DNA of 64,000 nucleotides, from positions 1,302,001 to 1,366,000 of the forward strand of contig NZ_FUWJ01000001.1 in assembly GCF_900167455.1 (NCBI RefSeq), read 5' to 3'. Positions 1 through 64,000 of this stretch are shown piece by piece (the stretch's first letter is position 1; each line of letters begins with the position of its first letter). The position numbers were made by a program, and so were the translations under genes. This DNA comes from Enhydrobacter aerosaccus. Its GTDB lineage: Bacteria > Pseudomonadota > Alphaproteobacteria > Reyranellales > Reyranellaceae. The notes under the pieces are model-generated. The model saw only the letters and a list, made by a program, of their open reading frames with translations, made no database searches and was not told the origin of the DNA.

Positions 1-1
1 C

Positions 2-466
2 AAGACCAGCGTCTCTCAGGCCGCCGCGACGGCGGTCGATATCAAGCGCATTCTGGCGATGATCCCGCATCGCTATCCCATGGTGATGGTCGACAGGGTG
101 ATCGAGATGCGGCTCGATGAGCGGGCGATCGGCATCAAGAACGTCAGCATCAACGAGCCGTTCTTCCAGGGGCATTTCCCGTCCGACCCGGTCATGCCGG
201 GTGTGCTTATCGTCGAAGCCATGGCGCAGACGGCGGCGGTCCTGGTGGTCGCGACGTTCGGCCCTGACTCCGAGGGTAAGCTGGTCTATTTCATGTCGAT
301 CGATGGAGCCCGCTTCCGACGCCCGGTGGTGCCGGGAGACCGTCTCGAGCTTCATGTGGAGAAGATCCAGAGCCGCGCCAATGTCTGGAAGTTCGCCGGC
401 AAGGCGATCGTCGATGGCAAGGTGGCGGCCGAGGCAACGTTCGCTGCCATGATCCGCGACAGGTAA
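2..466 (+). CDS. fabZ: 3-hydroxyacyl-ACP dehydratase FabZ (5' end outside window)
   Basis: FabZ removes water from 3-hydroxyacyl-ACP in cytoplasmic type II fatty acid synthesis. The reading frame is open from base 2, so the gene enters from the left; 154 residues are visible and only a few N-terminal residues should be missing. The hot-dog fold signature is clear: an MIPHRYP segment near base 59 and the catalytic stretch [13 protein letters not shown] with its His, followed by the EAMAQ helix. An ATG at 59 is inside the conserved domain and cannot be the true start. It lies 11 bp before a glyoxalase gene. In many alphaproteobacteria fabZ is followed by lpxA, which is not the case here. Confidence 0.95.
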
Positions 467-477
467 AGGGGACAGTC

Positions 478-885
478 ATGCCCGATACGGCCGCCAACTA
501 CCGCATGCTGCATACGATGATCCGGGTGAAGGATCTCGACAAGTCGCTGGCGTTCTATACCGGCCCGATGGGAATGAAGCTCCTGCGCAAGCGGGATGTG
601 CCCGAGGGCAAGTACAGCCTGGCCTTCGTCGGTTACGGCGACGAGGCCGAGCATTGCGCGGTCGAGCTGACCTACAACTGGGATCAGGAGAAGCCCTACG
701 AGATCGGCACGGGTTTCGGCCATCTCGCCGTCGGCGTTCCCGATGTCTACGGAATGTGCGAGCAGGTCACCAAGGCAGGCGGCAAGGTCACGCGCGCTCC
801 TGGGCCGGTGAAATTCGGCACGACCGTCATCGCCTTCGTGGAAGATCCGGACGGCTACAAGATCGAGCTGATCGAACGGAAGTAG
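478..885 (+). CDS. gloA: Lactoylglutathione lyase (glyoxalase I, VOC family)
   Basis: This 135-residue protein should convert the methylglyoxal-glutathione hemithioacetal to S-lactoylglutathione in the cytoplasm. The four metal ligands of the family are present in order: His12, Glu63, His82 and Glu130 (compare His5, Glu56, His74, Glu122 in E. coli GloA). The stretch YSLAFVGYG is also typical. Length matches the single-domain bacterial enzyme. The ATG at 478 follows an AAAGGGGA Shine-Dalgarno sequence, 11 bp after fabZ, so it is probably cotranscribed with fabZ. Glutathione-dependent detoxification fits a gamma-glutamyltransferase found later in the window. Confidence 0.93.
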
Positions 886-930
886 GCCGAGAGCCTGCGG
901 CCGGGCAAGCCGGCGGCGCCCAGGCGGCGG

Positions 931-1131
931 CTAGATCAGCCGCCAGTCGTAAAGCATCACCATCATGAGCGCCGTCGCGATTGCGACGACGAGCAGGCGT
1001 GTCTGAAGGCCCGTTTGGCGAACGTTGTCATTGGCCGGTCGGCCGAGCCGCACCACGCGCGGCATCGGCTTCGGCTTCTGTGCCACAGCCCAGGTCGTGG
1101 CCCGGCGTGATCCATGGGACGATCTCGCCAT
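931..1131 (-). CDS. Small membrane protein, unknown function
   Basis: A 66-residue protein with a basic N-terminal half rich in Arg, Ser and Pro, an ANDN motif near residue 32, and one C-terminal hydrophobic segment (about residues 46-62), so it is probably a tail-anchored inner membrane protein. The frame is open further upstream into gltA, but the ATG at 1131 has a strong GAGGAGAGG Shine-Dalgarno sequence directly before it, which decides the start. It lies 34 bp after gltA on the same strand, probably in the same transcript. I do not recognise a family, and the role is unknown. Confidence 0.6.
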   Translation of the reverse strand: MARSSHGSRRATTWAVAQKPKPMPRVVRLGRPANDNVRQTGLQTRLLVVAIATALMMVMLYDWRLI

Positions 1132-1165
1132 TTTCCTCTCCTCGTCCGCCGCTGTCGGCGGTTTT

Positions 1166-2464
1166 TCAGCCCCGCATATGGAGCGGTTTATAGGGCCGTT
1201 CGGTCTGGCCATTGTAGAGCTGGCGCGGACGGCCGATCTTCTGGTCCGGATCCTCGATCATCTCGTTCCACTGGGAAATCCAGCCGACCGTCCGAGCCAC
1301 CGCGAACAGGACGGTGAACATCGAAGTCGGGATGCCGATCGCCCGGAAAATGATGCCCGAATAGAAATCGACGTTTGGATAGAGCTTCTTCGAGATGAAA
1401 TAATCGTCCTTGAGCGCGATCTGTTCCATTTCCATGGCGAGCTCGAGCAGCGGATCATGCTCGATGCCGAGCGACGTCAGGACCTCGTGGCAGGTCTGGC
1501 GCATGACCTTGGCGCGCGGATCGTAGTTCTTGTAGACGCGATGGCCGAAGCCCATCAGGCGGGTGTGGTCGCCCTTGTCCTTCACGCGGGACAGGAAGCC
1601 CGGGATGTTCTGCTTGCCGCCGATCTCGTTCAGCATGTTGATCACGGCCTCGTTGGCGCCGCCGTGGCTGGGTCCCCACAGCGAGGCGATACCGGCCGCG
1701 ATGCAAGCGAAAGGATTGGCGCCCGAGGAGCCGGCCAGACGAACCGTGGAGGTGGAGGCGTTCTGCTCGTGATCGGCATGGAGCATCAGGATGCGATCCA
1801 TGGCCTTCTCGAGCACCGGATTGACTTCGTACTCCTCGGCCGGAACCGAGAACATCATCCTCAGGAAATTGGCCGAATAGGACAGGTCGTTGCGCGGATA
1901 AACGAAGGGCTGGCCGACCGAGTACTTGTAGGCCATCGCCGCGATGGTCGGCATCTTCGCGACCAGGCGGTAGGACGCCACCATGCGCTGGTGCGCATCG
2001 TTGATGTCGAGCGAGTCGTGATAGAAGGCGGACAGGGCGCCGACCACGCCGCAACACACGGCCATGGGATGGGCGTCGCGGCGGAAGCCGCGATAGAAGG
2101 TGCTGATCTGCTCATGAACCATCGTGTGGTTCGTGATGTCCTTGACGAACTTTTCCTTCTGCGTCTTCGTCGGCAGTTCGCCCTTCATCAGGAGATAGCT
2201 GACTTCCATGAAGTCGCTCTGCTCGGCCAGTTCGGCGATGTTGTAGCCGCGATAGAGCAGGACACCTTCGTCGCCGTCGATGTAGGTGATCTTGGAGGCG
2301 CACGAGCCGGTTGAGGTGAAGCCCGGATCGTAGGTGAACATTCCGGACTGGCCGTAGAGCTTGCGGACATCGACCAAGCGCGGACCGATCGTGCCGTGGA
2401 TGATCGGAAATTCGTAGGACTTGCCGGTTTCGTTGTCGGTCAGCGTCGCGGTCGATTTGGCCAT
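1166..2464 (-). CDS. gltA: Citrate synthase
   Basis: GltA condenses acetyl-CoA with oxaloacetate, the entry step of the TCA cycle. The 432-residue protein has the length of the hexameric type II bacterial enzyme. The catalytic residues are visible: His267 in SHGGANEA, His308 in GFGHRVYK and Asp366 in NVDFYSG. An N-terminal small domain with a [10 protein letters not shown] segment is typical of gram-negative enzymes. The start ATG at 2464 follows AAAGAGTAG. It lies 84 bp downstream of the EamA gene and 34 bp upstream of a small membrane protein, all on the minus strand. Confidence 0.98.
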
Positions 2465-2496
2465 TGGGACTACTCTTTCAGGCTCGATTTACGATT

Positions 2497-2520
2497 GGGC
2501 GGCACCCTAACAAGCCGCCC
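2497..2520 (-). other. Small GC hairpin between the EamA gene and gltA
   Basis: GGGCGGC and GCCGCCC form a perfect 7-bp stem with a 10-base loop, located after the EamA stop codon and before gltA on the minus strand. No run of T follows, so it is at best a weak terminator or a leader hairpin of gltA. Confidence 0.35.
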
Positions 2521-2548
2521 CGAAAGGCGCAATTGTGCGGGCCGGCCG

Positions 2549-3451
2549 CTATTTCGCGGGGCGTAGCATATGGCCTATGCGGCCGTCGATGATCGCGAGG
2601 CCCATGGCGATCAACATCATGCCTGCAACCTGACGAAAACCCAACTCTTCGCCGAGGAAGGTCACCCCCAGTAAGTTCGATGTAACCGGTATCAACAGGG
2701 TGACGAGCAGCAGATTGGTCGCTCCCGCCACGGCAAGAATTCGAAAATAGAGAACGTAGGCAAGAGCCGTGGAGAGCAATGCCAGGCCGGCAATCGAGGC
2801 CCAGAGGGATACCGGGTGTGGGGTAAGCAGCGGCCACGGGCCATCGACAGCCAGCATGATCGGCAGAATCAACATACTGCTCGCCGTGATCTGACCGGCC
2901 GCCGCTTCGATCGGACCGATTCCCATCGCCTTGAACCGACGCCCGTATATGCCGGCGAAGGCATAGGACACGGCGGCGGCCAGGCAGGCGATCTGGCCCC
3001 ACAGGCTGGCGTCGGGGCGTTGAACTGCGACAGGACCGATCAGGACCGCCACCCCCAGGACTCCCATGACGACGGCAGCGACCTTGGCGCGGGTCATTTT
3101 CTCGTCCGTCGTGAGGAGATGCGCGACCACCACGGTGAAAAGCGGTGTCGTTGCATTCAGAATGGACGCCAAGCCCGAAGCGATCTGCGTCTGGCCCCAG
3201 AATATCAGGCTGAAGGGCAGGGCATTGTTCAGGGTTCCCATGGCGACGTAGGCAGGCCACGGCGCCCCACGCCGGAAGAGGCCTTTTCCCGAGAGCACTT
3301 GCAACAGGTTGAGAGCGACGGCCGCGAGCGCGACGCGGCCGAACACGACGGTGAGCGGGGGCAATTCTCTAACGGCAACCTTGGCAAAGAAGAAGGAGCC
3401 ACCCCAAAGAACGGAAAGCAGGAGCAGCAGGCCCCAGATGCGTAGCGACAT
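2549..3451 (-). CDS. DMT-superfamily EamA transporter
   Basis: A 300-residue very hydrophobic protein with about ten membrane helices arranged as two EamA repeats (about residues 5-135 and 150-285). Such proteins export metabolites or amino acids; the substrate cannot be read from the sequence. The second repeat ends with the typical FLGEELGFRQVAGM pattern. The gene starts 32 bp after the gltX stop and precedes gltA, so gltX, this gene and gltA may share a transcript. No clear Shine-Dalgarno sequence precedes the ATG. In related genomes gltX and gltA are neighbours without it, so it looks like a local insertion. Confidence 0.88.
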   Translation of the reverse strand: MSLRIWGLLLLLSVLWGGSFFFAKVAVRELPPLTVVFGRVALAAVALNLLQVLSGKGLFRRGAPWPAYVAMGTLNNALPFSLIFWGQTQIASGLASILNATTPLFTVVVAHLLTTDEKMTRAKVAAVVMGVLGVAVLIGPVAVQRPDASLWGQIACLAAAVSYAFAGIYGRRFKAMGIGPIEAAAGQITASSMLILPIMLAVDGPWPLLTPHPVSLWASIAGLALLSTALAYVLYFRILAVAGATNLLLVTLLIPVTSNLLGVTFLGEELGFRQVAGMMLIAMGLAIIDGRIGHMLRPAK

Positions 3452-3483
3452 CGCGGGACCATGGCTGCGTCACGCGCCCGCTT

Positions 3484-4887
3484 CTATCCGCCGGCCGCCG
3501 CCAATCTCAGCCGCGTCTCGTCGGGACCGAGCACCGACAGCACTTCGAAAATGCCCGGCGACACGGTCGAGCCGGTGAGCGCCACGCGCAGCGGCTGGGC
3601 CACCTGCCCGAGCTTGACGCCCTGCGCCTCTGCAAATCGGCGGATTGCCTCTTCCATCTGCTTCTCGCGCCAGTCGGTCTCGGAATCGAGAGCCGCCGCA
3701 AGTTTGGTCAGCAATGCCTTCGCATCGGGCGTCAGAAGCGCGCGCGCCTTGTCGTCGGCAATGGCTGGCGCGCCGCTTCGTGCGTAGAACACAAGATTGT
3801 CGACCAGCTCCACCAGCGTCCGAGACCGTTGCTTCACGCCGGTGAGGCCGCGTTCGAGACGCTGACGCGCGGCGGCGTCGGGGGAAGCACCGAGCTTGGC
3901 CTCGATCTTCGGCAACACCAGCGGAAGCAGCTCGGCATCGGGCATCTCGCGCAGATAGTGCGCGTTCAGGTTCGTGAGCTTCACGGTGTCGAAGCGCGAG
4001 GGCGAGCGGCCGACGCCCGACAGGTCGAACCACTCGATCGCCTGTTTGGTCGAAATGATCTCGTCGTCGCCGTGTCCCCAGCCCAGCCGCAGCAGATAGT
4101 TTCGGAGTGCCGTCGGCAGGAAGCCCATGTCGCGATAGGCATCGACGCCGAGCGCGCCGTGTCGCTTGCTGAGCTTGGCGCCGTCGGCGCCGTGGATCAG
4201 TGGGATGTGGGCATAGACCGGCTCGGGCCAGCCCATCGCCTTGATGATCTGGAGCTGGCGGAACGCGTTATTGAGATGGTCGTCGCCGCGAATGACGTGT
4301 GTGACACTCATGTCGTGGTCGTCGACGACGACGGCCAGCATGTAGGTCGGCGTGCCGTCGGCCCGCAGCAGGATCATGTCGTCGAGCTGGGCGTTCTCGA
4401 CTGTTACTTCACCCTGCACGGCATCCTGGATCACCGTCTTGCCGCTCTGCTGCGCCTTGAGGCGGATCACGGGCGCGACGCCGGCGGGCGCTTCCTTGGG
4501 ATCGCGATCGCGCCACCGACCGTCATAGCGCATGGGTACGCCGGCCTTGCGTTGCGCGGCGCGCATCTCTTCGAGTTCCTGGGGCGAGGCGTAGCAATAA
4601 TAGGCCTTGCCCTCGGCCAGCATCTGTCGGGCGACCTCGGCATGCCGCGCGGCCCGGGCAAACTGATAGGTGACGTCGCCATCCCAATCCAATCCCAGCC
4701 ACGACAGTCCATCGAGAATGGCTTCGATCGCCGGTTGGGTCGAGCGGGCGCGGTCGGTATCCTCGATGCGCAGCAGATACTTGCCGCCGTGATGCCGGGC
4801 GAACAGCCAGTTGAACAGGGCGGTGCGCGCACCGCCGATGTGGAGGTAGCCTGTCGGCGAAGGAGCGAAGCGGGTAACGACGGTCAT
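3484..4887 (-). CDS. gltX: Glutamyl-tRNA synthetase
   Basis: A class I aminoacyl-tRNA synthetase that charges tRNA-Glu (and in many alphaproteobacteria tRNA-Gln, later amidated by GatCAB). The 467-residue protein carries the HIGH-like motif HIGG at residues 16-19, inside the [12 protein letters not shown] stretch, and a KLSKR (KMSKS-type) motif in the middle. The reading frame extends 47 codons upstream, but the conserved domain starts at [11 protein letters not shown], so I place the start at the ATG at 4887. It is divergent from comEC with 124 bp between them, which should hold both promoters. Many alphaproteobacteria have a second gltX elsewhere. Confidence 0.96.
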
Positions 4888-5011
4888 GTGTGCAGGAGCG
4901 GTGCGGGTTTTGCCGCATTTCGGCCGGAAAAGTGCGCCGTAGGTAGGCGAGCGTTCCGTCACTGTCAAACATGCGGCAGGAGTTCGAGGCCGGCCGATCG
5001 AAGGGGAGAGT

Positions 5012-7138
5012 GTGTCGGCAGCCCGCAACTGGCTCCTGGCCCAGATCGAAGCCGAACGTGGCCGCTGGATGCTCTGGCTGCCGGTCGCGATGGGGCTTGG
5101 GATCGCGATCTATTTCGAACTGCCGAGCGAGCCGGCGATCTGGCTCGGGCCTGTCCTGGCAGCGGCAGGTGTGGCAATTGCCGCATTGGTGCCGGGCGGC
5201 ACCTTTGTGCGAGCACTCTGTTTTGGCCTGATCGCGGCCTGCATCGGTTTCGGCCTCGCCGCGTGGCGTACCGCGACGCTCGCGGCTCCGGTCTTGGGGC
5301 GGCCACTCTTCAGCATCAACGTCGAAGGACGGATCGCGGACATCCAGCGATTGCCCGAAGGCGTCCGCGTCGTTCTCGAGGCCGTCCGCCTCAAGGGCCG
5401 AGGAGCGCCGGCGCCCGAGGCGACGCCGGCCCGACTGCGCATCAGCCTCAGCCGTGGCGCGCCACCGATCGAAGTGGGAGATCGGCTGCTCGTCCTGGCA
5501 AATCTGTCGCCCCCGGCCGGTCCGGCTACGCCCGGCGCATTCGATTTCCAACGCGTTGCCTGGTTCCAGCAGATCGGAGGAGTGGGCTATGCGATCGCCC
5601 CGGCGGCCGTCATCGAGCACGGTCGGCCAAAAGGGTTTGTCCGCGCCATCGACGCGCTGAGGGCGGCGATCACGGCCCGCATTCTCGCGGCGCTGCCGGG
5701 GCCGGAGGGTGGCGTCGCGGCAGCTTTGCTGACCGGAGAGCAGTCCGCCGTTTCTCGGGAAATCACCCAATCGATGCGGGACTCGGGCCTCGCCCACATC
5801 CTGTCGATCTCGGGCTTGCACATCGTGTTCGTGGTCGGGCTCGTCATGGGTGTTCTGCGATACGCCATCGCGCTGGTTCCGCCACTGGCCTTGCGCGTCG
5901 ATGCCAAGAAGATCTCGGCCGTCCTCGCCCTGATGGTCGCGCTATTCTACACGGCACTCGCCGGCGCACCGGTACCGGCGCAGCGCTCCTGCGCGATGGC
6001 GGCCTTCGCGCTTCTGGCGATCCTGCTCGACCGGACGGCCTTGTCGCTCAGGCTTGTCGCCTGGTCGGCGGTGATCGTCCTGCTCGCAGCCCCCGACGCG
6101 TTGACGGGCGCGTCGTTCCAGATGTCGTTCGCCGCCGTGATCGCGCTCATCGCTGCCTGGGAGGCCGGCGCGCGATGGCGTCGATCGCTGCACGAGTGGG
6201 TGGAGCAGAGTGCTCACCCCTGGCTCTGGCGGCTCTTGGCCGGCCTGGGAGCCAGTCTCGCCACGACGCTGATCGCCTCGATCGCGACCGGGGCCTTCGC
6301 GGCCTATCACTTCAACCGGCTGTCGTTCCTGGGAGTCGGGGCCAATCTCCTGGGCGTGCCGTTGACCGGCTTCTGGATCATGCCGTGGGGCCTGCTGGCG
6401 ATGCTTCTGATGCCGCTCGGCCTGGAGAAGCTGGCGCTGGTACCGATGGGGTGGGGCATTGACGGGCTCGATGCGATCGCGGCCCATGTCTCGTCGTGGC
6501 CGCAGGCGGCCATGCTCGTGCCGTCGCTGCCCGGCGCGAGCCTGTGGTTGTTCACGATGGGCGGCTTGTGGCTTTGCCTGTGGCGACGGCGCTGGCGGCT
6601 CGCCGGAGTACCCATTGGGGCCATCGGCCTGCTGCTGGGGCCCGGGCCGGCACCGGATCTGCTGATGAGCGAGGACGGCCGCGTGCTCGGGCTTCGCGAC
6701 GGCCACGGCACGCTGCAGGTAGCGTCGGCCCGCACTGACCGCTTCGTGACCGAGGCATGGGCTCGGCGCAGCGGGCAGGACGGCGCGCGCAAATGGATGG
6801 CGAGCGCCGAAGAACAGGCTCTTGGGCTGGGCTGCCAAACCGGTCTCTGCCGCTGGCAAAAGGGACCATGGAAGGTGGCGCTGGTCAGCGACGACCAGCG
6901 TCTGGCCGAGGCCTGTGCGTCGTCGGACATCGTCCTTTCCACGGTCGATGCGCAAGGCCGCTGCCGCGGGCCGCGGCTGGTGATCGATCGGCGGGATGCC
7001 TGGCGTGAGGGCGCCCAGGCGCTTTGGCTGGAAGATTCGGGACTGCGCCGGGCGACCGCCAATGGCGCCCGCGGCGATCGTCCCTGGGTATCCAACAGTC
7101 CCAGCCGACAGGCGGTGATATCGGCACCGGGCATCTGA
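5012..7138 (+). CDS. comEC: ComEC/Rec2-family DNA uptake channel protein
   Basis: An inner membrane protein of 708 residues related to ComEC, which passes single-stranded DNA into the cytoplasm during natural transformation. Domains in order: an N-terminal membrane pair and DUF4131-like beta domain (about 20-200), the competence domain with many helices (about 215-500) containing the family hallmark SISGLHI, and a soluble C-terminal region (about 560-690). The C-terminal region is not an obvious intact metallo-beta-lactamase domain: I see no HxHxDH motif. GTG at 5012 follows AGGGGAGAG. Many alphaproteobacteria keep comEC next to gltX and lexA without known competence, so DNA uptake is an inference. 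Confidence 0.9.
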
Positions 7139-7209
7139 ACCCGGATTGGCATGGTCTTGGCTTCCAGTGCTTCGGTTATCTCTCAAAAGCGCAGGACCAG
7201 GATTTCGAA

Positions 7210-8835
7210 ATGGATTGTCGGTCAAAGAACAGGGCGGGCGCGGGGCGTCCCGTGCGGTGGGCAGCGATACTGCTCGCAATGATGTTGGGAACTGCGCCGG
7301 CATTCGCGCAGGGGACATTGCGTATCGGCATGACGGCTGCGGACATCCCGTTGACGACCGGCCAGACCGACCAGGGCGGCGAGGGCATGCGCTTCATGGG
7401 CTACACGGTCTATGACGGCCTCATCAATTGGGACTTGTCGTCGGCGGACAAGCCTTCAGTGCTGGTTTCAGGCCTGGCCAGCAGCTGGAAGATCGACGAC
7501 ACCGACAAGACGCGTTGGATCTTCACGTTGCGCCAGGGCGTGAAGTTCCATGACGGCAGCGATTTCAAGGCCGACGCCGTGGTCTGGAACCTCGACAAGC
7601 TGTTGAACGACAAGTCGCCGCAATACGATCCCAAGCAGGCAGCGCAAGGCCGGTCGCGTATTCCGAGCGTGAAGGGCTACAAGGTTCTCGACGATTACAC
7701 CGTCGAAATTCGCACCGGAACGCCGGATGCCTTCCTGCCGTACCAGATCGGCTGGGTGATGATGTCGAGTCCGGCCCAATGGGAGAAGGTCGGCCGCGAC
7801 TGGAACAAGTTCGCGATGACACCTTCGGGCACGGGCCCGTGGAAGCTCGCGAGCTTCGTGCCTCACACCAGCGCCGAGCTGGTGCCCAACAAGGACTATT
7901 GGGACAAGAACCGGGTGCCGAAGCTCGATCGCCTGGTCCTGCTGCCGATCCCCGAAGCAGCGACGCGGACCGCTGCCCTGCGCTCCGGACAGGTGGACTG
8001 GATCGAGGCGCCGTCTCCGGATGCGGTGCCAAGCCTCGAGAAGGCCGGCTTCAAGATCGTGACCAATGCCTATCCGCACAACTGGACCTGGCACCTCAGC
8101 GTCATCGACGGGTCGCCCTGGAAAGACGTTCGCGTGCGCAAGGCGGCGAATCTCGCGATCGACCGCAATGGGCTCAAGGTCCTGCTGAATGGCCTGATGA
8201 TTCCCGCCAAGGGATTCGTGACGCCGGGCAGCCAGTGGTTCGGTCATCCGCAATTCGACGTGAAGTACGATCCCGAGGCGGCGAAGAAGTTGCTGGCGGA
8301 AGCCGGTTACGGTCCGTCGAATCCGGTCAAAGTCAGGATCCTGATCTCCGCGTCAGGCTCCGGCCAGATGCAGCCGCTGCCGATGAACGAGTACATCCAG
8401 CAGAACCTGGCCGAGGTCGGCATCAAGGTCGATTTCGACGTGGTCGAATGGAACACGATGATCAATCTGTGGCGAGCCGGAGCCAAGTCGGACCAGGTAA
8501 AGGGCGCCAATGGCATCAACTTCTCCTACTTCATCCAGGATCCGTTCACGGCCTTCATCCGCCATATCGATTCGACCCTGGTGGCGCCGAACGGCACCAA
8601 CTGGGGCTACTACCAGGACCCGGCGATGGACGCGCTGATCGAGAAGGCGCGAACGACGTTCGACGCCGCCGAGCAGGATAAGGTCCTGCAGCAGATCCAC
8701 GAGAAGATCGTCGACGAGGCCTTGTTCCTGTTCGTCACGCATGACGTCAATCCACGCGCCATGTCCACCAAGGTGACCGGCTTCGTGCAGGCGCAGAACT
8801 GGTTCCAGGACTTCTCGCCGATCACGATGAAGTAG
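7210..8835 (+). CDS. ABC transporter substrate-binding protein, SBP_bac_5 family
   Basis: A periplasmic binding protein of the oligopeptide/dipeptide/nickel type (541 residues). A signal peptide is clear: basic start, hydrophobic WAAILLAMMLGTAPAF, and likely cleavage after AFA-Q near residue 34. The mature part has the family pattern, including an N-terminal TLRIGM strand and an RQGVKFHDGSDFKADAVVW segment. I chose the ATG at 7210 because it begins the signal peptide. No permease or ATPase gene lies next to it, so it is an orphan binding protein that must use a transporter encoded elsewhere. The ligand is unknown. It sits 71 bp after comEC and is followed by a strong hairpin. Confidence 0.9.
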   Translation: MDCRSKNRAGAGRPVRWAAILLAMMLGTAPAFAQGTLRIGMTAADIPLTTGQTDQGGEGMRFMGYTVYDGLINWDLSSADKPSVLVSGLASSWKIDDTDKTRWIFTLRQGVKFHDGSDFKADAVVWNLDKLLNDKSPQYDPKQAAQGRSRIPSVKGYKVLDDYTVEIRTGTPDAFLPYQIGWVMMSSPAQWEKVGRDWNKFAMTPSGTGPWKLASFVPHTSAELVPNKDYWDKNRVPKLDRLVLLPIPEAATRTAALRSGQVDWIEAPSPDAVPSLEKAGFKIVTNAYPHNWTWHLSVIDGSPWKDVRVRKAANLAIDRNGLKVLLNGLMIPAKGFVTPGSQWFGHPQFDVKYDPEAAKKLLAEAGYGPSNPVKVRILISASGSGQMQPLPMNEYIQQNLAEVGIKVDFDVVEWNTMINLWRAGAKSDQVKGANGINFSYFIQDPFTAFIRHIDSTLVAPNGTNWGYYQDPAMDALIEKARTTFDAAEQDKVLQQIHEKIVDEALFLFVTHDVNPRAMSTKVTGFVQAQNWFQDFSPITMK

Positions 8836-8844
8836 GGAGCGACC

Positions 8845-8873
8845 GGACTGCGCTGCGAAACGGAGCGCAGTCC
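8845..8873 (+). terminator. Strong hairpin after the binding-protein gene
   Basis: GGACTGCGCT and AGCGCAGTCC form a perfect 10-bp stem with a 9-base loop, 9 bases after the stop codon. An outer GGAGC/GCTCC pair (8836-8840 and 8877-8881) can extend it. There is no T run after it, so it may stop transcription weakly or protect the mRNA 3' end. Confidence 0.5.
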
Positions 8874-8945
8874 ACTGCTCCGACCGATCGTGAACACAGA
8901 TCAGTGTCAGCGAAGGATTGAATTGGAATAAGTAACAAACGTGAA

Positions 8946-8982
8946 TGATTTTTCCACGGACTCGTCGTATTTGGAAAAATCA
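8946..8982 (+). promoter_or_regulatory. Perfect 11-bp inverted repeat abutting the yeiH start codon
   Basis: TGATTTTTCCA (8946-8956) and TGGAAAAATCA (8972-8982) are exact inverted copies separated by 15 bases. The right arm ends on the A of the ATG at 8982. The AT-rich arms stand out from the GC-rich surroundings. It could be an operator for the nearby LysR regulator, or an mRNA hairpin that hides the start codon. Confidence 0.6.
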
Positions 8983-10088
8983 TGGCAACACCCGCAGCGC
9001 ACTCCAGTTCAGCCGTCACATCCCAAGTGACACGCACGGGCCGTCTCGCCCGCTTGCTACCCGGCATGCTGCTGTGCGGCGGCGTCACCATCGTCGCTCT
9101 CGGGCTCGAGTATGTGGAAGCCAGTTTGTTCGGCCGCGCCTGGCTGGAAGCGCTGGTCCTGGCGATCCTGGTCGGCACGGTGGTTCGTACCGCCTGGACA
9201 CCCAGCCAGCGGGCGTTCGCGGGCATTTCCTTCTGTGCCAAGACCGTCCTCGAAGTCGCCGTCGTGCTATTGGGCGCCTCGCTTAGCGCCAGCACGGTCA
9301 TGGCCGCCGGCCCCGCGTTGCTGGCGGGGATCGCCGGTATCGTCGTGATCGCGATCCTCGTGAGCTACGGCATGGGACGGCTTCTGGGGCTGCGGCACCG
9401 GCTGGCGGTCCTCGTAGCATGCGGCAATTCCATCTGCGGGAATTCGGCCATTGCAGCCGTTGCCCCGGTGATCGGCGCCAGCGGAGAGGACGTTGCCGCC
9501 TCGATCGCCTTCACCGCGGTTCTGGGTGTCGCCGTCGTTCTCAGCCTGCCGCTTCTGCCCGCGTTCGCGCATATGAGCGACACGCAATACGGCGTCATGG
9601 CCGGGCTGACCGTCTACGCCGTGCCGCAGGTGCTTGCGGCGACCGCTCCCATCGGCGCCGTGGCCGTCCAGATCGGGACGCTGGTTAAGCTGGTGCGGGT
9701 CCTCATGCTGGGACCGGTCGTGCTCCTGCTGAGCCTGGTCACCCAAAAGCTTCGGGATCAGCCGGACGTGTTGCCGCCCCATGTGACGGCTGGCGATCGA
9801 CCCAAGCGCGGCCGGCCGGCGCTGCACAAGCTGGTGCCGTGGTTCATTATCGGCTTTCTCGGCCTGGCGGCGTTTCGTTCGGTCGGCCTGGTTCCGGATG
9901 CCGTTGTCGGGCCGACGGCCTCTCTCGCCACGGCCCTGACGATCATTTCGATGGCGGCGCTGGGACTGTCCACGGATCTGCGCAGCCTCGCCCAGGCGGG
10001 CGGCCGGGTGACATGGGCCGTCATACTGTCGTTGGTTGTGCTCGGCGCGATGAGTTTTGGGCTGATCCGTCTGATCGGGATTGCTTGA
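8982..10088 (+). CDS. YeiH/YadS family (UPF0324) putative sulfate exporter
   Basis: A 368-residue membrane protein with about ten helices and the UPF0324 hallmarks: an LGASLSAS segment near residue 95, the CGNSICGNSAIAA motif near 146-158, and an ALGLSTDLR segment near the C-terminus. Family members are annotated as putative sulfate or small-acid exporters; transport has rarely been shown. The ATG at 8982 sits at the edge of a perfect inverted repeat. The 3' end overlaps the convergent LysR gene by 68 bp. In E. coli the homologue yeiH neighbours the LysR gene yeiE, so the pairing supports shared function in sulfur or iron-related control. Confidence 0.9.
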   Translation: MATPAAHSSSAVTSQVTRTGRLARLLPGMLLCGGVTIVALGLEYVEASLFGRAWLEALVLAILVGTVVRTAWTPSQRAFAGISFCAKTVLEVAVVLLGASLSASTVMAAGPALLAGIAGIVVIAILVSYGMGRLLGLRHRLAVLVACGNSICGNSAIAAVAPVIGASGEDVAASIAFTAVLGVAVVLSLPLLPAFAHMSDTQYGVMAGLTVYAVPQVLAATAPIGAVAVQIGTLVKLVRVLMLGPVVLLLSLVTQKLRDQPDVLPPHVTAGDRPKRGRPALHKLVPWFIIGFLGLAAFRSVGLVPDAVVGPTASLATALTIISMAALGLSTDLRSLAQAGGRVTWAVILSLVVLGAMSFGLIRLIGIA

Positions 10089-10992
10089 TCGCAGCCGTTC
10101 CCGCCCGATCCGCACCGGCGCCCATGATCATCAGCAGGCGTTCGGCGGCAGCGCTTCGATAGCGGTCGACATGCTGGATGGCCTGGAAGGCTCGCTCCGG
10201 CAGATTGATATCGACCCGATGCAGCAGCCCGGTCTCGAGCCCCGCGGCCGCCACGGAGGCGGAGATCGCCGTGGCGCCGAGCCCGGCTTCGACTGCAGCA
10301 CAGATGGCTTCGTTGCTCGGCAGTTCGAGGGCCACCTTGAGATCACTTGCGGCAACGCCGGCCGCCGCCAGAGCGGCCTCGAATTCGGAGCGAGTCCCCG
10401 ATCCGGCCTCGCGCAGCACCCATTCGGTTTCCACCAGCTGGGCGAAATCGCGCGGGCCGGATTTGACCCAGGGGTGCTGCAGCCCGACGACGACCACGAG
10501 CTGGTCCCGGGCCACCGGCGTGGCAACGATGGCGGTGTCGTCGATGGCGCCTTCGATGAAGCCGATCTGGGCGATGCCCTGCTGGACCGCTGCCGCCACC
10601 TGCGCCGTGTTGCCGACGCTGAGCTTGATATCGATCGCGGGGTAGGCTCGCCGAAAGGCAACCAGGTGCCGCGGCAGCCAGTAGCTGGCGATGGTCTTGC
10701 TGGCGTGGATGGTCAGGGTACCCCGACGTAGTCCGCCGAGTTCAGACAGGACCAGTTCCGCGGCCTCGGCCCGGGCAAGGACTGCCCGCGCTTCGTCGAG
10801 GAACAGCGTGCCGGCTTCGGTGAGTTCGATGCCGCGGCCGATGCGATTGAAAAGCCTGGCGCGATGCCGGGACTCGAGCGCTGCAATGGCCGCACTGACC
10901 GCCGACTGGGCCATATGCAGGGCTTCGGCCGCCCGGGTCATATGCTGCCTTTCGGCCACGGCCACGAAAACGCGAAGCTGCTCCAGCGTCAT
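10021..10992 (-). CDS. LysR-family transcriptional regulator, YeiE-like
   Basis: A 323-residue regulator with an N-terminal winged helix (about residues 1-65; QLRVFVAVAE and AAEALHMAQSAVSAAI) and a periplasmic-binding-like effector domain (about 90-295). The first helix begins at MTLEQL, so I use the ATG at 10992; a GTG at 11001 would add three residues. The neighbouring yeiH-like gene is the likely target, as in the YeiE/YeiH pair. Its end overlaps that gene convergently, and the last 25 or so residues are a low-complexity tail rich in Ser, Gln and Arg. It lies 86 bp downstream of lexA on the same strand. Confidence 0.92.
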   Translation of the reverse strand: MTLEQLRVFVAVAERQHMTRAAEALHMAQSAVSAAIAALESRHRARLFNRIGRGIELTEAGTLFLDEARAVLARAEAAELVLSELGGLRRGTLTIHASKTIASYWLPRHLVAFRRAYPAIDIKLSVGNTAQVAAAVQQGIAQIGFIEGAIDDTAIVATPVARDQLVVVVGLQHPWVKSGPRDFAQLVETEWVLREAGSGTRSEFEAALAAAGVAASDLKVALELPSNEAICAAVEAGLGATAISASVAAAGLETGLLHRVDINLPERAFQAIQHVDRYRSAAAERLLMIMGAGADRAGTAAIKQSRSDGSAQNSSRRAQPTTV

Positions 10993-11078
10993 GCGCGGCA
11001 CGATAGCATTGCACGGGTGACTGAGGCAGTCGGCGAACTCGGTCGGCCGGACCGCACCCCGATATTAGCGCCGCGACC

Positions 11079-11828
11079 TCAGTGGTAGCGGCGATAAAGA
11101 CCGGCCAGGCGTCCCTGGATCTTCACACGATCGGGACCGAAGATGCGCGTCTCGTAGGCGGCGTTGGCGGGCTCGAGCGCGATCGACGCGCCCTTCTTGC
11201 GCAAGCGCTTCAGCGTGGCCTCGGTGTCGTCGATCAAGGCCACGACGATTTCCCCGGTTTCGGCGGTGTCGGCGCTCTTGATGATCGCGATGTCGCCGTC
11301 CTGGATGCCGGCCTCGATCATCGAATCGCCCTGCACCTCCAGGCAATAATGGGCTCCCGAACCGAGCAGCGAGACCGGCACGTCGACGGTGGTGGAATTG
11401 TCGCGCAGCGCCTCGATCGGCGTGCCGGCAGCGATCCGGCCATAGAGCGGCAGGCTCAGGGCCTGTGCCTCATTGGCTGCCTGGATGGCGCCACTGAGCG
11501 GCACACGATCGCCGCGCACGACCTGGGGCACGAACCCTTCGCGTGGTTCGGCCAGACCGCTGCGCCGGGCCTCGGCGAGAAGGGGGGTCACATTGGCGGC
11601 GGGCAGCGCCGCCGCATCCGGCAACTTCAGGACCTGCAACGCGCGCGCCCGATGGGGCAAGCGGCGCAGGAAACCGCGTTCTTCCAGTCCGGTGATGAGC
11701 CGATGGATGCCCGATTTGGACTTGAGCCTCAGCGCCTCCTTCATCTCGTCGAAGGAGGGGGACACACCGTCGTCATTCAGCCGCCTGTTGATGAACAGGA
11801 GCAATTCGCTCTGCTTGCGGGTCAGCAC
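11079..11828 (-). CDS. lexA: LexA SOS repressor
   Basis: LexA represses DNA-damage genes and self-cleaves when RecA is activated. The 249-residue protein has an N-terminal winged helix (about 1-68, starting [13 protein letters not shown]) and a C-terminal serine protease domain (about 125-249). The cleavage site is Ala134-Gly135 in RIAAGTPIE; the catalytic pair is Ser169 (GDSM) and Lys207. A linker of about 50 residues is longer than in E. coli, as usual in alphaproteobacteria. GGGGAGAG precedes the start. Two LexA-like sites lie 33-73 bp upstream, so autoregulation is expected. It sits next to moeA and comEC as in other alphaproteobacteria, apart from local insertions. Confidence 0.97.
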
Positions 11829-11847
11829 CGGTCTCTCCCCGGATCGT

Positions 11848-11853
11848 CTATAA
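11848..11853 (-). promoter_or_regulatory. Possible lexA -10 element
   Basis: On the minus strand TTATAG lies about 20 bp upstream of the lexA start codon. The degenerate LexA site at 11861-11875 falls in the spacer just before it. No good -35 hexamer is visible, so this is a tentative assignment. Confidence 0.35.
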
Positions 11854-11860
11854 GATTTCA

Positions 11861-11875
11861 GAACAAACCCTGAAA
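11861..11875 (-). promoter_or_regulatory. Degenerate LexA box
   Basis: On the minus strand this reads TTTC-N7-GTTC, one mismatch from the alphaproteobacterial SOS box GTTC-N7-GTTC. It lies 33 bp before the lexA start, overlapping the inferred promoter spacer. Confidence 0.55.
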
Positions 11876-11886
11876 CCTTTGCGCGT

Positions 11887-11901
11887 GTTCTATTTTAGTT
11901 C
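11887..11901 (+). promoter_or_regulatory. Perfect LexA (SOS) box GTTC-N7-GTTC
   Basis: GTTC at 11887-11890 and GTTC at 11898-11901 are separated by exactly seven bases (TATTTTA), the known alphaproteobacterial LexA operator. It lies in the divergent region, 58 bp from the lexA start and 46 bp from the methyltransferase start, and could serve both. Confidence 0.85.
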
Positions 11902-11947
11902 CCGAAAATTGTCAACTTATCCCGAGGGTTATGGGGATGGCCGTAAA

Positions 11948-12589
11948 ATGGAGTGCTCACGAACAATGGGAAATCTTCCTCGAAGGCTCTTCGCGCGCCT
12001 CTCACCCTTGGCCAAGCGCGTCGTGCCGCGGCCCATCCTTCGTTTCCTGTTGCTGCATGTGCTGGGGGTAAATCGGCCCTATGCCGAACTGGGCAATCTT
12101 GCCAGCCGGAGATGCCTGGAGGGCGAAATCCTGCCCTGGGTCGGCGCCCGGTATGCGAACGTCCTGTTCGTCGGTGCCGCGCCCTACACGCACCACTATG
12201 AAAAGCTGTTCCGCCGCGGCCAGTACACCACCCTCGACAGCCATCCCAGCACCGCCGTGTGGGGTGCCGCCGATCATATCCGGGCGCCAGTCCAGGACAT
12301 CAACCGGCACCGCCGTCCCGGTTCGTTCGATTGTGTGATCCTGAACGGTGTTTTCGGATTCGGCGTCGATACCGTGACCGATCAGCGTGCCGTGATTGAA
12401 GCATTGCACCAGGCAATGCGTCCGGGAGCCTTCCTCGTCGTCGGATGGAACACCGATCGCCATGGCGATCCCGAGGCCTTGGGCCTGTTCGAGCCGTTTT
12501 TCGAGCGCAATGCCGAGGCGCCGTGGGCGAAGCGTCGGACATTCGCCGGCGAAACCCACGTCTACGATTTCTATCGGCGCCGACCTTAG
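11948..12589 (+). CDS. SAM-dependent methyltransferase-like protein
   Basis: A 213-residue protein with a degenerate class I methyltransferase core: NVLFVGAAPYTHHY (motif I position), TTLDSHPS (acidic residue after strand 2), FDCVILNGVFGFGVD (strand 4) and a PGAFLVVGW strand. The substrate is unknown. The frame is open from 11879, but that start would lie before the SOS box; the ATG at 11948 has a GGGGATGG ribosome site, so I use it. It is divergent from lexA and shares its operator region, so SOS induction is possible. The gene is convergent with moeA, 6 bp away. Confidence 0.75.
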   Translation: MECSRTMGNLPRRLFARLSPLAKRVVPRPILRFLLLHVLGVNRPYAELGNLASRRCLEGEILPWVGARYANVLFVGAAPYTHHYEKLFRRGQYTTLDSHPSTAVWGAADHIRAPVQDINRHRRPGSFDCVILNGVFGFGVDTVTDQRAVIEALHQAMRPGAFLVVGWNTDRHGDPEALGLFEPFFERNAEAPWAKRRTFAGETHVYDFYRRRP

Positions 12590-12595
12590 CGCGCC

Positions 12596-13807
12596 TCAGT
12601 AGCCGCCGAGCCCATCGAGATCGATGACCTGAACGGTGTCGCCGGCCTTGCGCGCCGGGTCATGTGCCGGCCGCACAAGAAACGCCTGGGACGCGGCGAG
12701 GACCGACAGCATCGAACTGTCCTGGATCTTGTGGGGCGTCACGGTGAGCGTGCCGTCGGCCTCGCGGACAAGGCCCGCCCGGACATAGTCCTCGCGCGTG
12801 TCGTTCTGCTTGAGGTCCACGCCGACGATCGCCGGAACGGTCTCGACCAGCGCGCCGGGCTGGCCCAGCAGGCGCTCCAGGGCCGGTTTCAGGAACAGCA
12901 GCGCGCAGACCATGGTCGAGACGGGATTGCCGGGCAGGCCGAGAACGCGGGCGCGATCCCGAGCGGCGAACATCAATGGTTTTCCGGGACGCATGGCAAT
13001 TCGCCAGAAATCCAGAGTGAAACCTTGGGCCTTCAACGCGCCCTGCACGAGGTCGTGCTCGCCGACCGAGGCGCCACCCAGGGTCACCAGCAGGTCGTGC
13101 TGGGTGCCGGCGGCGATCCGCTCCTCGATGAGCGTTGAGTCGTCGTGGGCGATGTCGAACAAGGTCGGTTCACCGCCCCACAGCCGGACGAGAGCGGCCA
13201 CGGCAATACCGGATGAGGAGATGATCTGATTGCGACCGATCGGCTCGCCCGGCATGACGAGTTCGTCGCCGGTGGAGAGGATCGCGACCCGGGGCTTACG
13301 ATGAACGGACAGCCACGGCACATTCATCGCCGCCGCCAGGGCGATATCGCGTGTCGTCAGGGTACGCCCGGCGACGAACGGCCTGTCTCCAACCTGGAAA
13401 TCCAGTCCGGCCCGGCGAATGTGCCGGCCCGGTGTCGGGGCTTCGAGGATGGTGATGGTCTCGCCGTCGGCCTTAGTGTCTTCCTGGATGACGATCGAAT
13501 CGGCACCCATGGGGACCGGCGCCCCGGTGAAGATGCGCACCGTTTCGCCCGGCTGCAGCGCATGATCGTAGGAGCCGCCGGCCGGGGAGCGGCCGACCAG
13601 TTTCAACGTCGTTGGAGCGGCAGGCACGTCCTCCGCGCGCACGGCATACCCATCCATGGCCGAGAGATCGGCCGGGGGCTGGGCGAGGCGGGCCGTGGGC
13701 GGCGTGGCAAGGACACGGCCAGCCGCCTCAGAAACGGAGACCAGCTCCGCCGGCAGGGCGGAGAAGGTTGCCGTCACGCGCGCATGGGCCTCCCGGACAG
13801 TGAGCAT
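12596..13807 (-). CDS. moeA: Molybdopterin molybdenumtransferase MoeA
   Basis: MoeA inserts molybdate into adenylylated molybdopterin to complete molybdenum cofactor. The 403-residue protein is the usual length and has the MoeA domains in order: N-terminal region with the AMDGYAV motif (near 50-56), the MoCF-binding domain with STGDELV and GGASVGEHD motifs (about 180-320), and a C-terminal beta-barrel domain. The start lies 12 bp after moaC, so it is the last gene of a trpD-trpC-moaC-moeA run. No molybdenum cofactor-dependent enzyme is encoded in this window. Confidence 0.96.
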   Translation of the reverse strand: MLTVREAHARVTATFSALPAELVSVSEAAGRVLATPPTARLAQPPADLSAMDGYAVRAEDVPAAPTTLKLVGRSPAGGSYDHALQPGETVRIFTGAPVPMGADSIVIQEDTKADGETITILEAPTPGRHIRRAGLDFQVGDRPFVAGRTLTTRDIALAAAMNVPWLSVHRKPRVAILSTGDELVMPGEPIGRNQIISSSGIAVAALVRLWGGEPTLFDIAHDDSTLIEERIAAGTQHDLLVTLGGASVGEHDLVQGALKAQGFTLDFWRIAMRPGKPLMFAARDRARVLGLPGNPVSTMVCALLFLKPALERLLGQPGALVETVPAIVGVDLKQNDTREDYVRAGLVREADGTLTVTPHKIQDSSMLSVLAASQAFLVRPAHDPARKAGDTVQVIDLDGLGGY

Positions 13808-13819
13808 CGCGATACCTTA

Positions 13820-14311
13820 CTATCTTGGGGCGTCGAACGTTCCCGACTTGCCGCCCGATTTGTGCAGCAGCCTGACGTCGGAAATCACCATGCCGCGATC
13901 GACGGCCTTGCACATGTCGTAGACGGTCAGGGCGGCGACCGAGGCTGCGGTCAGCGCCTCCATCTCGACTCCCGTTTGACCCTTGAGCCTGCAGGATGCC
14001 TCGATGTCCACCGCGCGACGCTTGGCGTCGAGTGTGAGCTTGAGCTCCACCGCCGAGAGCGACAGGGGATGGCAAAGCGGGATGAGATCGGCCGTCCTCT
14101 TGGCCGCCATGATCCCGGCGAGCTGCGCCACGGCGAGGACGTCGCCCTTGGCGGCCTTCTTGTCCCTGATGAGCTTCAAGGTGGAAGCCTGCATGACGAC
14201 GCTGGCCTTGGCGACGGCGATGCGCTCGGTCACCGCCTTTGTCCCGACATCGACCATGTGCGCGTTACCGCGGGCATCGAAATGGCTAAGCCGGCGCGCC
14301 TGCTTGCTCAT
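13820..14311 (-). CDS. moaC: Cyclic pyranopterin monophosphate synthase MoaC
   Basis: MoaC works with MoaA to form cyclic pyranopterin monophosphate, the first step of molybdenum cofactor synthesis. The 163-residue protein shows the family blocks [25 protein letters not shown] and [11 protein letters not shown] followed by [11 protein letters not shown]. The start ATG at 14311 overlaps the trpC stop codon in an ATGA arrangement, so translation is probably coupled. A much longer frame upstream of this ATG is only the shadow of trpC. The moaC-moeA pair next to trpC is a conserved alphaproteobacterial order. Confidence 0.96.
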
Positions 14312-15105
14312 GCCGCTTTTGCCAGGATTTCGCGGACAGCGGCCTCGACGTCGGGCTTTCTCATGAAGCTCTCGCCGATCAGGAAGGCCGAAGCACCGAC
14401 CTTGGCCATGCGTGCCAGGTCGGCAGACGTCGCAAGGCCGCTTTCGGCAACCAGCACCCGATCCTTCGGTACTCGGGGCGCGAGCTGTTCGGTGACCGCG
14501 AGATCGACGGCGAGCGTCTTCAGGTTGCGGTTGTTGATGCCGATCAGGTCGCTGTCGACCTTGAGGGCCCGTTCGAGTTCGTCGCCATCGTGCACCTCGA
14601 CGAGCACGTCCATGCCGCAGAGATGGGCCAGACGCGCCAGTTCGGCAGCCAACTGGTCGTCGAGGCAGGCCATGATCAGCAGGATGCAGTCCGCACCCAG
14701 AGCACGGGCCTCGAACACCTGATACGGGTCGATCATGAAATCCTTGCGCAAGGCCGGCAGCGCCGTGGCGGCTCGGGCCTGCGTCAGGAACTCGTCCTTG
14801 CCCTGGAAGTACGGCCCGTCCGTCAGCACCGACAGACAAGTGGCGCCGCCGCGCTCATAGGCGCGGGCGAGGGACGGAGGATCGAAGTCGGGACGAATGA
14901 GCCCCTTGCTGGGGGAGGCCTTCTTGATCTCGGCGATCAGGCCGTACCGTCCGGCGGCAATGGCGGCCTTGAGCGCCAGGGCGAACCCGCGCGGCGCTTC
15001 CATGGCCTTCGCGGCCTTCTCGATATCGCCCTGTGACCGCCGCTCGCGGCAGGCGGCCACATGGCGGCGCTTGTCGTCGACGATCTTGGCCAGCGTGTCG
15101 CTCAT
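14308..15105 (-). CDS. trpC: Indole-3-glycerol phosphate synthase
   Basis: TrpC closes the indole ring in tryptophan synthesis, converting CdRP to indole-3-glycerol phosphate. The 265-residue TIM barrel has the usual motifs: [11 protein letters not shown] with the substrate-binding Lys (near 58-68), [22 protein letters not shown] and VAESGL. It is the monofunctional form, not fused to TrpF. Both ends overlap neighbours by 4 bp (ATGA with trpD upstream and moaC downstream), which indicates an operon with coupled translation. Confidence 0.97.
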
Positions 15106-16127
15106 GCGCAGATCCTTTGCAACGCGGTGAGGGTGGCCGCGGCCTTGCCGCTGTCGATCGAGCGGGCGGCGAGGGCGGCGCCTTCCGCCAGGTCCTTGGC
15201 CTTGCCGGCGACCATGATGGCCGCCGCGCTGTTCAGCAACACGATATCGCGGAAGGCGTTGCGCTCGCCGGCCAGGACCTTCTTGATCTCCTCGGCATTG
15301 TGGGCGGCGTCGCCGCCTTTCAGCAGCTCGATCGATACCCGCTTCACGCCGATTTCCTCCGGCGCGATCTCGAATTCGGTCACCTTGCCATTGTCGAGCA
15401 AGGCGACCCAGCTCTTGGTCGTCGTGGTCAATTCGTCCATCCCGTCCTGACCATGCACGACCATCGCTCGTTCCAGGCCGAGCTGACCCAGCGCCTCGGC
15501 CACCGGCCTGAGCCAGCGCCGGTCGAACACGCCGACGAGCTGACGCTTGACCAGGGCCGGGTTCGACATCGGGCCAAGCAAATTGAAGATGGTGCGCGAG
15601 GGCGCAAGCTCCACCCGCGGCCCCGCCACATTGCGCATGGCGCTGTGATGTCGGGGAGCCATCAGGAAGCAGACATTGGCTTCCAGGAGCGCCTTCTCCA
15701 GCGTCTCGATCGGCAGTTCGAGATTGATGCCAAGGGCGCCCAGCACATCGGCCGCGCCGGACTTGGACGTGAAGGCCCGATTGCCGTGCTTGGCGACGGG
15801 GATGCCGGCACCGGCCACCACGAAGGCCGAACAGGAGGAAACGTTGTAGGTGCCGTGATGGTCGCCGCCGGTCCCCACGATGTCGATCGCCCCGTCGGGG
15901 GCATGGACACGCAGGACCTTGGCCCGCAAGACCCGCGCGCCGCCGGCCAGTTCGTCGGCCGTCTCGCCGCGTACCTTCAGCGCCATCAGGAAAGCGCCCA
16001 TTTGCGCCGGCGTGGCGTCACCGCTTGTCATAATGTCGAAGGCGCGTTCGGCCTCGTCCACACTCAGCGCCTGCCCGTTGCCTACTTTTGCCAGCAGGCT
16101 GCGAAAATCGTCGATATCGCCGCTCAC
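15102..16127 (-). CDS. trpD: Anthranilate phosphoribosyltransferase
   Basis: TrpD transfers phosphoribose from PRPP to anthranilate. The 341-residue protein has the PRPP-binding GTGGD motif (near residue 85) and the downstream [21 protein letters not shown] block. Its start region faces the copper-chaperone-like gene, 73 bp away, so trpD has its own promoter and is not read through from trpG, whose transcript ends at the terminator at 16422-16446. It heads the trpD-trpC-moaC-moeA operon. Confidence 0.97.
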
Positions 16128-16200
16128 TCGGACCCCGAATCTTCGTCCCGTGTTGTTTTGCCCCTTGCCGGCTTCACCGGAGGGCGCGTAGCTATATCAC

Positions 16201-16404
16201 ATGGCTGAAGAACTCATCCTCAAGGTCACTGGCATGGATTGCGACGGCTGCGTGAAGGCCGTGACCCGCGCGGCCACCGGAGCCGGCACCGCACCTTTGT
16301 CCGTCGACCTCAAGAGCGGGGAAATGCGCCTTCCCGCCGGGGCCGATGTGGCTGCCATCACCCGCGCCATCCAGCGCGCGGGCTTCGGCGTCGCCGCCTC
16401 GTAA
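16201..16404 (+). CDS. Heavy-metal-associated (CopZ/HMA-like) small protein
   Basis: A 67-residue ferredoxin-like HMA domain with the metal-binding loop GMDCDGC (Cys14 and Cys17), the position where CopZ and CopA N-terminal domains bind Cu(I) through GMxCxxC. It ends in AIQRAGFGV, the usual last helix and strand. It is likely a cytoplasmic copper chaperone, but no copper ATPase lies nearby. The gene sits on the opposite strand between trpD and trpG, breaking the trp cluster. A CTATAT stretch just 4-9 bases before the ATG and a GGAGGG too far away (15 bases) hint at a leaderless transcript. Confidence 0.85.
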   Translation: MAEELILKVTGMDCDGCVKAVTRAATGAGTAPLSVDLKSGEMRLPAGADVAAITRAIQRAGFGVAAS

Positions 16405-16421
16405 ATATCTGTTTTCTCAGG

Positions 16422-16446
16422 AAAAACAGCCCTGACACCAGGGCTG
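16422..16446 (-). terminator. Intrinsic terminator of trpG
   Basis: On the minus strand an 8-bp perfect stem (CAGCCCTG and CAGGGCTG, loop GTGT) is followed at once by TTTTT. It lies 9 bases after the trpG stop. On the plus strand there is no T run, so it terminates trpG and not the HMA gene. Confidence 0.85.
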
Positions 16447-16455
16447 GCGTCGGCT

Positions 16456-17058
16456 TTATGCCGCTTTCCGCTTTTGCTGGGACGGATGCTCACCGGCAAT
16501 CTTGAGGAAGTTCTCAAGGATCTTGTGGCCATGTTCCGAGGCGATGCTCTCGGGATGGAACTGGACGCCATGGATCGGCAGGGTCTTGTGACGCAGCCCC
16601 ATGATGACGTCGCCGGTCTGGGCGGTAACCTCGAGTTCCTGCGGCAAGCTGGCGCGCTCGACCACCAGTGAGTGATAGCGCGTTGCCTGGAACGGTGACG
16701 GAACGTCCTCGAACACGCTTTGGCCCTTGTGCTCGATCGGTGACAGCTTGCCGTGCATGGGGGCGGCGGCCCGCACGACCTTGCCGCCGAACACCTGGCC
16801 GATCGCCTGATGTCCCAGACAGACGCCAAAAAGCGGAACCTGCGCCTTGGCAGCCACTTTGATCAGGTCCATGCAGATGCCGGCCTCGTTGGGTGTGCAG
16901 GGACCGGGAGACAGGACGATCGCGTCCGGTTTCAGGGCCATCGCCGCGTCGACCGTGATCTGGTCGTTCCGGTGAACGGCACAGTACGCCCCAAGATCGC
17001 CCAGAAAGTGCACAAGGTTGTAAGTGAAACTGTCGTAGTTATCGATCAAAAGCAGCAC
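16456..17058 (-). CDS. trpG: Anthranilate synthase component II (glutamine amidotransferase)
   Basis: TrpG supplies ammonia from glutamine to TrpE; the same kind of protein can serve PabB in folate synthesis. The 200-residue class I amidotransferase has the nucleophile in GVCLGHQ and the His-Glu pair in VQFHPES. The N-terminal [16 protein letters not shown] is typical. It is separated from trpE by about 22 kb of unrelated genes and from trpD by the opposite-strand HMA gene, so it is a monocistronic unit with its own terminator. The start region faces the ClC gene, 62 bp away. Confidence 0.96.
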
Positions 17059-17120
17059 ATGGCACCTGTTTCGGGGTTCGGGCTATTGTCCCGGAAACGG
17101 CGCCTGAAGGAAAGAAGACT

Positions 17121-18974
17121 GTGAGCGTCCTGACTTCCGCCCGTGGCGCAGCCGACAACTTTTCCGACTGGCTCAGCTCCATTTTCGGGGGGCAGGCACG
17201 CCGGCTCTTCCGCATGCAGAGCCGGCTTCGATCCAACGAGCCGGTCCAGATCCTGGTTTGCGCCCTGACCGGATTGGTGATCGGCGCTCTGGTCGCCGGA
17301 CTGCGTTGGCTCGTCGATTTGCTGCATCAGCTGAGCTTCAATCTGTCGGGAGAACATTCGCTCAGCACCGGTATCGATGTGGATCCGCTGCGAATCCTGG
17401 TCGTCCCCCTGATCGGTGGACTGGTCATCGGCGTGTCCGCCCTCATCATGCGACGGCTGCGACCGAAGGAGATCGTCGACCCGATCGAGGCCAACGCGCT
17501 GCATGGCGGCATCATGTCGATGCTGGACAGCCTGCGACTGCTGGTGGCCACCATCACCTCGAATGCCGCCGGCGCGGCCGTTGGAATGGAAGCGGGCTAC
17601 AGCCAGCTCGGGGCGGGTATCCTGGCCAAGGTTGGCCAGTATTTCCGGCTGCGTCGGAACGATCAGCGCATCTTCGTCGGCGCCGGTGCGGCGGCCGCGA
17701 TCGCTGCCGCTTTCAACGCCCCTTTTGCCGGTGCCTTCTATGGCTACGAGCTGATCCTGGGGGATTATTCGGTCCGCGCGCTCGCTCCCGTCGCCACGGC
17801 GGCGCTGGCAGGGACTTTCGCCGAACGGGCCCTGATCGATCCGGAGCCCATCTTCAGCGTCGAGCAATTCTTCCATTTCGATCTGAAGGTCTATTTCCTG
17901 TTCGGGCTCCTGGGCGTGTGCGCCGCCGGATTCAGCGTGCTGGCCATGCAATCGGTGACCTGGGTCGAACGGGCGCTCCGGCGGCTGCCCTTGCCGCAGT
18001 GGCTGCGCCCCGCCATCGGCGGCGTGCTGCTGTCGGCCATTGCCATTCTGGTACCCCAGGTACTGGGCAGCGGACACGGGGCCATCCAGCTCATGTTCGA
18101 TCGGAATGTGACGCTGCAGACCTTCCTGCTGCTTCTCGTCGCCAAGCTCGTGGCCTCGGCGGTCTCGCTGGGCTCGGGCTTTCGCGGCGGCATGTTCAGC
18201 GCCTCGCTGTTCCTGGGCTGCCTGTTCGGCGGGGCCTTCGCCGGCCTCGCCGGCCTCGTCCTGCCGCAGGTGAACGAGCTGCAATCGGCCCTGATGATGG
18301 TCGGTATGGGCGCCGTGGCGGCCGCCATCATCGGCGCGCCCCTGACCATGGTCTTTCTCGTGCTGGAAGGGACCGGCAGCTTCGCCATGATGGTGGCGGT
18401 CATGGTCGGGGTCGTCATTGCCTCGAGCATCGTGCGGCTGACTTTCGGCTACTCCTTCTCGACCTGGCGTTTCCACCAGCGCGGCCTCGGCATCCGCAGT
18501 CCCCATGACATCGGCTGGCTGGCCGATCTGTCGGTCGGCCGGCTCATGCGCAGCGATGCACCAGTCGTGCCGGAGAACATGCCTTTGCGCCAGTTGCGGG
18601 AGAGGTTCCCCCCAGGCAGCGCCAAGTATGTGTTCGTGGTTTCGGAGAAGGGGATCTACATCGGCATGCTGAGCAGCGCCGATCTCCATGATTCGCAGCA
18701 CAACGAAAAGCTGGATACCCGTTTTGCACGAGACCTGGCATCCGACGGCGATCTTTTCCTGCTGCCCTACGAAAATGTCCGGACGGCGCTGTCCCGGTTC
18801 GAGGACAAGGAGGTCGAGACCCTGCCGGTCCTGACGTCGTCTGCCGACCGCTCCATCGTCGGCTATCTGTCGGAACAGTATGCGCTGCGTCGCTACAATC
18901 AGGAGCTCGAACGCCGGCGATCCGCCGATCTGGGTGAACGGGACATGTTCTCGGTCGCGGACAAGCAGATGTAA
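17121..18974 (+). CDS. ClC-family chloride channel/transporter with CBS domains
   Basis: A 617-residue membrane protein: ClC core of many helices (about 45-465) followed by a CBS domain pair (about 475-600). The gating glutamate is present as Glu157 in GMEAGYSQ, the place of GREGP in E. coli ClcA. The third filter motif reads GFRGGMFSAS, with the usual Pro replaced by Ser, so the anion filter is atypical. The CBS pair suggests nucleotide control. GTG at 17121 follows GAAGGAAAGAAG. It is divergent from trpG and begins the accessory block. Whether it is a channel or a proton antiporter cannot be told. Confidence 0.92.
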   Translation: MSVLTSARGAADNFSDWLSSIFGGQARRLFRMQSRLRSNEPVQILVCALTGLVIGALVAGLRWLVDLLHQLSFNLSGEHSLSTGIDVDPLRILVVPLIGGLVIGVSALIMRRLRPKEIVDPIEANALHGGIMSMLDSLRLLVATITSNAAGAAVGMEAGYSQLGAGILAKVGQYFRLRRNDQRIFVGAGAAAAIAAAFNAPFAGAFYGYELILGDYSVRALAPVATAALAGTFAERALIDPEPIFSVEQFFHFDLKVYFLFGLLGVCAAGFSVLAMQSVTWVERALRRLPLPQWLRPAIGGVLLSAIAILVPQVLGSGHGAIQLMFDRNVTLQTFLLLLVAKLVASAVSLGSGFRGGMFSASLFLGCLFGGAFAGLAGLVLPQVNELQSALMMVGMGAVAAAIIGAPLTMVFLVLEGTGSFAMMVAVMVGVVIASSIVRLTFGYSFSTWRFHQRGLGIRSPHDIGWLADLSVGRLMRSDAPVVPENMPLRQLRERFPPGSAKYVFVVSEKGIYIGMLSSADLHDSQHNEKLDTRFARDLASDGDLFLLPYENVRTALSRFEDKEVETLPVLTSSADRSIVGYLSEQYALRRYNQELERRRSADLGERDMFSVADKQM

Positions 18975-19011
18975 CGCGTCCTGCGGTGACTTCCCACTTG
19001 GCCTGAGGGTA

Positions 19012-19746
19012 ATGTACGGCATGACGTCCGTCGTGCCCTTCCTGACCGTGCTCCTGCTCGCCGTACCGGTCTTCGCCCAGGTCAATTGCACGGCCACCAT
19101 GGAGCCTATCGACACCGCAGCGCCATCACAGATGAGCCCGGTGGAATTCACCCATGCGATTGCCGCTCGCGAGATCGCGATGGCCAAGGCCTTCGCGACC
19201 TATGGATACATTGCGGAGATCGATGTCCAGACGTTGCAGGGCGACGTCGTTGACGGGGCTTTCCATCGCAAGGCCAAGGTGGGGTTCGACGCGTCGGGCA
19301 CCAAGGCGGTGAAGAATCTTGAGCCGGTCACCAACACGCTCACTCGGCTGCGGCTGTCCGACAAGGACGTCGAAGGCCTCGTGTCTCCGCCCTTCGCGAT
19401 CACCGCCGACAACCTTGCCGAAAAGGACGCTGTCTATTCGGGCCGCCAGCTGATCGACGACCACAACACCAGCGTGTTCGACCTTCTTCCCCGGAACGAA
19501 CAGGCTCCAGTGCGAGGATTCATCGGTCGAGTCTGGGTTTGGACCAGCAAGAGCACCGTGCTGAAGACTTGCGGTCGATCTTCCGGATTCCCCGTGGGGC
19601 CGTTCCGTTACGAGATCGTCCGAGGCAAGGTGGGCGAAGAGAACTGGTTTCCCGTTCTGATTCGCGCCGACGAGGATATGCGGGTCGGCGACAACGACGT
19701 CCACGTACGGGTGACGGCCAAGTACTCCGACTACGCCGCGCGTTGA
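19012..19746 (+). CDS. Exported protein of unknown function
   Basis: A 244-residue protein with a clear signal peptide (hydrophobic VVPFLTVLLLAVPVF, cleavage likely after VFA-Q near residue 23). The mature protein contains no motif I recognise and no further membrane segment, so it should be periplasmic or secreted; two cysteines may form a disulfide. The frame opens earlier, but the ATG at 19012 is preceded by TGAGGG and starts the signal peptide; an ATG at 19021 is an alternative. It lies 37 bp after the ClC gene in the same direction, so the two may be cotranscribed. Confidence 0.7.
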   Translation: MYGMTSVVPFLTVLLLAVPVFAQVNCTATMEPIDTAAPSQMSPVEFTHAIAAREIAMAKAFATYGYIAEIDVQTLQGDVVDGAFHRKAKVGFDASGTKAVKNLEPVTNTLTRLRLSDKDVEGLVSPPFAITADNLAEKDAVYSGRQLIDDHNTSVFDLLPRNEQAPVRGFIGRVWVWTSKSTVLKTCGRSSGFPVGPFRYEIVRGKVGEENWFPVLIRADEDMRVGDNDVHVRVTAKYSDYAAR

Positions 19747-19840
19747 TCCTGCCGCGGCTTGGCAGGCGGCGCGTCGCCGCAGCAATTGTCATCGTTTCCG
19801 CTCTTGTGTTGGCGAACACTCCGGCGTTCTTCTAGTACCT

Positions 19841-22510
19841 GTGTCTACCCGGAACCTCGAACCGCTCCTCAGCCCCCGGTCCATCGTCGTCATTGGCGCG
19901 AGTGCCCAGCCTCGCACTGTCGGCGCTGCAGTTACACACAACCTTCTCGCCGGGGGCTTCAAGGGCGATCTGCGCCTCGTGAACATCAAGGGCGGCGAGG
20001 TCGAGGGGCGCCCGGTCCTGCGCAGCCTGTCCGAATTGCCAGCGCCGGCCGACCTGGCCGTGATCATGACACCGGCACCGACAGTGCCGGCACTGATCCA
20101 CGAGCTCGGTCGGCAGGGCACGAGGGTGGCCGTCGTGATCAGCGCCGGTCCCGGAACCGGTCCGGATGCGACCGAGATCAATGCGCACTGGCGGCGGCAG
20201 CTGCTCGAAGCGGCGCATCCGTTTCTGTTGCGTATCGTGGGTCCGAATTGCATTGGCTACGCAGCGCCGAAGATCGGACTCAATGCCAGTTTTGGCCCGG
20301 GCAAATTGAGGAGCGGACGCCTGGCGGCGGTGGCCCAATCCGGCGCTGTGCTCGCAGGCCTGGTCGATTGGGGTATCGCGCAGGGCATCGGCTTTTCCCA
20401 TCTCTTCTCGATGGGGGATATGGCCGATGTCGATTTCGGCGACGTGCTGGACATTCTGGCGAGCGATTACGAAACGCGCGCCGTCCTCATGTATGTCGAG
20501 GGCATCTCCCATGCCCGCAAGTTCATGTCGGCGGCGCGAGGCGTCGCACGGTTGAAACCCGTGATCGTGTTGAAGGCGGGGCGACATGCGCCTGCAGCGC
20601 AGGCCGCTGCATCGCATACGGGATCCATGGCGGGGTCGGCGGCTGTCTACGAAGCCGCTTTCGCGCGCGCGGGCCTGGTGAGCGTGACGGGGCTCGGCGA
20701 ACTGTTCGACGCCGCCGAGACCCTGGGCCATGGCCTTCTGCCGCGAACCGAGCGGCTGGCGATCATGACCAATGGTGGCGGCGCGGGCATCATCGCGACT
20801 GATCTGCTGATGGACGAAGGCGGGCAACTGGCGACGCTTCAGGCCGAAACGGTGGAGCGCCTGAATCAGGCTCTGCCGCGCATCTGGTCGCACGGCAATC
20901 CGGTGGACATTGTCGGCGACGCCGACGGTGCTCGCTATGCCAAGGTGCTGGATATCCTGGCCGATGACCGCGATGTCGGTGCGGTGCTGGCGATGAACGT
21001 GCCGACCGCGCTGTCCTCGTCGGAGGAAGTGGCGCGCGCCGTCGTCGGTGCCGCCGGACGCAAGCTCGTGCCGGTGATCGGCTGCTGGGTGGGTGGACCA
21101 CAGGCGGAGGCGGGCCGGCGTGCGCTGCACGATGGTGGATTGCCGGCTTTCGATACGCCGCTGCGGGCCGTGCGCGGCTTCATGCATATCGTCGATTATC
21201 GACGGGGCCAGCGCGCGCTGCAACGGACGCCACCCTCCATCTCGGAGCTGCGCTCTGACACTGCGGCGGTCCGGGCGATTGTCCAGGCGGCATTGGCTGA
21301 TGGACGCAGCGTGCTGACCGAACCCGAGTCGAAGCGTGTCCTCGCTGCCTATGGCGTTCCTGTCGTGTCGACGGAGGTTGCGAGGGATGCGGCGGAGGCG
21401 ATGGCGATCGCGTCACGCATGGGCTTTCCCGTCGCGGTCAAGGTGCTGTCGCGTGACATCGCGCACAAGTCAGATATTGGCGGCGTCGCCCTCGACCTCG
21501 TCTCCGAACAGGCGGTCGCCGACGCCGTGCGCGAGATTTCAGGCAAGGCGCTGGTGATGGCCAATCGCGCGCGCATCGATGGCTTTGTGGTCCAGCCGAT
21601 GATCAGGCGGCCGAATGCCACCGAACTGATCGTCGGCGCGGCGGAGGATCAGGTGTTCGGTCCAATCCTGATGGTCGGCCATGGCGGCGTTGCGGCCGAG
21701 GTGATCGACGACAAGGCGCTGGCCTTGCCGCCGCTCGATCCAGTGCTGGCGGAGAGTGCGCTGAGCCGGACCCGCGTCGATCGCCTGCTGCGCGGCTATC
21801 GTGGACGGCCGGCGGCGGCGCGCGATGCCGTTGCGGAGGCGATGGTGCGGCTGTCGCAGCTCATTGCCGACATCGACGAGATCGCCGAATTCGATGTCAA
21901 TCCGCTGCTGGCCGATGCCGACGGGGTGATCGCTCTCGATGCGCGGATCGTCGTGCGCAAGCCGGTCGGGCAGGAACGTGCCGCGCGCTTCGCCATTCGG
22001 CCCTATCCGGTCGAACTCGAAACCGATATCGAGCACCGCGGTCAGCGCCTGCATATCCGGCCGATCCGTCCCGAAGACGAAAACATGCTGAACGATTTTA
22101 CGCGACGCATGACGCCGGAAGATATCCGACTGCGGTTCTTCGGCCCTCTGCGCGAACTTAGCCACGAGATGGCGGCGCGGCTGACGCAGATCGATTACGA
22201 TCGTGAGATGGCATTCATGCTCCTCGATGGAGCAGAGCTGTTGGGTGTCGGTCGTCTCGCTGCGGATCCGGATTTCGAACAGGCGGAGTTCTCCTTGATC
22301 GTCGCTTCAAGTCGACAGGGAAGGGGCTACGGCGAGCTGCTGCTGCGCCACGTCGTCGACTATGCGCGGACCCGCGGCATCAAGCGCGTCATCGGCCATG
22401 TACTGCGCGAGAATCACCGCATGCTCGATCTTACGGAGCGGGTGGGCTTCAAGCGACAACCAGGCCGTGCGGGTCATCCCGACATCAATGTGCTCAAGGT
22501 TGTCGATTGA
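19841..22510 (+). CDS. PatZ-type acyl-CoA synthetase (NDP-forming)/GNAT lysine acetyltransferase
   Basis: An 889-residue fusion. Domains in order: CoA-binding Rossmann domain (about 10-130), succinyl-CoA-ligase-like domains (about 145-450), ATP-grasp domain (about 480-700; YGVPVVSTE and AVKVLSRDIAHKSDIGGV), and a C-terminal GNAT acetyltransferase (about 725-885; RQGRGYGELLL is the acetyl-CoA loop). This is the layout of Pat/YfiQ enzymes, which acetylate and switch off acetyl-CoA synthetase. His259 in SHTGSMAG is the position of the phosphorylated His in active ADP-forming synthetases, so synthetase activity is possible. The GTG start at 19841 lacks a good ribosome site. Confidence 0.9.
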   Translation: MSTRNLEPLLSPRSIVVIGASAQPRTVGAAVTHNLLAGGFKGDLRLVNIKGGEVEGRPVLRSLSELPAPADLAVIMTPAPTVPALIHELGRQGTRVAVVISAGPGTGPDATEINAHWRRQLLEAAHPFLLRIVGPNCIGYAAPKIGLNASFGPGKLRSGRLAAVAQSGAVLAGLVDWGIAQGIGFSHLFSMGDMADVDFGDVLDILASDYETRAVLMYVEGISHARKFMSAARGVARLKPVIVLKAGRHAPAAQAAASHTGSMAGSAAVYEAAFARAGLVSVTGLGELFDAAETLGHGLLPRTERLAIMTNGGGAGIIATDLLMDEGGQLATLQAETVERLNQALPRIWSHGNPVDIVGDADGARYAKVLDILADDRDVGAVLAMNVPTALSSSEEVARAVVGAAGRKLVPVIGCWVGGPQAEAGRRALHDGGLPAFDTPLRAVRGFMHIVDYRRGQRALQRTPPSISELRSDTAAVRAIVQAALADGRSVLTEPESKRVLAAYGVPVVSTEVARDAAEAMAIASRMGFPVAVKVLSRDIAHKSDIGGVALDLVSEQAVADAVREISGKALVMANRARIDGFVVQPMIRRPNATELIVGAAEDQVFGPILMVGHGGVAAEVIDDKALALPPLDPVLAESALSRTRVDRLLRGYRGRPAAARDAVAEAMVRLSQLIADIDEIAEFDVNPLLADADGVIALDARIVVRKPVGQERAARFAIRPYPVELETDIEHRGQRLHIRPIRPEDENMLNDFTRRMTPEDIRLRFFGPLRELSHEMAARLTQIDYDREMAFMLLDGAELLGVGRLAADPDFEQAEFSLIVASSRQGRGYGELLLRHVVDYARTRGIKRVIGHVLRENHRMLDLTERVGFKRQPGRAGHPDINVLKVVD

Positions 22511-22591
22511 TTGTATGTTTTGTTTTTTCGGGCGATCGGAAACAAGGCAAAATAATGGCGGTCGGCCAAGGGGTTAGAAGCACCATCTCCA

Positions 22592-23734
22592 ATGGCGTCT
22601 AGAAAGAACAGAAGCAGGAAGGCGAACAGAAGGAGTCCGAAGGCGGCCGCCACGTGGCGGGACCGGGTGACGTGGCGTTATCGCGGTCTCCTGCAATGGG
22701 TCGCGGATCATCGCTGGCACTCTGTCGCGGCGGGCTTGCTGCTCCTGTTCGCAGGCAGCATCCCCTTGGGCTATTGGCTCGGCACCAAACTCGACTCGGT
22801 CGATCGCGACCGTGTGGTGCGCGAAACGTTGTCCGAAATGAAGCAGGAGGGCGGCTCCCAGCCACCGGCCAAGTACGCGCGGATCGAGGACATTCCGGGA
22901 TTGCCGCAATATACCGAGGCGGAGCCCGGGCAGATACGAGCCACCGTCGAAGACAAGCCACGAGGCGCGCCCAAGCCAGCGCCTCAGCTGGCGGCCCTGG
23001 CACCCGGTGAGTTGCCGCCGTGGCGACGTTACGCGGTACCGTTCCGCGATCTCAACAGCCGGCCGCTGATCACCATCGTCATCGACGATGTCGGCCTCGA
23101 CCGTCCGCGCTCGAAGCGTGCTTGGGAGTTGCCGGGACCGATCACGCTGTCGTTCCTGCCCTACGCCAAGGACCTGCGCGAGCAGGCAAAGACGGCGCGC
23201 GCGCACGGCAACGAGCTGATGCTGCATATGCCGATGGAACCCACCGGCCATGCCGATCCCGGGCCCAATGCCTTGCTGGTCTCTCTCAACGACGGCGACA
23301 TCCGCCAACGCGTGGTGGCCGACCTCGACAGCTTCGACGGCTATGTCGGCGTGAACAACCATATGGGCAGCCGGTTCACGGCCTACAGGCCGGGCATGGA
23401 GATCGTGCTGCGGATCTTCAAGACGCGCGGCCTGCTGTTTCTCGATTCCCGCACGACGGCACAGACGGTGGGCGAGTCGCTGGCGCAGGAACTGGGCGTG
23501 CCCAGCATCAACCGGAACGTCTTTCTCGACGACGACGAATCGCTCGGCGCCGTGAAGCGCAAGCTCGCCGAGACGGAGGAGGTGGCGCGGCGCCAGGGCT
23601 TCGCCGTCGCCATCGGCCATCCTCACGAAAACACCTTGCAGGCGCTGGCCGAGTGGCTGCCCGGCGTCTCAGCCAAGGGCTTCGCCCTCGCGCCGCTGAC
23701 GGCGGCATTGCGCAAACGCAACGGCTGGGATTGA
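22592..23734 (+). CDS. Divergent polysaccharide deacetylase family protein (YibQ-like)
   Basis: A 380-residue protein with a very basic N-terminus (about 1-40), one membrane anchor (about 44-64), a Pro- and Ala-rich linker (about 85-145) and a C-terminal divergent polysaccharide deacetylase domain (about 155-375). Domain hallmarks are ITIVIDDVGLD, LMLHMPMEPTG, VGVNNHMGSRFT and AIGHPHENT. The topology puts the enzyme domain in the periplasm, where a role in envelope glycans is likely. In many proteobacteria such genes lie next to envC/ctpA; here they do not. ATG at 22592 is 81 bp after the PatZ-like gene. Confidence 0.9.
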   Translation: MASRKNRSRKANRRSPKAAATWRDRVTWRYRGLLQWVADHRWHSVAAGLLLLFAGSIPLGYWLGTKLDSVDRDRVVRETLSEMKQEGGSQPPAKYARIEDIPGLPQYTEAEPGQIRATVEDKPRGAPKPAPQLAALAPGELPPWRRYAVPFRDLNSRPLITIVIDDVGLDRPRSKRAWELPGPITLSFLPYAKDLREQAKTARAHGNELMLHMPMEPTGHADPGPNALLVSLNDGDIRQRVVADLDSFDGYVGVNNHMGSRFTAYRPGMEIVLRIFKTRGLLFLDSRTTAQTVGESLAQELGVPSINRNVFLDDDESLGAVKRKLAETEEVARRQGFAVAIGHPHENTLQALAEWLPGVSAKGFALAPLTAALRKRNGWD

Positions 23735-23765
23735 GTGTCGCCAACGTAAGTTGGAGGACAAGACG

Positions 23766-25382
23766 GTGCGTTATCACAAGCAGGCGATGATCGTGGCGCC
23801 GCAACCGGAAGCGACGGAGGCGGGCGCCGATGTGCTGCGCGAGGGCGGCAATGCTGTCGATGCGGGCATCGCCTGCGCGCTCGTGCAGGGCGTGGTCGAT
23901 CCGCAGATGTGCGGCATCGCGGGGTTCGGCAGCTGCGGCATCTACATGCCGGGCAAGAACTTCCACGGCTATATCGACGCGCATGCGCCGGCGCCGCTGG
24001 CGGCGCGACCGGACATGTGGGCCGGCCTGATCGAGAGCGAGGCGCGGGACGGCTATGGCTTCATCCTGAAGGGTCGCGTCAACGACATCGGCTACCAGTC
24101 GATCTGCGCACCGGCCAACCTCAAGATGTATTACGAGGCGCACCAGGAGCATGGCAGCTTGCCGTGGTCACGCATCGTCGAGCCGGCCATCCATTGGGCG
24201 GAGAATGGCTGGACGGTACGGCCGCACGTGCATTTCTGGTGGTCGGACCAGGGCACCTTCGGCCGAGCGCCAAATTACGAGCGCACCGGATTCACGCCGG
24301 CGGCACGTGCACTCTATTGCCGGCCTGACGGAACGCCCAAGCGGGTTGGCGACGTCGTGGTGAATCGTGACTACGGCAATACCTTGCGGGCCATTGCCAA
24401 AGGCGGCGCGGATGTCTTCTACAGCGGCGAGATCGCCCACACGATCGCGGTCGATATGAAGAAGAACGATGCGCTTCTGTCGATCGAGGATCTGAGGGCC
24501 TGGCGCACGGTGCGCAACGCGCCGCTGTGGGGCGACTATCGCGGCTACAAGGTCTCGACCAACCAACCGCCGGGCGGCGGGGTGATGCTGATCGAGATGC
24601 TGAACATCCTGGAGAACTTCGATCTCGCCAATCTGGAGCACAACAGCGCCGACTATATCCGGCTCGTCTCCGAGGCCATGAAGCGCGCCACCATCGACAA
24701 GGATGCCCATGTCGGCGATCCGAAGTTCGTCAAGGTGCCGGTCGAGCGGCTCACCTCCAAGGCCTACGCGAAGGAGATGGCGGACGAGATCAGGCGCGGC
24801 GTGAAGGCAAACGTGCCGCGCTTCAATTCGGGCGCCGTCAGCAAGGACACCACACATATCTCGGTCCTCGACAAGAACGGCAACTGCTTCTCGATGACCC
24901 ATTCGTTGGGTATGCCATCCGGCGTCATCACCCCGGGACTGGGCTTCATGTACAACGGCTGCATGGGCGTGTTCGATCCGCGGCCGGGGCGGGCCGGCTC
25001 GATCGCGCCGGGCAAGGCCCGGTTCAGTTCCGTCGTGCCGTCGATCGTCTTCAAGGACGGCAAGCCGCATCTGGTCATCGGGGCCCCTGGTGCAACACAG
25101 ATCGCCATGGGCGTGCTGCACGTGATCCTGAATGCGCTGGACTTCGACATGACCATGGTCGAAGCGGTCAGCGCACCGCGCTTCTCGGCAACGTCGGACG
25201 CCGTCGATATTTCGAACCGAATCCAGTTCCGGGTCGAGCGCGAGCTGCACGCGCAGGGCTATCCGGTCGTGCGCAGCCCGTACGGGTTCGGCTTCGCCGC
25301 CGTCCACGGCATCCGCATCCACGAAGATGGCCTCGATGGCGGCGCCGATCCGGGCCACGACGGCGTGGTGATCGCGGTTTAG
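23766..25382 (+). CDS. Gamma-glutamyltransferase family protein
   Basis: An Ntn-hydrolase of 538 residues. The autoprocessing nucleophile is Thr362 in DTTHIS, and an N-terminal GGNAVDAGIA block and C-terminal GAPGATQI are typical. The enzyme cleaves gamma-glutamyl bonds such as those in glutathione. GGAGG eight bases before GTG at 23766 decides the start; a TTG at 23751 is less likely. The N-terminus has no signal peptide, unlike the periplasmic E. coli enzyme, so a cytoplasmic location is likely. The 3' end overlaps the convergent amidase remnant by 4 bp. Confidence 0.92.
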   Translation: MRYHKQAMIVAPQPEATEAGADVLREGGNAVDAGIACALVQGVVDPQMCGIAGFGSCGIYMPGKNFHGYIDAHAPAPLAARPDMWAGLIESEARDGYGFILKGRVNDIGYQSICAPANLKMYYEAHQEHGSLPWSRIVEPAIHWAENGWTVRPHVHFWWSDQGTFGRAPNYERTGFTPAARALYCRPDGTPKRVGDVVVNRDYGNTLRAIAKGGADVFYSGEIAHTIAVDMKKNDALLSIEDLRAWRTVRNAPLWGDYRGYKVSTNQPPGGGVMLIEMLNILENFDLANLEHNSADYIRLVSEAMKRATIDKDAHVGDPKFVKVPVERLTSKAYAKEMADEIRRGVKANVPRFNSGAVSKDTTHISVLDKNGNCFSMTHSLGMPSGVITPGLGFMYNGCMGVFDPRPGRAGSIAPGKARFSSVVPSIVFKDGKPHLVIGAPGATQIAMGVLHVILNALDFDMTMVEAVSAPRFSATSDAVDISNRIQFRVERELHAQGYPVVRSPYGFGFAAVHGIRIHEDGLDGGADPGHDGVVIAV

Positions 25383-27048
25383 GGGGCCGTGAGCCCGGGC
25401 GGGGGACGTCTGGCGTTCGTCGCCTGCTCATAGGCGTAGGCGAAGCGCAGCAACTTCGCCTCGCTCCAGGCCCGGCCGGTGAAGGTGACACCGAGAGGAT
25501 AGTCGGGCGTTTCCCTGTCGCCGACGCCGGAAATGAAGCCGCCCGGAACCTGTACGCTGGGATAGCCGGGCTTGGCGGCGATCGTCGCACCGGTGGTCCC
25601 AGGAAACAGCACGGCATCCAGCTTGTGGCGATTCATGTAGGCATCGAGGCCGCGCTCCTTGGCGGCCAGCAAATCCATGGCGCGAGCAGAATGATACTCT
25701 AGTTCGGACAGATCGCCCTTGGTCGCTTGCGCAGCGCCTTGTCGGCATTGGCCTTGTTGAAGGCGATGACGTCGGCCAACGTCTTGATCCTGGTGCCGGT
25801 GGCCCAATCGCGCAGATAAAGGTTGAGGTCGTGCTTCAGCTCGTAAAGGAACACGAGCGAGGCCGTGCCGGGCGTGCCTTTGTTGACGCCGAGCGGATTG
25901 CGATTGAGCACCGCCATCGTCGTACCGGGTCCGCCGATCCATCCGATTTCGGGAATGGCGGCGTGTACGACCGTGGCGCCGAGATCCTGCAGCACCTTGA
26001 TGGCCTGCGCCATGACCTCCTTCGAGCGCTGTGGCAGGGGACCATAGAAGGGATCGTTCAGGGGATCGTCCGGATCGCTCGGAATGCCGATGCGCGCGCC
26101 CTTCAAGCCCTCCTTGTCCAGGCCGGTCGTGTAGTCCTGCGGCCTCTGCTGGTGCTGCGTCACAGGATCGTGCGGATCAGGCGCCGCCAGCACGTTCAGC
26201 AGGATCGCCGCATCGCGTACGGTGCGTGTCATCGGGCCAGCCGTATCCTGGCTGTGCGAGATCGGGATGATGCCGCTGCGGCCGATCAAGCCAACGGTCG
26301 GCTTAACGGTCACGACCCCGTTCTGGGTCGCCGGGCTGAGCAGTGAGCCCGAGGTCTCGGTGCCGATGGCCGCAGCGCACAGGCCAGCCGCGACGGCGAC
26401 CGCCGAGCCGGCACTCGAGCCGCCGGGCTGCACGACCGGGACGATCTCGTCGACCATCAGGCTCGGCGCGTACGGGTTTTTCACCTGGCCGCCGAGCGAG
26501 CTGTAGCCCGACGGCATGCCGATCGCGAGGATGTTGGCGAACTCGGTCAGGTTGGCCTTGCCCAGGATGACCGCGCCGGCGGCGCGCAGCTGTTTCACGA
26601 CCGTCGAGTCGTTCCTGGCCCCCGCACCGTCGAGCGCGAGCGATCCCGCGGTCGTGTGCTGCTTGTCGCCGGTCGCGATATTGTCCTTCACCAGGATCGG
26701 CACGCCGGCGAGCGGTTGCTTGGTGGACGGCTTCACGCCATCCAAGCGGGCGGCAATCGGCAGGGCGTCTGGATTGACCTCGCGGACCGAATTGAGGCGC
26801 GGGCCGGCACGGTCGTACGCCTCGATACGCGCCAGATAGGCCTGCGTGAGGGCGCTCGACGTGATCGTCCCTGCAGCCAGCGCCTGCTGCACATCGGCAA
26901 GGGAGGCGTTGTCGATGGCAACGCCGCCTTGCGCCGAAGCTGATGTCGACGCGATGGCGCCGATGACGAGAGGGAGCGTGGCCAGTTCGCGGCGGGTCAC
27001 GCCATCGGCACCCACGACTTTGGTCCGATTTCCTTTCGCTTCTTCCAC
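25379..27048 (-). pseudogene. Amidase with a frameshift near 25730
   Basis: An amidase-signature enzyme with an N-terminal signal or Tat-like segment (TRRELATLPLVIGAIASTSASA). The Ser-Ser-Lys core is intact: Lys in LVKDN, and the GGSSAGSAVAV and GTETSGSLL blocks. GTG at 27048 with GGAGGAG upstream is the start. Near 25730 the frame breaks: after ADKALRK it runs to a stop at 25699, while the expected C-terminus (from ATKGDLSELEYHSARAMD to the stop at 25379) continues in another frame. Related proteins appear to have extra residues here, so a small deletion is likely. It is probably inactive unless this is a sequencing error. The aldolase gene lies upstream on the same strand. Confidence 0.8.
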
Positions 27049-27082
27049 CGCGTCGCTCCTCCATGCCCCTCTACACGCCCTT

Positions 27083-27964
27083 CTACACGGGCATGGTCCG
27101 TTTTTGATGGGCACGCCCGATCTTGGCAACTTCGGCATTATGCCCGCTGATGACCCGGACACCTTCGTCGAGGCGCTGGGCGATGGTCTCCGGCGTGGCG
27201 CCTTCCAGGAAGGCGAGCTTGTTCTTGCGGCAGGCGGCGAAGATCCGGGCGCGTGCTTCCTCCATCTCGGCCGGATAGGGGCGGCGCTGCAGGCTCGTAT
27301 AGCCGAGCGCCAGGCCGAGATCGCCCGGTCCGAGCTCGGCGAATCCCAATCCAGGCGTCGACAGGATTTCCTCGCAATGAGCGACGCCTGGCGGGCTTTC
27401 GATCTTTACACCGAGCAGGAGCTCGCCATCGGCGGCAAGGGGCCAGGGTTCACACCGGGCAAAATACTCTTGCTGATCAATGCCCCAGACCGGAGCAGCC
27501 GTTGGTTCCGAGCCGCGGCCTCGCGAGCCGATGCCGATCTTGTCGGCAGCAGCTTTATGATGCGGGAAGCGGCAAGCTCGCACGAACTCGCGTACGGCTT
27601 CTCCTGATTCGGCCTGGCACAGCAGGATGCCGTGCACGCCTCGGCCCAGGATCTGTCGGAACTGCCAGGCATTGAAGGCGACATTCGGCCCGTCGGTGCC
27701 GTTGACCGGCGCCTCGACGATGATCGCCGGCGTGCGATGGCCCGACGCGGTCGGACCGCCGTCGACCAGCCCGCGCATGTATTCGGCCAGGCCCGTCATG
27801 TCGAAGGCGCCATGCTCCATGCCGACATTGATGTAATCGGCCCAGGTCCGGGCATCCTTGCGGCCCTGTTCGTAGGTGAGCACGTGACCGGTGTGTGGTC
27901 CGTCGTAATAGATTGCCTGGTCGGCTTCGAGGAGTTCGATCGCGCGGTTGATGCGTTTGGCCAT
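27083..27964 (-). CDS. HpcH/HpaI aldolase family protein
   Basis: A 293-residue protein of the 2-oxoacid class II aldolase type, which cleaves or forms 4-hydroxy-2-oxoacids such as 4-hydroxy-2-oxoheptanedioate. The metal-binding residues are visible as the Glu in GVKIESPPGV and the Asp in GPGDLGLALG. It is about 35 residues longer than E. coli HpcH, with an extra segment around residues 130-180, so the substrate may differ. A GGAGGAG ribosome site precedes the ATG at 27964. It lies 34 bp upstream of the broken amidase, probably in one transcript. Confidence 0.87.
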   Translation of the reverse strand: MAKRINRAIELLEADQAIYYDGPHTGHVLTYEQGRKDARTWADYINVGMEHGAFDMTGLAEYMRGLVDGGPTASGHRTPAIIVEAPVNGTDGPNVAFNAWQFRQILGRGVHGILLCQAESGEAVREFVRACRFPHHKAAADKIGIGSRGRGSEPTAAPVWGIDQQEYFARCEPWPLAADGELLLGVKIESPPGVAHCEEILSTPGLGFAELGPGDLGLALGYTSLQRRPYPAEMEEARARIFAACRKNKLAFLEGATPETIAQRLDEGVRVISGHNAEVAKIGRAHQKRTMPV

Positions 27965-27988
27965 GCCGCTCCTCCGTGGTGGATGTGT

Positions 27989-29521
27989 CTATGCAGACGT
28001 CCTGATGTCGTTTCGATGGTGCATGCAGAGCGCGTCCCCGAGTTTTCTGATGGCGGGATCGATCTCCTCGTCCGGCGTGCCTGCGTAGCCCAGAATAAGC
28101 CCCTGGACCTTGCGACGGTCAGAATAGCATTCCGACAGTGGCGCTACGCTTACAGACAGTGCGGCGGCCGCGGCGGTTGCATCGCGGTCGTTGAAGACCG
28201 GGTCGAGGTCGGGATGAGGGCGAGCAATGAGATGCATGCCTCCGGCATCGCGAGCGATCTCGAGCAATCCTGCAAGGTGACGGTCCGCGGCCTCGATCAG
28301 CGCCTGTTGGCGCTTGGCGTACAGGAGCCGCGTGCGCCGGAGGTGTATGCCCAGGTGGCCATCGGCGATGAAGCGGGCGAGGGCGCCTTGGCCCAGGAGC
28401 GAGGCCCGGTCGGGAAGGCTGGCCATGATCTTTTCCGCGGCCGGTACAAGCGCCTGAGGCAGGACCAGGAAGCTCAAACGCAGGGCCGGAAAGAGGAGCT
28501 TCGAGAAGCTGCCGAGATAGGCAACGCGATCGGATCGATCGAGGGCGCGCAGCGGCGCGAGGGGTCGCCCCGAGTAGCGATACTCGCCGTCGAAATCGTC
28601 CTCGACGATCCAGCCACCGGAACGCTCGGCCCAGCTCAGCAGGGCCAGGCGTCGCTGCAGGCTCAGTACGGTCCCGAGCGGGAACTGGTGCGACGGCGCG
28701 ACTACCGCGAGGCGGGCATCGGGAGCCATGGACAAGGCCGCCTCGACGTCGAATCCGGCCGCGTCGATGGGCACGCCCACTGCCTTCACGTCCGCCCAGG
28801 CAAGGGCCTCGCGCGTTCCGCGGAAGCAGGGCTCCTCGATCCAGACTTGTTCGTCCGGGTCGAGCACGATCCGAGCGACGACATTCAGGCTCTGGCGGAC
28901 GCCCGATGTAACGACGACTGTGCGCGGATCGCAGCCGAAGCCGCGCGCCATGCCGAGATAGGCCGCGATCGCCGACCGCAGTCCGGCGTGGCCAAACGGA
29001 TGCGGCGCGCCCGCCACTTCCCATGCCGGGTTGCGCCATTCCTGATCGAGCAGTTTCGCCCACAAGGGGAAAGGAAAGGCATGTCGGTCGGGTTGGCCGA
29101 GCGGAAAGGCGGTCGCCTGATCGGCGAACGGCGCCTGTGGTGGTGGCTCCCGAAGCAAGAGCGTCCGACCGCGCCGGGATAGGCCTGGCGGCTTCGCACT
29201 GGCCGGCGATGGACGGCCTTCGATCGCAGGCGTTACCAGCATCTCGTCGGGGAGATTGGCGGCAACCCACAGACCGGAACCAGCGCGGGCCACCAGGTAG
29301 CCCTCGGCAATGAGCTGGTCGAGGGCGGTCAGCACCGTTCCCCGGGCGCAGTTCAACTCGTCGGCCATCAGGCGTGAAGACGGCAGCGACGTGCCTGGCG
29401 CCAGGCGTCTTTCGAGGATGGCGCGGCGCAGTTGCTCGCCGATCTGCCGATGCAGCGGATCGGGGCCTGCCGGATCGAGCGCCAGACCGAGCGGAGGCGC
29501 CTTGCGGGCGTGTCGTCTCAT
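27989..29521 (-). CDS. MocR/PdxR-type GntR regulator with aminotransferase-like domain
   Basis: A 510-residue fusion of a GntR winged helix (about 14-90; LHRQIGEQLRRAIL and LPSSRLMADELN) and a fold-type I PLP domain (about 140-500). The PLP lysine is Lys341 in GSFSKLLFPALRL. MocR proteins use PLP to sense vitamin B6 or amino compounds and usually act on a divergent neighbour. I chose the ATG at 29521 because the winged helix begins soon after; the frame is open 16 codons further. The divergent gene encodes a PNPOx-like flavoprotein, and an inverted repeat lies between them, so that gene is the likely target. Confidence 0.92.
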   Translation of the reverse strand: MRRHARKAPPLGLALDPAGPDPLHRQIGEQLRRAILERRLAPGTSLPSSRLMADELNCARGTVLTALDQLIAEGYLVARAGSGLWVAANLPDEMLVTPAIEGRPSPASAKPPGLSRRGRTLLLREPPPQAPFADQATAFPLGQPDRHAFPFPLWAKLLDQEWRNPAWEVAGAPHPFGHAGLRSAIAAYLGMARGFGCDPRTVVVTSGVRQSLNVVARIVLDPDEQVWIEEPCFRGTREALAWADVKAVGVPIDAAGFDVEAALSMAPDARLAVVAPSHQFPLGTVLSLQRRLALLSWAERSGGWIVEDDFDGEYRYSGRPLAPLRALDRSDRVAYLGSFSKLLFPALRLSFLVLPQALVPAAEKIMASLPDRASLLGQGALARFIADGHLGIHLRRTRLLYAKRQQALIEAADRHLAGLLEIARDAGGMHLIARPHPDLDPVFNDRDATAAAAALSVSVAPLSECYSDRRKVQGLILGYAGTPDEEIDPAIRKLGDALCMHHRNDIRTSA

Positions 29522-29524
29522 AAC

Positions 29525-29568
29525 TGGTCCAATATGATTTCGCCAAATTGGCTCTTTCGTATGGACCA
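29525..29568. promoter_or_regulatory. Candidate MocR operator in the divergent promoter region
   Basis: TGGTCCA (29525-29531) and TGGACCA (29562-29568) are exact inverted 7-mers with 30 bases between them; both are flanked by AATAT or TATTGG sequence, so they also read as imperfect direct repeats TGGWCCAWWWT. They sit just outside the regulator start codon. Confidence 0.5.
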
Positions 29569-29619
29569 TATTGGCATCACCTTCCGCCGCGCAATAACCT
29601 TCGTGTGGAGTTCGGTGCG

Positions 29620-30363
29620 ATGAGCGATGTGGTGGATGCCGAGGCGGACAAGGCTGGGTCGAGCTTTCCCGTTTCTGCAGTCAACAAGGTCAAGCGTGTC
29701 CACGAACGCGGTCGCTACGACAAGAAGACGATCTACGAAATCCTCGACGCCGCCCTCATCTGTCATATCGCCTACGTGATCGACGGTCGGCCGTACTGCA
29801 CGCCGACCAGCTTCTGGCGCGAGGGCGACCATCTCTACTGGCACGGCTCGTCGGCCAGCCGGATGATCCGCACCCAGGGACAGGGCGTCGACGTCTGCCT
29901 CACGGTGACCCATCTCGATGCTCTCGTGATGGCGCGCTCGGGCTTCCATCACTCGGTGAACTATCGCGCCGTCATGGCCTTCGGGAAGGCGCATATCATC
30001 GACGATCCCGAACAGAAGCTGAAGCTGATGGACCGTTTCATCGATCGCATTTATCCCGGCCGCTCCAAGCTCATCCGCCAGCCCAACAAGCAAGAGTTCA
30101 AGGCCACCACGATGATGGGCATGGAGATCGAGACCGCTTCGGGCAAGATCCGCAGCACGCATGTGGGCGACGAGGAAGAGGATTATGCTGCGGTACCCGC
30201 CTGGTCGGCGCTCTATCCCGTGACGCAGGTGCTGGGTGAACCGTCCGATTGTCCACGACAGCTCCCGGGCCTCACGCGACCGGACGACATGGCCGATTTC
30301 GTGCCGGGTGCGCGCCTCGACGAGGTCATGACTAAAACCTACAAGCGGACCTTTGGCGGCTGA
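29620..30363 (+). CDS. Pyridoxamine 5'-phosphate oxidase-related flavoprotein
   Basis: A 247-residue protein of the PNPOx-like split-barrel family (NimA/Pyridox_ox_2 type). Typical segments are ALICHIAYVIDGRPYCTPTSFW near the N-terminus, a HGSSASRMIRT strand, and VCLTVTHLDALVMARSGFHHSVNYRAVMAFG. Such proteins bind FMN or related flavins, and some reduce nitro compounds; the substrate here is unknown. ATG at 29620 has GTGGAG upstream and is in frame with an open stretch from 29548 that would overlap the operator. It is divergent from the MocR regulator, a pairing common in proteobacteria, and convergent with the FAD oxidoreductase gene 16 bp away. Confidence 0.88.
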   Translation: MSDVVDAEADKAGSSFPVSAVNKVKRVHERGRYDKKTIYEILDAALICHIAYVIDGRPYCTPTSFWREGDHLYWHGSSASRMIRTQGQGVDVCLTVTHLDALVMARSGFHHSVNYRAVMAFGKAHIIDDPEQKLKLMDRFIDRIYPGRSKLIRQPNKQEFKATTMMGMEIETASGKIRSTHVGDEEEDYAAVPAWSALYPVTQVLGEPSDCPRQLPGLTRPDDMADFVPGARLDEVMTKTYKRTFGG

Positions 30364-30379
30364 AGCCCGCTTTGAGCCG

Positions 30380-31708
30380 CTACATCATGCCAGGTGCGCC
30401 AAGGTCGGTGCCGTCGATGAAGCGCGTATAGCGATAGGGGTGTGGATCGACGAGCGGCGGATCGCCTGCGATCAAGTCCGCCGCCAGCCGACCGGCGGCG
30501 GGACCGATGCCGAAACCGTGGCCGCTGAATCCGGTGGAAAGATAGAGCCCCGGCAATGGATCGACGGCTGAAATGACGGGTATCCCGTCGGGCGTCGAAT
30601 CGATCAGCCCGCCCCAGCTCTGGGCGACCTTCAGGGTCTCGAACACGGGATAATGCTCGGCGAGACGGGTCAGACCCAGCTGGATCAGGGCGGGGTCGGG
30701 CAACGGATCGAGCGTGCGATGGTGCTCGAACGGAGAGATCTGATCGAACGACCAGCGCGCGAAAGTCTCCGGCCCGTCGAAGAAGGACCGCCCGATGCCA
30801 AATCGCAATCCCCAGCGTCGCACCTTGAAGGTGGGCCAGAAATCGCGAGCGTACATCAATCCCTGTGGCGACAGCTCGACCCGACCGCGTCCTCCAAGTC
30901 CGACCGTATAGCCGCCATCGAGGCGGCGCCGGATCGTCACATCCGGCATCGACAAGCCGCCTTCGCTGACCGCCGGCGCCGGAAAGGTCGCGAAGGAGGT
31001 CGCGTAAACGCTGGCCTGTGGCAGGCGAATGCCGTGTCGGCGGCAAAGCAGGGAACTCCAGGCTCCGGCCGCGCAAAGCACGGTACGAGCGCGGATCCGG
31101 CCTCGTTCGGTGACGACTCCGGCGACCCTGCCGGCTTCGAGGTCGAGGCCGCGCACGGCGCAGCTCTGATGGATGGTGACGCCCAACCGCTTTGCGGCTG
31201 CGGCGATCGCCGGGCCGGCCAAGGCCGGTTCGGCGCGTCCGTCCGTCGGTGAATAGACGCCGCCAATCCAGTCCGGGCTGCTGCCCGGCGTCATCGCCTT
31301 GGCTTCGGCGGCGCTCAGGACCTGGCTGCGCATCTGATGCTCGCGGGCTTTTAAGGTCCAGGCTTCCCACTGGGCGAAATCGGCCTTGCGGGTCGTGACG
31401 TAGAGAAGGCCGGTGCGTCGAAAGCCGGTGTCGACACCGAGTTCCTGGTTGATCTCGCCCCAGATCTCGAGGCTCTTCATGGCGAGCGGCAATTCGCGCA
31501 GGTCGCGATGCTGCTGGCGGCACCAGCCCCAGTTCCGGCTGGTCTGCTCACCGGCGATCACGCCTTTCTCGATCAGGGCCACCGACACGCCCTTCTTCGC
31601 CAGCGCATAGGCGGCGGAAGATCCCGCGATTCCGCCGCCGATCACCGCCACGTCCACGGTGCCCGGCAGCTTCTCGTCACTTGCAACCGGCTGCACAGGC
31701 GCAGGCAT
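30380..31708 (-). CDS. FAD-dependent oxidoreductase (DAO family)
   Basis: A 442-residue glycine/D-amino acid oxidase-type flavoenzyme. The N-terminal Rossmann motif GGGIAG (residues 24-29) binds FAD, and the SRNWGWCRQQHRD segment near 60-72 is typical of a subfamily acting on amines or amino acids. The C-terminal STGFSGHGFGIGPAAGR closes the FAD site. The frame is open far upstream, but the ATG at 31708 is preceded by GAGGAAAG and begins just before the Rossmann strand. It is divergent from the hydrolase at 31762 (53 bp). Substrate unknown. Confidence 0.9.
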   Translation of the reverse strand: MPAPVQPVASDEKLPGTVDVAVIGGGIAGSSAAYALAKKGVSVALIEKGVIAGEQTSRNWGWCRQQHRDLRELPLAMKSLEIWGEINQELGVDTGFRRTGLLYVTTRKADFAQWEAWTLKAREHQMRSQVLSAAEAKAMTPGSSPDWIGGVYSPTDGRAEPALAGPAIAAAAKRLGVTIHQSCAVRGLDLEAGRVAGVVTERGRIRARTVLCAAGAWSSLLCRRHGIRLPQASVYATSFATFPAPAVSEGGLSMPDVTIRRRLDGGYTVGLGGRGRVELSPQGLMYARDFWPTFKVRRWGLRFGIGRSFFDGPETFARWSFDQISPFEHHRTLDPLPDPALIQLGLTRLAEHYPVFETLKVAQSWGGLIDSTPDGIPVISAVDPLPGLYLSTGFSGHGFGIGPAAGRLAADLIAGDPPLVDPHPYRYTRFIDGTDLGAPGMM

Positions 31709-31761
31709 GGCGATCACTTTCCTCGACGACAAACTCCAGCGCCGGTAGTAGCAGGTCGGAC

Positions 31762-32604
31762 ATGCAGTGCGAACTGGACAATGCGACCATTCACTATCAG
31801 GCGCATGGTGAGGGTCGGCCCATACTCTTCCTCCATGGCTGGTCGATGGACCACCGCCTCGAGGTCGCGGATTACGAGCCGATCTTTGCCTCCCACGCGG
31901 GATGGCGACGGCTCTATCCAGACCTCCCCGGCATGGGACGGTCGATCGCAAAGGAAGGGATCAAGGCCCAGGACGACATCCTGGCCGCGTTGCTGGCGTT
32001 CATCGATCGCGTGATCCCCGACCAGCGCTTCCTGCTGGCCGGGACATCGTTCGGAGCCTATCTCGCACGCGCCATTGCCGTCCGGCGGCGGCCACGGGTG
32101 GCCGGCCTGTTGCTGCGCGTGCCCTGTATCATTCCCGACGATGCCAGGCGCACGCGACCTCTGTTTCAGCCCCTGGTGAGCGACGAGACCTTGCTGTCGT
32201 CGCTCGAGGCGCGGGAACGAGAGGCTTTGGGTGACGTGCTCGTGCAGACCTCCGAATACGTTCAAGCGTTCGGACAGAAAGTGCATTCGCTGATCGAACC
32301 TGCCATGAAAGCGGCGGCGCCACTTGCCAGCGACATCCGCGCCGATTCCCGTCGGTACGGCTTGTCGTTCGATCTTGCCCAGGAAGAGAAGGGTTTCACG
32401 GAGCCGACGCTGATCGTCGCCGGACGACAGGACACCGTCGTCGGCTATCGAGATGCCTGGGAGATTCTGGAGAGCTATCCGCGCGCGACATTCGCCGTGA
32501 TCGATCGCGCCGATCATGCCTGGCCTGTCGAATCGCCAAACCTTCTAGGACCGTTGGTCGGGGATTGGTTGGCCAGGGTAGCCCTTGCCGAGCGGCAGGC
32601 CTGA
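31762..32604 (+). CDS. Alpha/beta hydrolase
   Basis: A 280-residue alpha/beta hydrolase with the oxyanion HGWSMD segment (25-30), nucleophile Ser96 in GTSFGAY, an Asp in GRQDTVVG and the catalytic His in RADHAW. No signal peptide, so it is cytoplasmic. Substrates of this family range from esters to ring-cleavage products and cannot be named here. The ATG at 31762 follows GCAGGTCGG. It is divergent from the FAD oxidoreductase, suggesting joint regulation, and it precedes the acyl-CoA dehydrogenase genes by 112 bp, with hairpins in between. Confidence 0.88.
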   Translation: MQCELDNATIHYQAHGEGRPILFLHGWSMDHRLEVADYEPIFASHAGWRRLYPDLPGMGRSIAKEGIKAQDDILAALLAFIDRVIPDQRFLLAGTSFGAYLARAIAVRRRPRVAGLLLRVPCIIPDDARRTRPLFQPLVSDETLLSSLEAREREALGDVLVQTSEYVQAFGQKVHSLIEPAMKAAAPLASDIRADSRRYGLSFDLAQEEKGFTEPTLIVAGRQDTVVGYRDAWEILESYPRATFAVIDRADHAWPVESPNLLGPLVGDWLARVALAERQA

Positions 32605-32635
32605 TCTGGCGATCATTTCGTTCCTCGATAGCGCC

Positions 32636-32657
32636 GGCGGCGTCCAGTGGCGCCGCC
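32636..32657 (+). terminator. GC hairpin after the hydrolase gene
   Basis: GGCGGCG (32636-32642) and CGCCGCC (32651-32657) form a perfect 7-bp stem with an 8-base loop, 31 bases after the stop. There is no U-tract, so termination is only possible, not shown. Confidence 0.35.
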
Positions 32658-32680
32658 AGGCGCTTTACGGGGGAGAACGC

Positions 32681-32699
32681 GGCGCGGTACTTTCGCGCC
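32681..32699 (+). other. GC hairpin just before the first acyl-CoA dehydrogenase
   Basis: GGCGCG and CGCGCC pair with a 7-base loop, followed by CCTGAGAGGAG, the ribosome site of the gene at 32717. It resembles in position the hairpins before the next two genes. Confidence 0.4.
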
Positions 32700-32716
32700 C
32701 CTGAGAGGAGCCCCCA

Positions 32717-33928
32717 ATGGATTTGACGTTCGGCAAGGAAGAACTGGCGTTCCAGCAGGAAGTGCGCGACTGGCTGAAGGAGAACCTGACGCCCGAGATC
32801 GTGGGCGAACTGAAGGTCGCGCGAAATGCCTATTTGCCGAAGGAGCGGCTGATCGACTGGCAGAAGCGCCTGGCCAGGAAAGGCTGGCTCTGCACGGGCT
32901 GGCCGAAGGAATTCGGTGGACCCGGCTTCACCACCACGCAGAAGTATATTTTCGAGATGGAGATGGCGCGGGCGGGCGCTCCCGGAACGTCGCCGTTCGG
33001 GCCGAAAATGTGCGCGCCGGTGATCATGAAATACGGCTCGCCGGAGCAGAAGGCCCGGCACCTGCCGCCGATGCTCAATTCGGACCTGATCTGGTGCCAG
33101 GGCTATTCCGAACCAGGCTCCGGGTCGGATCTCGCCAGCTTGCGGACGCGAGCCGTGCGCGAGGGCGACTACTACATCATCAATGGCCAGAAGACCTGGA
33201 CCACGCTGGCGCAGACCGCCGATTGGATCTTCTGCCTCGTGCGGACCTCGACCGAGGGCAAGCCGCAGGAAGGCATCTCCTTCCTGCTGATCGACATGAA
33301 GACGCCCGGTATCTCGGTCGAGCCGATCATCACCGCCGACGGCAATCGCGCCGGCACGCAGGAAGTGAACTCGGTCTTCTTCACCGACGTCAAGGTGCCG
33401 GTCGAGAACCGCGTCGGCGAGGAGAACAAGGGCTGGACCTACGCCAAGTACCTGCTCGAGTTCGAGCGCGGCGGCAATCCCTACAGCCCGCGGCTGCGCT
33501 CCAGCTTCGAGCGTCTGAAGCGGCTGGCCTCGTCGATGGAAGAGGGCGAGGGCTCGATCCTGGCCGACCATGCCTGGCGCGAGAAGCTGGCGCGCATGGA
33601 TATCGAGATTTCCGGCCTCGAAATGTTCGAGCAGGAATTCTATTCCAAGCTGGCGTCGGGTCAGAATCCGGGACCGCTGTCGTCGATGATCAAGCTGCGC
33701 GGCACCGAGGTGATGCAGCAGGTCCAGGAATACTGCGTCGAGGCTGCTGGCTGGTACTCAATGCCGTTCCCCGAACAACGCGCGTGGAACGCGAATGTCG
33801 CGCCGATCGGACCGGAAGGCGTCGACGTGCTGGCGCCGCGCTACTTCAACGGCCGCAAGATGACGATCTATGGCGGCTCGTCGGAGGTGCAGCGTGGGAT
33901 CATGTCCAAAGTCATGCTGGGCCTTTAG
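32717..33928 (+). CDS. Acyl-CoA dehydrogenase (copy 1)
   Basis: A 403-residue FAD enzyme that makes a trans-2,3 double bond in an acyl-CoA. Domain order is normal: N-terminal helices (about 1-120), middle beta domain with signature YSEPGSGSDLASLRTRA (near 130-147), and C-terminal helices ending in YGGSSEVQRGIMSKVMLGL. GAGGAG precedes the ATG. It is a tandem paralogue of the next gene and shares a 57-bp exact DNA stretch with it. Chain specificity cannot be told; the neighbours suggest a branched, cyclic or otherwise unusual acyl-CoA. Both copies may form a heteromeric enzyme, as in some FadE pairs (inference). Confidence 0.94.
   Translation: MDLTFGKEELAFQQEVRDWLKENLTPEIVGELKVARNAYLPKERLIDWQKRLARKGWLCTGWPKEFGGPGFTTTQKYIFEMEMARAGAPGTSPFGPKMCAPVIMKYGSPEQKARHLPPMLNSDLIWCQGYSEPGSGSDLASLRTRAVREGDYYIINGQKTWTTLAQTADWIFCLVRTSTEGKPQEGISFLLIDMKTPGISVEPIITADGNRAGTQEVNSVFFTDVKVPVENRVGEENKGWTYAKYLLEFERGGNPYSPRLRSSFERLKRLASSMEEGEGSILADHAWREKLARMDIEISGLEMFEQEFYSKLASGQNPGPLSSMIKLRGTEVMQQVQEYCVEAAGWYSMPFPEQRAWNANVAPIGPEGVDVLAPRYFNGRKMTIYGGSSEVQRGIMSKVMLGL
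33419..33475 (+). repeat. 57-bp exact repeat, copy in acyl-CoA dehydrogenase 1
   Basis: By eye this stretch is identical to 34772-34828 in the second dehydrogenase. It encodes the conserved EENKGWTYAKYLLEFERGG segment. Identity at every third base suggests recent duplication or gene conversion. Confidence 0.8.
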
Positions 33929-33933
33929 GCCCA
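33918..33933 (+). other. Hairpin over the stop codon of acyl-CoA dehydrogenase 1
   Basis: TGGGCCT and AGGCCCA are perfect inverted copies separated by TT; the TAG stop codon (33926-33928) lies in the right half. Confidence 0.4.
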
Positions 33934-33961
33934 ACGTGATGCTGCGTGAAGCGCAACGAAG

Positions 33962-34008
33962 TCGAAGGATCTTCTCTCCGCGAAAGCTATCCTTCGAATC
34001 GAGAGAAG
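33962..34008 (+). other. Interleaved inverted repeats (A-B-A'-B')
   Basis: Arm A TCGAAGGAT (33962-33970) pairs with A' ATCCTTCGA (33989-33997); arm B CTTCTCTC (33971-33978) pairs with B' GAGAGAAG (34001-34008). Both pairs are perfect. The order A-B-A'-B' allows either a pseudoknot or two mutually exclusive hairpins in the leader of the next gene. Confidence 0.55.
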
Positions 34009-34046
34009 GTCTCTCCGCTTCGCGCCTAGGGCGCTTCGGTCGAGAC
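34009..34046 (+). repeat. Intergenic hairpin element, copy 1
   Basis: Outer GTCTC/GAGAC and inner GCGCC/GGCGC (loop TAG) pairs form a long hairpin ending 20 bases before the ATG at 34067. The sequence CTCTCCGCTTCGCGCC recurs, with one change, at 35345-35360. Confidence 0.6.
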
Positions 34047-34066
34047 GACGGGTAGGGACATACGCA

Positions 34067-35281
34067 ATGGATCTGGCGTTCAACGAAGAAGAACTGGCCT
34101 TCCAGAAGGAAGTACGCGACTGGATCGAGGCCAACATGCCGCCGGAAGTGGCCGAGGAAAGCCGCCGTAGTCGATCGAGCCACGTGTCGAAGGAGCGGCT
34201 GCTGCAGTGGCAGAAGAAGCTCGCTGGCAAGGGCTGGCTGTGCCCGAACTGGCCCAGGGAATATGGCGGCCCGGGCTGGAACTCGACGCAGAAGTTCATT
34301 TTTGAAATGGAGATGGCGCGCGCGGACTCGCCCTATCTCTCGTCATTCAGCATCAAGATGGTCGCGCCGGTGTTGATGAAGTTCGGTAGCGAGGCCCAGA
34401 AAAAGCGCTTCTTGCCGAAGATCGCCGCCGCCGAGGAACTCTGGTGCCAAGGCTACTCCGAGCCGGGCTCGGGCTCTGATCTTGCCAGCCTGCGTACCCG
34501 GGCGGTGCGCGAAGGCGACCATTACATCGTCAACGGCCAGAAGATCTGGACCACCAATGCGCATTTCGCCGACTGGATCTTCTGTCTCGTGCGCACCTCG
34601 ACCGAAGGCAAGCAGCAGGAAGGCATCTCCTTTCTGCTGATCGACATGAAGTCGCCCGGCATCCGAATCGACCCGATCTACCTGGTCGATGGCACGCGCA
34701 CGCCGATGCGGCACGAGGTGAACCAGGTCTTCTTCACCGATGTGAAGGTCCCGGTCGAAAATCTGGTGGGTGAGGAGAACAAGGGCTGGACCTACGCCAA
34801 GTACCTGCTCGAGTTCGAGCGCGGCGGCCAGGCCTTCGGACCGCGGCTACGCAAGGCGTTCCGACATTTGCAGACCCTGTCGAAGAGCCAGCTGAGCGAA
34901 GGCGAGCCTCTTTCGGCCAATCCGGTGTGGCGCGAGAAGATGGCTGCAGTCGAGATGGAGATCGATGCCGTCGAGATGAACGAGCTGATGTTCTATTCGA
35001 GCCTCAAGACCGGCGACGCGCCTGGCAACATGGGTTCGGTCGTGAAGATGCGAGGCACGGAGGCCGGGCAGAAGGTCACCGAACTCGCGGTCGAGGCCGT
35101 CGGCTGGTATGGCGTGCCGTTCACGGAACTGCGCAACTTCGACAGCAACGTCGTCCCCGTCGGCGGCGAGTATGTCGATGACGTGGCCCCGCGCTATTTC
35201 AACAACCGCAAGACCACCATCTATGGCGGTTCCTCGGAAGTGCAGAGGAACGTGCTGGCGAAGGCGATGCTGGGACTGTGA
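34067..35281 (+). CDS. Acyl-CoA dehydrogenase (copy 2)
   Basis: A 404-residue paralogue of the preceding gene with the same domains: YSEPGSGSDLASLRTRA in the middle domain and YGGSSEVQRNVLAKAMLGL at the end. Both copies share long blocks, for example EGISFLLIDMK, but differ around the substrate-side residues (TADGNRAGTQE versus LVDGTRTPMRHE), so specificity may have diverged. The 138-bp gap between the copies is filled with inverted repeats rather than a simple linker. A GTAGGGA ribosome site precedes the ATG at 34067. Confidence 0.94.
   Translation: MDLAFNEEELAFQKEVRDWIEANMPPEVAEESRRSRSSHVSKERLLQWQKKLAGKGWLCPNWPREYGGPGWNSTQKFIFEMEMARADSPYLSSFSIKMVAPVLMKFGSEAQKKRFLPKIAAAEELWCQGYSEPGSGSDLASLRTRAVREGDHYIVNGQKIWTTNAHFADWIFCLVRTSTEGKQQEGISFLLIDMKSPGIRIDPIYLVDGTRTPMRHEVNQVFFTDVKVPVENLVGEENKGWTYAKYLLEFERGGQAFGPRLRKAFRHLQTLSKSQLSEGEPLSANPVWREKMAAVEMEIDAVEMNELMFYSSLKTGDAPGNMGSVVKMRGTEAGQKVTELAVEAVGWYGVPFTELRNFDSNVVPVGGEYVDDVAPRYFNNRKTTIYGGSSEVQRNVLAKAMLGL
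34772..34828 (+). repeat. 57-bp exact repeat, copy in acyl-CoA dehydrogenase 2
   Basis: Second copy of the stretch at 33419-33475, offset 1353 bp. Confidence 0.8.
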
Positions 35282-35344
35282 GGCAGCGGCCCAGGCGGTA
35301 TGCCTTGCGTCCCCAGGAGAAGCTGATCGAGGGTTGAAACGAGC

Positions 35345-35381
35345 CTCTCTGCTTCGCGCCCTTCGGCGCCCCGGCCGAGAG
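35345..35381 (+). repeat. Intergenic hairpin element, copy 2
   Basis: Outer CTCTC/GAGAG and inner GCGCC/GGCGC (loop CTTC) pairs form a hairpin ending 13 bases before the ATG at 35395. It closely matches copy 1 at 34009-34046 in sequence and in its position just before the ribosome site. Confidence 0.6.
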
Positions 35382-35394
35382 AACGGAGGGAAAG

Positions 35395-36414
35395 ATGGAT
35401 TACCGCAATCTCGGCCGCGCCGGCGTGAAAGTCTCGGAGATCTGTCTCGGCACGATGACGTTCGGCAACGGCGCCGATCAGGCGGGCGCCAGTCGGATGG
35501 TCGATGCCGCGCTCGATGCCGGCGTCAATTTCTTCGATACGGCCAATGCCTATGTGAGCGGCACCTCGGAGACAATGCTCGGCGTTGCGCTGAAGGGGCG
35601 GCGAGAGAAGGCGGTGATAGCCTCCAAGGTATTCAACCCCATGGGGCCCGGAATCAACGATTCCGGTCTTTCGCGACTGCACATCAAGCAGCAGGTCGAA
35701 GGCAGCCTCAAGCGTCTGCAGACCGATTACATCGACATCTATTACATCCATCACGTCGATCATCAGACACCGATCGAGGAGACGCTGCGCGCCTTCGACG
35801 ATCTCGTGCGCGAGGGCAAGATCCTCTACACGGCCTGCTCGAATTTCGAGGCCTGGCGTCTGATCGACACGCTATGGATCAGCGAGACCAACGGTTGGGC
35901 ACGATTCGACGCCTACCAGCCGCAATACAGCCTCATGGTTCGCGACATCGATGAAGAGATCGTGCCCGCGTGCCAAGCCAAGGGGCTGGGAGTGGTGGCT
36001 TGGTCGCCGCTAGCCTCAGGATATCTCGCTGGCAAATACACCCCGGGCAGTCTGAAAGTGCAGGGCACGCGCTCGGCCGAGGGCTGGGGCTTCCAGGCGC
36101 GGTTCTTTGCGCCCAACCATGCCGAAATCCTGCAGACCTTGCTCGACACGGCCAAGGAGATCGGCCGTACGCCGGCGCAGACGGCTCTGCGCTGGGTGAT
36201 GGATCAGCCGTTCATGACCAGCGCCATCGTCGGTGCCCGGAACGCCGAGCAGCTTGCCGACACGCTGAAAGCGGGCGGATGGCGTTTGCCAGCCGAGGCG
36301 CTCGACAGCTTGAACAAGGTGTCGGCGCGTCCCACCCGCTATCCGCGCGCCTTCGAGGATCCGATGCCGGGGCGCCGGCAATCGGCGGTCAAGATGCCGG
36401 GAATGCCAGCGTAG
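35395..36414 (+). CDS. Aldo/keto reductase
   Basis: A 339-residue NADPH-dependent TIM-barrel oxidoreductase. The catalytic tetrad is visible: Asp48, Tyr53, Lys78 and a His at 119 or 120 in YYIHHVD. The C-terminal QTALRWVMDQPFMTSAIVGARNAEQL segment is the cofactor-binding part; the protein looks like the YajO/voltage-channel beta subunit branch. It reduces aldehydes or ketones; the substrate is unknown. GGAGGG precedes the ATG. It follows the two acyl-CoA dehydrogenases in the same direction and is probably the last gene of that run, since the next gene is convergent. Confidence 0.93.
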   Translation: MDYRNLGRAGVKVSEICLGTMTFGNGADQAGASRMVDAALDAGVNFFDTANAYVSGTSETMLGVALKGRREKAVIASKVFNPMGPGINDSGLSRLHIKQQVEGSLKRLQTDYIDIYYIHHVDHQTPIEETLRAFDDLVREGKILYTACSNFEAWRLIDTLWISETNGWARFDAYQPQYSLMVRDIDEEIVPACQAKGLGVVAWSPLASGYLAGKYTPGSLKVQGTRSAEGWGFQARFFAPNHAEILQTLLDTAKEIGRTPAQTALRWVMDQPFMTSAIVGARNAEQLADTLKAGGWRLPAEALDSLNKVSARPTRYPRAFEDPMPGRRQSAVKMPGMPA

Positions 36415-36421
36415 ACGCGCC

Positions 36422-36458
36422 GTATGTCGATTATCATACGATATGATGAACGACATAC
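36422..36458. other. AT-rich imperfect palindrome between convergent genes
   Basis: GTATGTCG (36422-36429) and CGACATAC (36451-36458) are exact inverted arms; inside them TATCATA and TATGATG nearly pair around CGA. The element lies between the stops of the aldo/keto reductase and TauD genes. It could be a bidirectional terminator or a GntR-like operator; no T run follows on either strand. Confidence 0.45.
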
Positions 36459-36471
36459 CCTAAGGTGCGCT

Positions 36472-37353
36472 TCAACCCGCCAGCACCGGTTCGCCGACGA
36501 TCTGGGTGCGATGCATCAGGCGTCGCAAGCTCTCGTCGAACGTATCTCGGCGGTGCATGACGCAGCGATTGTCCCACATCACCAGATCGCCGACTCGCCA
36601 CTTCTGATACCAGGTGAAGCGCTCTTGCGTGGCGTGGGCCCATAGCGCGTCGAGCAGGGTCTCGCTGTCCTCGACCGAGAGCCCGTGGATGTAGGCGCCA
36701 GGCCGCCGGCCCAGGAACAAAGCCTTGCGCCTGGTGACGGGATGCAGGCGGACGAGCGGATGGACCGCTCCCGGCGTCTGGCGGACATCGTAGGTGGTCT
36801 GAAAGCCCTTGCGCAGCTCGCCGGCCGAATTGTGGCTCGAATCGTGGATGCAGGTCTTTCCGTCTATGGCGCGCTTGAGGTCGGCCGGCAGTGTCTCGTA
36901 GGCGAGATACATGTTGAGGAAGCCGGTATTGCCGCCGTCCGGCGGAACTTCGAGCGCGTAGAGCAGGCTCGCGCGCGGCGGCAACGGATTGTAGGACATG
37001 TCGGTGTGCCAAACGAGCTCGGCGTTGCCGAGCCCGCCGACCGGCTTGCCGTTCATCTTCACGTTGGAGATGACGGCCACCCACTGTTCCGCTTCCTTGG
37101 CGATGGCCGAATCGGCTCGGTCGAAACCGACGGCGGCGATCGGGGCGCGGTCCAGTTCGCCGAAACGCGCGCTGAACGTCATCAGGGTCGCATCGTCGAT
37201 GCGCTGCCCCGAAAAGCGCAGCACCAGGTGCTCGTTCCACGCCTCGAGGATGCGCTGAAAGACGGCATCGCTTATTGGCTGTGACAGATCGATGCCATGG
37301 ACATCGGCCGCCAAAGCGGCGCCCGTAGGCTGGATCCAGAGGTCACTCGTCAT
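36472..37353 (-). CDS. TauD/TfdA-family Fe(II)/2-oxoglutarate dioxygenase
   Basis: A 293-residue non-heme iron oxygenase. The metal triad is complete: His116 and Asp118 in VWHTDMSY and His267 in CVMHRRD; an Arg near 279 should bind 2-oxoglutarate. Family members hydroxylate taurine, 2,4-D and other acids. A GGAGG five bases before the ATG at 37353 decides the start over an in-frame GTG at 37365. The start lies 26 bp after the end of the BadH-like gene on the same strand, so crotonase-like, BadH-like and TauD genes form one minus-strand run. The true substrate is unknown. Confidence 0.92.
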   Translation of the reverse strand: MTSDLWIQPTGAALAADVHGIDLSQPISDAVFQRILEAWNEHLVLRFSGQRIDDATLMTFSARFGELDRAPIAAVGFDRADSAIAKEAEQWVAVISNVKMNGKPVGGLGNAELVWHTDMSYNPLPPRASLLYALEVPPDGGNTGFLNMYLAYETLPADLKRAIDGKTCIHDSSHNSAGELRKGFQTTYDVRQTPGAVHPLVRLHPVTRRKALFLGRRPGAYIHGLSVEDSETLLDALWAHATQERFTWYQKWRVGDLVMWDNRCVMHRRDTFDESLRRLMHRTQIVGEPVLAG

Positions 37354-37379
37354 GTCTGCCTCCACGAAACGGTGGTCGT

Positions 37380-38132
37380 CTAGCCGTGCATCGTCAAGCC
37401 GCCCGACACACTGATCGTCTGGCCGGTGATGAAGGCGGCGTCGTCGCTGGCGAGAAAGCAGACGGCGCCGGGAATGTCCTCGGGTTGCCCGACCCGCTTC
37501 ATCGGGATGGCACCAACCAGGGCAGCACGGACCTTCTGGCCGCGCTCGTCGTCACCCGCCACGGCTGCCAGCAGCGGCGTGTCGGTCGGGCCCGGGCAAA
37601 CGGCATTGAGAGTGATGCCCTTGCGCGCCACTTCGCGAGCGACGGTCTTGGTGAAGGCGATGATACCGCCCTTGCAGGCAGAATAGACCGCTTCCTGAGA
37701 CGAGCCCACACGCCCCGCATCCGAGGCAATATTGACGATGCGACCGTGGCTGCGGCCAACCATGCCCTTGAGCACGGCGTGGGTCACGTTGAGGGGCCCG
37801 CGCAGATTGATGCCGATCAGCTGGTCCCACAGGTCGGGTGTCGTATCGACGAAATTGGCAAAGCGGTCCCAGCCGGCATTGTTGACCAGGATGCCGGTGG
37901 GTCCGGCGTCCGTCTCGAATTGGGCCACTGCCTTCCCGACAGCCGCATAGTCGGTGATGTCGACACCATAGGCGAAGCCGCCGGTCTCGCCCGCGACTTT
38001 CTTCGCTGCATCGAGGTTCTTGTCGAAGACGCCCACCTTCGCGCCGTAGCCGGCGAAGCGACGGCAGATCGCAGCACCGATCGCGCCGCCACCGCCGGTG
38101 ACAATGACGTTCTTTCCCTGCAGTCCACGCAT
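37380..38132 (-). CDS. SDR-family dehydrogenase, BadH-like
   Basis: A 250-residue short-chain dehydrogenase with the cofactor motif TGGGGAIG (12-19), NNAG, and the catalytic set Ser137, Tyr150 and Lys154 (VYSACKGG). By memory it closely resembles BadH, the 2-hydroxycyclohexanecarboxyl-CoA dehydrogenase of Rhodopseudomonas palustris, including NNAGWD, VNIASDAGRVGSS and a C-terminal FITGQTISVSGGLTMHG. A GAGGACAGG site precedes the ATG at 38132. It lies 10 bp after the crotonase-like gene, so both are cotranscribed. A hydroxyacyl-CoA dehydrogenase step in a beta-oxidation-like route is likely; the ring substrate is an inference. Confidence 0.87.
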   Translation of the reverse strand: MRGLQGKNVIVTGGGGAIGAAICRRFAGYGAKVGVFDKNLDAAKKVAGETGGFAYGVDITDYAAVGKAVAQFETDAGPTGILVNNAGWDRFANFVDTTPDLWDQLIGINLRGPLNVTHAVLKGMVGRSHGRIVNIASDAGRVGSSQEAVYSACKGGIIAFTKTVAREVARKGITLNAVCPGPTDTPLLAAVAGDDERGQKVRAALVGAIPMKRVGQPEDIPGAVCFLASDDAAFITGQTISVSGGLTMHG

Positions 38133-38142
38133 GGGCCTGTCC

Positions 38143-38955
38143 TCATAACGGCGAGTAGGGATCGAACTTGGGCTTGCGCTTCTCCAGATGCGAGGCAAGG
38201 CCTTCCTTCACATCCGGCCCGAGGAAGCCCAGCATTTCCAAGCCGAGCGACGTGTCGAAGGTCGGCCCCATCATGCGCAGCCAGTTATTGAGCGCGTACT
38301 TGGTGAACCGGATCGCCGACTGGGCGCCTTCGGCGAGCTTGGTGGCGATCTCGACGCCCTTGGCCTCGAGTTGATCATCCTCGACGCAGAGGGAGACCAG
38401 GCCAATGCGCTCGGCTTCCTCGCCGTCGACGGACTCGCACAGCAGCAGATAGTATTTGGCCTTGGCCATGCCGCAGAGCAGGGGCCAGACAATGCAGGCA
38501 TGATCGCCGGCGGCGACGCCCAGACGGGTATGGCCGTCGATGATGCGCGCCTTCTTCGAGGCGATCGAGACGTCGGCCAGGATTCCGGCTACCAGACCTG
38601 CGCCCACGGCGGGGCCACGGATCGTGCTGACGATCGGCTTGGAGCAATTGATCACGTTGTAGACGATGTCGCGCGCTTCCTTCCAGGTGCGGAGGAGGGC
38701 GTTGTGATCCTTCATGTTCTTTTCGATGATGTCGAAATCGCCACCAGCCGAGAACACCTTGCCGCCGGCGCCCTGGATGATGACGCAGTTGACCGAGTCG
38801 TCGCCGTCGATGTCGCGCCAGACCTCGACCAGCTCGCGATGCATGATCGCATCGGTCGCGTTGTACTTCTCGGGGCGGTTCATCGTGACCCGCAGCACCT
38901 TGGGATGCGGGCGATCAAACACCAGGCGCTGATAGCGCTTCTGCCAGTCGGACAT
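38143..38955 (-). CDS. Enoyl-CoA hydratase/isomerase family (crotonase-like) protein
   Basis: A 270-residue crotonase-fold protein with the oxyanion-hole segments SAGGDFD (69-75) and RGPAVGAGL (113-121). Aligned by eye with rat enoyl-CoA hydratase, the two catalytic glutamates fall on Val122 and His142, so ordinary hydration by the Glu pair is unlikely; an isomerase, hydrolase, C-C lyase or other crotonase reaction is possible. GGAGGAGA precedes the ATG. It is the first gene of the minus-strand run with the BadH-like and TauD genes, and a 412-bp gene-free region with palindromes lies upstream. Confidence 0.88.
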
Positions 38956-39150
38956 AAGGTCTCCTCCGTTTGGGAGAAGCCTATCATCTCGGTGGCGCTA
39001 CTCCAGCGAAGCCGCTTTCGCCGCGCGAACGATGGCGGCGCATTGGTGACCAGAATCCGGTCTGGCAAGCGACCGCGGTTACAATGCGCGCGTGGCCCCG
39101 ATGGAGGTGCAGCCGTTCCTCGTCGCGACCAGTGTGGAGTGAGGGCCAAA

Positions 39151-39185
39151 TTCCCGAATTCGGGAACGTTCGGGAAAGAACGTTC
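39151..39185. promoter_or_regulatory. Palindrome cluster, candidate operator
   Basis: A perfect 16-bp palindrome TTCCCGAATTCGGGAA is followed two bases later by a repeat of its right half and then by GAACGTTC. Clustered, evenly phased half-sites (TTCGGGAA at 39159 and 39169) suggest cooperative binding of a regulator about 200 bp upstream of the crotonase-like gene. Confidence 0.55.
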
Positions 39186-39304
39186 GCCAGGTACGGCAAG
39201 TCTATGATGCAAAAGAGTTTTTCGATGGCGTCTCGCAAATTCCCGAAAAGCGCGTTTTCTCGCAATCGAGAAAGAGCCGAAGCGCCAGGAACGCGTGGTT
39301 CAGT

Positions 39305-39325
39305 AGAGCGCGGCGACCGCGCTCT
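39305..39325 (-). terminator. GC hairpin after trpE
   Basis: AGAGCGCGG and CCGCGCTCT are perfect 9-bp inverted arms with loop CGA, 42 bases after the trpE stop on the minus strand. No T run follows, so it is a possible weak or Rho-assisted terminator. Confidence 0.5.
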
Positions 39326-39367
39326 TCAGACCTCGGGAGAATGAACTCGAGAGTGGCTGCGGTCAGC

Positions 39368-40900
39368 TTAGCGGCGCGTGTTGCCGGCGTTCCAGTTGCC
39401 GGCCGAGGCGAAGCGGATAGCCTCCTCAGCAGCTTGAACCAGGGCACGCGCCTTCTGGATGCTCTCCTGGTACTCGGCCTCGAGATCGGAATCGGCCACG
39501 ACGCCGACGCCGGCTTGCACGTAGAGCGTGTTATCCTTCACCAGGCCGGTGCGCAGCAGGATGCAGGTATCCATCGACCCGTTGGCGGCGAAGTAACCGG
39601 CGCAGCCGGCATAGATGCCGCGCCGCACCGGCTCGAGCTCGTCGATGATCTGCATGGCGCGGACCTTCGGCGCGCCGGAGAGCGTGCCCGCCGGGAAGCC
39701 TGCCTTCAGCGCGTCGAGGGCCTCGAGGCCGTCCTGCAGCTTGCCCTCGACGTGGCTGCTGATGTGCTGGACGTGGCTGTACTTCTCGATGGTGAACTGC
39801 TCGACCACCTTCACCGAGCCGATCTTGGACACGCGGCCGACATCGTTGCGGGCCAGGTCGACCAGCATCAGATGCTCGGCTCGCTCCTTGGGATCGGCCA
39901 GCAGTTCGTCGGCCAGCCGCTTGTCTTCTTCCGGCGTGGCACCGCGGCGGCGGGTGCCGGCAAGCGGGCGGATGGTGACGGTGTTGTCGCGCAGTCGGAC
40001 CAGGATCTCTGGACTGGAGCCGACAATGGAGAAGTCGCCATAGTCGAAGAAGATCAGGAACGGCGACGGGTTGAGGCGGCGCAGAGAGCGGTAGAGCGAC
40101 AACGGCGGCAGCTTGAACGGCAGGGAGAAACGCTGCGATGGCACGATCTGGAACGCGTCGCCGGCAAGGATGTATTCCTTGCAGGTCTCGACCATCTTCT
40201 TGAACGCGTCCTTCGACATGTTGGCCTGCGGCTGGGGCAGGCTGTCGAGCACATCGGCGTTCTCCCGCCGGTAGGGTAGGGAGCGCTCGAAGTCGGAGAC
40301 CGCGTCGGCCAGCCGCTCCTCGGCGGCTTCATAGGCCGCGCGCGCGCCGATACCCGGCTGCGGCCAGACGGGCGTGACCATGGCCACGTTGTCCTCGAGG
40401 CGGTCGAAGATGCAGATCAGCGTCGGGCGCACCATGATCGCATCGGGCAGGCCGAGCGGGTCCGGGTTCTTGTCCGGCAGCCGCTCCATGTCGCGGACCA
40501 TGTCATAGCCGAGAAAGCCGAACAGGCCCGACGCCATCGGCGGCAAGCCCTGCGGCAGATCCATCTGGCACTCGCGGATCAGGGCGCGCAGCGTCTCCAG
40601 CGGCCGGCCCTCGAGCGGCTCGAAGGCGTGGGCATCGCTGCGGGCCCTGCGATTGATCTCCGCCTGACCACGGCGGCACCGCCAGATCACATCCGGCTTG
40701 AAGCCGATGATGGAATAGCGCCCGCGCACCGAGCCACCCTCGACCGATTCCAGCAGGAACGAATTCGGCCGGCCGTCGGCGAGCTTGAGATAGGCCGAAA
40801 CCGGCGTCTCGAGATCGGCTACCGCCTTGGTCCAGACCAGCTGCGGCTTGCCCGACTCGTAGACCTTGGCGAAAGCATCATAATCAGGGGAGGCGGGCAT
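39368..40900 (-). CDS. trpE: Anthranilate synthase component I
   Basis: TrpE makes anthranilate from chorismate using ammonia from TrpG. The 510-residue protein has the N-terminal regulatory domain with the LLES motif that senses tryptophan, and the chorismate-binding domain (about 230-500) with PSPFLIFF, GTRRRGATPEED, HLMLVDLARND and GFPAGTLSGAPK. It is the monofunctional form, not the TrpE-TrpG fusion seen in rhizobia. It starts 4 bp after ppiD and is probably translated from the same mRNA. About 22 kb separate it from trpG. No leader peptide or attenuator is visible. Confidence 0.97.
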   Translation of the reverse strand: MPASPDYDAFAKVYESGKPQLVWTKAVADLETPVSAYLKLADGRPNSFLLESVEGGSVRGRYSIIGFKPDVIWRCRRGQAEINRRARSDAHAFEPLEGRPLETLRALIRECQMDLPQGLPPMASGLFGFLGYDMVRDMERLPDKNPDPLGLPDAIMVRPTLICIFDRLEDNVAMVTPVWPQPGIGARAAYEAAEERLADAVSDFERSLPYRRENADVLDSLPQPQANMSKDAFKKMVETCKEYILAGDAFQIVPSQRFSLPFKLPPLSLYRSLRRLNPSPFLIFFDYGDFSIVGSSPEILVRLRDNTVTIRPLAGTRRRGATPEEDKRLADELLADPKERAEHLMLVDLARNDVGRVSKIGSVKVVEQFTIEKYSHVQHISSHVEGKLQDGLEALDALKAGFPAGTLSGAPKVRAMQIIDELEPVRRGIYAGCAGYFAANGSMDTCILLRTGLVKDNTLYVQAGVGVVADSDLEAEYQESIQKARALVQAAEEAIRFASAGNWNAGNTRR

Positions 40901-40904
40901 GGCG

Positions 40905-42839
40905 TTACTGGGGCTGCTGGGACTGGAAGGCGGCCTGGAAGACCTGTTCGTTGACCTGCACGCCGTACTTCGCGCGCAACGCCGCCAGGAGCTGGGCGAC
41001 GAGGTCGTTGGCGATCATCGTGTCGAGCTGCGTGCCGAAGCGATCGAGCTGGTCCTTCGCCTTGGCGAGGTCGGCCGGCTGGATTTCCTTGGCCCGCACG
41101 ATGACGTTACCGTCGGCGGTACGCACGGCCTGCACTTTGCCGACGGCCAGCTTGAACAGGGCCTGGGTAACGGGTTGGCTCAGATAGTTGCCGGTGTCCG
41201 AATCGAACCGCGTCACGACCTTGGTGGTCCGCAGTTCGAGGCCGAGCTCCTTGGCCAAGGCCGGGAGATCACCGCCGGCATTGGCCTTGTCGACCAGTTC
41301 CTTGACCTTCTGGTCCGCCATCTTGCGGCGCTGCTCGGCCTCCCAAGCCTGCGCGACCTTGGCCTCGACTTCGGACAGGGCTGGCGTCCGCGATGGCGTG
41401 ATACGGTCGGTATGGACGATGAAATATTCGCCCTTCGGCGTCTCGAGCAGATCGCTGTCGCTGCCTTCGCGCGTCGAGAAGGCGGCCTGGACGAGCTCAG
41501 CTGCGGCCGGCCCGATCACCACCTGCTTGCCCGACTGGTCCTGGCCACGGGCATCGACGTTCTCCACGGTCACGACCTTGAGGCCCAACGCTTTGGCGGC
41601 ATCCGCCATCGACTGGCCCTTGCCCAGCTCGCGATCGAAATCGTTTGCCAGCTTGACCAGCAGGTCAGGCGCAGCCTGAGCCTTCAGATCCTTCTCGAGC
41701 TTGTCCTTGACCTCGTCGAACGGCGTCACCTTGCCGGCTTCGATCTTGTTGATCCGGACGACATGCCAACCCAGCGGCGATTTGATCGGTTCGGAGGCGA
41801 CGCCCTCGGGAAGGCTGAAAATGCCGTCGGCAAGGGGACCCGCGGGCAGGTCCTTCTTCTGGATGAGGCCAAGCTTGATGACGCCGTCGGCGCTGCCGGT
41901 CACTTGCTTGGCCGCTTCCTCGAGCGACTTGCCCTCCTTGACCGCGGCGATGATGGCTTTGGCCTTGTCCTCGCTGTCGGTCATCGCCTGGTCGACATCG
42001 CGCTTCTCGGGCGCACCGAACTCGGCGGCCCGGGAATCGTATTCCTGCTTCACCTGATCAGGCGTGACCGAAACCTGATCCATGACGTCGTTGGTCGTCA
42101 GCAGGACGTAGGAGAAAGCTCGGTATTCCGGGATCTGGAAACGCGCCTTGTTGGCGTCGAAATAGGTGCCGAGTTGTTCTGCCGTCGGCTTGGGCACGTC
42201 GGTCACGATCGAATCGGGCACATAGATCGTCTCGCCGATGCGCTTCTCGCTCTCCATCTTGAAGATGTCGTCGCGCAGGCTCTTGGGGCCGATACCTTCG
42301 GTGCGGACCGTGCCGAACAGCTCCGTCGAGCCGATCTCGCGCCGGACATCCGCGACATAGGATGCCTCGTTGATGCGGGCCTGCTGGAGGAGATTGCGAT
42401 ACTTCATCGGGTCGAACTTGTTGCCCGCGCCCTGGAAGGCGGGATTCTGGGCAATGACCTGGCGAACCTGGGCGTCACTGACGACGATGCCATAGTCGTT
42501 CATGGCCTGGTCGATGACCGCGCGCTGCACCACATCCTCGAGCGCCCGGACATTCAAGCCGTACCGGACAGCCTGGTCCGGATCCGGGCGCTGGCCGGTC
42601 TGCCGCTGGATCTGGTCGAGCTGGCGGTTGAAGCGGTCGCGCACATCCTGAATCGATACGGAGGTTCCACCGACCCAGCCGTAGACGGGAACATGAAACC
42701 CGCCGACATGGGCCACGTCGTTGCTTTGCCCTCCCATCCGCAGCATGTCGCCGATGCCCCACAGCGCGAAGCTGATAATGAGCATGCCGAGGAGCACGGA
42801 CATGATGATGTAGCTGGCGTATTTTCGGAACTTGTTCAC
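40905..42839 (-). CDS. ppiD: PpiD-like periplasmic folding chaperone/peptidyl-prolyl isomerase
   Basis: A 644-residue inner-membrane-anchored SurA/PpiD-type protein. The N-terminal helix (about 9-32) anchors it; a SurA-N-like chaperone region follows (about 35-240), then a parvulin-type domain (about 265-365, GWHVVRINKIE near its end) and a second degenerate region. It should help newly exported proteins fold as they leave SecYEG. The gene is upstream of trpE with a 4-bp gap and divergent from tpiA (143 bp), the order seen in related genomes. Confidence 0.93.
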   Translation of the reverse strand: MNKFRKYASYIIMSVLLGMLIISFALWGIGDMLRMGGQSNDVAHVGGFHVPVYGWVGGTSVSIQDVRDRFNRQLDQIQRQTGQRPDPDQAVRYGLNVRALEDVVQRAVIDQAMNDYGIVVSDAQVRQVIAQNPAFQGAGNKFDPMKYRNLLQQARINEASYVADVRREIGSTELFGTVRTEGIGPKSLRDDIFKMESEKRIGETIYVPDSIVTDVPKPTAEQLGTYFDANKARFQIPEYRAFSYVLLTTNDVMDQVSVTPDQVKQEYDSRAAEFGAPEKRDVDQAMTDSEDKAKAIIAAVKEGKSLEEAAKQVTGSADGVIKLGLIQKKDLPAGPLADGIFSLPEGVASEPIKSPLGWHVVRINKIEAGKVTPFDEVKDKLEKDLKAQAAPDLLVKLANDFDRELGKGQSMADAAKALGLKVVTVENVDARGQDQSGKQVVIGPAAAELVQAAFSTREGSDSDLLETPKGEYFIVHTDRITPSRTPALSEVEAKVAQAWEAEQRRKMADQKVKELVDKANAGGDLPALAKELGLELRTTKVVTRFDSDTGNYLSQPVTQALFKLAVGKVQAVRTADGNVIVRAKEIQPADLAKAKDQLDRFGTQLDTMIANDLVAQLLAALRAKYGVQVNEQVFQAAFQSQQPQ

Positions 42840-42982
42840 GGGACGAGCTTCGTGGGCGAAAAGAACGGCAGAGCCGCGGCGGGCGCATGCCTACCACCCG
42901 CCTCACGGACAGGCAACCAAGCGGCCTTTACCGGCAGGCCGGCCGCCGCTAGACACGCGGCAAGCAAAAAGAGGGGTGTTCC

Positions 42983-43738
42983 ATGGCGCGCACGAGACGG
43001 CCGCTGATTGCCGGCAACTGGAAGATGAACGGCCTGAAGGCGGATGCACTGGCCCTGGCGAGCGGGATTGCTGACGGCGTCCGGCAGACGGGCTGGACGG
43101 ACCGGGAGGTGCTGATCTGCCCGCCGGCGACGCTGGTAATGGCCGTGGCGGAGGCGGTGAAGGGGAGCGGGGTGCTGGTCGGTGGCCAGAACTGCCATGC
43201 CAAGCCCAGTGGCGCGCACACCGGAGACATAGCGGCGGAAATGCTGCGCGATTGCGGCGCGGCCTGTGTCATCGTCGGACATTCGGAGCGCCGGACCGAT
43301 TGCGGCGAGACGGATGCGGATGTGCGGGCCAAGGCGGAGGCAGCCTGTCGCGCCGGACTGCTGCCCATCGTGTGCATTGGCGAGACGTTGGCCGAGCAGG
43401 AGGCCGGAATGACCTTCTCCGTGCTTGCGAACCAGTTGAAGGGCAGCGTGCCGGCGGGGGCAACTGCCGCCAAGCTTGTCGTGGCCTACGAGCCGGTCTG
43501 GGCGATCGGCACCGGAAAAACGCCGACGATCGCCGAGGTCGCCGCGGCCCATGCCCATATTCGCAAGGTGCTGGACGGCCTGATGCCCGATGCGGCGGGG
43601 GTGAGGCTGCTCTATGGCGGTTCGGTGAAGGCCAGCAATGCGGCCGAACTGCTTGCGGCCGGCGATGTCGATGGCGCCCTGGTCGGCGGGGCCAGCCTCA
43701 AGGTTGACGAATTTTTGGCTATCGCCAAGGCGGTCTAA
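42983..43738 (+). CDS. tpiA: Triosephosphate isomerase
   Basis: TpiA interconverts dihydroxyacetone phosphate and glyceraldehyde 3-phosphate. The 251-residue barrel has Lys14 in AGNWKMNG, the catalytic His in VIVGHSERR and the catalytic Glu in [11 protein letters not shown], followed by the phosphate-binding [18 protein letters not shown] precedes the ATG. It starts the plus-strand tpiA-secG-pyrG series, all conserved in this order in alphaproteobacteria. Confidence 0.98.
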
Positions 43739-43790
43739 AGAGGCTAGAAGCGCCGGCTTGATCGAGGCCCCCACCTAAACGCTGGACGAA

Positions 43791-44195
43791 ATGGACGCGG
43801 TACGAGGCTTTCTGCACGATTGGCGAGTAGTGTTGCTGATCATCCATGTCGGCGTCACCGCCGCCATGATCGTCGTCATCCTGCTTCAGCGCAGCGAAGG
43901 CGGCGGCCTCGGCATGGGCCGGACCGATGCCCTGTTTTCCGTCCGCGGCCAGGCCAACATCCTGTCGCGCATGACCGCGATCTTTGCCGGCATCTTCTTC
44001 TTTCTGAGCCTGGTGATGGCGTGGAGTGTCGGTGGACCGACGCGGTCCACCTCGATCATGGACACCATTCCGGCCGGAACCAATGCGCCGGCCGTACCGA
44101 CCGCACCGACGACGGGGAATACGGCGCCAGCCGCTCCGGCTCCCGGCGGCACGGCACCGAGCGTACCGGCAGCGCCCTCGGCGCCCAACCGCTAA
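43791..44195 (+). CDS. secG: Preprotein translocase subunit SecG
   Basis: A 134-residue SecYEG subunit with two membrane helices (about 12-32 and 63-83) joined by the conserved loop LLQRSEGGGLGMG. The C-terminal 45 residues are a Pro/Ala/Thr-rich tail, common in alphaproteobacterial SecG and not needed for the core fold. It assists protein export driven by SecA. It lies 52 bp after tpiA and 99 bp before pyrG. Confidence 0.96.
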   Translation: MDAVRGFLHDWRVVLLIIHVGVTAAMIVVILLQRSEGGGLGMGRTDALFSVRGQANILSRMTAIFAGIFFFLSLVMAWSVGGPTRSTSIMDTIPAGTNAPAVPTAPTTGNTAPAAPAPGGTAPSVPAAPSAPNR

Positions 44196-44204
44196 CAACA
44201 ATGA

Positions 44205-45926
<1,722 letters not shown>

Positions 45927-45978
45927 CCGGCGGGGCGGGTCGCATTTCCGTCACCTTTCTCGGCTGAAGTCGCAGACC

Positions 45979-46743
45979 ATGATCCGCCCGCTGCTTATCT
46001 CCCTGATTGCCCTGGTGACGCTCTGTGGCCAGGCCGGGGCGCAGTACGCCAGCAACTCGCCATACGGCAAGCCGGAGCGCCGGGACCCGATCTTCCTGCG
46101 TTTCCCCGAGATGGCGCAGCGATATTGGGTCAATACCGAGACGATGGCAGCAAGCCACAAGTCCGTTGCCGTGCCCATGCCCCGCCAGTGCGCTTTCGTC
46201 TACGCCGACTCCTACACGCGCGGGCAGATGAGCGAGCGCGAGGTCCAGGATACCGCTCTCTCGACCTGCAACCGCAAGCTCGCCGAGTTGGGTCCGCTGG
46301 GCGAGAACTACAACATCAATTGCCAATGCAAGGTGGTCATCAGCGACGACAAGTATGTCGTTCCGCGCGACTCCATGCCCGAGCAGGCTTATGGGCCGGC
46401 CTCGATCTTCTACCGCGACGGCCAAGGCAATATCGCCCGCCTGAACGGCAGTGCCCGCTACGGCGCTCTGATCGGTCACGACCGTTCCGTGACTTTTTCG
46501 ATCGACAATGTGAATGCCGAACCGGTGTGCGAGGGGACGTTCACCAATGAAGCCCCGAACAGCGGCCGCTTCTCGCTTTCCTGCTTCAATGGCAAATTCG
46601 GCGGCAATGGGAACTATGAAAGCCGCACTGGCGCGCCAAACGACCATATCGTCGCCCGCGGGCAGAACCGCAACGGGCAGCCGATCGTGATGGTGATCGG
46701 CCTGCCGGCTCAGCTCGCCACCAATACCTATGGCGGCATTTGA
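45979..46743 (+). CDS. Exported protein of unknown function
   Basis: A 254-residue protein with a signal peptide (PLLISLIALVTLCGQAGA, cleavage likely after AGA-Q near residue 21). The mature part is rich in Tyr, Asn and Gly with several cysteines (for example CQCK and a late C-x12-C region), so a disulfide-bonded periplasmic domain is likely. No family is recognised. Its stop codon directly adjoins the ATG of the next gene, so the two are one unit. Confidence 0.7.
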   Translation: MIRPLLISLIALVTLCGQAGAQYASNSPYGKPERRDPIFLRFPEMAQRYWVNTETMAASHKSVAVPMPRQCAFVYADSYTRGQMSEREVQDTALSTCNRKLAELGPLGENYNINCQCKVVISDDKYVVPRDSMPEQAYGPASIFYRDGQGNIARLNGSARYGALIGHDRSVTFSIDNVNAEPVCEGTFTNEAPNSGRFSLSCFNGKFGGNGNYESRTGAPNDHIVARGQNRNGQPIVMVIGLPAQLATNTYGGI

Positions 46744-47634
46744 ATGAGGTGCGCCGGGTTGCTTGGTCTTCTGCTGCTTGCACCGGGCATGGCCGTGGCC
46801 CAGAGCGCAGGAGAGGTCGAGCGATGCTTCCAGAATCCGGCGGGCTGCACGAGCAACGGCGGCGCTTCGCCTCAAGCCGCGCCTCGCCCAGCACCGACGC
46901 CGGCACCGGATTACGCCAGCGTCCTCAAAAGCCCGGAGTCGGAGCGCCGCAAACTTCAAGAGTCGCTGCGCACGCTCGACAAGTACAACGGGCCGATCGA
47001 CGGCAATCTTCAATCGGAGGCCTCGGAAAAAGCGATCACCGACTGGCAGAAGGGTCACGGTTACACGCCGGTCGGCAAGTTGACGCCAACGGAAGCGGTT
47101 ACCCTGAACAACGAGGCCGCCAAAGTTCCGATCAAGCGCATCAATCCCTCGGCAGCCGGCGCAACTCCGGCAACACCACCATCGCCGCCTGCGGCGACAT
47201 CGAACGCGGAGGCTCTGAAGGCCCTGCAGGCGCGCCTGGCGGAGCGCCGGAAGGCTGCTGAACCCAAGGCCGAGGCGGCGGTGCAGGCGTTGGTGCGCGA
47301 TCTCAAGGCCTATGTTGCTGCCGACGGCAAGGGCGTGGCCGGCGACCAGTTCCAGGCCTTCGCCAAGTGGTATGCCGATGACAAGACCGCTGGGCGCACG
47401 ATTGGCGATATCGCTCCGTCGGTAGAGGATTATGGCGAGGCCGGTTCCGGCGACGCGGTCACCGCGCAGGTGACCTTCCAGACCAAGCAAGGCGACGTGA
47501 ATTACCCGCAATGTCTGATGTTCGCGTGGGTAGAAGGCAATCCGCGCAAGAATGCGCAGGCCTTTTCCTGCGACGACGTGGCCGCCGTCGAAAAGTGGAA
47601 GACAGAACAGTCGCTCAAAAGCGCGTGGCGGTAG
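46744..47634 (+). CDS. Exported protein with a peptidoglycan-binding-like domain
   Basis: A 296-residue protein with a signal peptide (LLGLLLLAPGMAVA, cleavage near residue 19), a Pro/Ala-rich linker, a PG_binding_1-like segment (about 68-115; LQESLRTLDKYNGPIDGNL and AITDWQKGHGYTPVGKLT), a second Pro/Ala stretch and a C-terminal domain (about 160-296) I do not recognise. It probably sits in the periplasm near the cell wall. It begins immediately after the stop codon of the preceding exported protein. Confidence 0.72.
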   Translation: MRCAGLLGLLLLAPGMAVAQSAGEVERCFQNPAGCTSNGGASPQAAPRPAPTPAPDYASVLKSPESERRKLQESLRTLDKYNGPIDGNLQSEASEKAITDWQKGHGYTPVGKLTPTEAVTLNNEAAKVPIKRINPSAAGATPATPPSPPAATSNAEALKALQARLAERRKAAEPKAEAAVQALVRDLKAYVAADGKGVAGDQFQAFAKWYADDKTAGRTIGDIAPSVEDYGEAGSGDAVTAQVTFQTKQGDVNYPQCLMFAWVEGNPRKNAQAFSCDDVAAVEKWKTEQSLKSAWR

Positions 47635-47753
47635 GCTGTCGCTTCGGAGGGCCGTCGCTCCAGTCACCCAGCGGCGCTGCGAACAGGGACTTCTCCAGCC
47701 TGTCGGAAACCTGCGCCGCCCCGTCACTTGCTCCGGGGAACGCGTGCCGCTAG

Positions 47754-49360
<1,607 letters not shown>

Positions 49361-49419
49361 GCCGACAGCGTGACGCAGGAACCGCCGCCGGTATTGGCGA
49401 AAATTGAAGGTTGATCGCC

Positions 49420-50277
49420 GTGGCGAGGCGTCATTACCCTCGTCTCGTGGCGCGTCGTGATCCCCATAATGTCACCCAGTACTGGTGGGACAGGCATCTG
49501 CCTGGCCTCAGCCTGCTGAATGCCGACTTCACCACACACGAATATCCACCCCACACGCATGATGCGCTGGTCGTCGCCGTGACGGAGCAGGGCGGCTCAG
49601 TGATCCGGAGCCGGGGGCAGGTGGAAGATGCGCATCCCTCGACGCTGTTCGTGTTCAATCCGGCGGAGCCTCATGCAGGCCGGATGGGATGGAGTCGCCG
49701 CTGGCGCTATCGCTCGATGTATTTGACGCAATCCGCGCTTGATCGGGTTGCCCAGGGGCTTGGCACCCAGTCGGTACCGTATTTCACGCGCAACCTCTTT
49801 CGCGATGCAGATTTGATCGCGGGATTCCGGGCGATTCATCACGCGCTTGAGGAGGGGCGCGATGTATTTCACGAGTGGGAGCTGTTGATCAGTACGTTTG
49901 GCGCACTGTTCCGCCGACATGGCAGTGGTGGTGCCACCATCACGTCGGCACCGCGCGATCGCGCGCTCGTGGCTCGTGTCATCGAGCGCATGCGCGACAG
50001 CTACGCCACAAATCTTTCACTCGAAGAGCTCGCCGAGAGTGTGTGTTTAACCGTCTTTCAGCTGATCGGCCTGTTCAAACGCACGGTCGGACTAACGCCG
50101 CACGCGTATCTCACCCAGGTTCGGCTGGAAATGGCGTGCCATCTGCTGCAACAGTCGTCGTCGTTGGCAGAGGTCGCGACCACCGTCGGATTCTACGATC
50201 AGAGTGCCCTGAACAAGCATTTCAAGCGCTGCTACGGCATTACGCCGCTCCAATTCGCACGCGCGGCTGCCGCCTGA
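49420..50277 (+). CDS. AraC-family transcriptional regulator
   Basis: A 285-residue regulator with an N-terminal cupin-like sensing domain (about 25-160; HTHDALVVAVTEQGG is the ligand-pocket strand) and two C-terminal helix-turn-helix units (about 180-283; ELAESVCLTVFQLIGLFKR and EVATTVGFYDQSALNKHFKRCYGITPLQF). The ligand is unknown. The start is uncertain: GTG at 49420 has GAAGG nine bases before; TTG at 49411 and GTG at 49447 are alternatives. It likely controls the divergent ABM-like gene and perhaps alaX, which follows 46 bp later. Confidence 0.88.
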   Translation: MARRHYPRLVARRDPHNVTQYWWDRHLPGLSLLNADFTTHEYPPHTHDALVVAVTEQGGSVIRSRGQVEDAHPSTLFVFNPAEPHAGRMGWSRRWRYRSMYLTQSALDRVAQGLGTQSVPYFTRNLFRDADLIAGFRAIHHALEEGRDVFHEWELLISTFGALFRRHGSGGATITSAPRDRALVARVIERMRDSYATNLSLEELAESVCLTVFQLIGLFKRTVGLTPHAYLTQVRLEMACHLLQQSSSLAEVATTVGFYDQSALNKHFKRCYGITPLQFARAAAA

Positions 50278-50323
50278 CAATTTTCACCAATACCTTGCGT
50301 GCTCCCGATCCTATCGACTGAGC

Positions 50324-51037
50324 ATGCACCTGTATTGCCATGAACACCCCGAACAACTGACCCTCGAAACCGAGATTGTGGACGCGCAGCCGGGAAAGGT
50401 GGTGCTCGCTCAATCCCCCTTCTATCCGGGCGGAGGCGGTCAGCTCGCCGACCAGGGCGTGATCCGCTGGCGCGGCGGCGTCGCGAAGGTCGTGGGCTTC
50501 GAACTGACGGCCGACAAGGTTTGGCATTTGCTCGATCAGCCGAGCGAGATCGATGGCCGGATCGAAGCCGCCGTCGATGCGCCATTCCGCCGGATGATGC
50601 GACAACTCCACACCGATACGCATATCCTCAACGCACTGGTGTTCCAGGCCTTCGATGGTGCGCTCGTGACCGGAGTGCAAATGGCCGACGATGGAACGGC
50701 CCGCATGGATTTCGACGTGCCGGGCGCCGACAACGATCGGCTGCGGGCGCTGGAGGGGCCCATCAACGATCTCATCCGCCAAGACATCCCTGTGAAGATC
50801 GATTACGTACCGGTGCACGAAGCACAGGCCCAGCGCGGACTGATCCGCAGCCGATCGGTCGCGCCGCCGCCGACGCCTGACGGAACGATTCGCATCGTCG
50901 AGATCGTTGGATTGGATCGCCAAGCCTGTGGCGGCACACATCTGGCCTCGACCGGACAGTCACCGGCCGTCCGCATCCTTAAGATCGACAACAAGGGCCG
51001 CCATAACCGCCGGGTACGGCTCTCGCTCGCTGAATAA
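50324..51037 (+). CDS. Alanyl-tRNA editing protein (AlaX-like)
   Basis: A 237-residue trans-editing enzyme related to the AlaRS editing and C-terminal domains; it hydrolyses Ser- or Gly-mischarged tRNA-Ala. The zinc ligands are visible: His96 and His100 in HTDTH, Cys202 and His206 in ACGGTH. The N-terminal beta domain carries FYPGGGGQLADQG. Length matches the AlaX-M type. It follows the AraC gene and precedes ftsB; in related genomes eno is next to ftsB without it, so it may be a lineage-specific insertion. Confidence 0.92.
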   Translation: MHLYCHEHPEQLTLETEIVDAQPGKVVLAQSPFYPGGGGQLADQGVIRWRGGVAKVVGFELTADKVWHLLDQPSEIDGRIEAAVDAPFRRMMRQLHTDTHILNALVFQAFDGALVTGVQMADDGTARMDFDVPGADNDRLRALEGPINDLIRQDIPVKIDYVPVHEAQAQRGLIRSRSVAPPPTPDGTIRIVEIVGLDRQACGGTHLASTGQSPAVRILKIDNKGRHNRRVRLSLAE

Positions 51038-51088
51038 TCTTGACTTTGTTGCACCATATGTTGCCTTATCTTCTTAGAAAGACCGCAT

Positions 51089-51388
51089 ATGTTGTTGAGG
51101 CCGCGCCAGATTCTCGCCCCCGTGATCTTTGCCACGGTGTTCGGCTACTTTGGTTATCACCTGGTCAACGGTGATCGCGGTCTGCTGGCTATGGTCCATC
51201 TGCAGCGGGAAAATCAGATCGCCGACCAGAACCTGGCGGAGGCGGAAGCCACCCGCAAAATCTGGGAACGGCGAGTCTCTGAACTCCGAAACCAAAGCAT
51301 CGATCCCGACATGCTGGATGAGCGGGCGCGCATCCTGCTGAACTATGCGCGCAAAGACGACATCATCATCTTCACGCCGACGCGATAG
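51089..51388 (+). CDS. ftsB: Cell division protein FtsB (septum formation initiator)
   Basis: A 99-residue bitopic protein: membrane helix (about 9-28, ILAPVIFATVFGYFGYH), a coiled coil (about 38-70) and a short C-terminal NYARKDDIIIFTPTR. With FtsL and FtsQ it activates septal peptidoglycan synthesis. Its place before pdhA is conserved in alphaproteobacteria. A TTGACT at 51040-51045 may be the -35 of its promoter; the -10 is unclear. Two tandem hairpins follow the gene. Confidence 0.93.
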   Translation: MLLRPRQILAPVIFATVFGYFGYHLVNGDRGLLAMVHLQRENQIADQNLAEAEATRKIWERRVSELRNQSIDPDMLDERARILLNYARKDDIIIFTPTR

Positions 51389-51389
51389 C

Positions 51390-51442
51390 CAGACGGTCCT
51401 CGAGACCGTCTGAAACAAACTGTCCAGCCTGATCGGCTGGAC
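51390..51442 (+). terminator. Two tandem perfect hairpins after ftsB
   Basis: Hairpin 1: CAGACGGTC and GACCGTCTG, 9-bp stem, 5-base loop (51390-51412). Hairpin 2: GTCCAGCC and GGCTGGAC, 8-bp stem, 5-base loop (51422-51442 approx.). Each is followed by ACAAAC or CAAACAA instead of a T run. They separate ftsB from the pdhA promoter region. Confidence 0.55.
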
Positions 51443-51508
51443 GCAAACAATCGCTCAATTGCTGCGATGCACGCATGTCGACGCTGGTTTTTCCTGATAG
51501 ATCAACCA

Positions 51509-51532
51509 CATCGCCATCGGCGATGCTATAAG
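51509..51532 (+). promoter_or_regulatory. Palindrome next to a -10-like element upstream of pdhA
   Basis: CATCGCC and GGCGATG (51509-51525, centre ATC) are exact inverted arms immediately followed by TATAAG (51527-51532). The start codon of pdhA is 30 bp further. A repressor or activator of the pdh operon could bind here. Confidence 0.5.
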
Positions 51533-51562
51533 CTGCGACGGGCCAATTGGAGAGGGATTGCC

Positions 51563-52615
51563 ATGGCGAAGCCAGCCGCGAAGGCGAAAGGGGAAGCACT
51601 TCCCGACAAGTCCAAAGCAGAAACAAAGGCGCCCGGGCCCGGCGACAACAGCGTCAGTCCAGAACAACTCAAAACCTTCTACCGAGACATGTTGCTGATC
51701 CGGCGCTTCGAAGAGCGAGCGGGCCAGCTTTATGGCATGGGGCTCATCGGCGGCTTCTGCCATCTGTATATCGGTCAGGAGGCCGTTGTGGTCGGAATGC
51801 AGTCGACCATCGGCGGTCAGGATACGATCGTGACGTCGTATCGCGACCATGGACACATGCTCGCGGCGGGAATGGACCCGAAGGGCGTGATGGCCGAGCT
51901 GACCGGACGCAGCGGAGGGTATTCCAAGGGCAAGGGCGGCTCCATGCACATGTTCAGCCGCGAGAAGAACTTCTTCGGCGGACACGGCATCGTGGGCGCC
52001 CAGGTGCCAATCGGCACGGGTCTCGCTTTCTCCCACAAGTACAACGGCAACAATAACGTCTCGCTCACCTATTTCGGCGACGGATCGGCCAACCAGGGGC
52101 AGGTCTACGAAGCGATGAACATGGCGGCGCTCTGGAAGCTGCCTGTCGTGTATATCATCGAGAACAATCGCTACGGCATGGGCACCTCCGTCGAGCGTGC
52201 CTCGGCCATCACCGAACTCTATCGTCACGGCGAGGCCTTCGGCATTCCCGGCCAGCGCGTCGACGGCATGGATGTAGTGGCAGTTCGGGCGGCTGGCGAA
52301 AAGGCCGTGGAATACGCGCGCAGCGGCGCGGGGCCGTACATTCTCGAAATGCAGACTTATCGCTATCGCGGCCACTCCATGAGCGACCCCGCGAAATACC
52401 GGAGCAAGGAAGAAGTGGACAAGTATCGTACCGAACGCGATCCGATCGATCACGTGCGCAAGATCCTGCTCGACAGCAAGCTGGCGGACGAAGCCTCGCT
52501 CAAGGCCGTGGACGCGGATATTCGCAAGACCATCAACGATGCCGCGGAGTTCGCGCAGCATAGTCCCGAGCCCGATCCGTCGGAGCTGTGGACCGACGTC
52601 CTGGTCGGAGCTTAA
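51563..52615 (+). CDS. pdhA: Pyruvate dehydrogenase E1 component, alpha subunit
   Basis: The alpha half of the heterotetrameric E1 that decarboxylates pyruvate with thiamine diphosphate. The 350-residue protein has the TPP motif GDGSANQG...NNRYGMG and the regulatory-loop region YRYRGHSMSDP. The first 35 residues are an Ala/Lys/Pro-rich tail. The ATG at 51563 is preceded by GGAGAGGGA, which decides it over an earlier start in the open frame. It begins the pdhA-pdhB-pdhC-lpd-lipA-coq10 series. Confidence 0.98.
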   Translation: MAKPAAKAKGEALPDKSKAETKAPGPGDNSVSPEQLKTFYRDMLLIRRFEERAGQLYGMGLIGGFCHLYIGQEAVVVGMQSTIGGQDTIVTSYRDHGHMLAAGMDPKGVMAELTGRSGGYSKGKGGSMHMFSREKNFFGGHGIVGAQVPIGTGLAFSHKYNGNNNVSLTYFGDGSANQGQVYEAMNMAALWKLPVVYIIENNRYGMGTSVERASAITELYRHGEAFGIPGQRVDGMDVVAVRAAGEKAVEYARSGAGPYILEMQTYRYRGHSMSDPAKYRSKEEVDKYRTERDPIDHVRKILLDSKLADEASLKAVDADIRKTINDAAEFAQHSPEPDPSELWTDVLVGA

Positions 52616-52618
52616 AGC

Positions 52619-54004
<1,386 letters not shown>

Positions 54005-54018
54005 GCGGGAGCCGGCGC

Positions 54019-55308
54019 ATGTCGATCAATATCCTGATGCCAGCCCTGTCGCCGACCATGACAGAGGGCAAGCTGGCCAAGTGGCACGTGAAGGTCGGCG
54101 ACTCGGTGAAGTCGGGCCAAGTCGTCTGCGAGATCGAGACGGACAAGGCCACGATGGAAGTGGAAGCCGTCGATGAAGGCAAGGTCGGCCAGATCGTCGT
54201 GCCGGAAGGCACCGAAGGCGTGAAGGTGAATGCCGTCATCGCCGTTCTGCTGGAGGAGGGCGAGACCTCGGTCCCAACTGCCGCCGCGCCGTCTCCGCCA
54301 GCGGCGGCCAAGCCAGCCGCACCAGCAAGCGAGGCTTTGCCGGCAGTCGCCGCACCAAAGCCTTCGGCCCCGCCAACGCCAGCCCCGCAAGCGGTAATGC
54401 CCACCTCTGCGCCCAGCGGTCATCGCATCTTCGCCTCGCCGCTTGCCAAGCGTATTGCGGCCGAGAAGGGCATCGACCTTGCAACCCTCAAGGGTTCGGG
54501 CCCCAACGGACGCATCGTCAGGGCCGATGTTGAAACAGCGCGACCGGCTGCCGCGCCTGCGGCCCCGGCTGCGCCGCGCCCAGCGCCAAGCCTACCCGCG
54601 CAACCCATCGTGACCGCGCCTGGCGATCAGCGCGTACCGCATACCGCCGTACGCAAGGTCATCGCCCGTCGCATGCTCGAGTCCAAGCAGACGGTTCCTC
54701 ATTTCTACCTAACCGTCGAATTCGAGATCGACGCGCTACTCGCCGCCCGTCAGGCGATCAATGATGTCGCCCGCAAGCAGGGCGCCAAGGTGTCGGTCAA
54801 CGACATGGTGATCAAGGCATGCGCCAAGGCGCTGCGAGACCATCCGGAATGCAATGCCTCCTGGACCGAAGACGAGATGATCCAGTACGGCGCGGTCGAT
54901 ATCTCGGTCGCCGTCGCGACCGACCGCGGGCTCATCACCCCCATCGTTCGCAACGCCGATGCCAAGGGCGTGGCACAGATCTCGACCGAGATGAAGGACC
55001 TCGCCTCGCGGGCAAAGGCCGGAAAGCTGAAGCTCGAGGAATTCCAGGGTGGTGGCTTCACCATCTCCAATCTTGGCATGTACGGGGTCAAGGAGTTCGC
55101 CGCCATCATCAATCCACCCCAGGCCATGATTCTTGCCGTCGGTGTCGGCGAGGAGCGAGTGGTCGCGCGTAAGGGCGAGATGGTGATTCGTCAGATGATG
55201 AGTTGTACGCTTGCGGTCGATCATCGCGTGGTCGATGGCGCGATGGGCGCGCAGTTCCTGCAGACCCTGCGGGCCTATATCGAACAGCCGGCCGCGATGC
55301 TGGTCTAG
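54019..55308 (+). CDS. pdhC: Dihydrolipoamide acetyltransferase (E2 of pyruvate dehydrogenase)
   Basis: A 429-residue E2: lipoyl domain (about 1-80, Lys43), Ala/Pro linker, subunit-binding domain (about 134-172; [17 protein letters not shown]), second linker, and the acetyltransferase core (about 200-429) with the catalytic His402 and Asp406 in DHRVVDG. It moves the acetyl group to CoA. It lies 14 bp after pdhB with GCGGGAG before the ATG. Confidence 0.98.
54049..54077 (+). repeat. 29-bp exact repeat in lipoyl-domain coding DNA, pdhC copy
   Basis: Second copy of 52649-52677. Confidence 0.8.
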
Positions 55309-55318
55309 GAGCCGAGCC

Positions 55319-56734
55319 ATGGCCGATACGAGTTTCGACATCATCATCGTCGGCGGCGGTCCCGGCGGCTATGTCGCCGCGATCCGCGCGGCGCAGCTCG
55401 GCATGAAGACCGCTGTCGTCGAGCGGGAGCATATGGGCGGCATATGCCTCAACTGGGGCTGTATCCCGACCAAGGCGTTGCTGCGCACGTCAGAGGTCTA
55501 CGGCCTGATCAAGCATGCCGAGTCGTTCGGCTTGTCGGTCAAAGACGTCTCGTTCGACGCAAAGAAGATCGTCGAGCGGTCGCGCAAGGTTGCGAACCAG
55601 CTCAGCAACGGCGTCAAAGGCCTGATGCGCAAGAACAAGATCACGGTGTTCGACGGCGTGGCAAAGCTTGCCGGCACCGAGGCCGGGGGCGCACGCAAAC
55701 TGGCCGTGGCGCTGAACGACAAGAGTAACGTCACGCTTACGGCGAAGAACGTGATCCTGGCGACCGGTGCGCGGGCGCGCCAGCTTCCGAGACTGGAGAC
55801 CGACGGCAAGCTGGTCTGGAGCTACAAGGAAGCGATGGTGCCGCCGGAGTTTCCGAAGTCGCTGCTGGTGATCGGTTCGGGCGCGATCGGCATCGAGTTC
55901 GCGAGTTTTTACCGGACCATGGGCGCGGAAGTGACGGTGTGCGAGGTACTCGACCGCATTCTGCCTGTCGAGGACGAAGAGGTTTCGGCCTTCGCCAAGC
56001 GCGCCTTCGAGAAGCAGGGCATGAAGATCCTGACCTCGGCCACGGTTTCGAATCTCAAGAAAGGGACCGACAGCGTCACCGCGACGATCACGGCGGGCGG
56101 GAAGACGCAGGAAATTACTGTCGACCGCGTCATCAGCGCGGTGGGCATTGTCGGCAACGTCGAGAATATCGGTCTCGAAGGTACCAAGGTGAGGGTCGAG
56201 AAGACCCATATCGTGATCGATCCGTGGGGCTTCACCGGCGAACCTAACGTCTATGCGATCGGCGATGTCGCCGGCCCGCCCTGGCTTGCTCATAAGGCGA
56301 TGCATGAGGGCGTGCTCGTGGTGGAGAAGATCGCCGGTGTGAAGGGCGTGCATCCAATGGTGACGTCCAACATCCCGGGCTGTACCTATTGCCAGCCGCA
56401 AGTGGCCAGCATTGGCCTGACGGAAGCTGCTGCAAAGGCAAAGGGCCTGCAGATCAAGGTCGGGAAATTCCCCTTCATCGGCAACGGCAAGGCGATTGCC
56501 TTGGGGGAGCCGGAGGGCTTCATCAAGACGATCTTCGACGCCAAGACCGGTGAACTGCTGGGGGCGCATATGATCGGCGCCGAAGTCACCGAGCTGATTC
56601 AGGGCTACAGCATCGCCAAGACACTGGAGACGACGGAGGCCGAACTCATGGCCACGGTGTTCCCGCACCCCACCTTGTCGGAAATGATGCACGAATCGGT
56701 ACTGGCGGCCTACGGGCGCACGCTCCATATCTGA
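55319..56734 (+). CDS. lpd: Dihydrolipoyl dehydrogenase (E3)
   Basis: A 471-residue flavoprotein that re-oxidises the lipoyl groups of E2. FAD motif GGGPGG near residue 12-17, redox-active Cys43 and Cys48 in [11 protein letters not shown]-binding [10 protein letters not shown] in the middle, and the C-terminal His-Glu of HPTLSE. The ATG at 55319, after AGGAGCCGAG, starts 10 bp after pdhC; an upstream open frame overlapping pdhC is not used. Confidence 0.98.
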
Positions 56735-56741
56735 GCCCGTC

Positions 56742-57701
56742 ATGGACGGTTCGATCGACAAAGTCTCCCCGAGCAGGGCCGAGCGTCATCCTGAAAAGGC
56801 GCATCGGCCGGACAATCCCATTCCACGCAAGCCGGAATGGATCCGGGTTCGCGCGCCCAATTCGCCGGAATATGCAGAGACCAGGCGCCTGATGCGCCAG
56901 CATGGCCTCGCGACCGTATGCGAAGAAGCAGCGTGCCCCAACATCGGGGAGTGCTGGAAGCACAAGCACGCCACCTTCATGATCATGGGGGAGGTGTGCA
57001 CGCGGGCCTGCGCCTTCTGCAACGTTGCCACTGGCAAACCCGGCGCCCTGAATCCGCACGAGCCTGCAAATATCGCGGAAGCGGTCGGCAAGCTGGGGCT
57101 GGGCCATGTGGTCGTGACGTCCGTCGATCGAGACGATCTCGAAGATGGCGGCGCCGGACATTTTGCCGAAGTCATCACGGCCTTGCACAAATCCGCTCCC
57201 CGGACGACGGTCGAGGTGCTGACGCCTGATTTCATGCGCAAGGTGGGCGCCGTGGAAACGGTCGTCGCCGCGCGGCCAGACGTGTTCAACCACAATCTCG
57301 AGACGGTGCCTCGGCTCTATCCGTCGATCCGACCCGGCGCGAGATATTTCACCTCGCTGCGGCTTCTGGCGCGGGTTAAGGAGATCGATGCCGCGATGTT
57401 CACCAAGTCCGGCCTCATGGTCGGCCTCGGCGAGACACGCGAGGAGATCCTGCAGGTGATGGACGATCTGCGGGCCGCCGACGTCGATTTCCTGACCATT
57501 GGGCAGTATCTGCAGCCAACGCCGAAACACGCGGCACTCGATCGGTTCTGGACGCCAGCCGAGTTCGACGAGCTGGCCGCACATGCCCGGGCGAAGGGGT
57601 TCCTGATGGTCTCCGCCTCGCCGCTGACGCGCTCGAGCTATCATGCGGGTGACGATTTCGTCCGGCTACGCGCCGCGCGAGCAGCCCAACTCAAGACCTG
57701 A
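56742..57701 (+). CDS. lipA: Lipoyl synthase
   Basis: A 319-residue radical SAM enzyme that adds two sulfurs to octanoyl-proteins. Auxiliary cluster cysteines Cys60, Cys65 and Cys71 ([12 protein letters not shown]) and radical-SAM cysteines Cys86, Cys90 and Cys93 (CTRACAFC) are all present, with the C-terminal [10 protein letters not shown]. It makes the cofactor for the lipoyl domains of pdhB and pdhC encoded just upstream, 7 bp from lpd. Confidence 0.98.
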
Positions 57702-57707
57702 CTCGCC

Positions 57708-58199
57708 GTGACAACGACCAGGCATGCGGAGCGAAAGATCGTGCCCTTCGCTCCAAGGCAGCTTTTCGATCTTGTGGCCGATGTCCCGCGCTACCCGGAG
57801 TTTCTGCCCTGGTGCACGGCGGCACGTGTCCGCCGCCATGAGGGACCCAATGTCGAGACCGACGAACTCGCAATCGGCTTTGGGCCCTTCCACGAGAAAT
57901 TCGTCTCGCGTGTCGTATTGACGCCGGATGACCCCGCCGGGCTACGGATCGAGACCGTCGGCGTCGAAGGGCCGTTCCGTTCGCTGAGCAGCCGCTGGCT
58001 CTTCCAGCCGCATCCAAGCGGGACGTTGATCGACTTCTCGCTCGAGTTCGAGTTTCGCTCGCGTCTCTTGCAGCATACCGTCCGAATGCTGTTCGCCGAA
58101 GCCGTGAAGCGCATGGTGGCCGCTTTCGAGGCCCGGGCCGCCCAGCTGTATGGCAGGCCTACCGCTCAGCCAGAGACGCCAGCAACGCAAGGGCGGTGA
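57708..58199 (+). CDS. COQ10/RatA-like SRPBCC (START) domain protein
   Basis: A 163-residue polyketide-cyclase/START-fold protein of the Coq10 family, thought to bind ubiquinone and help respiratory electron transfer; the E. coli homologue RatA has been called a toxin. Segments FAPRQLFDLVADVPRYPEFLPWC and FSLEFEFRSRLLQHTV are typical. The GTG start at 57708 is 6 bp after lipA. The last 41 bp overlap the convergent cinA gene. Confidence 0.9.
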   Translation: MTTTRHAERKIVPFAPRQLFDLVADVPRYPEFLPWCTAARVRRHEGPNVETDELAIGFGPFHEKFVSRVVLTPDDPAGLRIETVGVEGPFRSLSSRWLFQPHPSGTLIDFSLEFEFRSRLLQHTVRMLFAEAVKRMVAAFEARAAQLYGRPTAQPETPATQGR

Positions 58200-58650
58200 T
58201 CGCGGCGGCGCGCCGGATGCCGTCGCGATCACCGCTGAAGACGTGGCGCTCGGTGATCGGATCGTGGCCCTTGCGCCGCACCCCGATATACACCAGGCCC
58301 ACCGGCTTCTCCGCACTTCCTCCGCCAGGTCCCGCGATGCCCGTCACCGAGGCGGCGATATCGACATTTGCGGTCATCAGGGCACCGAGCGCCATCGCGG
58401 TCGCAACCGGTTCGCTTACGGCCCCATGCTTCATGATAATGTCCCAGGGCACACCGATCACGTCGCGCTTGGCTTCGTTGGAGTAAGTGACGAAGGCCCT
58501 GTCGACGACATCAGAAGAGCCGGCGATGGCCGTGAGCGTCGCCGAGATCAAGCCGCCGGTGCAGGACTCGGCAGTGGCGACCTTGAGACCGTGTTGACGA
58601 CAAACGTTCAACACGTGCTCGGCGGCATTCCGCATCTCGTGATCGAACAT
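58159..58650 (-). CDS. CinA-family C-terminal amidase domain protein
   Basis: A 163-residue protein that is only the CinA C-terminal (PncC, nicotinamide-nucleotide amidase) domain; the N-terminal molybdopterin-binding-like part is absent, as in the E. coli YgaD type. Signature TAESCTGGLISATLT near residue 26 and SVTGIAGPGGGSAEKPVG near 100. It recycles NMN into NaMN. It follows ispDF after 2 bp on the minus strand and overlaps coq10 at the 3' end. Confidence 0.92.
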   Translation of the reverse strand: MFDHEMRNAAEHVLNVCRQHGLKVATAESCTGGLISATLTAIAGSSDVVDRAFVTYSNEAKRDVIGVPWDIIMKHGAVSEPVATAMALGALMTANVDIAASVTGIAGPGGGSAEKPVGLVYIGVRRKGHDPITERHVFSGDRDGIRRAAAITALALLASLAER

Positions 58651-58652
58651 GG

Positions 58653-59819
58653 TCAGCTCCTCGGCAACTCGACCGTCGCGATCGCCTGCGCCGCAATGCC
58701 TTCGCGTCGTCCCGTGAATCCGAGCCCCTCGGTCGTGGTTGCCTTCACGCTTACGCGGTCGGGAACAACGCCGGCGATCTTGGCGATGCTCGATACCATT
58801 GCCTCACGGTGCGGGCCGACACGGGGCGCTTCACACACCACGGTAAGATCGAGGTGCACGATGCGCCCGCCTTGCGCTGCCAGAAGATCGACGGCATGGC
58901 GGAGAAACCGGTCGGAGGAGACGCCTCGCCATTGAGGGTCGGAAGGCGGGAAGTGCTTTCCGATGTCACCCGCCGCTATCGTGCCGAGGATGGCATCGGT
59001 CAGGGCGTGCAGGGCAACATCGGCATCCGAGTGACCGGCCAGTGCCTGGCTGTGCGGAATGGCAACGCCTCCAAGCATCACAGCGCTTCCTGATGCGAAG
59101 CCATGGACATCAAAGCCGAGCGCCGTTCTCGTCTCCATCACCGAACTCCGGTCCAGGTCGTCGCTGGTCGTAATCTTGCGATTGTCGTCGCTTCCCGCCA
59201 CCATCACCACCTTCAATCCTGCCCGTTCCGCGACAGCCGCGTCGTCGGTGAGGGCGGTTCCTTCGTTCTCCGCAAGTGTGGCGGCGGCCCGGTGCGCAGC
59301 GAGCAACGGTTCAAAGCGGAAAATCTGCGGCGTCTGCGCCCGCCACAGATTGGCCCGAGGCACGGTCTCGATCACTCTGCCATCGCGGTCGGCGCGTTTG
59401 AGTGTATCGGCCAAGGGGACGCCCAGCACGGCGCCATCGACGCCCTTTGCTGCGGCCGCGGCCAGACAGCCGGCGATATCTGCCGGCCGCACGAAAGGCC
59501 GCGCTCCATCATGGATGGCAACGAAGTCGGGGGCTTCCCGCGCCAAGGCTTCCAGGCCGTTCAAAACCGACTGCTGCCGGCTCGCCCCGCCGTGAATGGG
59601 AAGAGCGAGGCCAAGCCCCTGGACGGCCGCGTCGTAAAGCGACTCGTCGCCGGCGGCTATCACCACCCGAAGAGCATTGATTTGGGCGGTAGCCTGGTAG
59701 GCGAGAAGGGTATGGCGCAGGATGGGGAATCCGTTAAGGAGCGCATACTGCTTGGGCAGCGGTCCTCCGAAGCGGCTTCCCCGGCCGGCGGCCACGATAA
59801 GGGCTGTACAGGTCGTCAC
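58653..59819 (-). CDS. ispDF: Bifunctional IspD/IspF (MEP pathway)
   Basis: A 388-residue fusion with cytidylyltransferase IspD (about 1-225; VAAGRGSRFGGPLPKQY) and 2-C-methyl-D-erythritol 2,4-cyclodiphosphate synthase IspF (about 230-388; GFDVHGF and GHSDADVALHALTDA with metal ligands). It performs two non-adjacent steps of isoprenoid synthesis. Such fusions are common in alphaproteobacteria. It is divergent from dusB, 123 bp apart. Confidence 0.97.
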   Translation of the reverse strand: MTTCTALIVAAGRGSRFGGPLPKQYALLNGFPILRHTLLAYQATAQINALRVVIAAGDESLYDAAVQGLGLALPIHGGASRQQSVLNGLEALAREAPDFVAIHDGARPFVRPADIAGCLAAAAAKGVDGAVLGVPLADTLKRADRDGRVIETVPRANLWRAQTPQIFRFEPLLAAHRAAATLAENEGTALTDDAAVAERAGLKVVMVAGSDDNRKITTSDDLDRSSVMETRTALGFDVHGFASGSAVMLGGVAIPHSQALAGHSDADVALHALTDAILGTIAAGDIGKHFPPSDPQWRGVSSDRFLRHAVDLLAAQGGRIVHLDLTVVCEAPRVGPHREAMVSSIAKIAGVVPDRVSVKATTTEGLGFTGRREGIAAQAIATVELPRS

Positions 59820-59903
59820 TGCCCTTAAATAACATCGACTTAGCAGGGGCGCACTTCCGGCCCTTGCGCTACCCGGTTCGACCCGTTAATGGTGGCTTAA
59901 TAA

Positions 59904-59930
59904 TTGTGCAGTGCACAAGTTGCCTATAAT
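59904..59930 (+). promoter_or_regulatory. dusB-ntrBC promoter with overlapping palindrome
   Basis: A perfect TATAAT -10 is at 59925-59930, 12 bp before the ATG. TTGTGC (59904-59909) could be the -35 with a short 15-bp spacer. TTGTGC-AGT-GCACAA (59904-59918) is an exact inverted repeat covering that -35. A regulator bound here would block RNA polymerase. Confidence 0.6.
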
Positions 59931-59942
59931 CTGATCAAAGAA

Positions 59943-60950
59943 ATGGCTCATCAACCGCGTCTCCGTCCCGTCGATATCGGTCCCGTTCGAATTGAGGATC
60001 CGGTCATCTTGGCCCCCATGTCCGGGGTCAGCGACATGCCCTTCCGCCGGATGGTGAAGCGGGGCGGTGCCGGCTTGGTCGTCTCCGAAATGATCGCCTC
60101 GGCGGCCATGGTCCGCGAGAACCGGAAGACCCTCCTGATGGCCAAGAATTCTCCGGAAGAGTTCCCGATGTCGGTTCAACTCGCCGGCTGTGAGCCCGAG
60201 GTCATGGCGGAAGCGGCCAAGCTCAACGAAGATCGCGGCGCCGCCATCATCGACATCAATTTCGGCTGCCCCGTGAAGAAGGTCGTGAACGGTCACGCCG
60301 GCTCGTCCTTGATGCGGGACGAGGTCCATGCCGCGAAGATCCTCGAAGCAACGGCGAAGGCCGTAAGCCTCCCGGTAACGCTGAAGATGCGGACAGGTTG
60401 GGATTCCTCCAACCGCAATGCGCCTCGGCTCGCACGCATTGCCGAGGAATGCGGGATCAAGATGCTGACCGTCCATGGGCGGACCCGGTGCCAGTTCTAC
60501 GACGGCCATGCCGACTGGGGATTTGTTCGCGACGTGAAGGCGGCCACGAGCCTGCCGGTCATCGTGAACGGTGACATCAATTCACTCGACGATGTCGATC
60601 GGGCTCTCGATGAGTCCGGTGCCGACGGCGTGATGATCGGACGCGGCGCCTATGGCCGGCCGTGGTTTCTCCATCAGGCAATCCATTATCTGCGGACAGG
60701 CGAGCGGCTGCCGGATCCGTCGCTGGCCGAGCAGTATGCCGCGGTGCGGGCCCATTTCGAGTCCATGTTGGAGCATTACGGGGCGGAGACTGGGGTACGC
60801 ATGGCACGCAAGCATCTTGGCTGGTATTCGAAGGGGCTGCCGGCATCGGCCGAGTTCCGGGCGGCGGTCAATCGCGAGAGTGAGGCATCGAAGGTACGCG
60901 CCTTGCTCGCGGCCTTCTTCCTGCCGGCCGTTGAACGGCAGGCAGCATGA
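59943..60950 (+). CDS. dusB: tRNA-dihydrouridine synthase DusB (NifR3)
   Basis: A 335-residue flavoenzyme that reduces uridine to dihydrouridine in t[15 protein letters not shown] at the start, [10 protein letters not shown] with the catalytic Cys, and GRTRCQFY and GIMIGRGA-like ([12 protein letters not shown]) segments are present. ATG at 59943 suits the family; a TTG at 59904 is inside the promoter. It begins the dusB-ntrB-ntrC operon; the ntrB start overlaps its stop (ATGA). This nifR3-ntrBC order is a known alphaproteobacterial arrangement. Confidence 0.96.
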
Positions 60951-62065
60951 CCATGGCCGTTCGGCCCCTCAAGCGCTCCGATCTTCTGAGCGATCAATTT
61001 TCCAGTGCGATTCTCGACTCGCTCTCCGAAGCAGTGGTGGTCGTCGACAGTGCCGGCATGATTCATTTCGCGAACTTGTCGGCCGAACAGTTTTTCGGTG
61101 TCGGACGGGCGCGCCTCGTCGGGCACCCGCTGAGCGAATTCATTCCCGAGGATACGCCGCTTTTCTCCCTTCTCGACCAGGTTCTGACGACCGGTGGTGC
61201 CGTGGCGGAGAACGGCGTGACCCTGCATTCGCCCCGTATCGGCAATCACTTCTGCGCCCTTCGGCTTGCCCCGATCGTGGAGCGGGATGGGCTCGTTTCG
61301 ATCTCGCTGGTGGAACAGTCGATTGCCCGCAACATCGATCGGCAGATGTCCCACCGCAGCGCCGCTCGCTCCGTCAGTGCGCTGGCCGCGATGCTGGCGC
61401 ATGAGGTGAAGAATCCTTTGTCCGGCATACGGGGCGCGGCGCAGTTGCTCGAGCAGTCGGTCTCGGACGGAGAACGGGAACTGACGAACCTGATCTGCGA
61501 AGAGACCGACCGCATCGTTGCCCTGGTCGACCGCATGGAGGCCTTTGCCGATGGGCGTCCGATCGATCGTGGGCCGCTCAACATCCATCAGGTCCTCAAT
61601 CACGTCCGCCGCCTGTCGCAGAATGGCTTCGGCAAGAATGTCCGCTTCGTCGAGACCTACGATCCATCCTTGCCCGACGTGTTCGGCGATCGCGATCAGC
61701 TGATCCAGGTCTTCCTCAATCTGGTGAAGAACGCCTGCGAAGCGCCGGGCGAGGGCGAACGTGAGATCGAGCTCTCGACCGCTTACCGGCACGGCCTGCG
61801 GCTCGCGGTGCCCGGTCAGCAGGCGCGTGTGAATCTGCCGCTGGTGGTTTCGGTTCGCGACAACGGCGGCGGCGTTCCTGAGGAAATTCGCGGACATCTG
61901 TTCGATGCCTTCGTGACCAATAAGCCGACCGGAACCGGACTGGGACTCGCACTGGTTGCCAAGATCATCAACGATCATGGCGGGGCCATCGAATATGACA
62001 GCGAGCCCGGCCGAACGACATTCAGAGTCATGTTGCCCCTGCAGTCACCTCAAGCCCAGATATGA
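60947..62065 (+). CDS. ntrB: Nitrogen-regulation sensor kinase NtrB
   Basis: A 372-residue cytoplasmic histidine kinase with an N-terminal PAS domain (about 20-125), a HisKA domain with His152 in [10 protein letters not shown] and an ATPase domain ([29 protein letters not shown]). It phosphorylates NtrC when nitrogen is low and is switched off by PII. It overlaps dusB and ntrC by 4 bp each (ATGA), so translation is coupled. Confidence 0.97.
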
Positions 62066-63540
62066 GTACCGGTACAACCATTCTCGTCGCCGATGACGAT
62101 CGCGCCATTCGAACTGTCCTTCATCAGGCGTTGGGCCGGCAGGGGCATACCGTACGAAGCACCGGTGCGGCGGCGACGCTGTGGCAGTGGGTGCAGGAAG
62201 GCGAGGGGCAGTTGGTTATCACCGACGTGGTGATGCCCGACGAAAACGGCCTCGATCTCGTGCCACGGATCCGCAAGCTGCGTCCCGACCTGCGCATCAT
62301 CGTCATGAGCGCCCAGTCGACGTTGCTGACGGCCGTGCGCGCCGCGGAGCGCGGTGCGTTCGAGTACCTGCCTAAGCCGTTTGACCTCAACGAGCTCGTT
62401 TCGGTCGTCAACCGCGCGCTATCGGCGCCAGCGGCATCGATCACCCGCACGGCGCAGCCGGTCGAGGAAGGCGAGCGCCTACCCCTGATCGGGCGGTCGC
62501 CGGCGATGCAGGAAATCTATCGGGCGCTTGCCCGTCTCATGGCGACAGATCTTACGGTCATGGTCACCGGCGAGTCGGGCACCGGCAAGGAACTGGTGGC
62601 GCGCGCCCTGCATGATTACGGCAAGCGCCGCAAGGGGCCCTTCGTGGCGCTCAATATGGCAGCTATTCCGCGCGAGCTGATCGAGAGCGAGCTGTTCGGC
62701 CATGAACGTGGTGCTTTCACCGGAGCGGTCCAGCGCTCGGCCGGCAAGTTCGAGCAAGCAGCGGGCGGTACGCTGTTCCTCGACGAGATCGGCGATATGC
62801 CGCCGGAAGCGCAGACCAGGCTCCTCCGCGTGTTGCAGGAGGGTGAATACACCACGGTCGGCGGCCGGACACCGATCAAGGCGAATGTCCGCATCGTGGC
62901 TGCCACCCATCGTGATTTGCGGCGTCTTATTCAACAGGGCCTCTTCCGCGAGGATCTGTTCTACCGGTTGAACGTCGTGCCGATCCGCCTTCCGCCGCTG
63001 CGCGAGCGGCTGGATGACATTCCGGAACTCGTCAATCATTTCCTTCGGACGGCCACCGTCGACGGTCTGCCGACCAAGGTTCTGTCGCCGGATGCGATGA
63101 CTCGACTGCGCCAGCATCGCTGGCCCGGCAACGTGCGCGAATTGGAGAATCTCGTTCGCCGGCTGTCGGCGCTCTATTCCGAGGAAGTCATTGGCCTCGA
63201 GACGATCGAGAACGAGCTTGCCGATGCCATCCTGGCACCGGAAGCGGACGCGCCCAGCGGTTCGGTGACATCGACCGATGCCACCCTGGCCGACGCCGTG
63301 GATCGCCATCTGCAGGCCATGTTCGCCGAACATGGTGACCGGCTGCCGCCCGATGGCATCTATGATCGCGTCATCTCCGAGGTCGAGCGACCCTTGCTGT
63401 CTCTGGCGCTGGGGGCAACCCGCGGGAACCAGTTGCGCGCAGCCCGTCTTCTGGGGCTCAATCGCAACACGTTGCGCAAGAAGATCAAGGACCTCGACGT
63501 TCCGGTGGTTCGCACACCTCAGGTCCGCCGAGGCGGGTGA
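62062..63540 (+). CDS. ntrC: Nitrogen-regulation response regulator NtrC
   Basis: A 492-residue sigma-54 activator: receiver domain (about 1-120, phospho-acceptor Asp55 in [10 protein letters not shown]), AAA+ domain (about 145-380) with Walker A GESGTGKE and the sigma-54-contacting GAFTGA loop, and a C-terminal Fis-type helix-turn-helix ([20 protein letters not shown]). It activates nitrogen-assimilation genes. It is coupled to ntrB and followed within 5 bp by ntrY. Confidence 0.97.
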
Positions 63541-63545
63541 CGTTG

Positions 63546-64000
63546 GTGACAGCTTCGCTGGGCGTTTCACGCTTTAGCGAGAGAATGAACGCGATCGGTC
63601 GTGCTCTTACCGGCCGCGTCGCCGCCATTTCGCTCGCGACGATTGCCATCGCCGCCGGCACGGCCACCTATGGCTGGCTTGCCGGTTTTGCGCCGGCCAG
63701 TTTCAGCACAACCGGCTGGATGACGGGCCTGCTGGTGGCCGACCTCGTGGTTGCCACGGCGCTCGTTGCCGTCCTGGCCGGGCGGCTGACGCAGCTCTGG
63801 CTCGATCGCCGGCGCGGTGCGGCGGGATCGCGCCTGCATATGAGGCTGGTCCTCGTTTGCAGTGTTTTCACTGTGACGCCGACGCTGGTCGTCACCATCA
63901 TCTTGTCGCTGCTTGTCATCAATCTTACCGACTTCGTCGTAAAGCCGTCCCAGGCCGCCTATGAGACGGCGCGCGCCATAGGCGAGCCCGTCAGACGAGC
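63546..64000 (+). CDS. ntrY: Nitrogen-regulation sensor kinase NtrY, N-terminal part (runs off window)
   Basis: The frame from GTG 63546 is open to the window end. It shows membrane helices (about residues 18-45, 52-75 and 96-118) and a PTLVVTIILSLLVINL segment like that of NtrY before the periplasmic sensor. ATG at 63585 is an alternative start with GCGAGAGA before it. NtrY with NtrX, expected next, forms a second nitrogen/redox two-component pair. The kinase part is outside the window, so the call rests on position and the N-terminal pattern. Confidence 0.8.
   Translation, partial: MTASLGVSRFSERMNAIGRALTGRVAAISLATIAIAAGTATYGWLAGFAPASFSTTGWMTGLLVADLVVATALVAVLAGRLTQLWLDRRRGAAGSRLHMRLVLVCSVFTVTPTLVVTIILSLLVINLTDFVVKPSQAAYETARAIGEPVRR

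Follow-up and report, generated by a model that had tools for sequence, protein, structure and literature searches.

What does a group of short palindromes between trpE and a crotonase gene do, and does it belong to the genes beside it? The window analysed here is the whole 64,000-nucleotide stretch of the Enhydrobacter aerosaccus genome, and in it units of the form TTC-SS-GAA (TTCCCGAA or TTCGGGAA) occur four times within 97 bp (39151-39247), between the start of an enoyl-CoA hydratase (crotonase) gene (38955, minus strand) and the stop of trpE (39368, minus strand). The run downstream of the cluster comprises the crotonase gene, assigned to enoyl-CoA hydratase with Pfam, a short-chain dehydrogenase (SDR) and a TauD-family dioxygenase; for the gene that had been named BadH in the preliminary description, Pfam gives the SDR family only. 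Elsewhere in the window, the neighbouring ORFs at 32717-33928 and 34067-35281 are similar in sequence and acyl-CoA dehydrogenase-like, judging from the ORF list. The motifs of the preliminary description were all recovered where it had placed them, and their clustering is beyond chance: the maximum was one unit per 100 bp in 300 windows simulated with a first-order Markov model, none reaching two. Over the window as a whole, TTCCCGAA is found seven times against 2.46 expected, a total reached in 2 of 100 shuffles, and a scan of all 64 kb found no second array of clustered units, in agreement with the claim that this is the only such cluster in the window. The DNA had also been described as gene-free, and this is borne out by its position between the crotonase start and the trpE stop and by the four ORFs that overlap the cluster (93-339 aa), whose scores on an ad hoc codon measure are all negative (-16 to -24). 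LexA-type sites have the form GTTC-N7-GTTC, and such a site was rejected for the cluster after a by-eye check, the spacing being 10. Three terminator-like sites were counted in 38800-39600 against 0.5 expected, none of which was accepted as explaining the cluster. Features are listed in Table 1.

Table 1. Features of the palindrome cluster and its surroundings; positions are those of the window, and u1 to u4 are the units in element orientation.
Feature	Position	Strand	Basis or comparison
Family A element core, u4 to u1	39151..39247	-	Layout also at 5 other genome places (97 bp in four, 95 bp in one) and in 14 G057/G063 copies
u1, TTCGGGAA	39240..39247	-	Starts 71 bp before u2 in 5/6 genome copies, 69 bp in one; outside search pattern
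u2, TTCCCGAA	39169..39176	-	Aligned copies
u3, TTCCCGAA	39159..39166	-	10 bp after u2 in 6/6 copies; inside search pattern
u4, TTCGGGAA	39151..39158	-	8 bp after u3 in 6/6 copies; inside search pattern
Spacer, 63 bp, length kept, sequence diverged, weak IHF-like match	39177..39239	-	Identity 38% vs 25% in letter shuffles
16-bp palindrome TTCCCGAATTCGGGAA	39151-39166		Motif search of window
TTCGGGAA as read in window	39169-39176		Motif search of window
GAACGTTC	39164-39171 and 39178-39185		Motif search of window
TTCCCGAA as read in window	39240-39247		Motif search of window
A/T inverted repeat GAAAAGCGCGTTTTC, overlapping u1	39245..39259		A-run and T-run adjoin u1 in six aligned copies
TTTCTCG/CGAGAAA inverted repeat, between element and trpE	39256-39262/39267-39273 (39256..39273)		Absent from other aligned copies
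G+C-rich hairpin behind trpE, terminator-like, without T-run	39300..39330	-	Inverted repeat I7

In the genome-wide search that the preliminary description had called for, the 16-mer palindrome was found at 2 places (0 for its reversed control) and the four-unit layout at six. In this layout, named family A, successive units from u1 to u4 start 71, 10 and 8 bp apart (one copy has 69 bp for the first step). It is seen at six places in the 6.77-Mb genome, with the window copy oriented along the minus strand. The u2-u3-u4 pattern (TTCNNGAANNTTCNNGAATTCNNGAA) is exact at all six, and an intact u1 lies 69-71 bp before u2 in 6/6. Among looser matches to the pattern, seven have three mismatches, and there is a single match each at one and at two mismatches, against one match for the control. 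Such scarcity of near-exact hits (one or two mismatches) speaks against steady neutral decay. Outside the six copies there are degenerate or differently spaced sites in loci L054, L055 and L056, which are among the nine A or A-like sites of the gene-context survey given below, and a fragment in L057. An alternative layout with unit pairs at both ends is found at C13:551976 and C3:49879. Another repeated 16-mer, TTCCGCAATTCGGGCA, is present in both orientations at six places (C17:1070074, 1070236 and 1070807; C17:268705 and 268923; C8:84384). With moderate confidence, the cluster is assigned to family A as one copy of an element that is dispersed between genes and restricted to the genus, a REP/BIME-like mosaic of putative dimer sites that would have been gained behind trpE, and it is probably not a private switch for a neighbouring gene.

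Conservation within family A is concentrated in the units. In the five copies of equal length (L051, of 95 bp, was excluded from column identities) every one of the 24 fixed unit columns is invariant, whereas spacer identity is 37.8% against 25.4% (sd 1.7) after letter shuffling; since the copies were found through the u2-u3-u4 triple, the conservation of the triple is partly hit selection, from which the intact u1 in 6/6 copies is exempt. The 14 family A copies of the relatives G057 and G063, which exclude two overlapping triples in L058 and one triple in L064 that have another layout (both in G057), are 95% identical in units and 58% in spacers. Thus, the units look constrained and the spacers do not. 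The two central bases are GG or CC, on either strand, in 23 of the 24 units of this genome, and GC without exception (44/44 units) in the 11 copies compared from G063, while of three G057 copies one has GC throughout, one CG throughout, and one alternates CG and CA; the L058 triple carries three different centres. Because units of this genome can be on either strand, complementarity of u1 and u2 is limited to 4/6 own copies, which is near chance and, with few copies (n = 6), favours a dimer on double-stranded DNA over an RNA stem. A DNA-binding protein would be the best reason for four invariant, fixed-spaced units that are indifferent to strand.

Family A is restricted to the genus within the collections searched. 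Exact A triples are present in 3/65 genus genomes (six in this genome, five in G057 and four in G063) and in 0 of 81 further genomes of the same search, with one match to the reversed control among all 146. In a collection of 84,980 species, from which records close to the window's own may be omitted, the SS-form triple was found in 8 stretches, all from just two Rhodospirillales MAGs (matching G057 and G063). At the locus itself, trpE and the crotonase gene are 412 bp apart here and 23-187 bp apart in 20/20 relatives, which were picked by eye, as having the two genes adjacent, from 62 relatives with a match; none of the 20 gaps has a TTC-NN-GAA or CTC-NN-GAG unit. These include gaps of 23 and 109 bp in G057 and G063, which are unit-free although both genomes carry arrays elsewhere. 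The best trpE match (90%) is in G062, a genome with no exact A triple and no B triple (family B, below) at up to one mismatch, and relative to it the extra DNA is located between about 39095 and the trpE stop, with edges that are not clean. The extra DNA at the window locus is thus lineage-specific. At another locus, C13:1209k, G062 has 281 bp of other sequence without units. In G001 the corresponding place (L247, G001:C4:9850-10300), with a weak left anchor, has a single CTCATGAG flanked by an inverted repeat of another sequence, GGGACCGCGGGCCTCC with its complement. The crotonase gene starts 23-113 bp behind trpE in 18/20 relatives, suggesting that insertion may have split two genes that were once co-transcribed. 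No autonomous element and no target duplication were found; mobility would therefore be read from the difference in gap length, which loss in the relatives may also account for.

Further array families are present in the genus. Family B consists of CTC-NN-GAG units at 50 or 51, 9 and 9 bp; when up to one mismatch is allowed, this genome has 16 such sites, and a unit stands at the u1 place in 15 of them. It has a match in 10/65 genus genomes, of which G044 and G049 have units that are unlike and may be chance, and its reversed control has none in 65/65. Across the class, an exact search found it in 2/385 genomes (five of the 385 being in the same family), namely this genome and G351. In the latter there are two CTCATGAG tandems, and the 90 bp on either side of them contain no unit at the distance of u1. 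The genus count is 70 sites, and the copies compared are 45, being 50 aligned rows from fetched loci minus five that were misregistered, with G044 and G049 left out. By centre, 39 of the 45 are uniform, with GC throughout in 27 and AT throughout in 12, and the remaining 6 are AT copies in which one or two units deviate; mixing of GC and AT was seen in 0/45. Counting against uniform centres are these six, the alternating G057 copy of family A and the mixed L058. Complementarity is frequent in family B among the bases adjoining u1 and u2 and stretches of the spacer. Family D (CCNTT/AANGG) is made up of CCNTTAAAYAAANGG / CCRTTAAAYAAAYGG plus a third half-site, AAYGG; the two arms agree at the variable base in 14/14 copies from fetched loci, and the third half-site, present in 11, agrees in 10 (example sites: L054 5264, L056 5222, L104 1805, L259 1420 and L284 1383). 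The type C repeat (TTCCC..GGGAAG) comprises about CCTCGGATGCCGATGGC, CAAGGC and CTTCCCA, and lies left of B at L110, L115, L116, L106, L108, L266 and L267. A and B are adjacent in L049, A occurs with two types of B in L118, C with B in several loci, and B with D in L259. Different palindromic motifs are thus found together in one intergenic stretch and dispersed, as in bacterial interspersed mosaic elements (BIMEs), to which the mosaics formed by families A-D are, by analogy, akin.

Promoter-like motifs were noted near many of these sites. One, approximately ATAAGC-N18-TATTATGGTCGCC by eye, is seen roughly 50-160 bp past u4 at many A and B sites, with motifs of the ATAAGC type at L104-L107, L110 (e.g. 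1933), L112, L116, L051, L053 and L055. At up to one mismatch, CCTATTATGGTCGCC has 11 matches in the genome, six beside B sites and three beside degenerate B (L259, L266 and L267). A TTGAC-like promoter with a palindrome of the TTGCGATATACGCAA type is aimed at the array in L001 (near 1620), L004 (near 1600), L108 and L103.

The arrays could alternatively be operators of one transcription factor, which would control the crotonase run and a small regulon by DNA looping. Invariant dyads in a fixed geometry, and the position of the window element, about 190 bp ahead of the crotonase start, are consistent with this. However, in gene contexts taken from an ad hoc codon-usage gene call, several copies lie no more than about 100 bp behind a gene 3' end, and 0/9 A or A-like sites are between divergent genes (3/14 for B sites that have a called gene on each side). 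Nor is the site conserved where an operator should be, the region upstream of crotonase being unit-free in 20/20 relatives, and a simple scan of 38800-39600, of a kind that misses many promoters, found 0 sigma-70-like promoters. This explanation is considered unlikely. The suggestion of a dedicated regulator in the preliminary description is accordingly split: a DNA-binding protein would still best explain the units, but dedication to the crotonase, SDR and TauD genes is unsupported, given the array at five other genome places, its absence from the locus in the relatives and the copies behind gene 3' ends. In the same survey, one of the nine A or A-like sites (L052) is inside a low-scoring ORF, and there is a weak orientation bias, with the gene on the u1 side ending towards the element in 6/9 A and 11/15 B sites.

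Still less probable is a 3'-UTR RNA or intrinsic terminator, in which pairing between the units, once transcribed, would terminate the mRNA or protect it. A gene 3' end borders 21/24 own sites, although some of these ends are several hundred bases off, and the A-run beside u1 is a T-run on the opposite strand. Good folding is seen in the 45 copies of family B (mean z -4.4 on one strand and -3.9 on the other), with a consensus in which u1 pairs with u4 and u2 with u3, GC and AT changes being kept, and without a long u1-spacer-u2 hairpin; the G057 and G063 copies of family A also fold somewhat better than shuffles (mean z -2.3). Against this, the own A copies fold weakly on the element strand, with z between -0.3 and -1.6 in five of six (-1.6 for the window copy; L050, at -4.2, is the exception), and an Rfam search of 38900-39500 gave no match up to E = 1. 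Given the weak folding of the own copies and the near-chance complementarity of their units, an RNA stem was rejected for family A. Finally, a chance cluster in a G+C-rich genome would draw on the shortness of the motifs and on the 48 genome places that match the 16-mer at up to three mismatches (18 for its reversed control), but is practically negligible, with no simulated window having two units per 100 bp, and is refuted by the recurrence of the full layout at five other places.

The preferred reading, of a dispersed element, invites comparison with known repeats. The usual explanation of small intergenic repeats invokes hairpins and RAYT transposases. RIB/RIP and Correia-type repeats are small and carry an IHF site. 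Family A resembles REPs and BIMEs in being intergenic, palindromic, dispersed, mosaic, often downstream of genes and patchy among relatives. It differs in that its units are 8-bp dyads in fixed multi-unit arrays, whereas REPs are stem-loops of 20-40 bp. The unit design of family A is unlike that of REP stem-loops (PMC3733652, PMC8266576, PMC2817692). Its copy number is also low (six exact), where REPs are usually reported at more than 100 per genome (PMC2817692). Alphaproteobacterial CGTC-tagged REPs are described as having an 8-9-bp stem with a loop of 4-5 nt; they carry a CGTC tag, in most cases a CCA tail as well, and have no known dedicated transposase (PMC3733652). Family A is like them in being alphaproteobacterial, dispersed and without a known dedicated transposase, and CGTC follows one base after u4 in 5/11 G063 copies, but its units lack a loop, so that no 8-9-bp stem with a 4-5-nt loop is present, and CGTC is absent within 10 bp of the core, on either strand, in 6/6 own copies. 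GTAG is likewise absent within 10 bp of the core, on either strand, in 6/6. Because neither tag is found in the own copies and the unit design differs, the element is named REP/BIME-like and not assigned to either tagged superfamily. IHF sites are mentioned for small repeats of the RIB/RIP/Correia type (PMC2229807), and family A is similar in that its palindromes flank a possible IHF site; it is dissimilar in that this site is a weak match to the consensus and that no MITE-type terminal inverted repeats were recognised. Among the matches listed in the literature search, no paper was recognised as describing these motifs as bacterial repeats.

A Y1 transposase (PF01797) was found in 33/65 genus genomes, comprising 7/10 with a B match and 26/55 of the others, and in 0/3 of the array-bearing G063, G057 and G036 (G063 and G057 being 88% complete). 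This genome has two PF01797 matches, one of them in a unit-free 3.2-kb locus. With no clear link seen between transposase and arrays (7/10 against 26/55, and three array carriers without Y1), dependence on RAYT was not adopted as an explanation. A viral origin was rejected: 32 viral contigs have a B triple, but in none does a unit start 50-51 bp ahead of the triple or at the mirror-image position, and the one viral contig that matches the A triple is without a unit at the u1 place.

How the element would work can be outlined from its geometry. A sequence-specific protein may sit on each unit as a dimer and recognise the two central bases as well, and the spacer, perhaps bent by IHF, could bring u1 and u2-u4 into one looped complex. 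The IHF consensus is WATCARNNNNTTR. The best IHF-like score falls at one common place in 17/20 spacers (14/14 relative copies and 3/6 own), and the mean best score over the 20 copies is 7.7 of 9 against 6.2 (sd 0.14) for letter shuffles, a comparison in which related copies are not independent and dinucleotides are ignored. The window copy has its best score, 7 of 9, away from the shared place and so is outside the 17. Given shared ancestry, the dinucleotide-blind shuffle and the position of the window copy, looping by IHF is a suggestion only. In this lineage the element would have been gained behind trpE, and would now part trpE from the crotonase gene.

What is conserved here is the arrangement of dyads in a fixed array, while the spacers have diverged; this is unlike the usual account of small repeats through hairpins and RAYT transposases. 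A broader proposal, tentative and more doubtful than probable, is that the genus holds several co-resident families of multi-unit palindromic arrays with "dialects", in which the variable bases shift together per copy, each dialect being read by its own protein; the arrays would then be either a new type of looped nucleoprotein site spread across the chromosome or non-autonomous mobile elements of a new, Y1-independent class. The case also cautions against taking intergenic palindromes in this genus for operators of the next gene. Within a copy, and from one species to another, the letters of the units tend to vary together, which would record the co-evolution of a DNA-binding protein and its sites.
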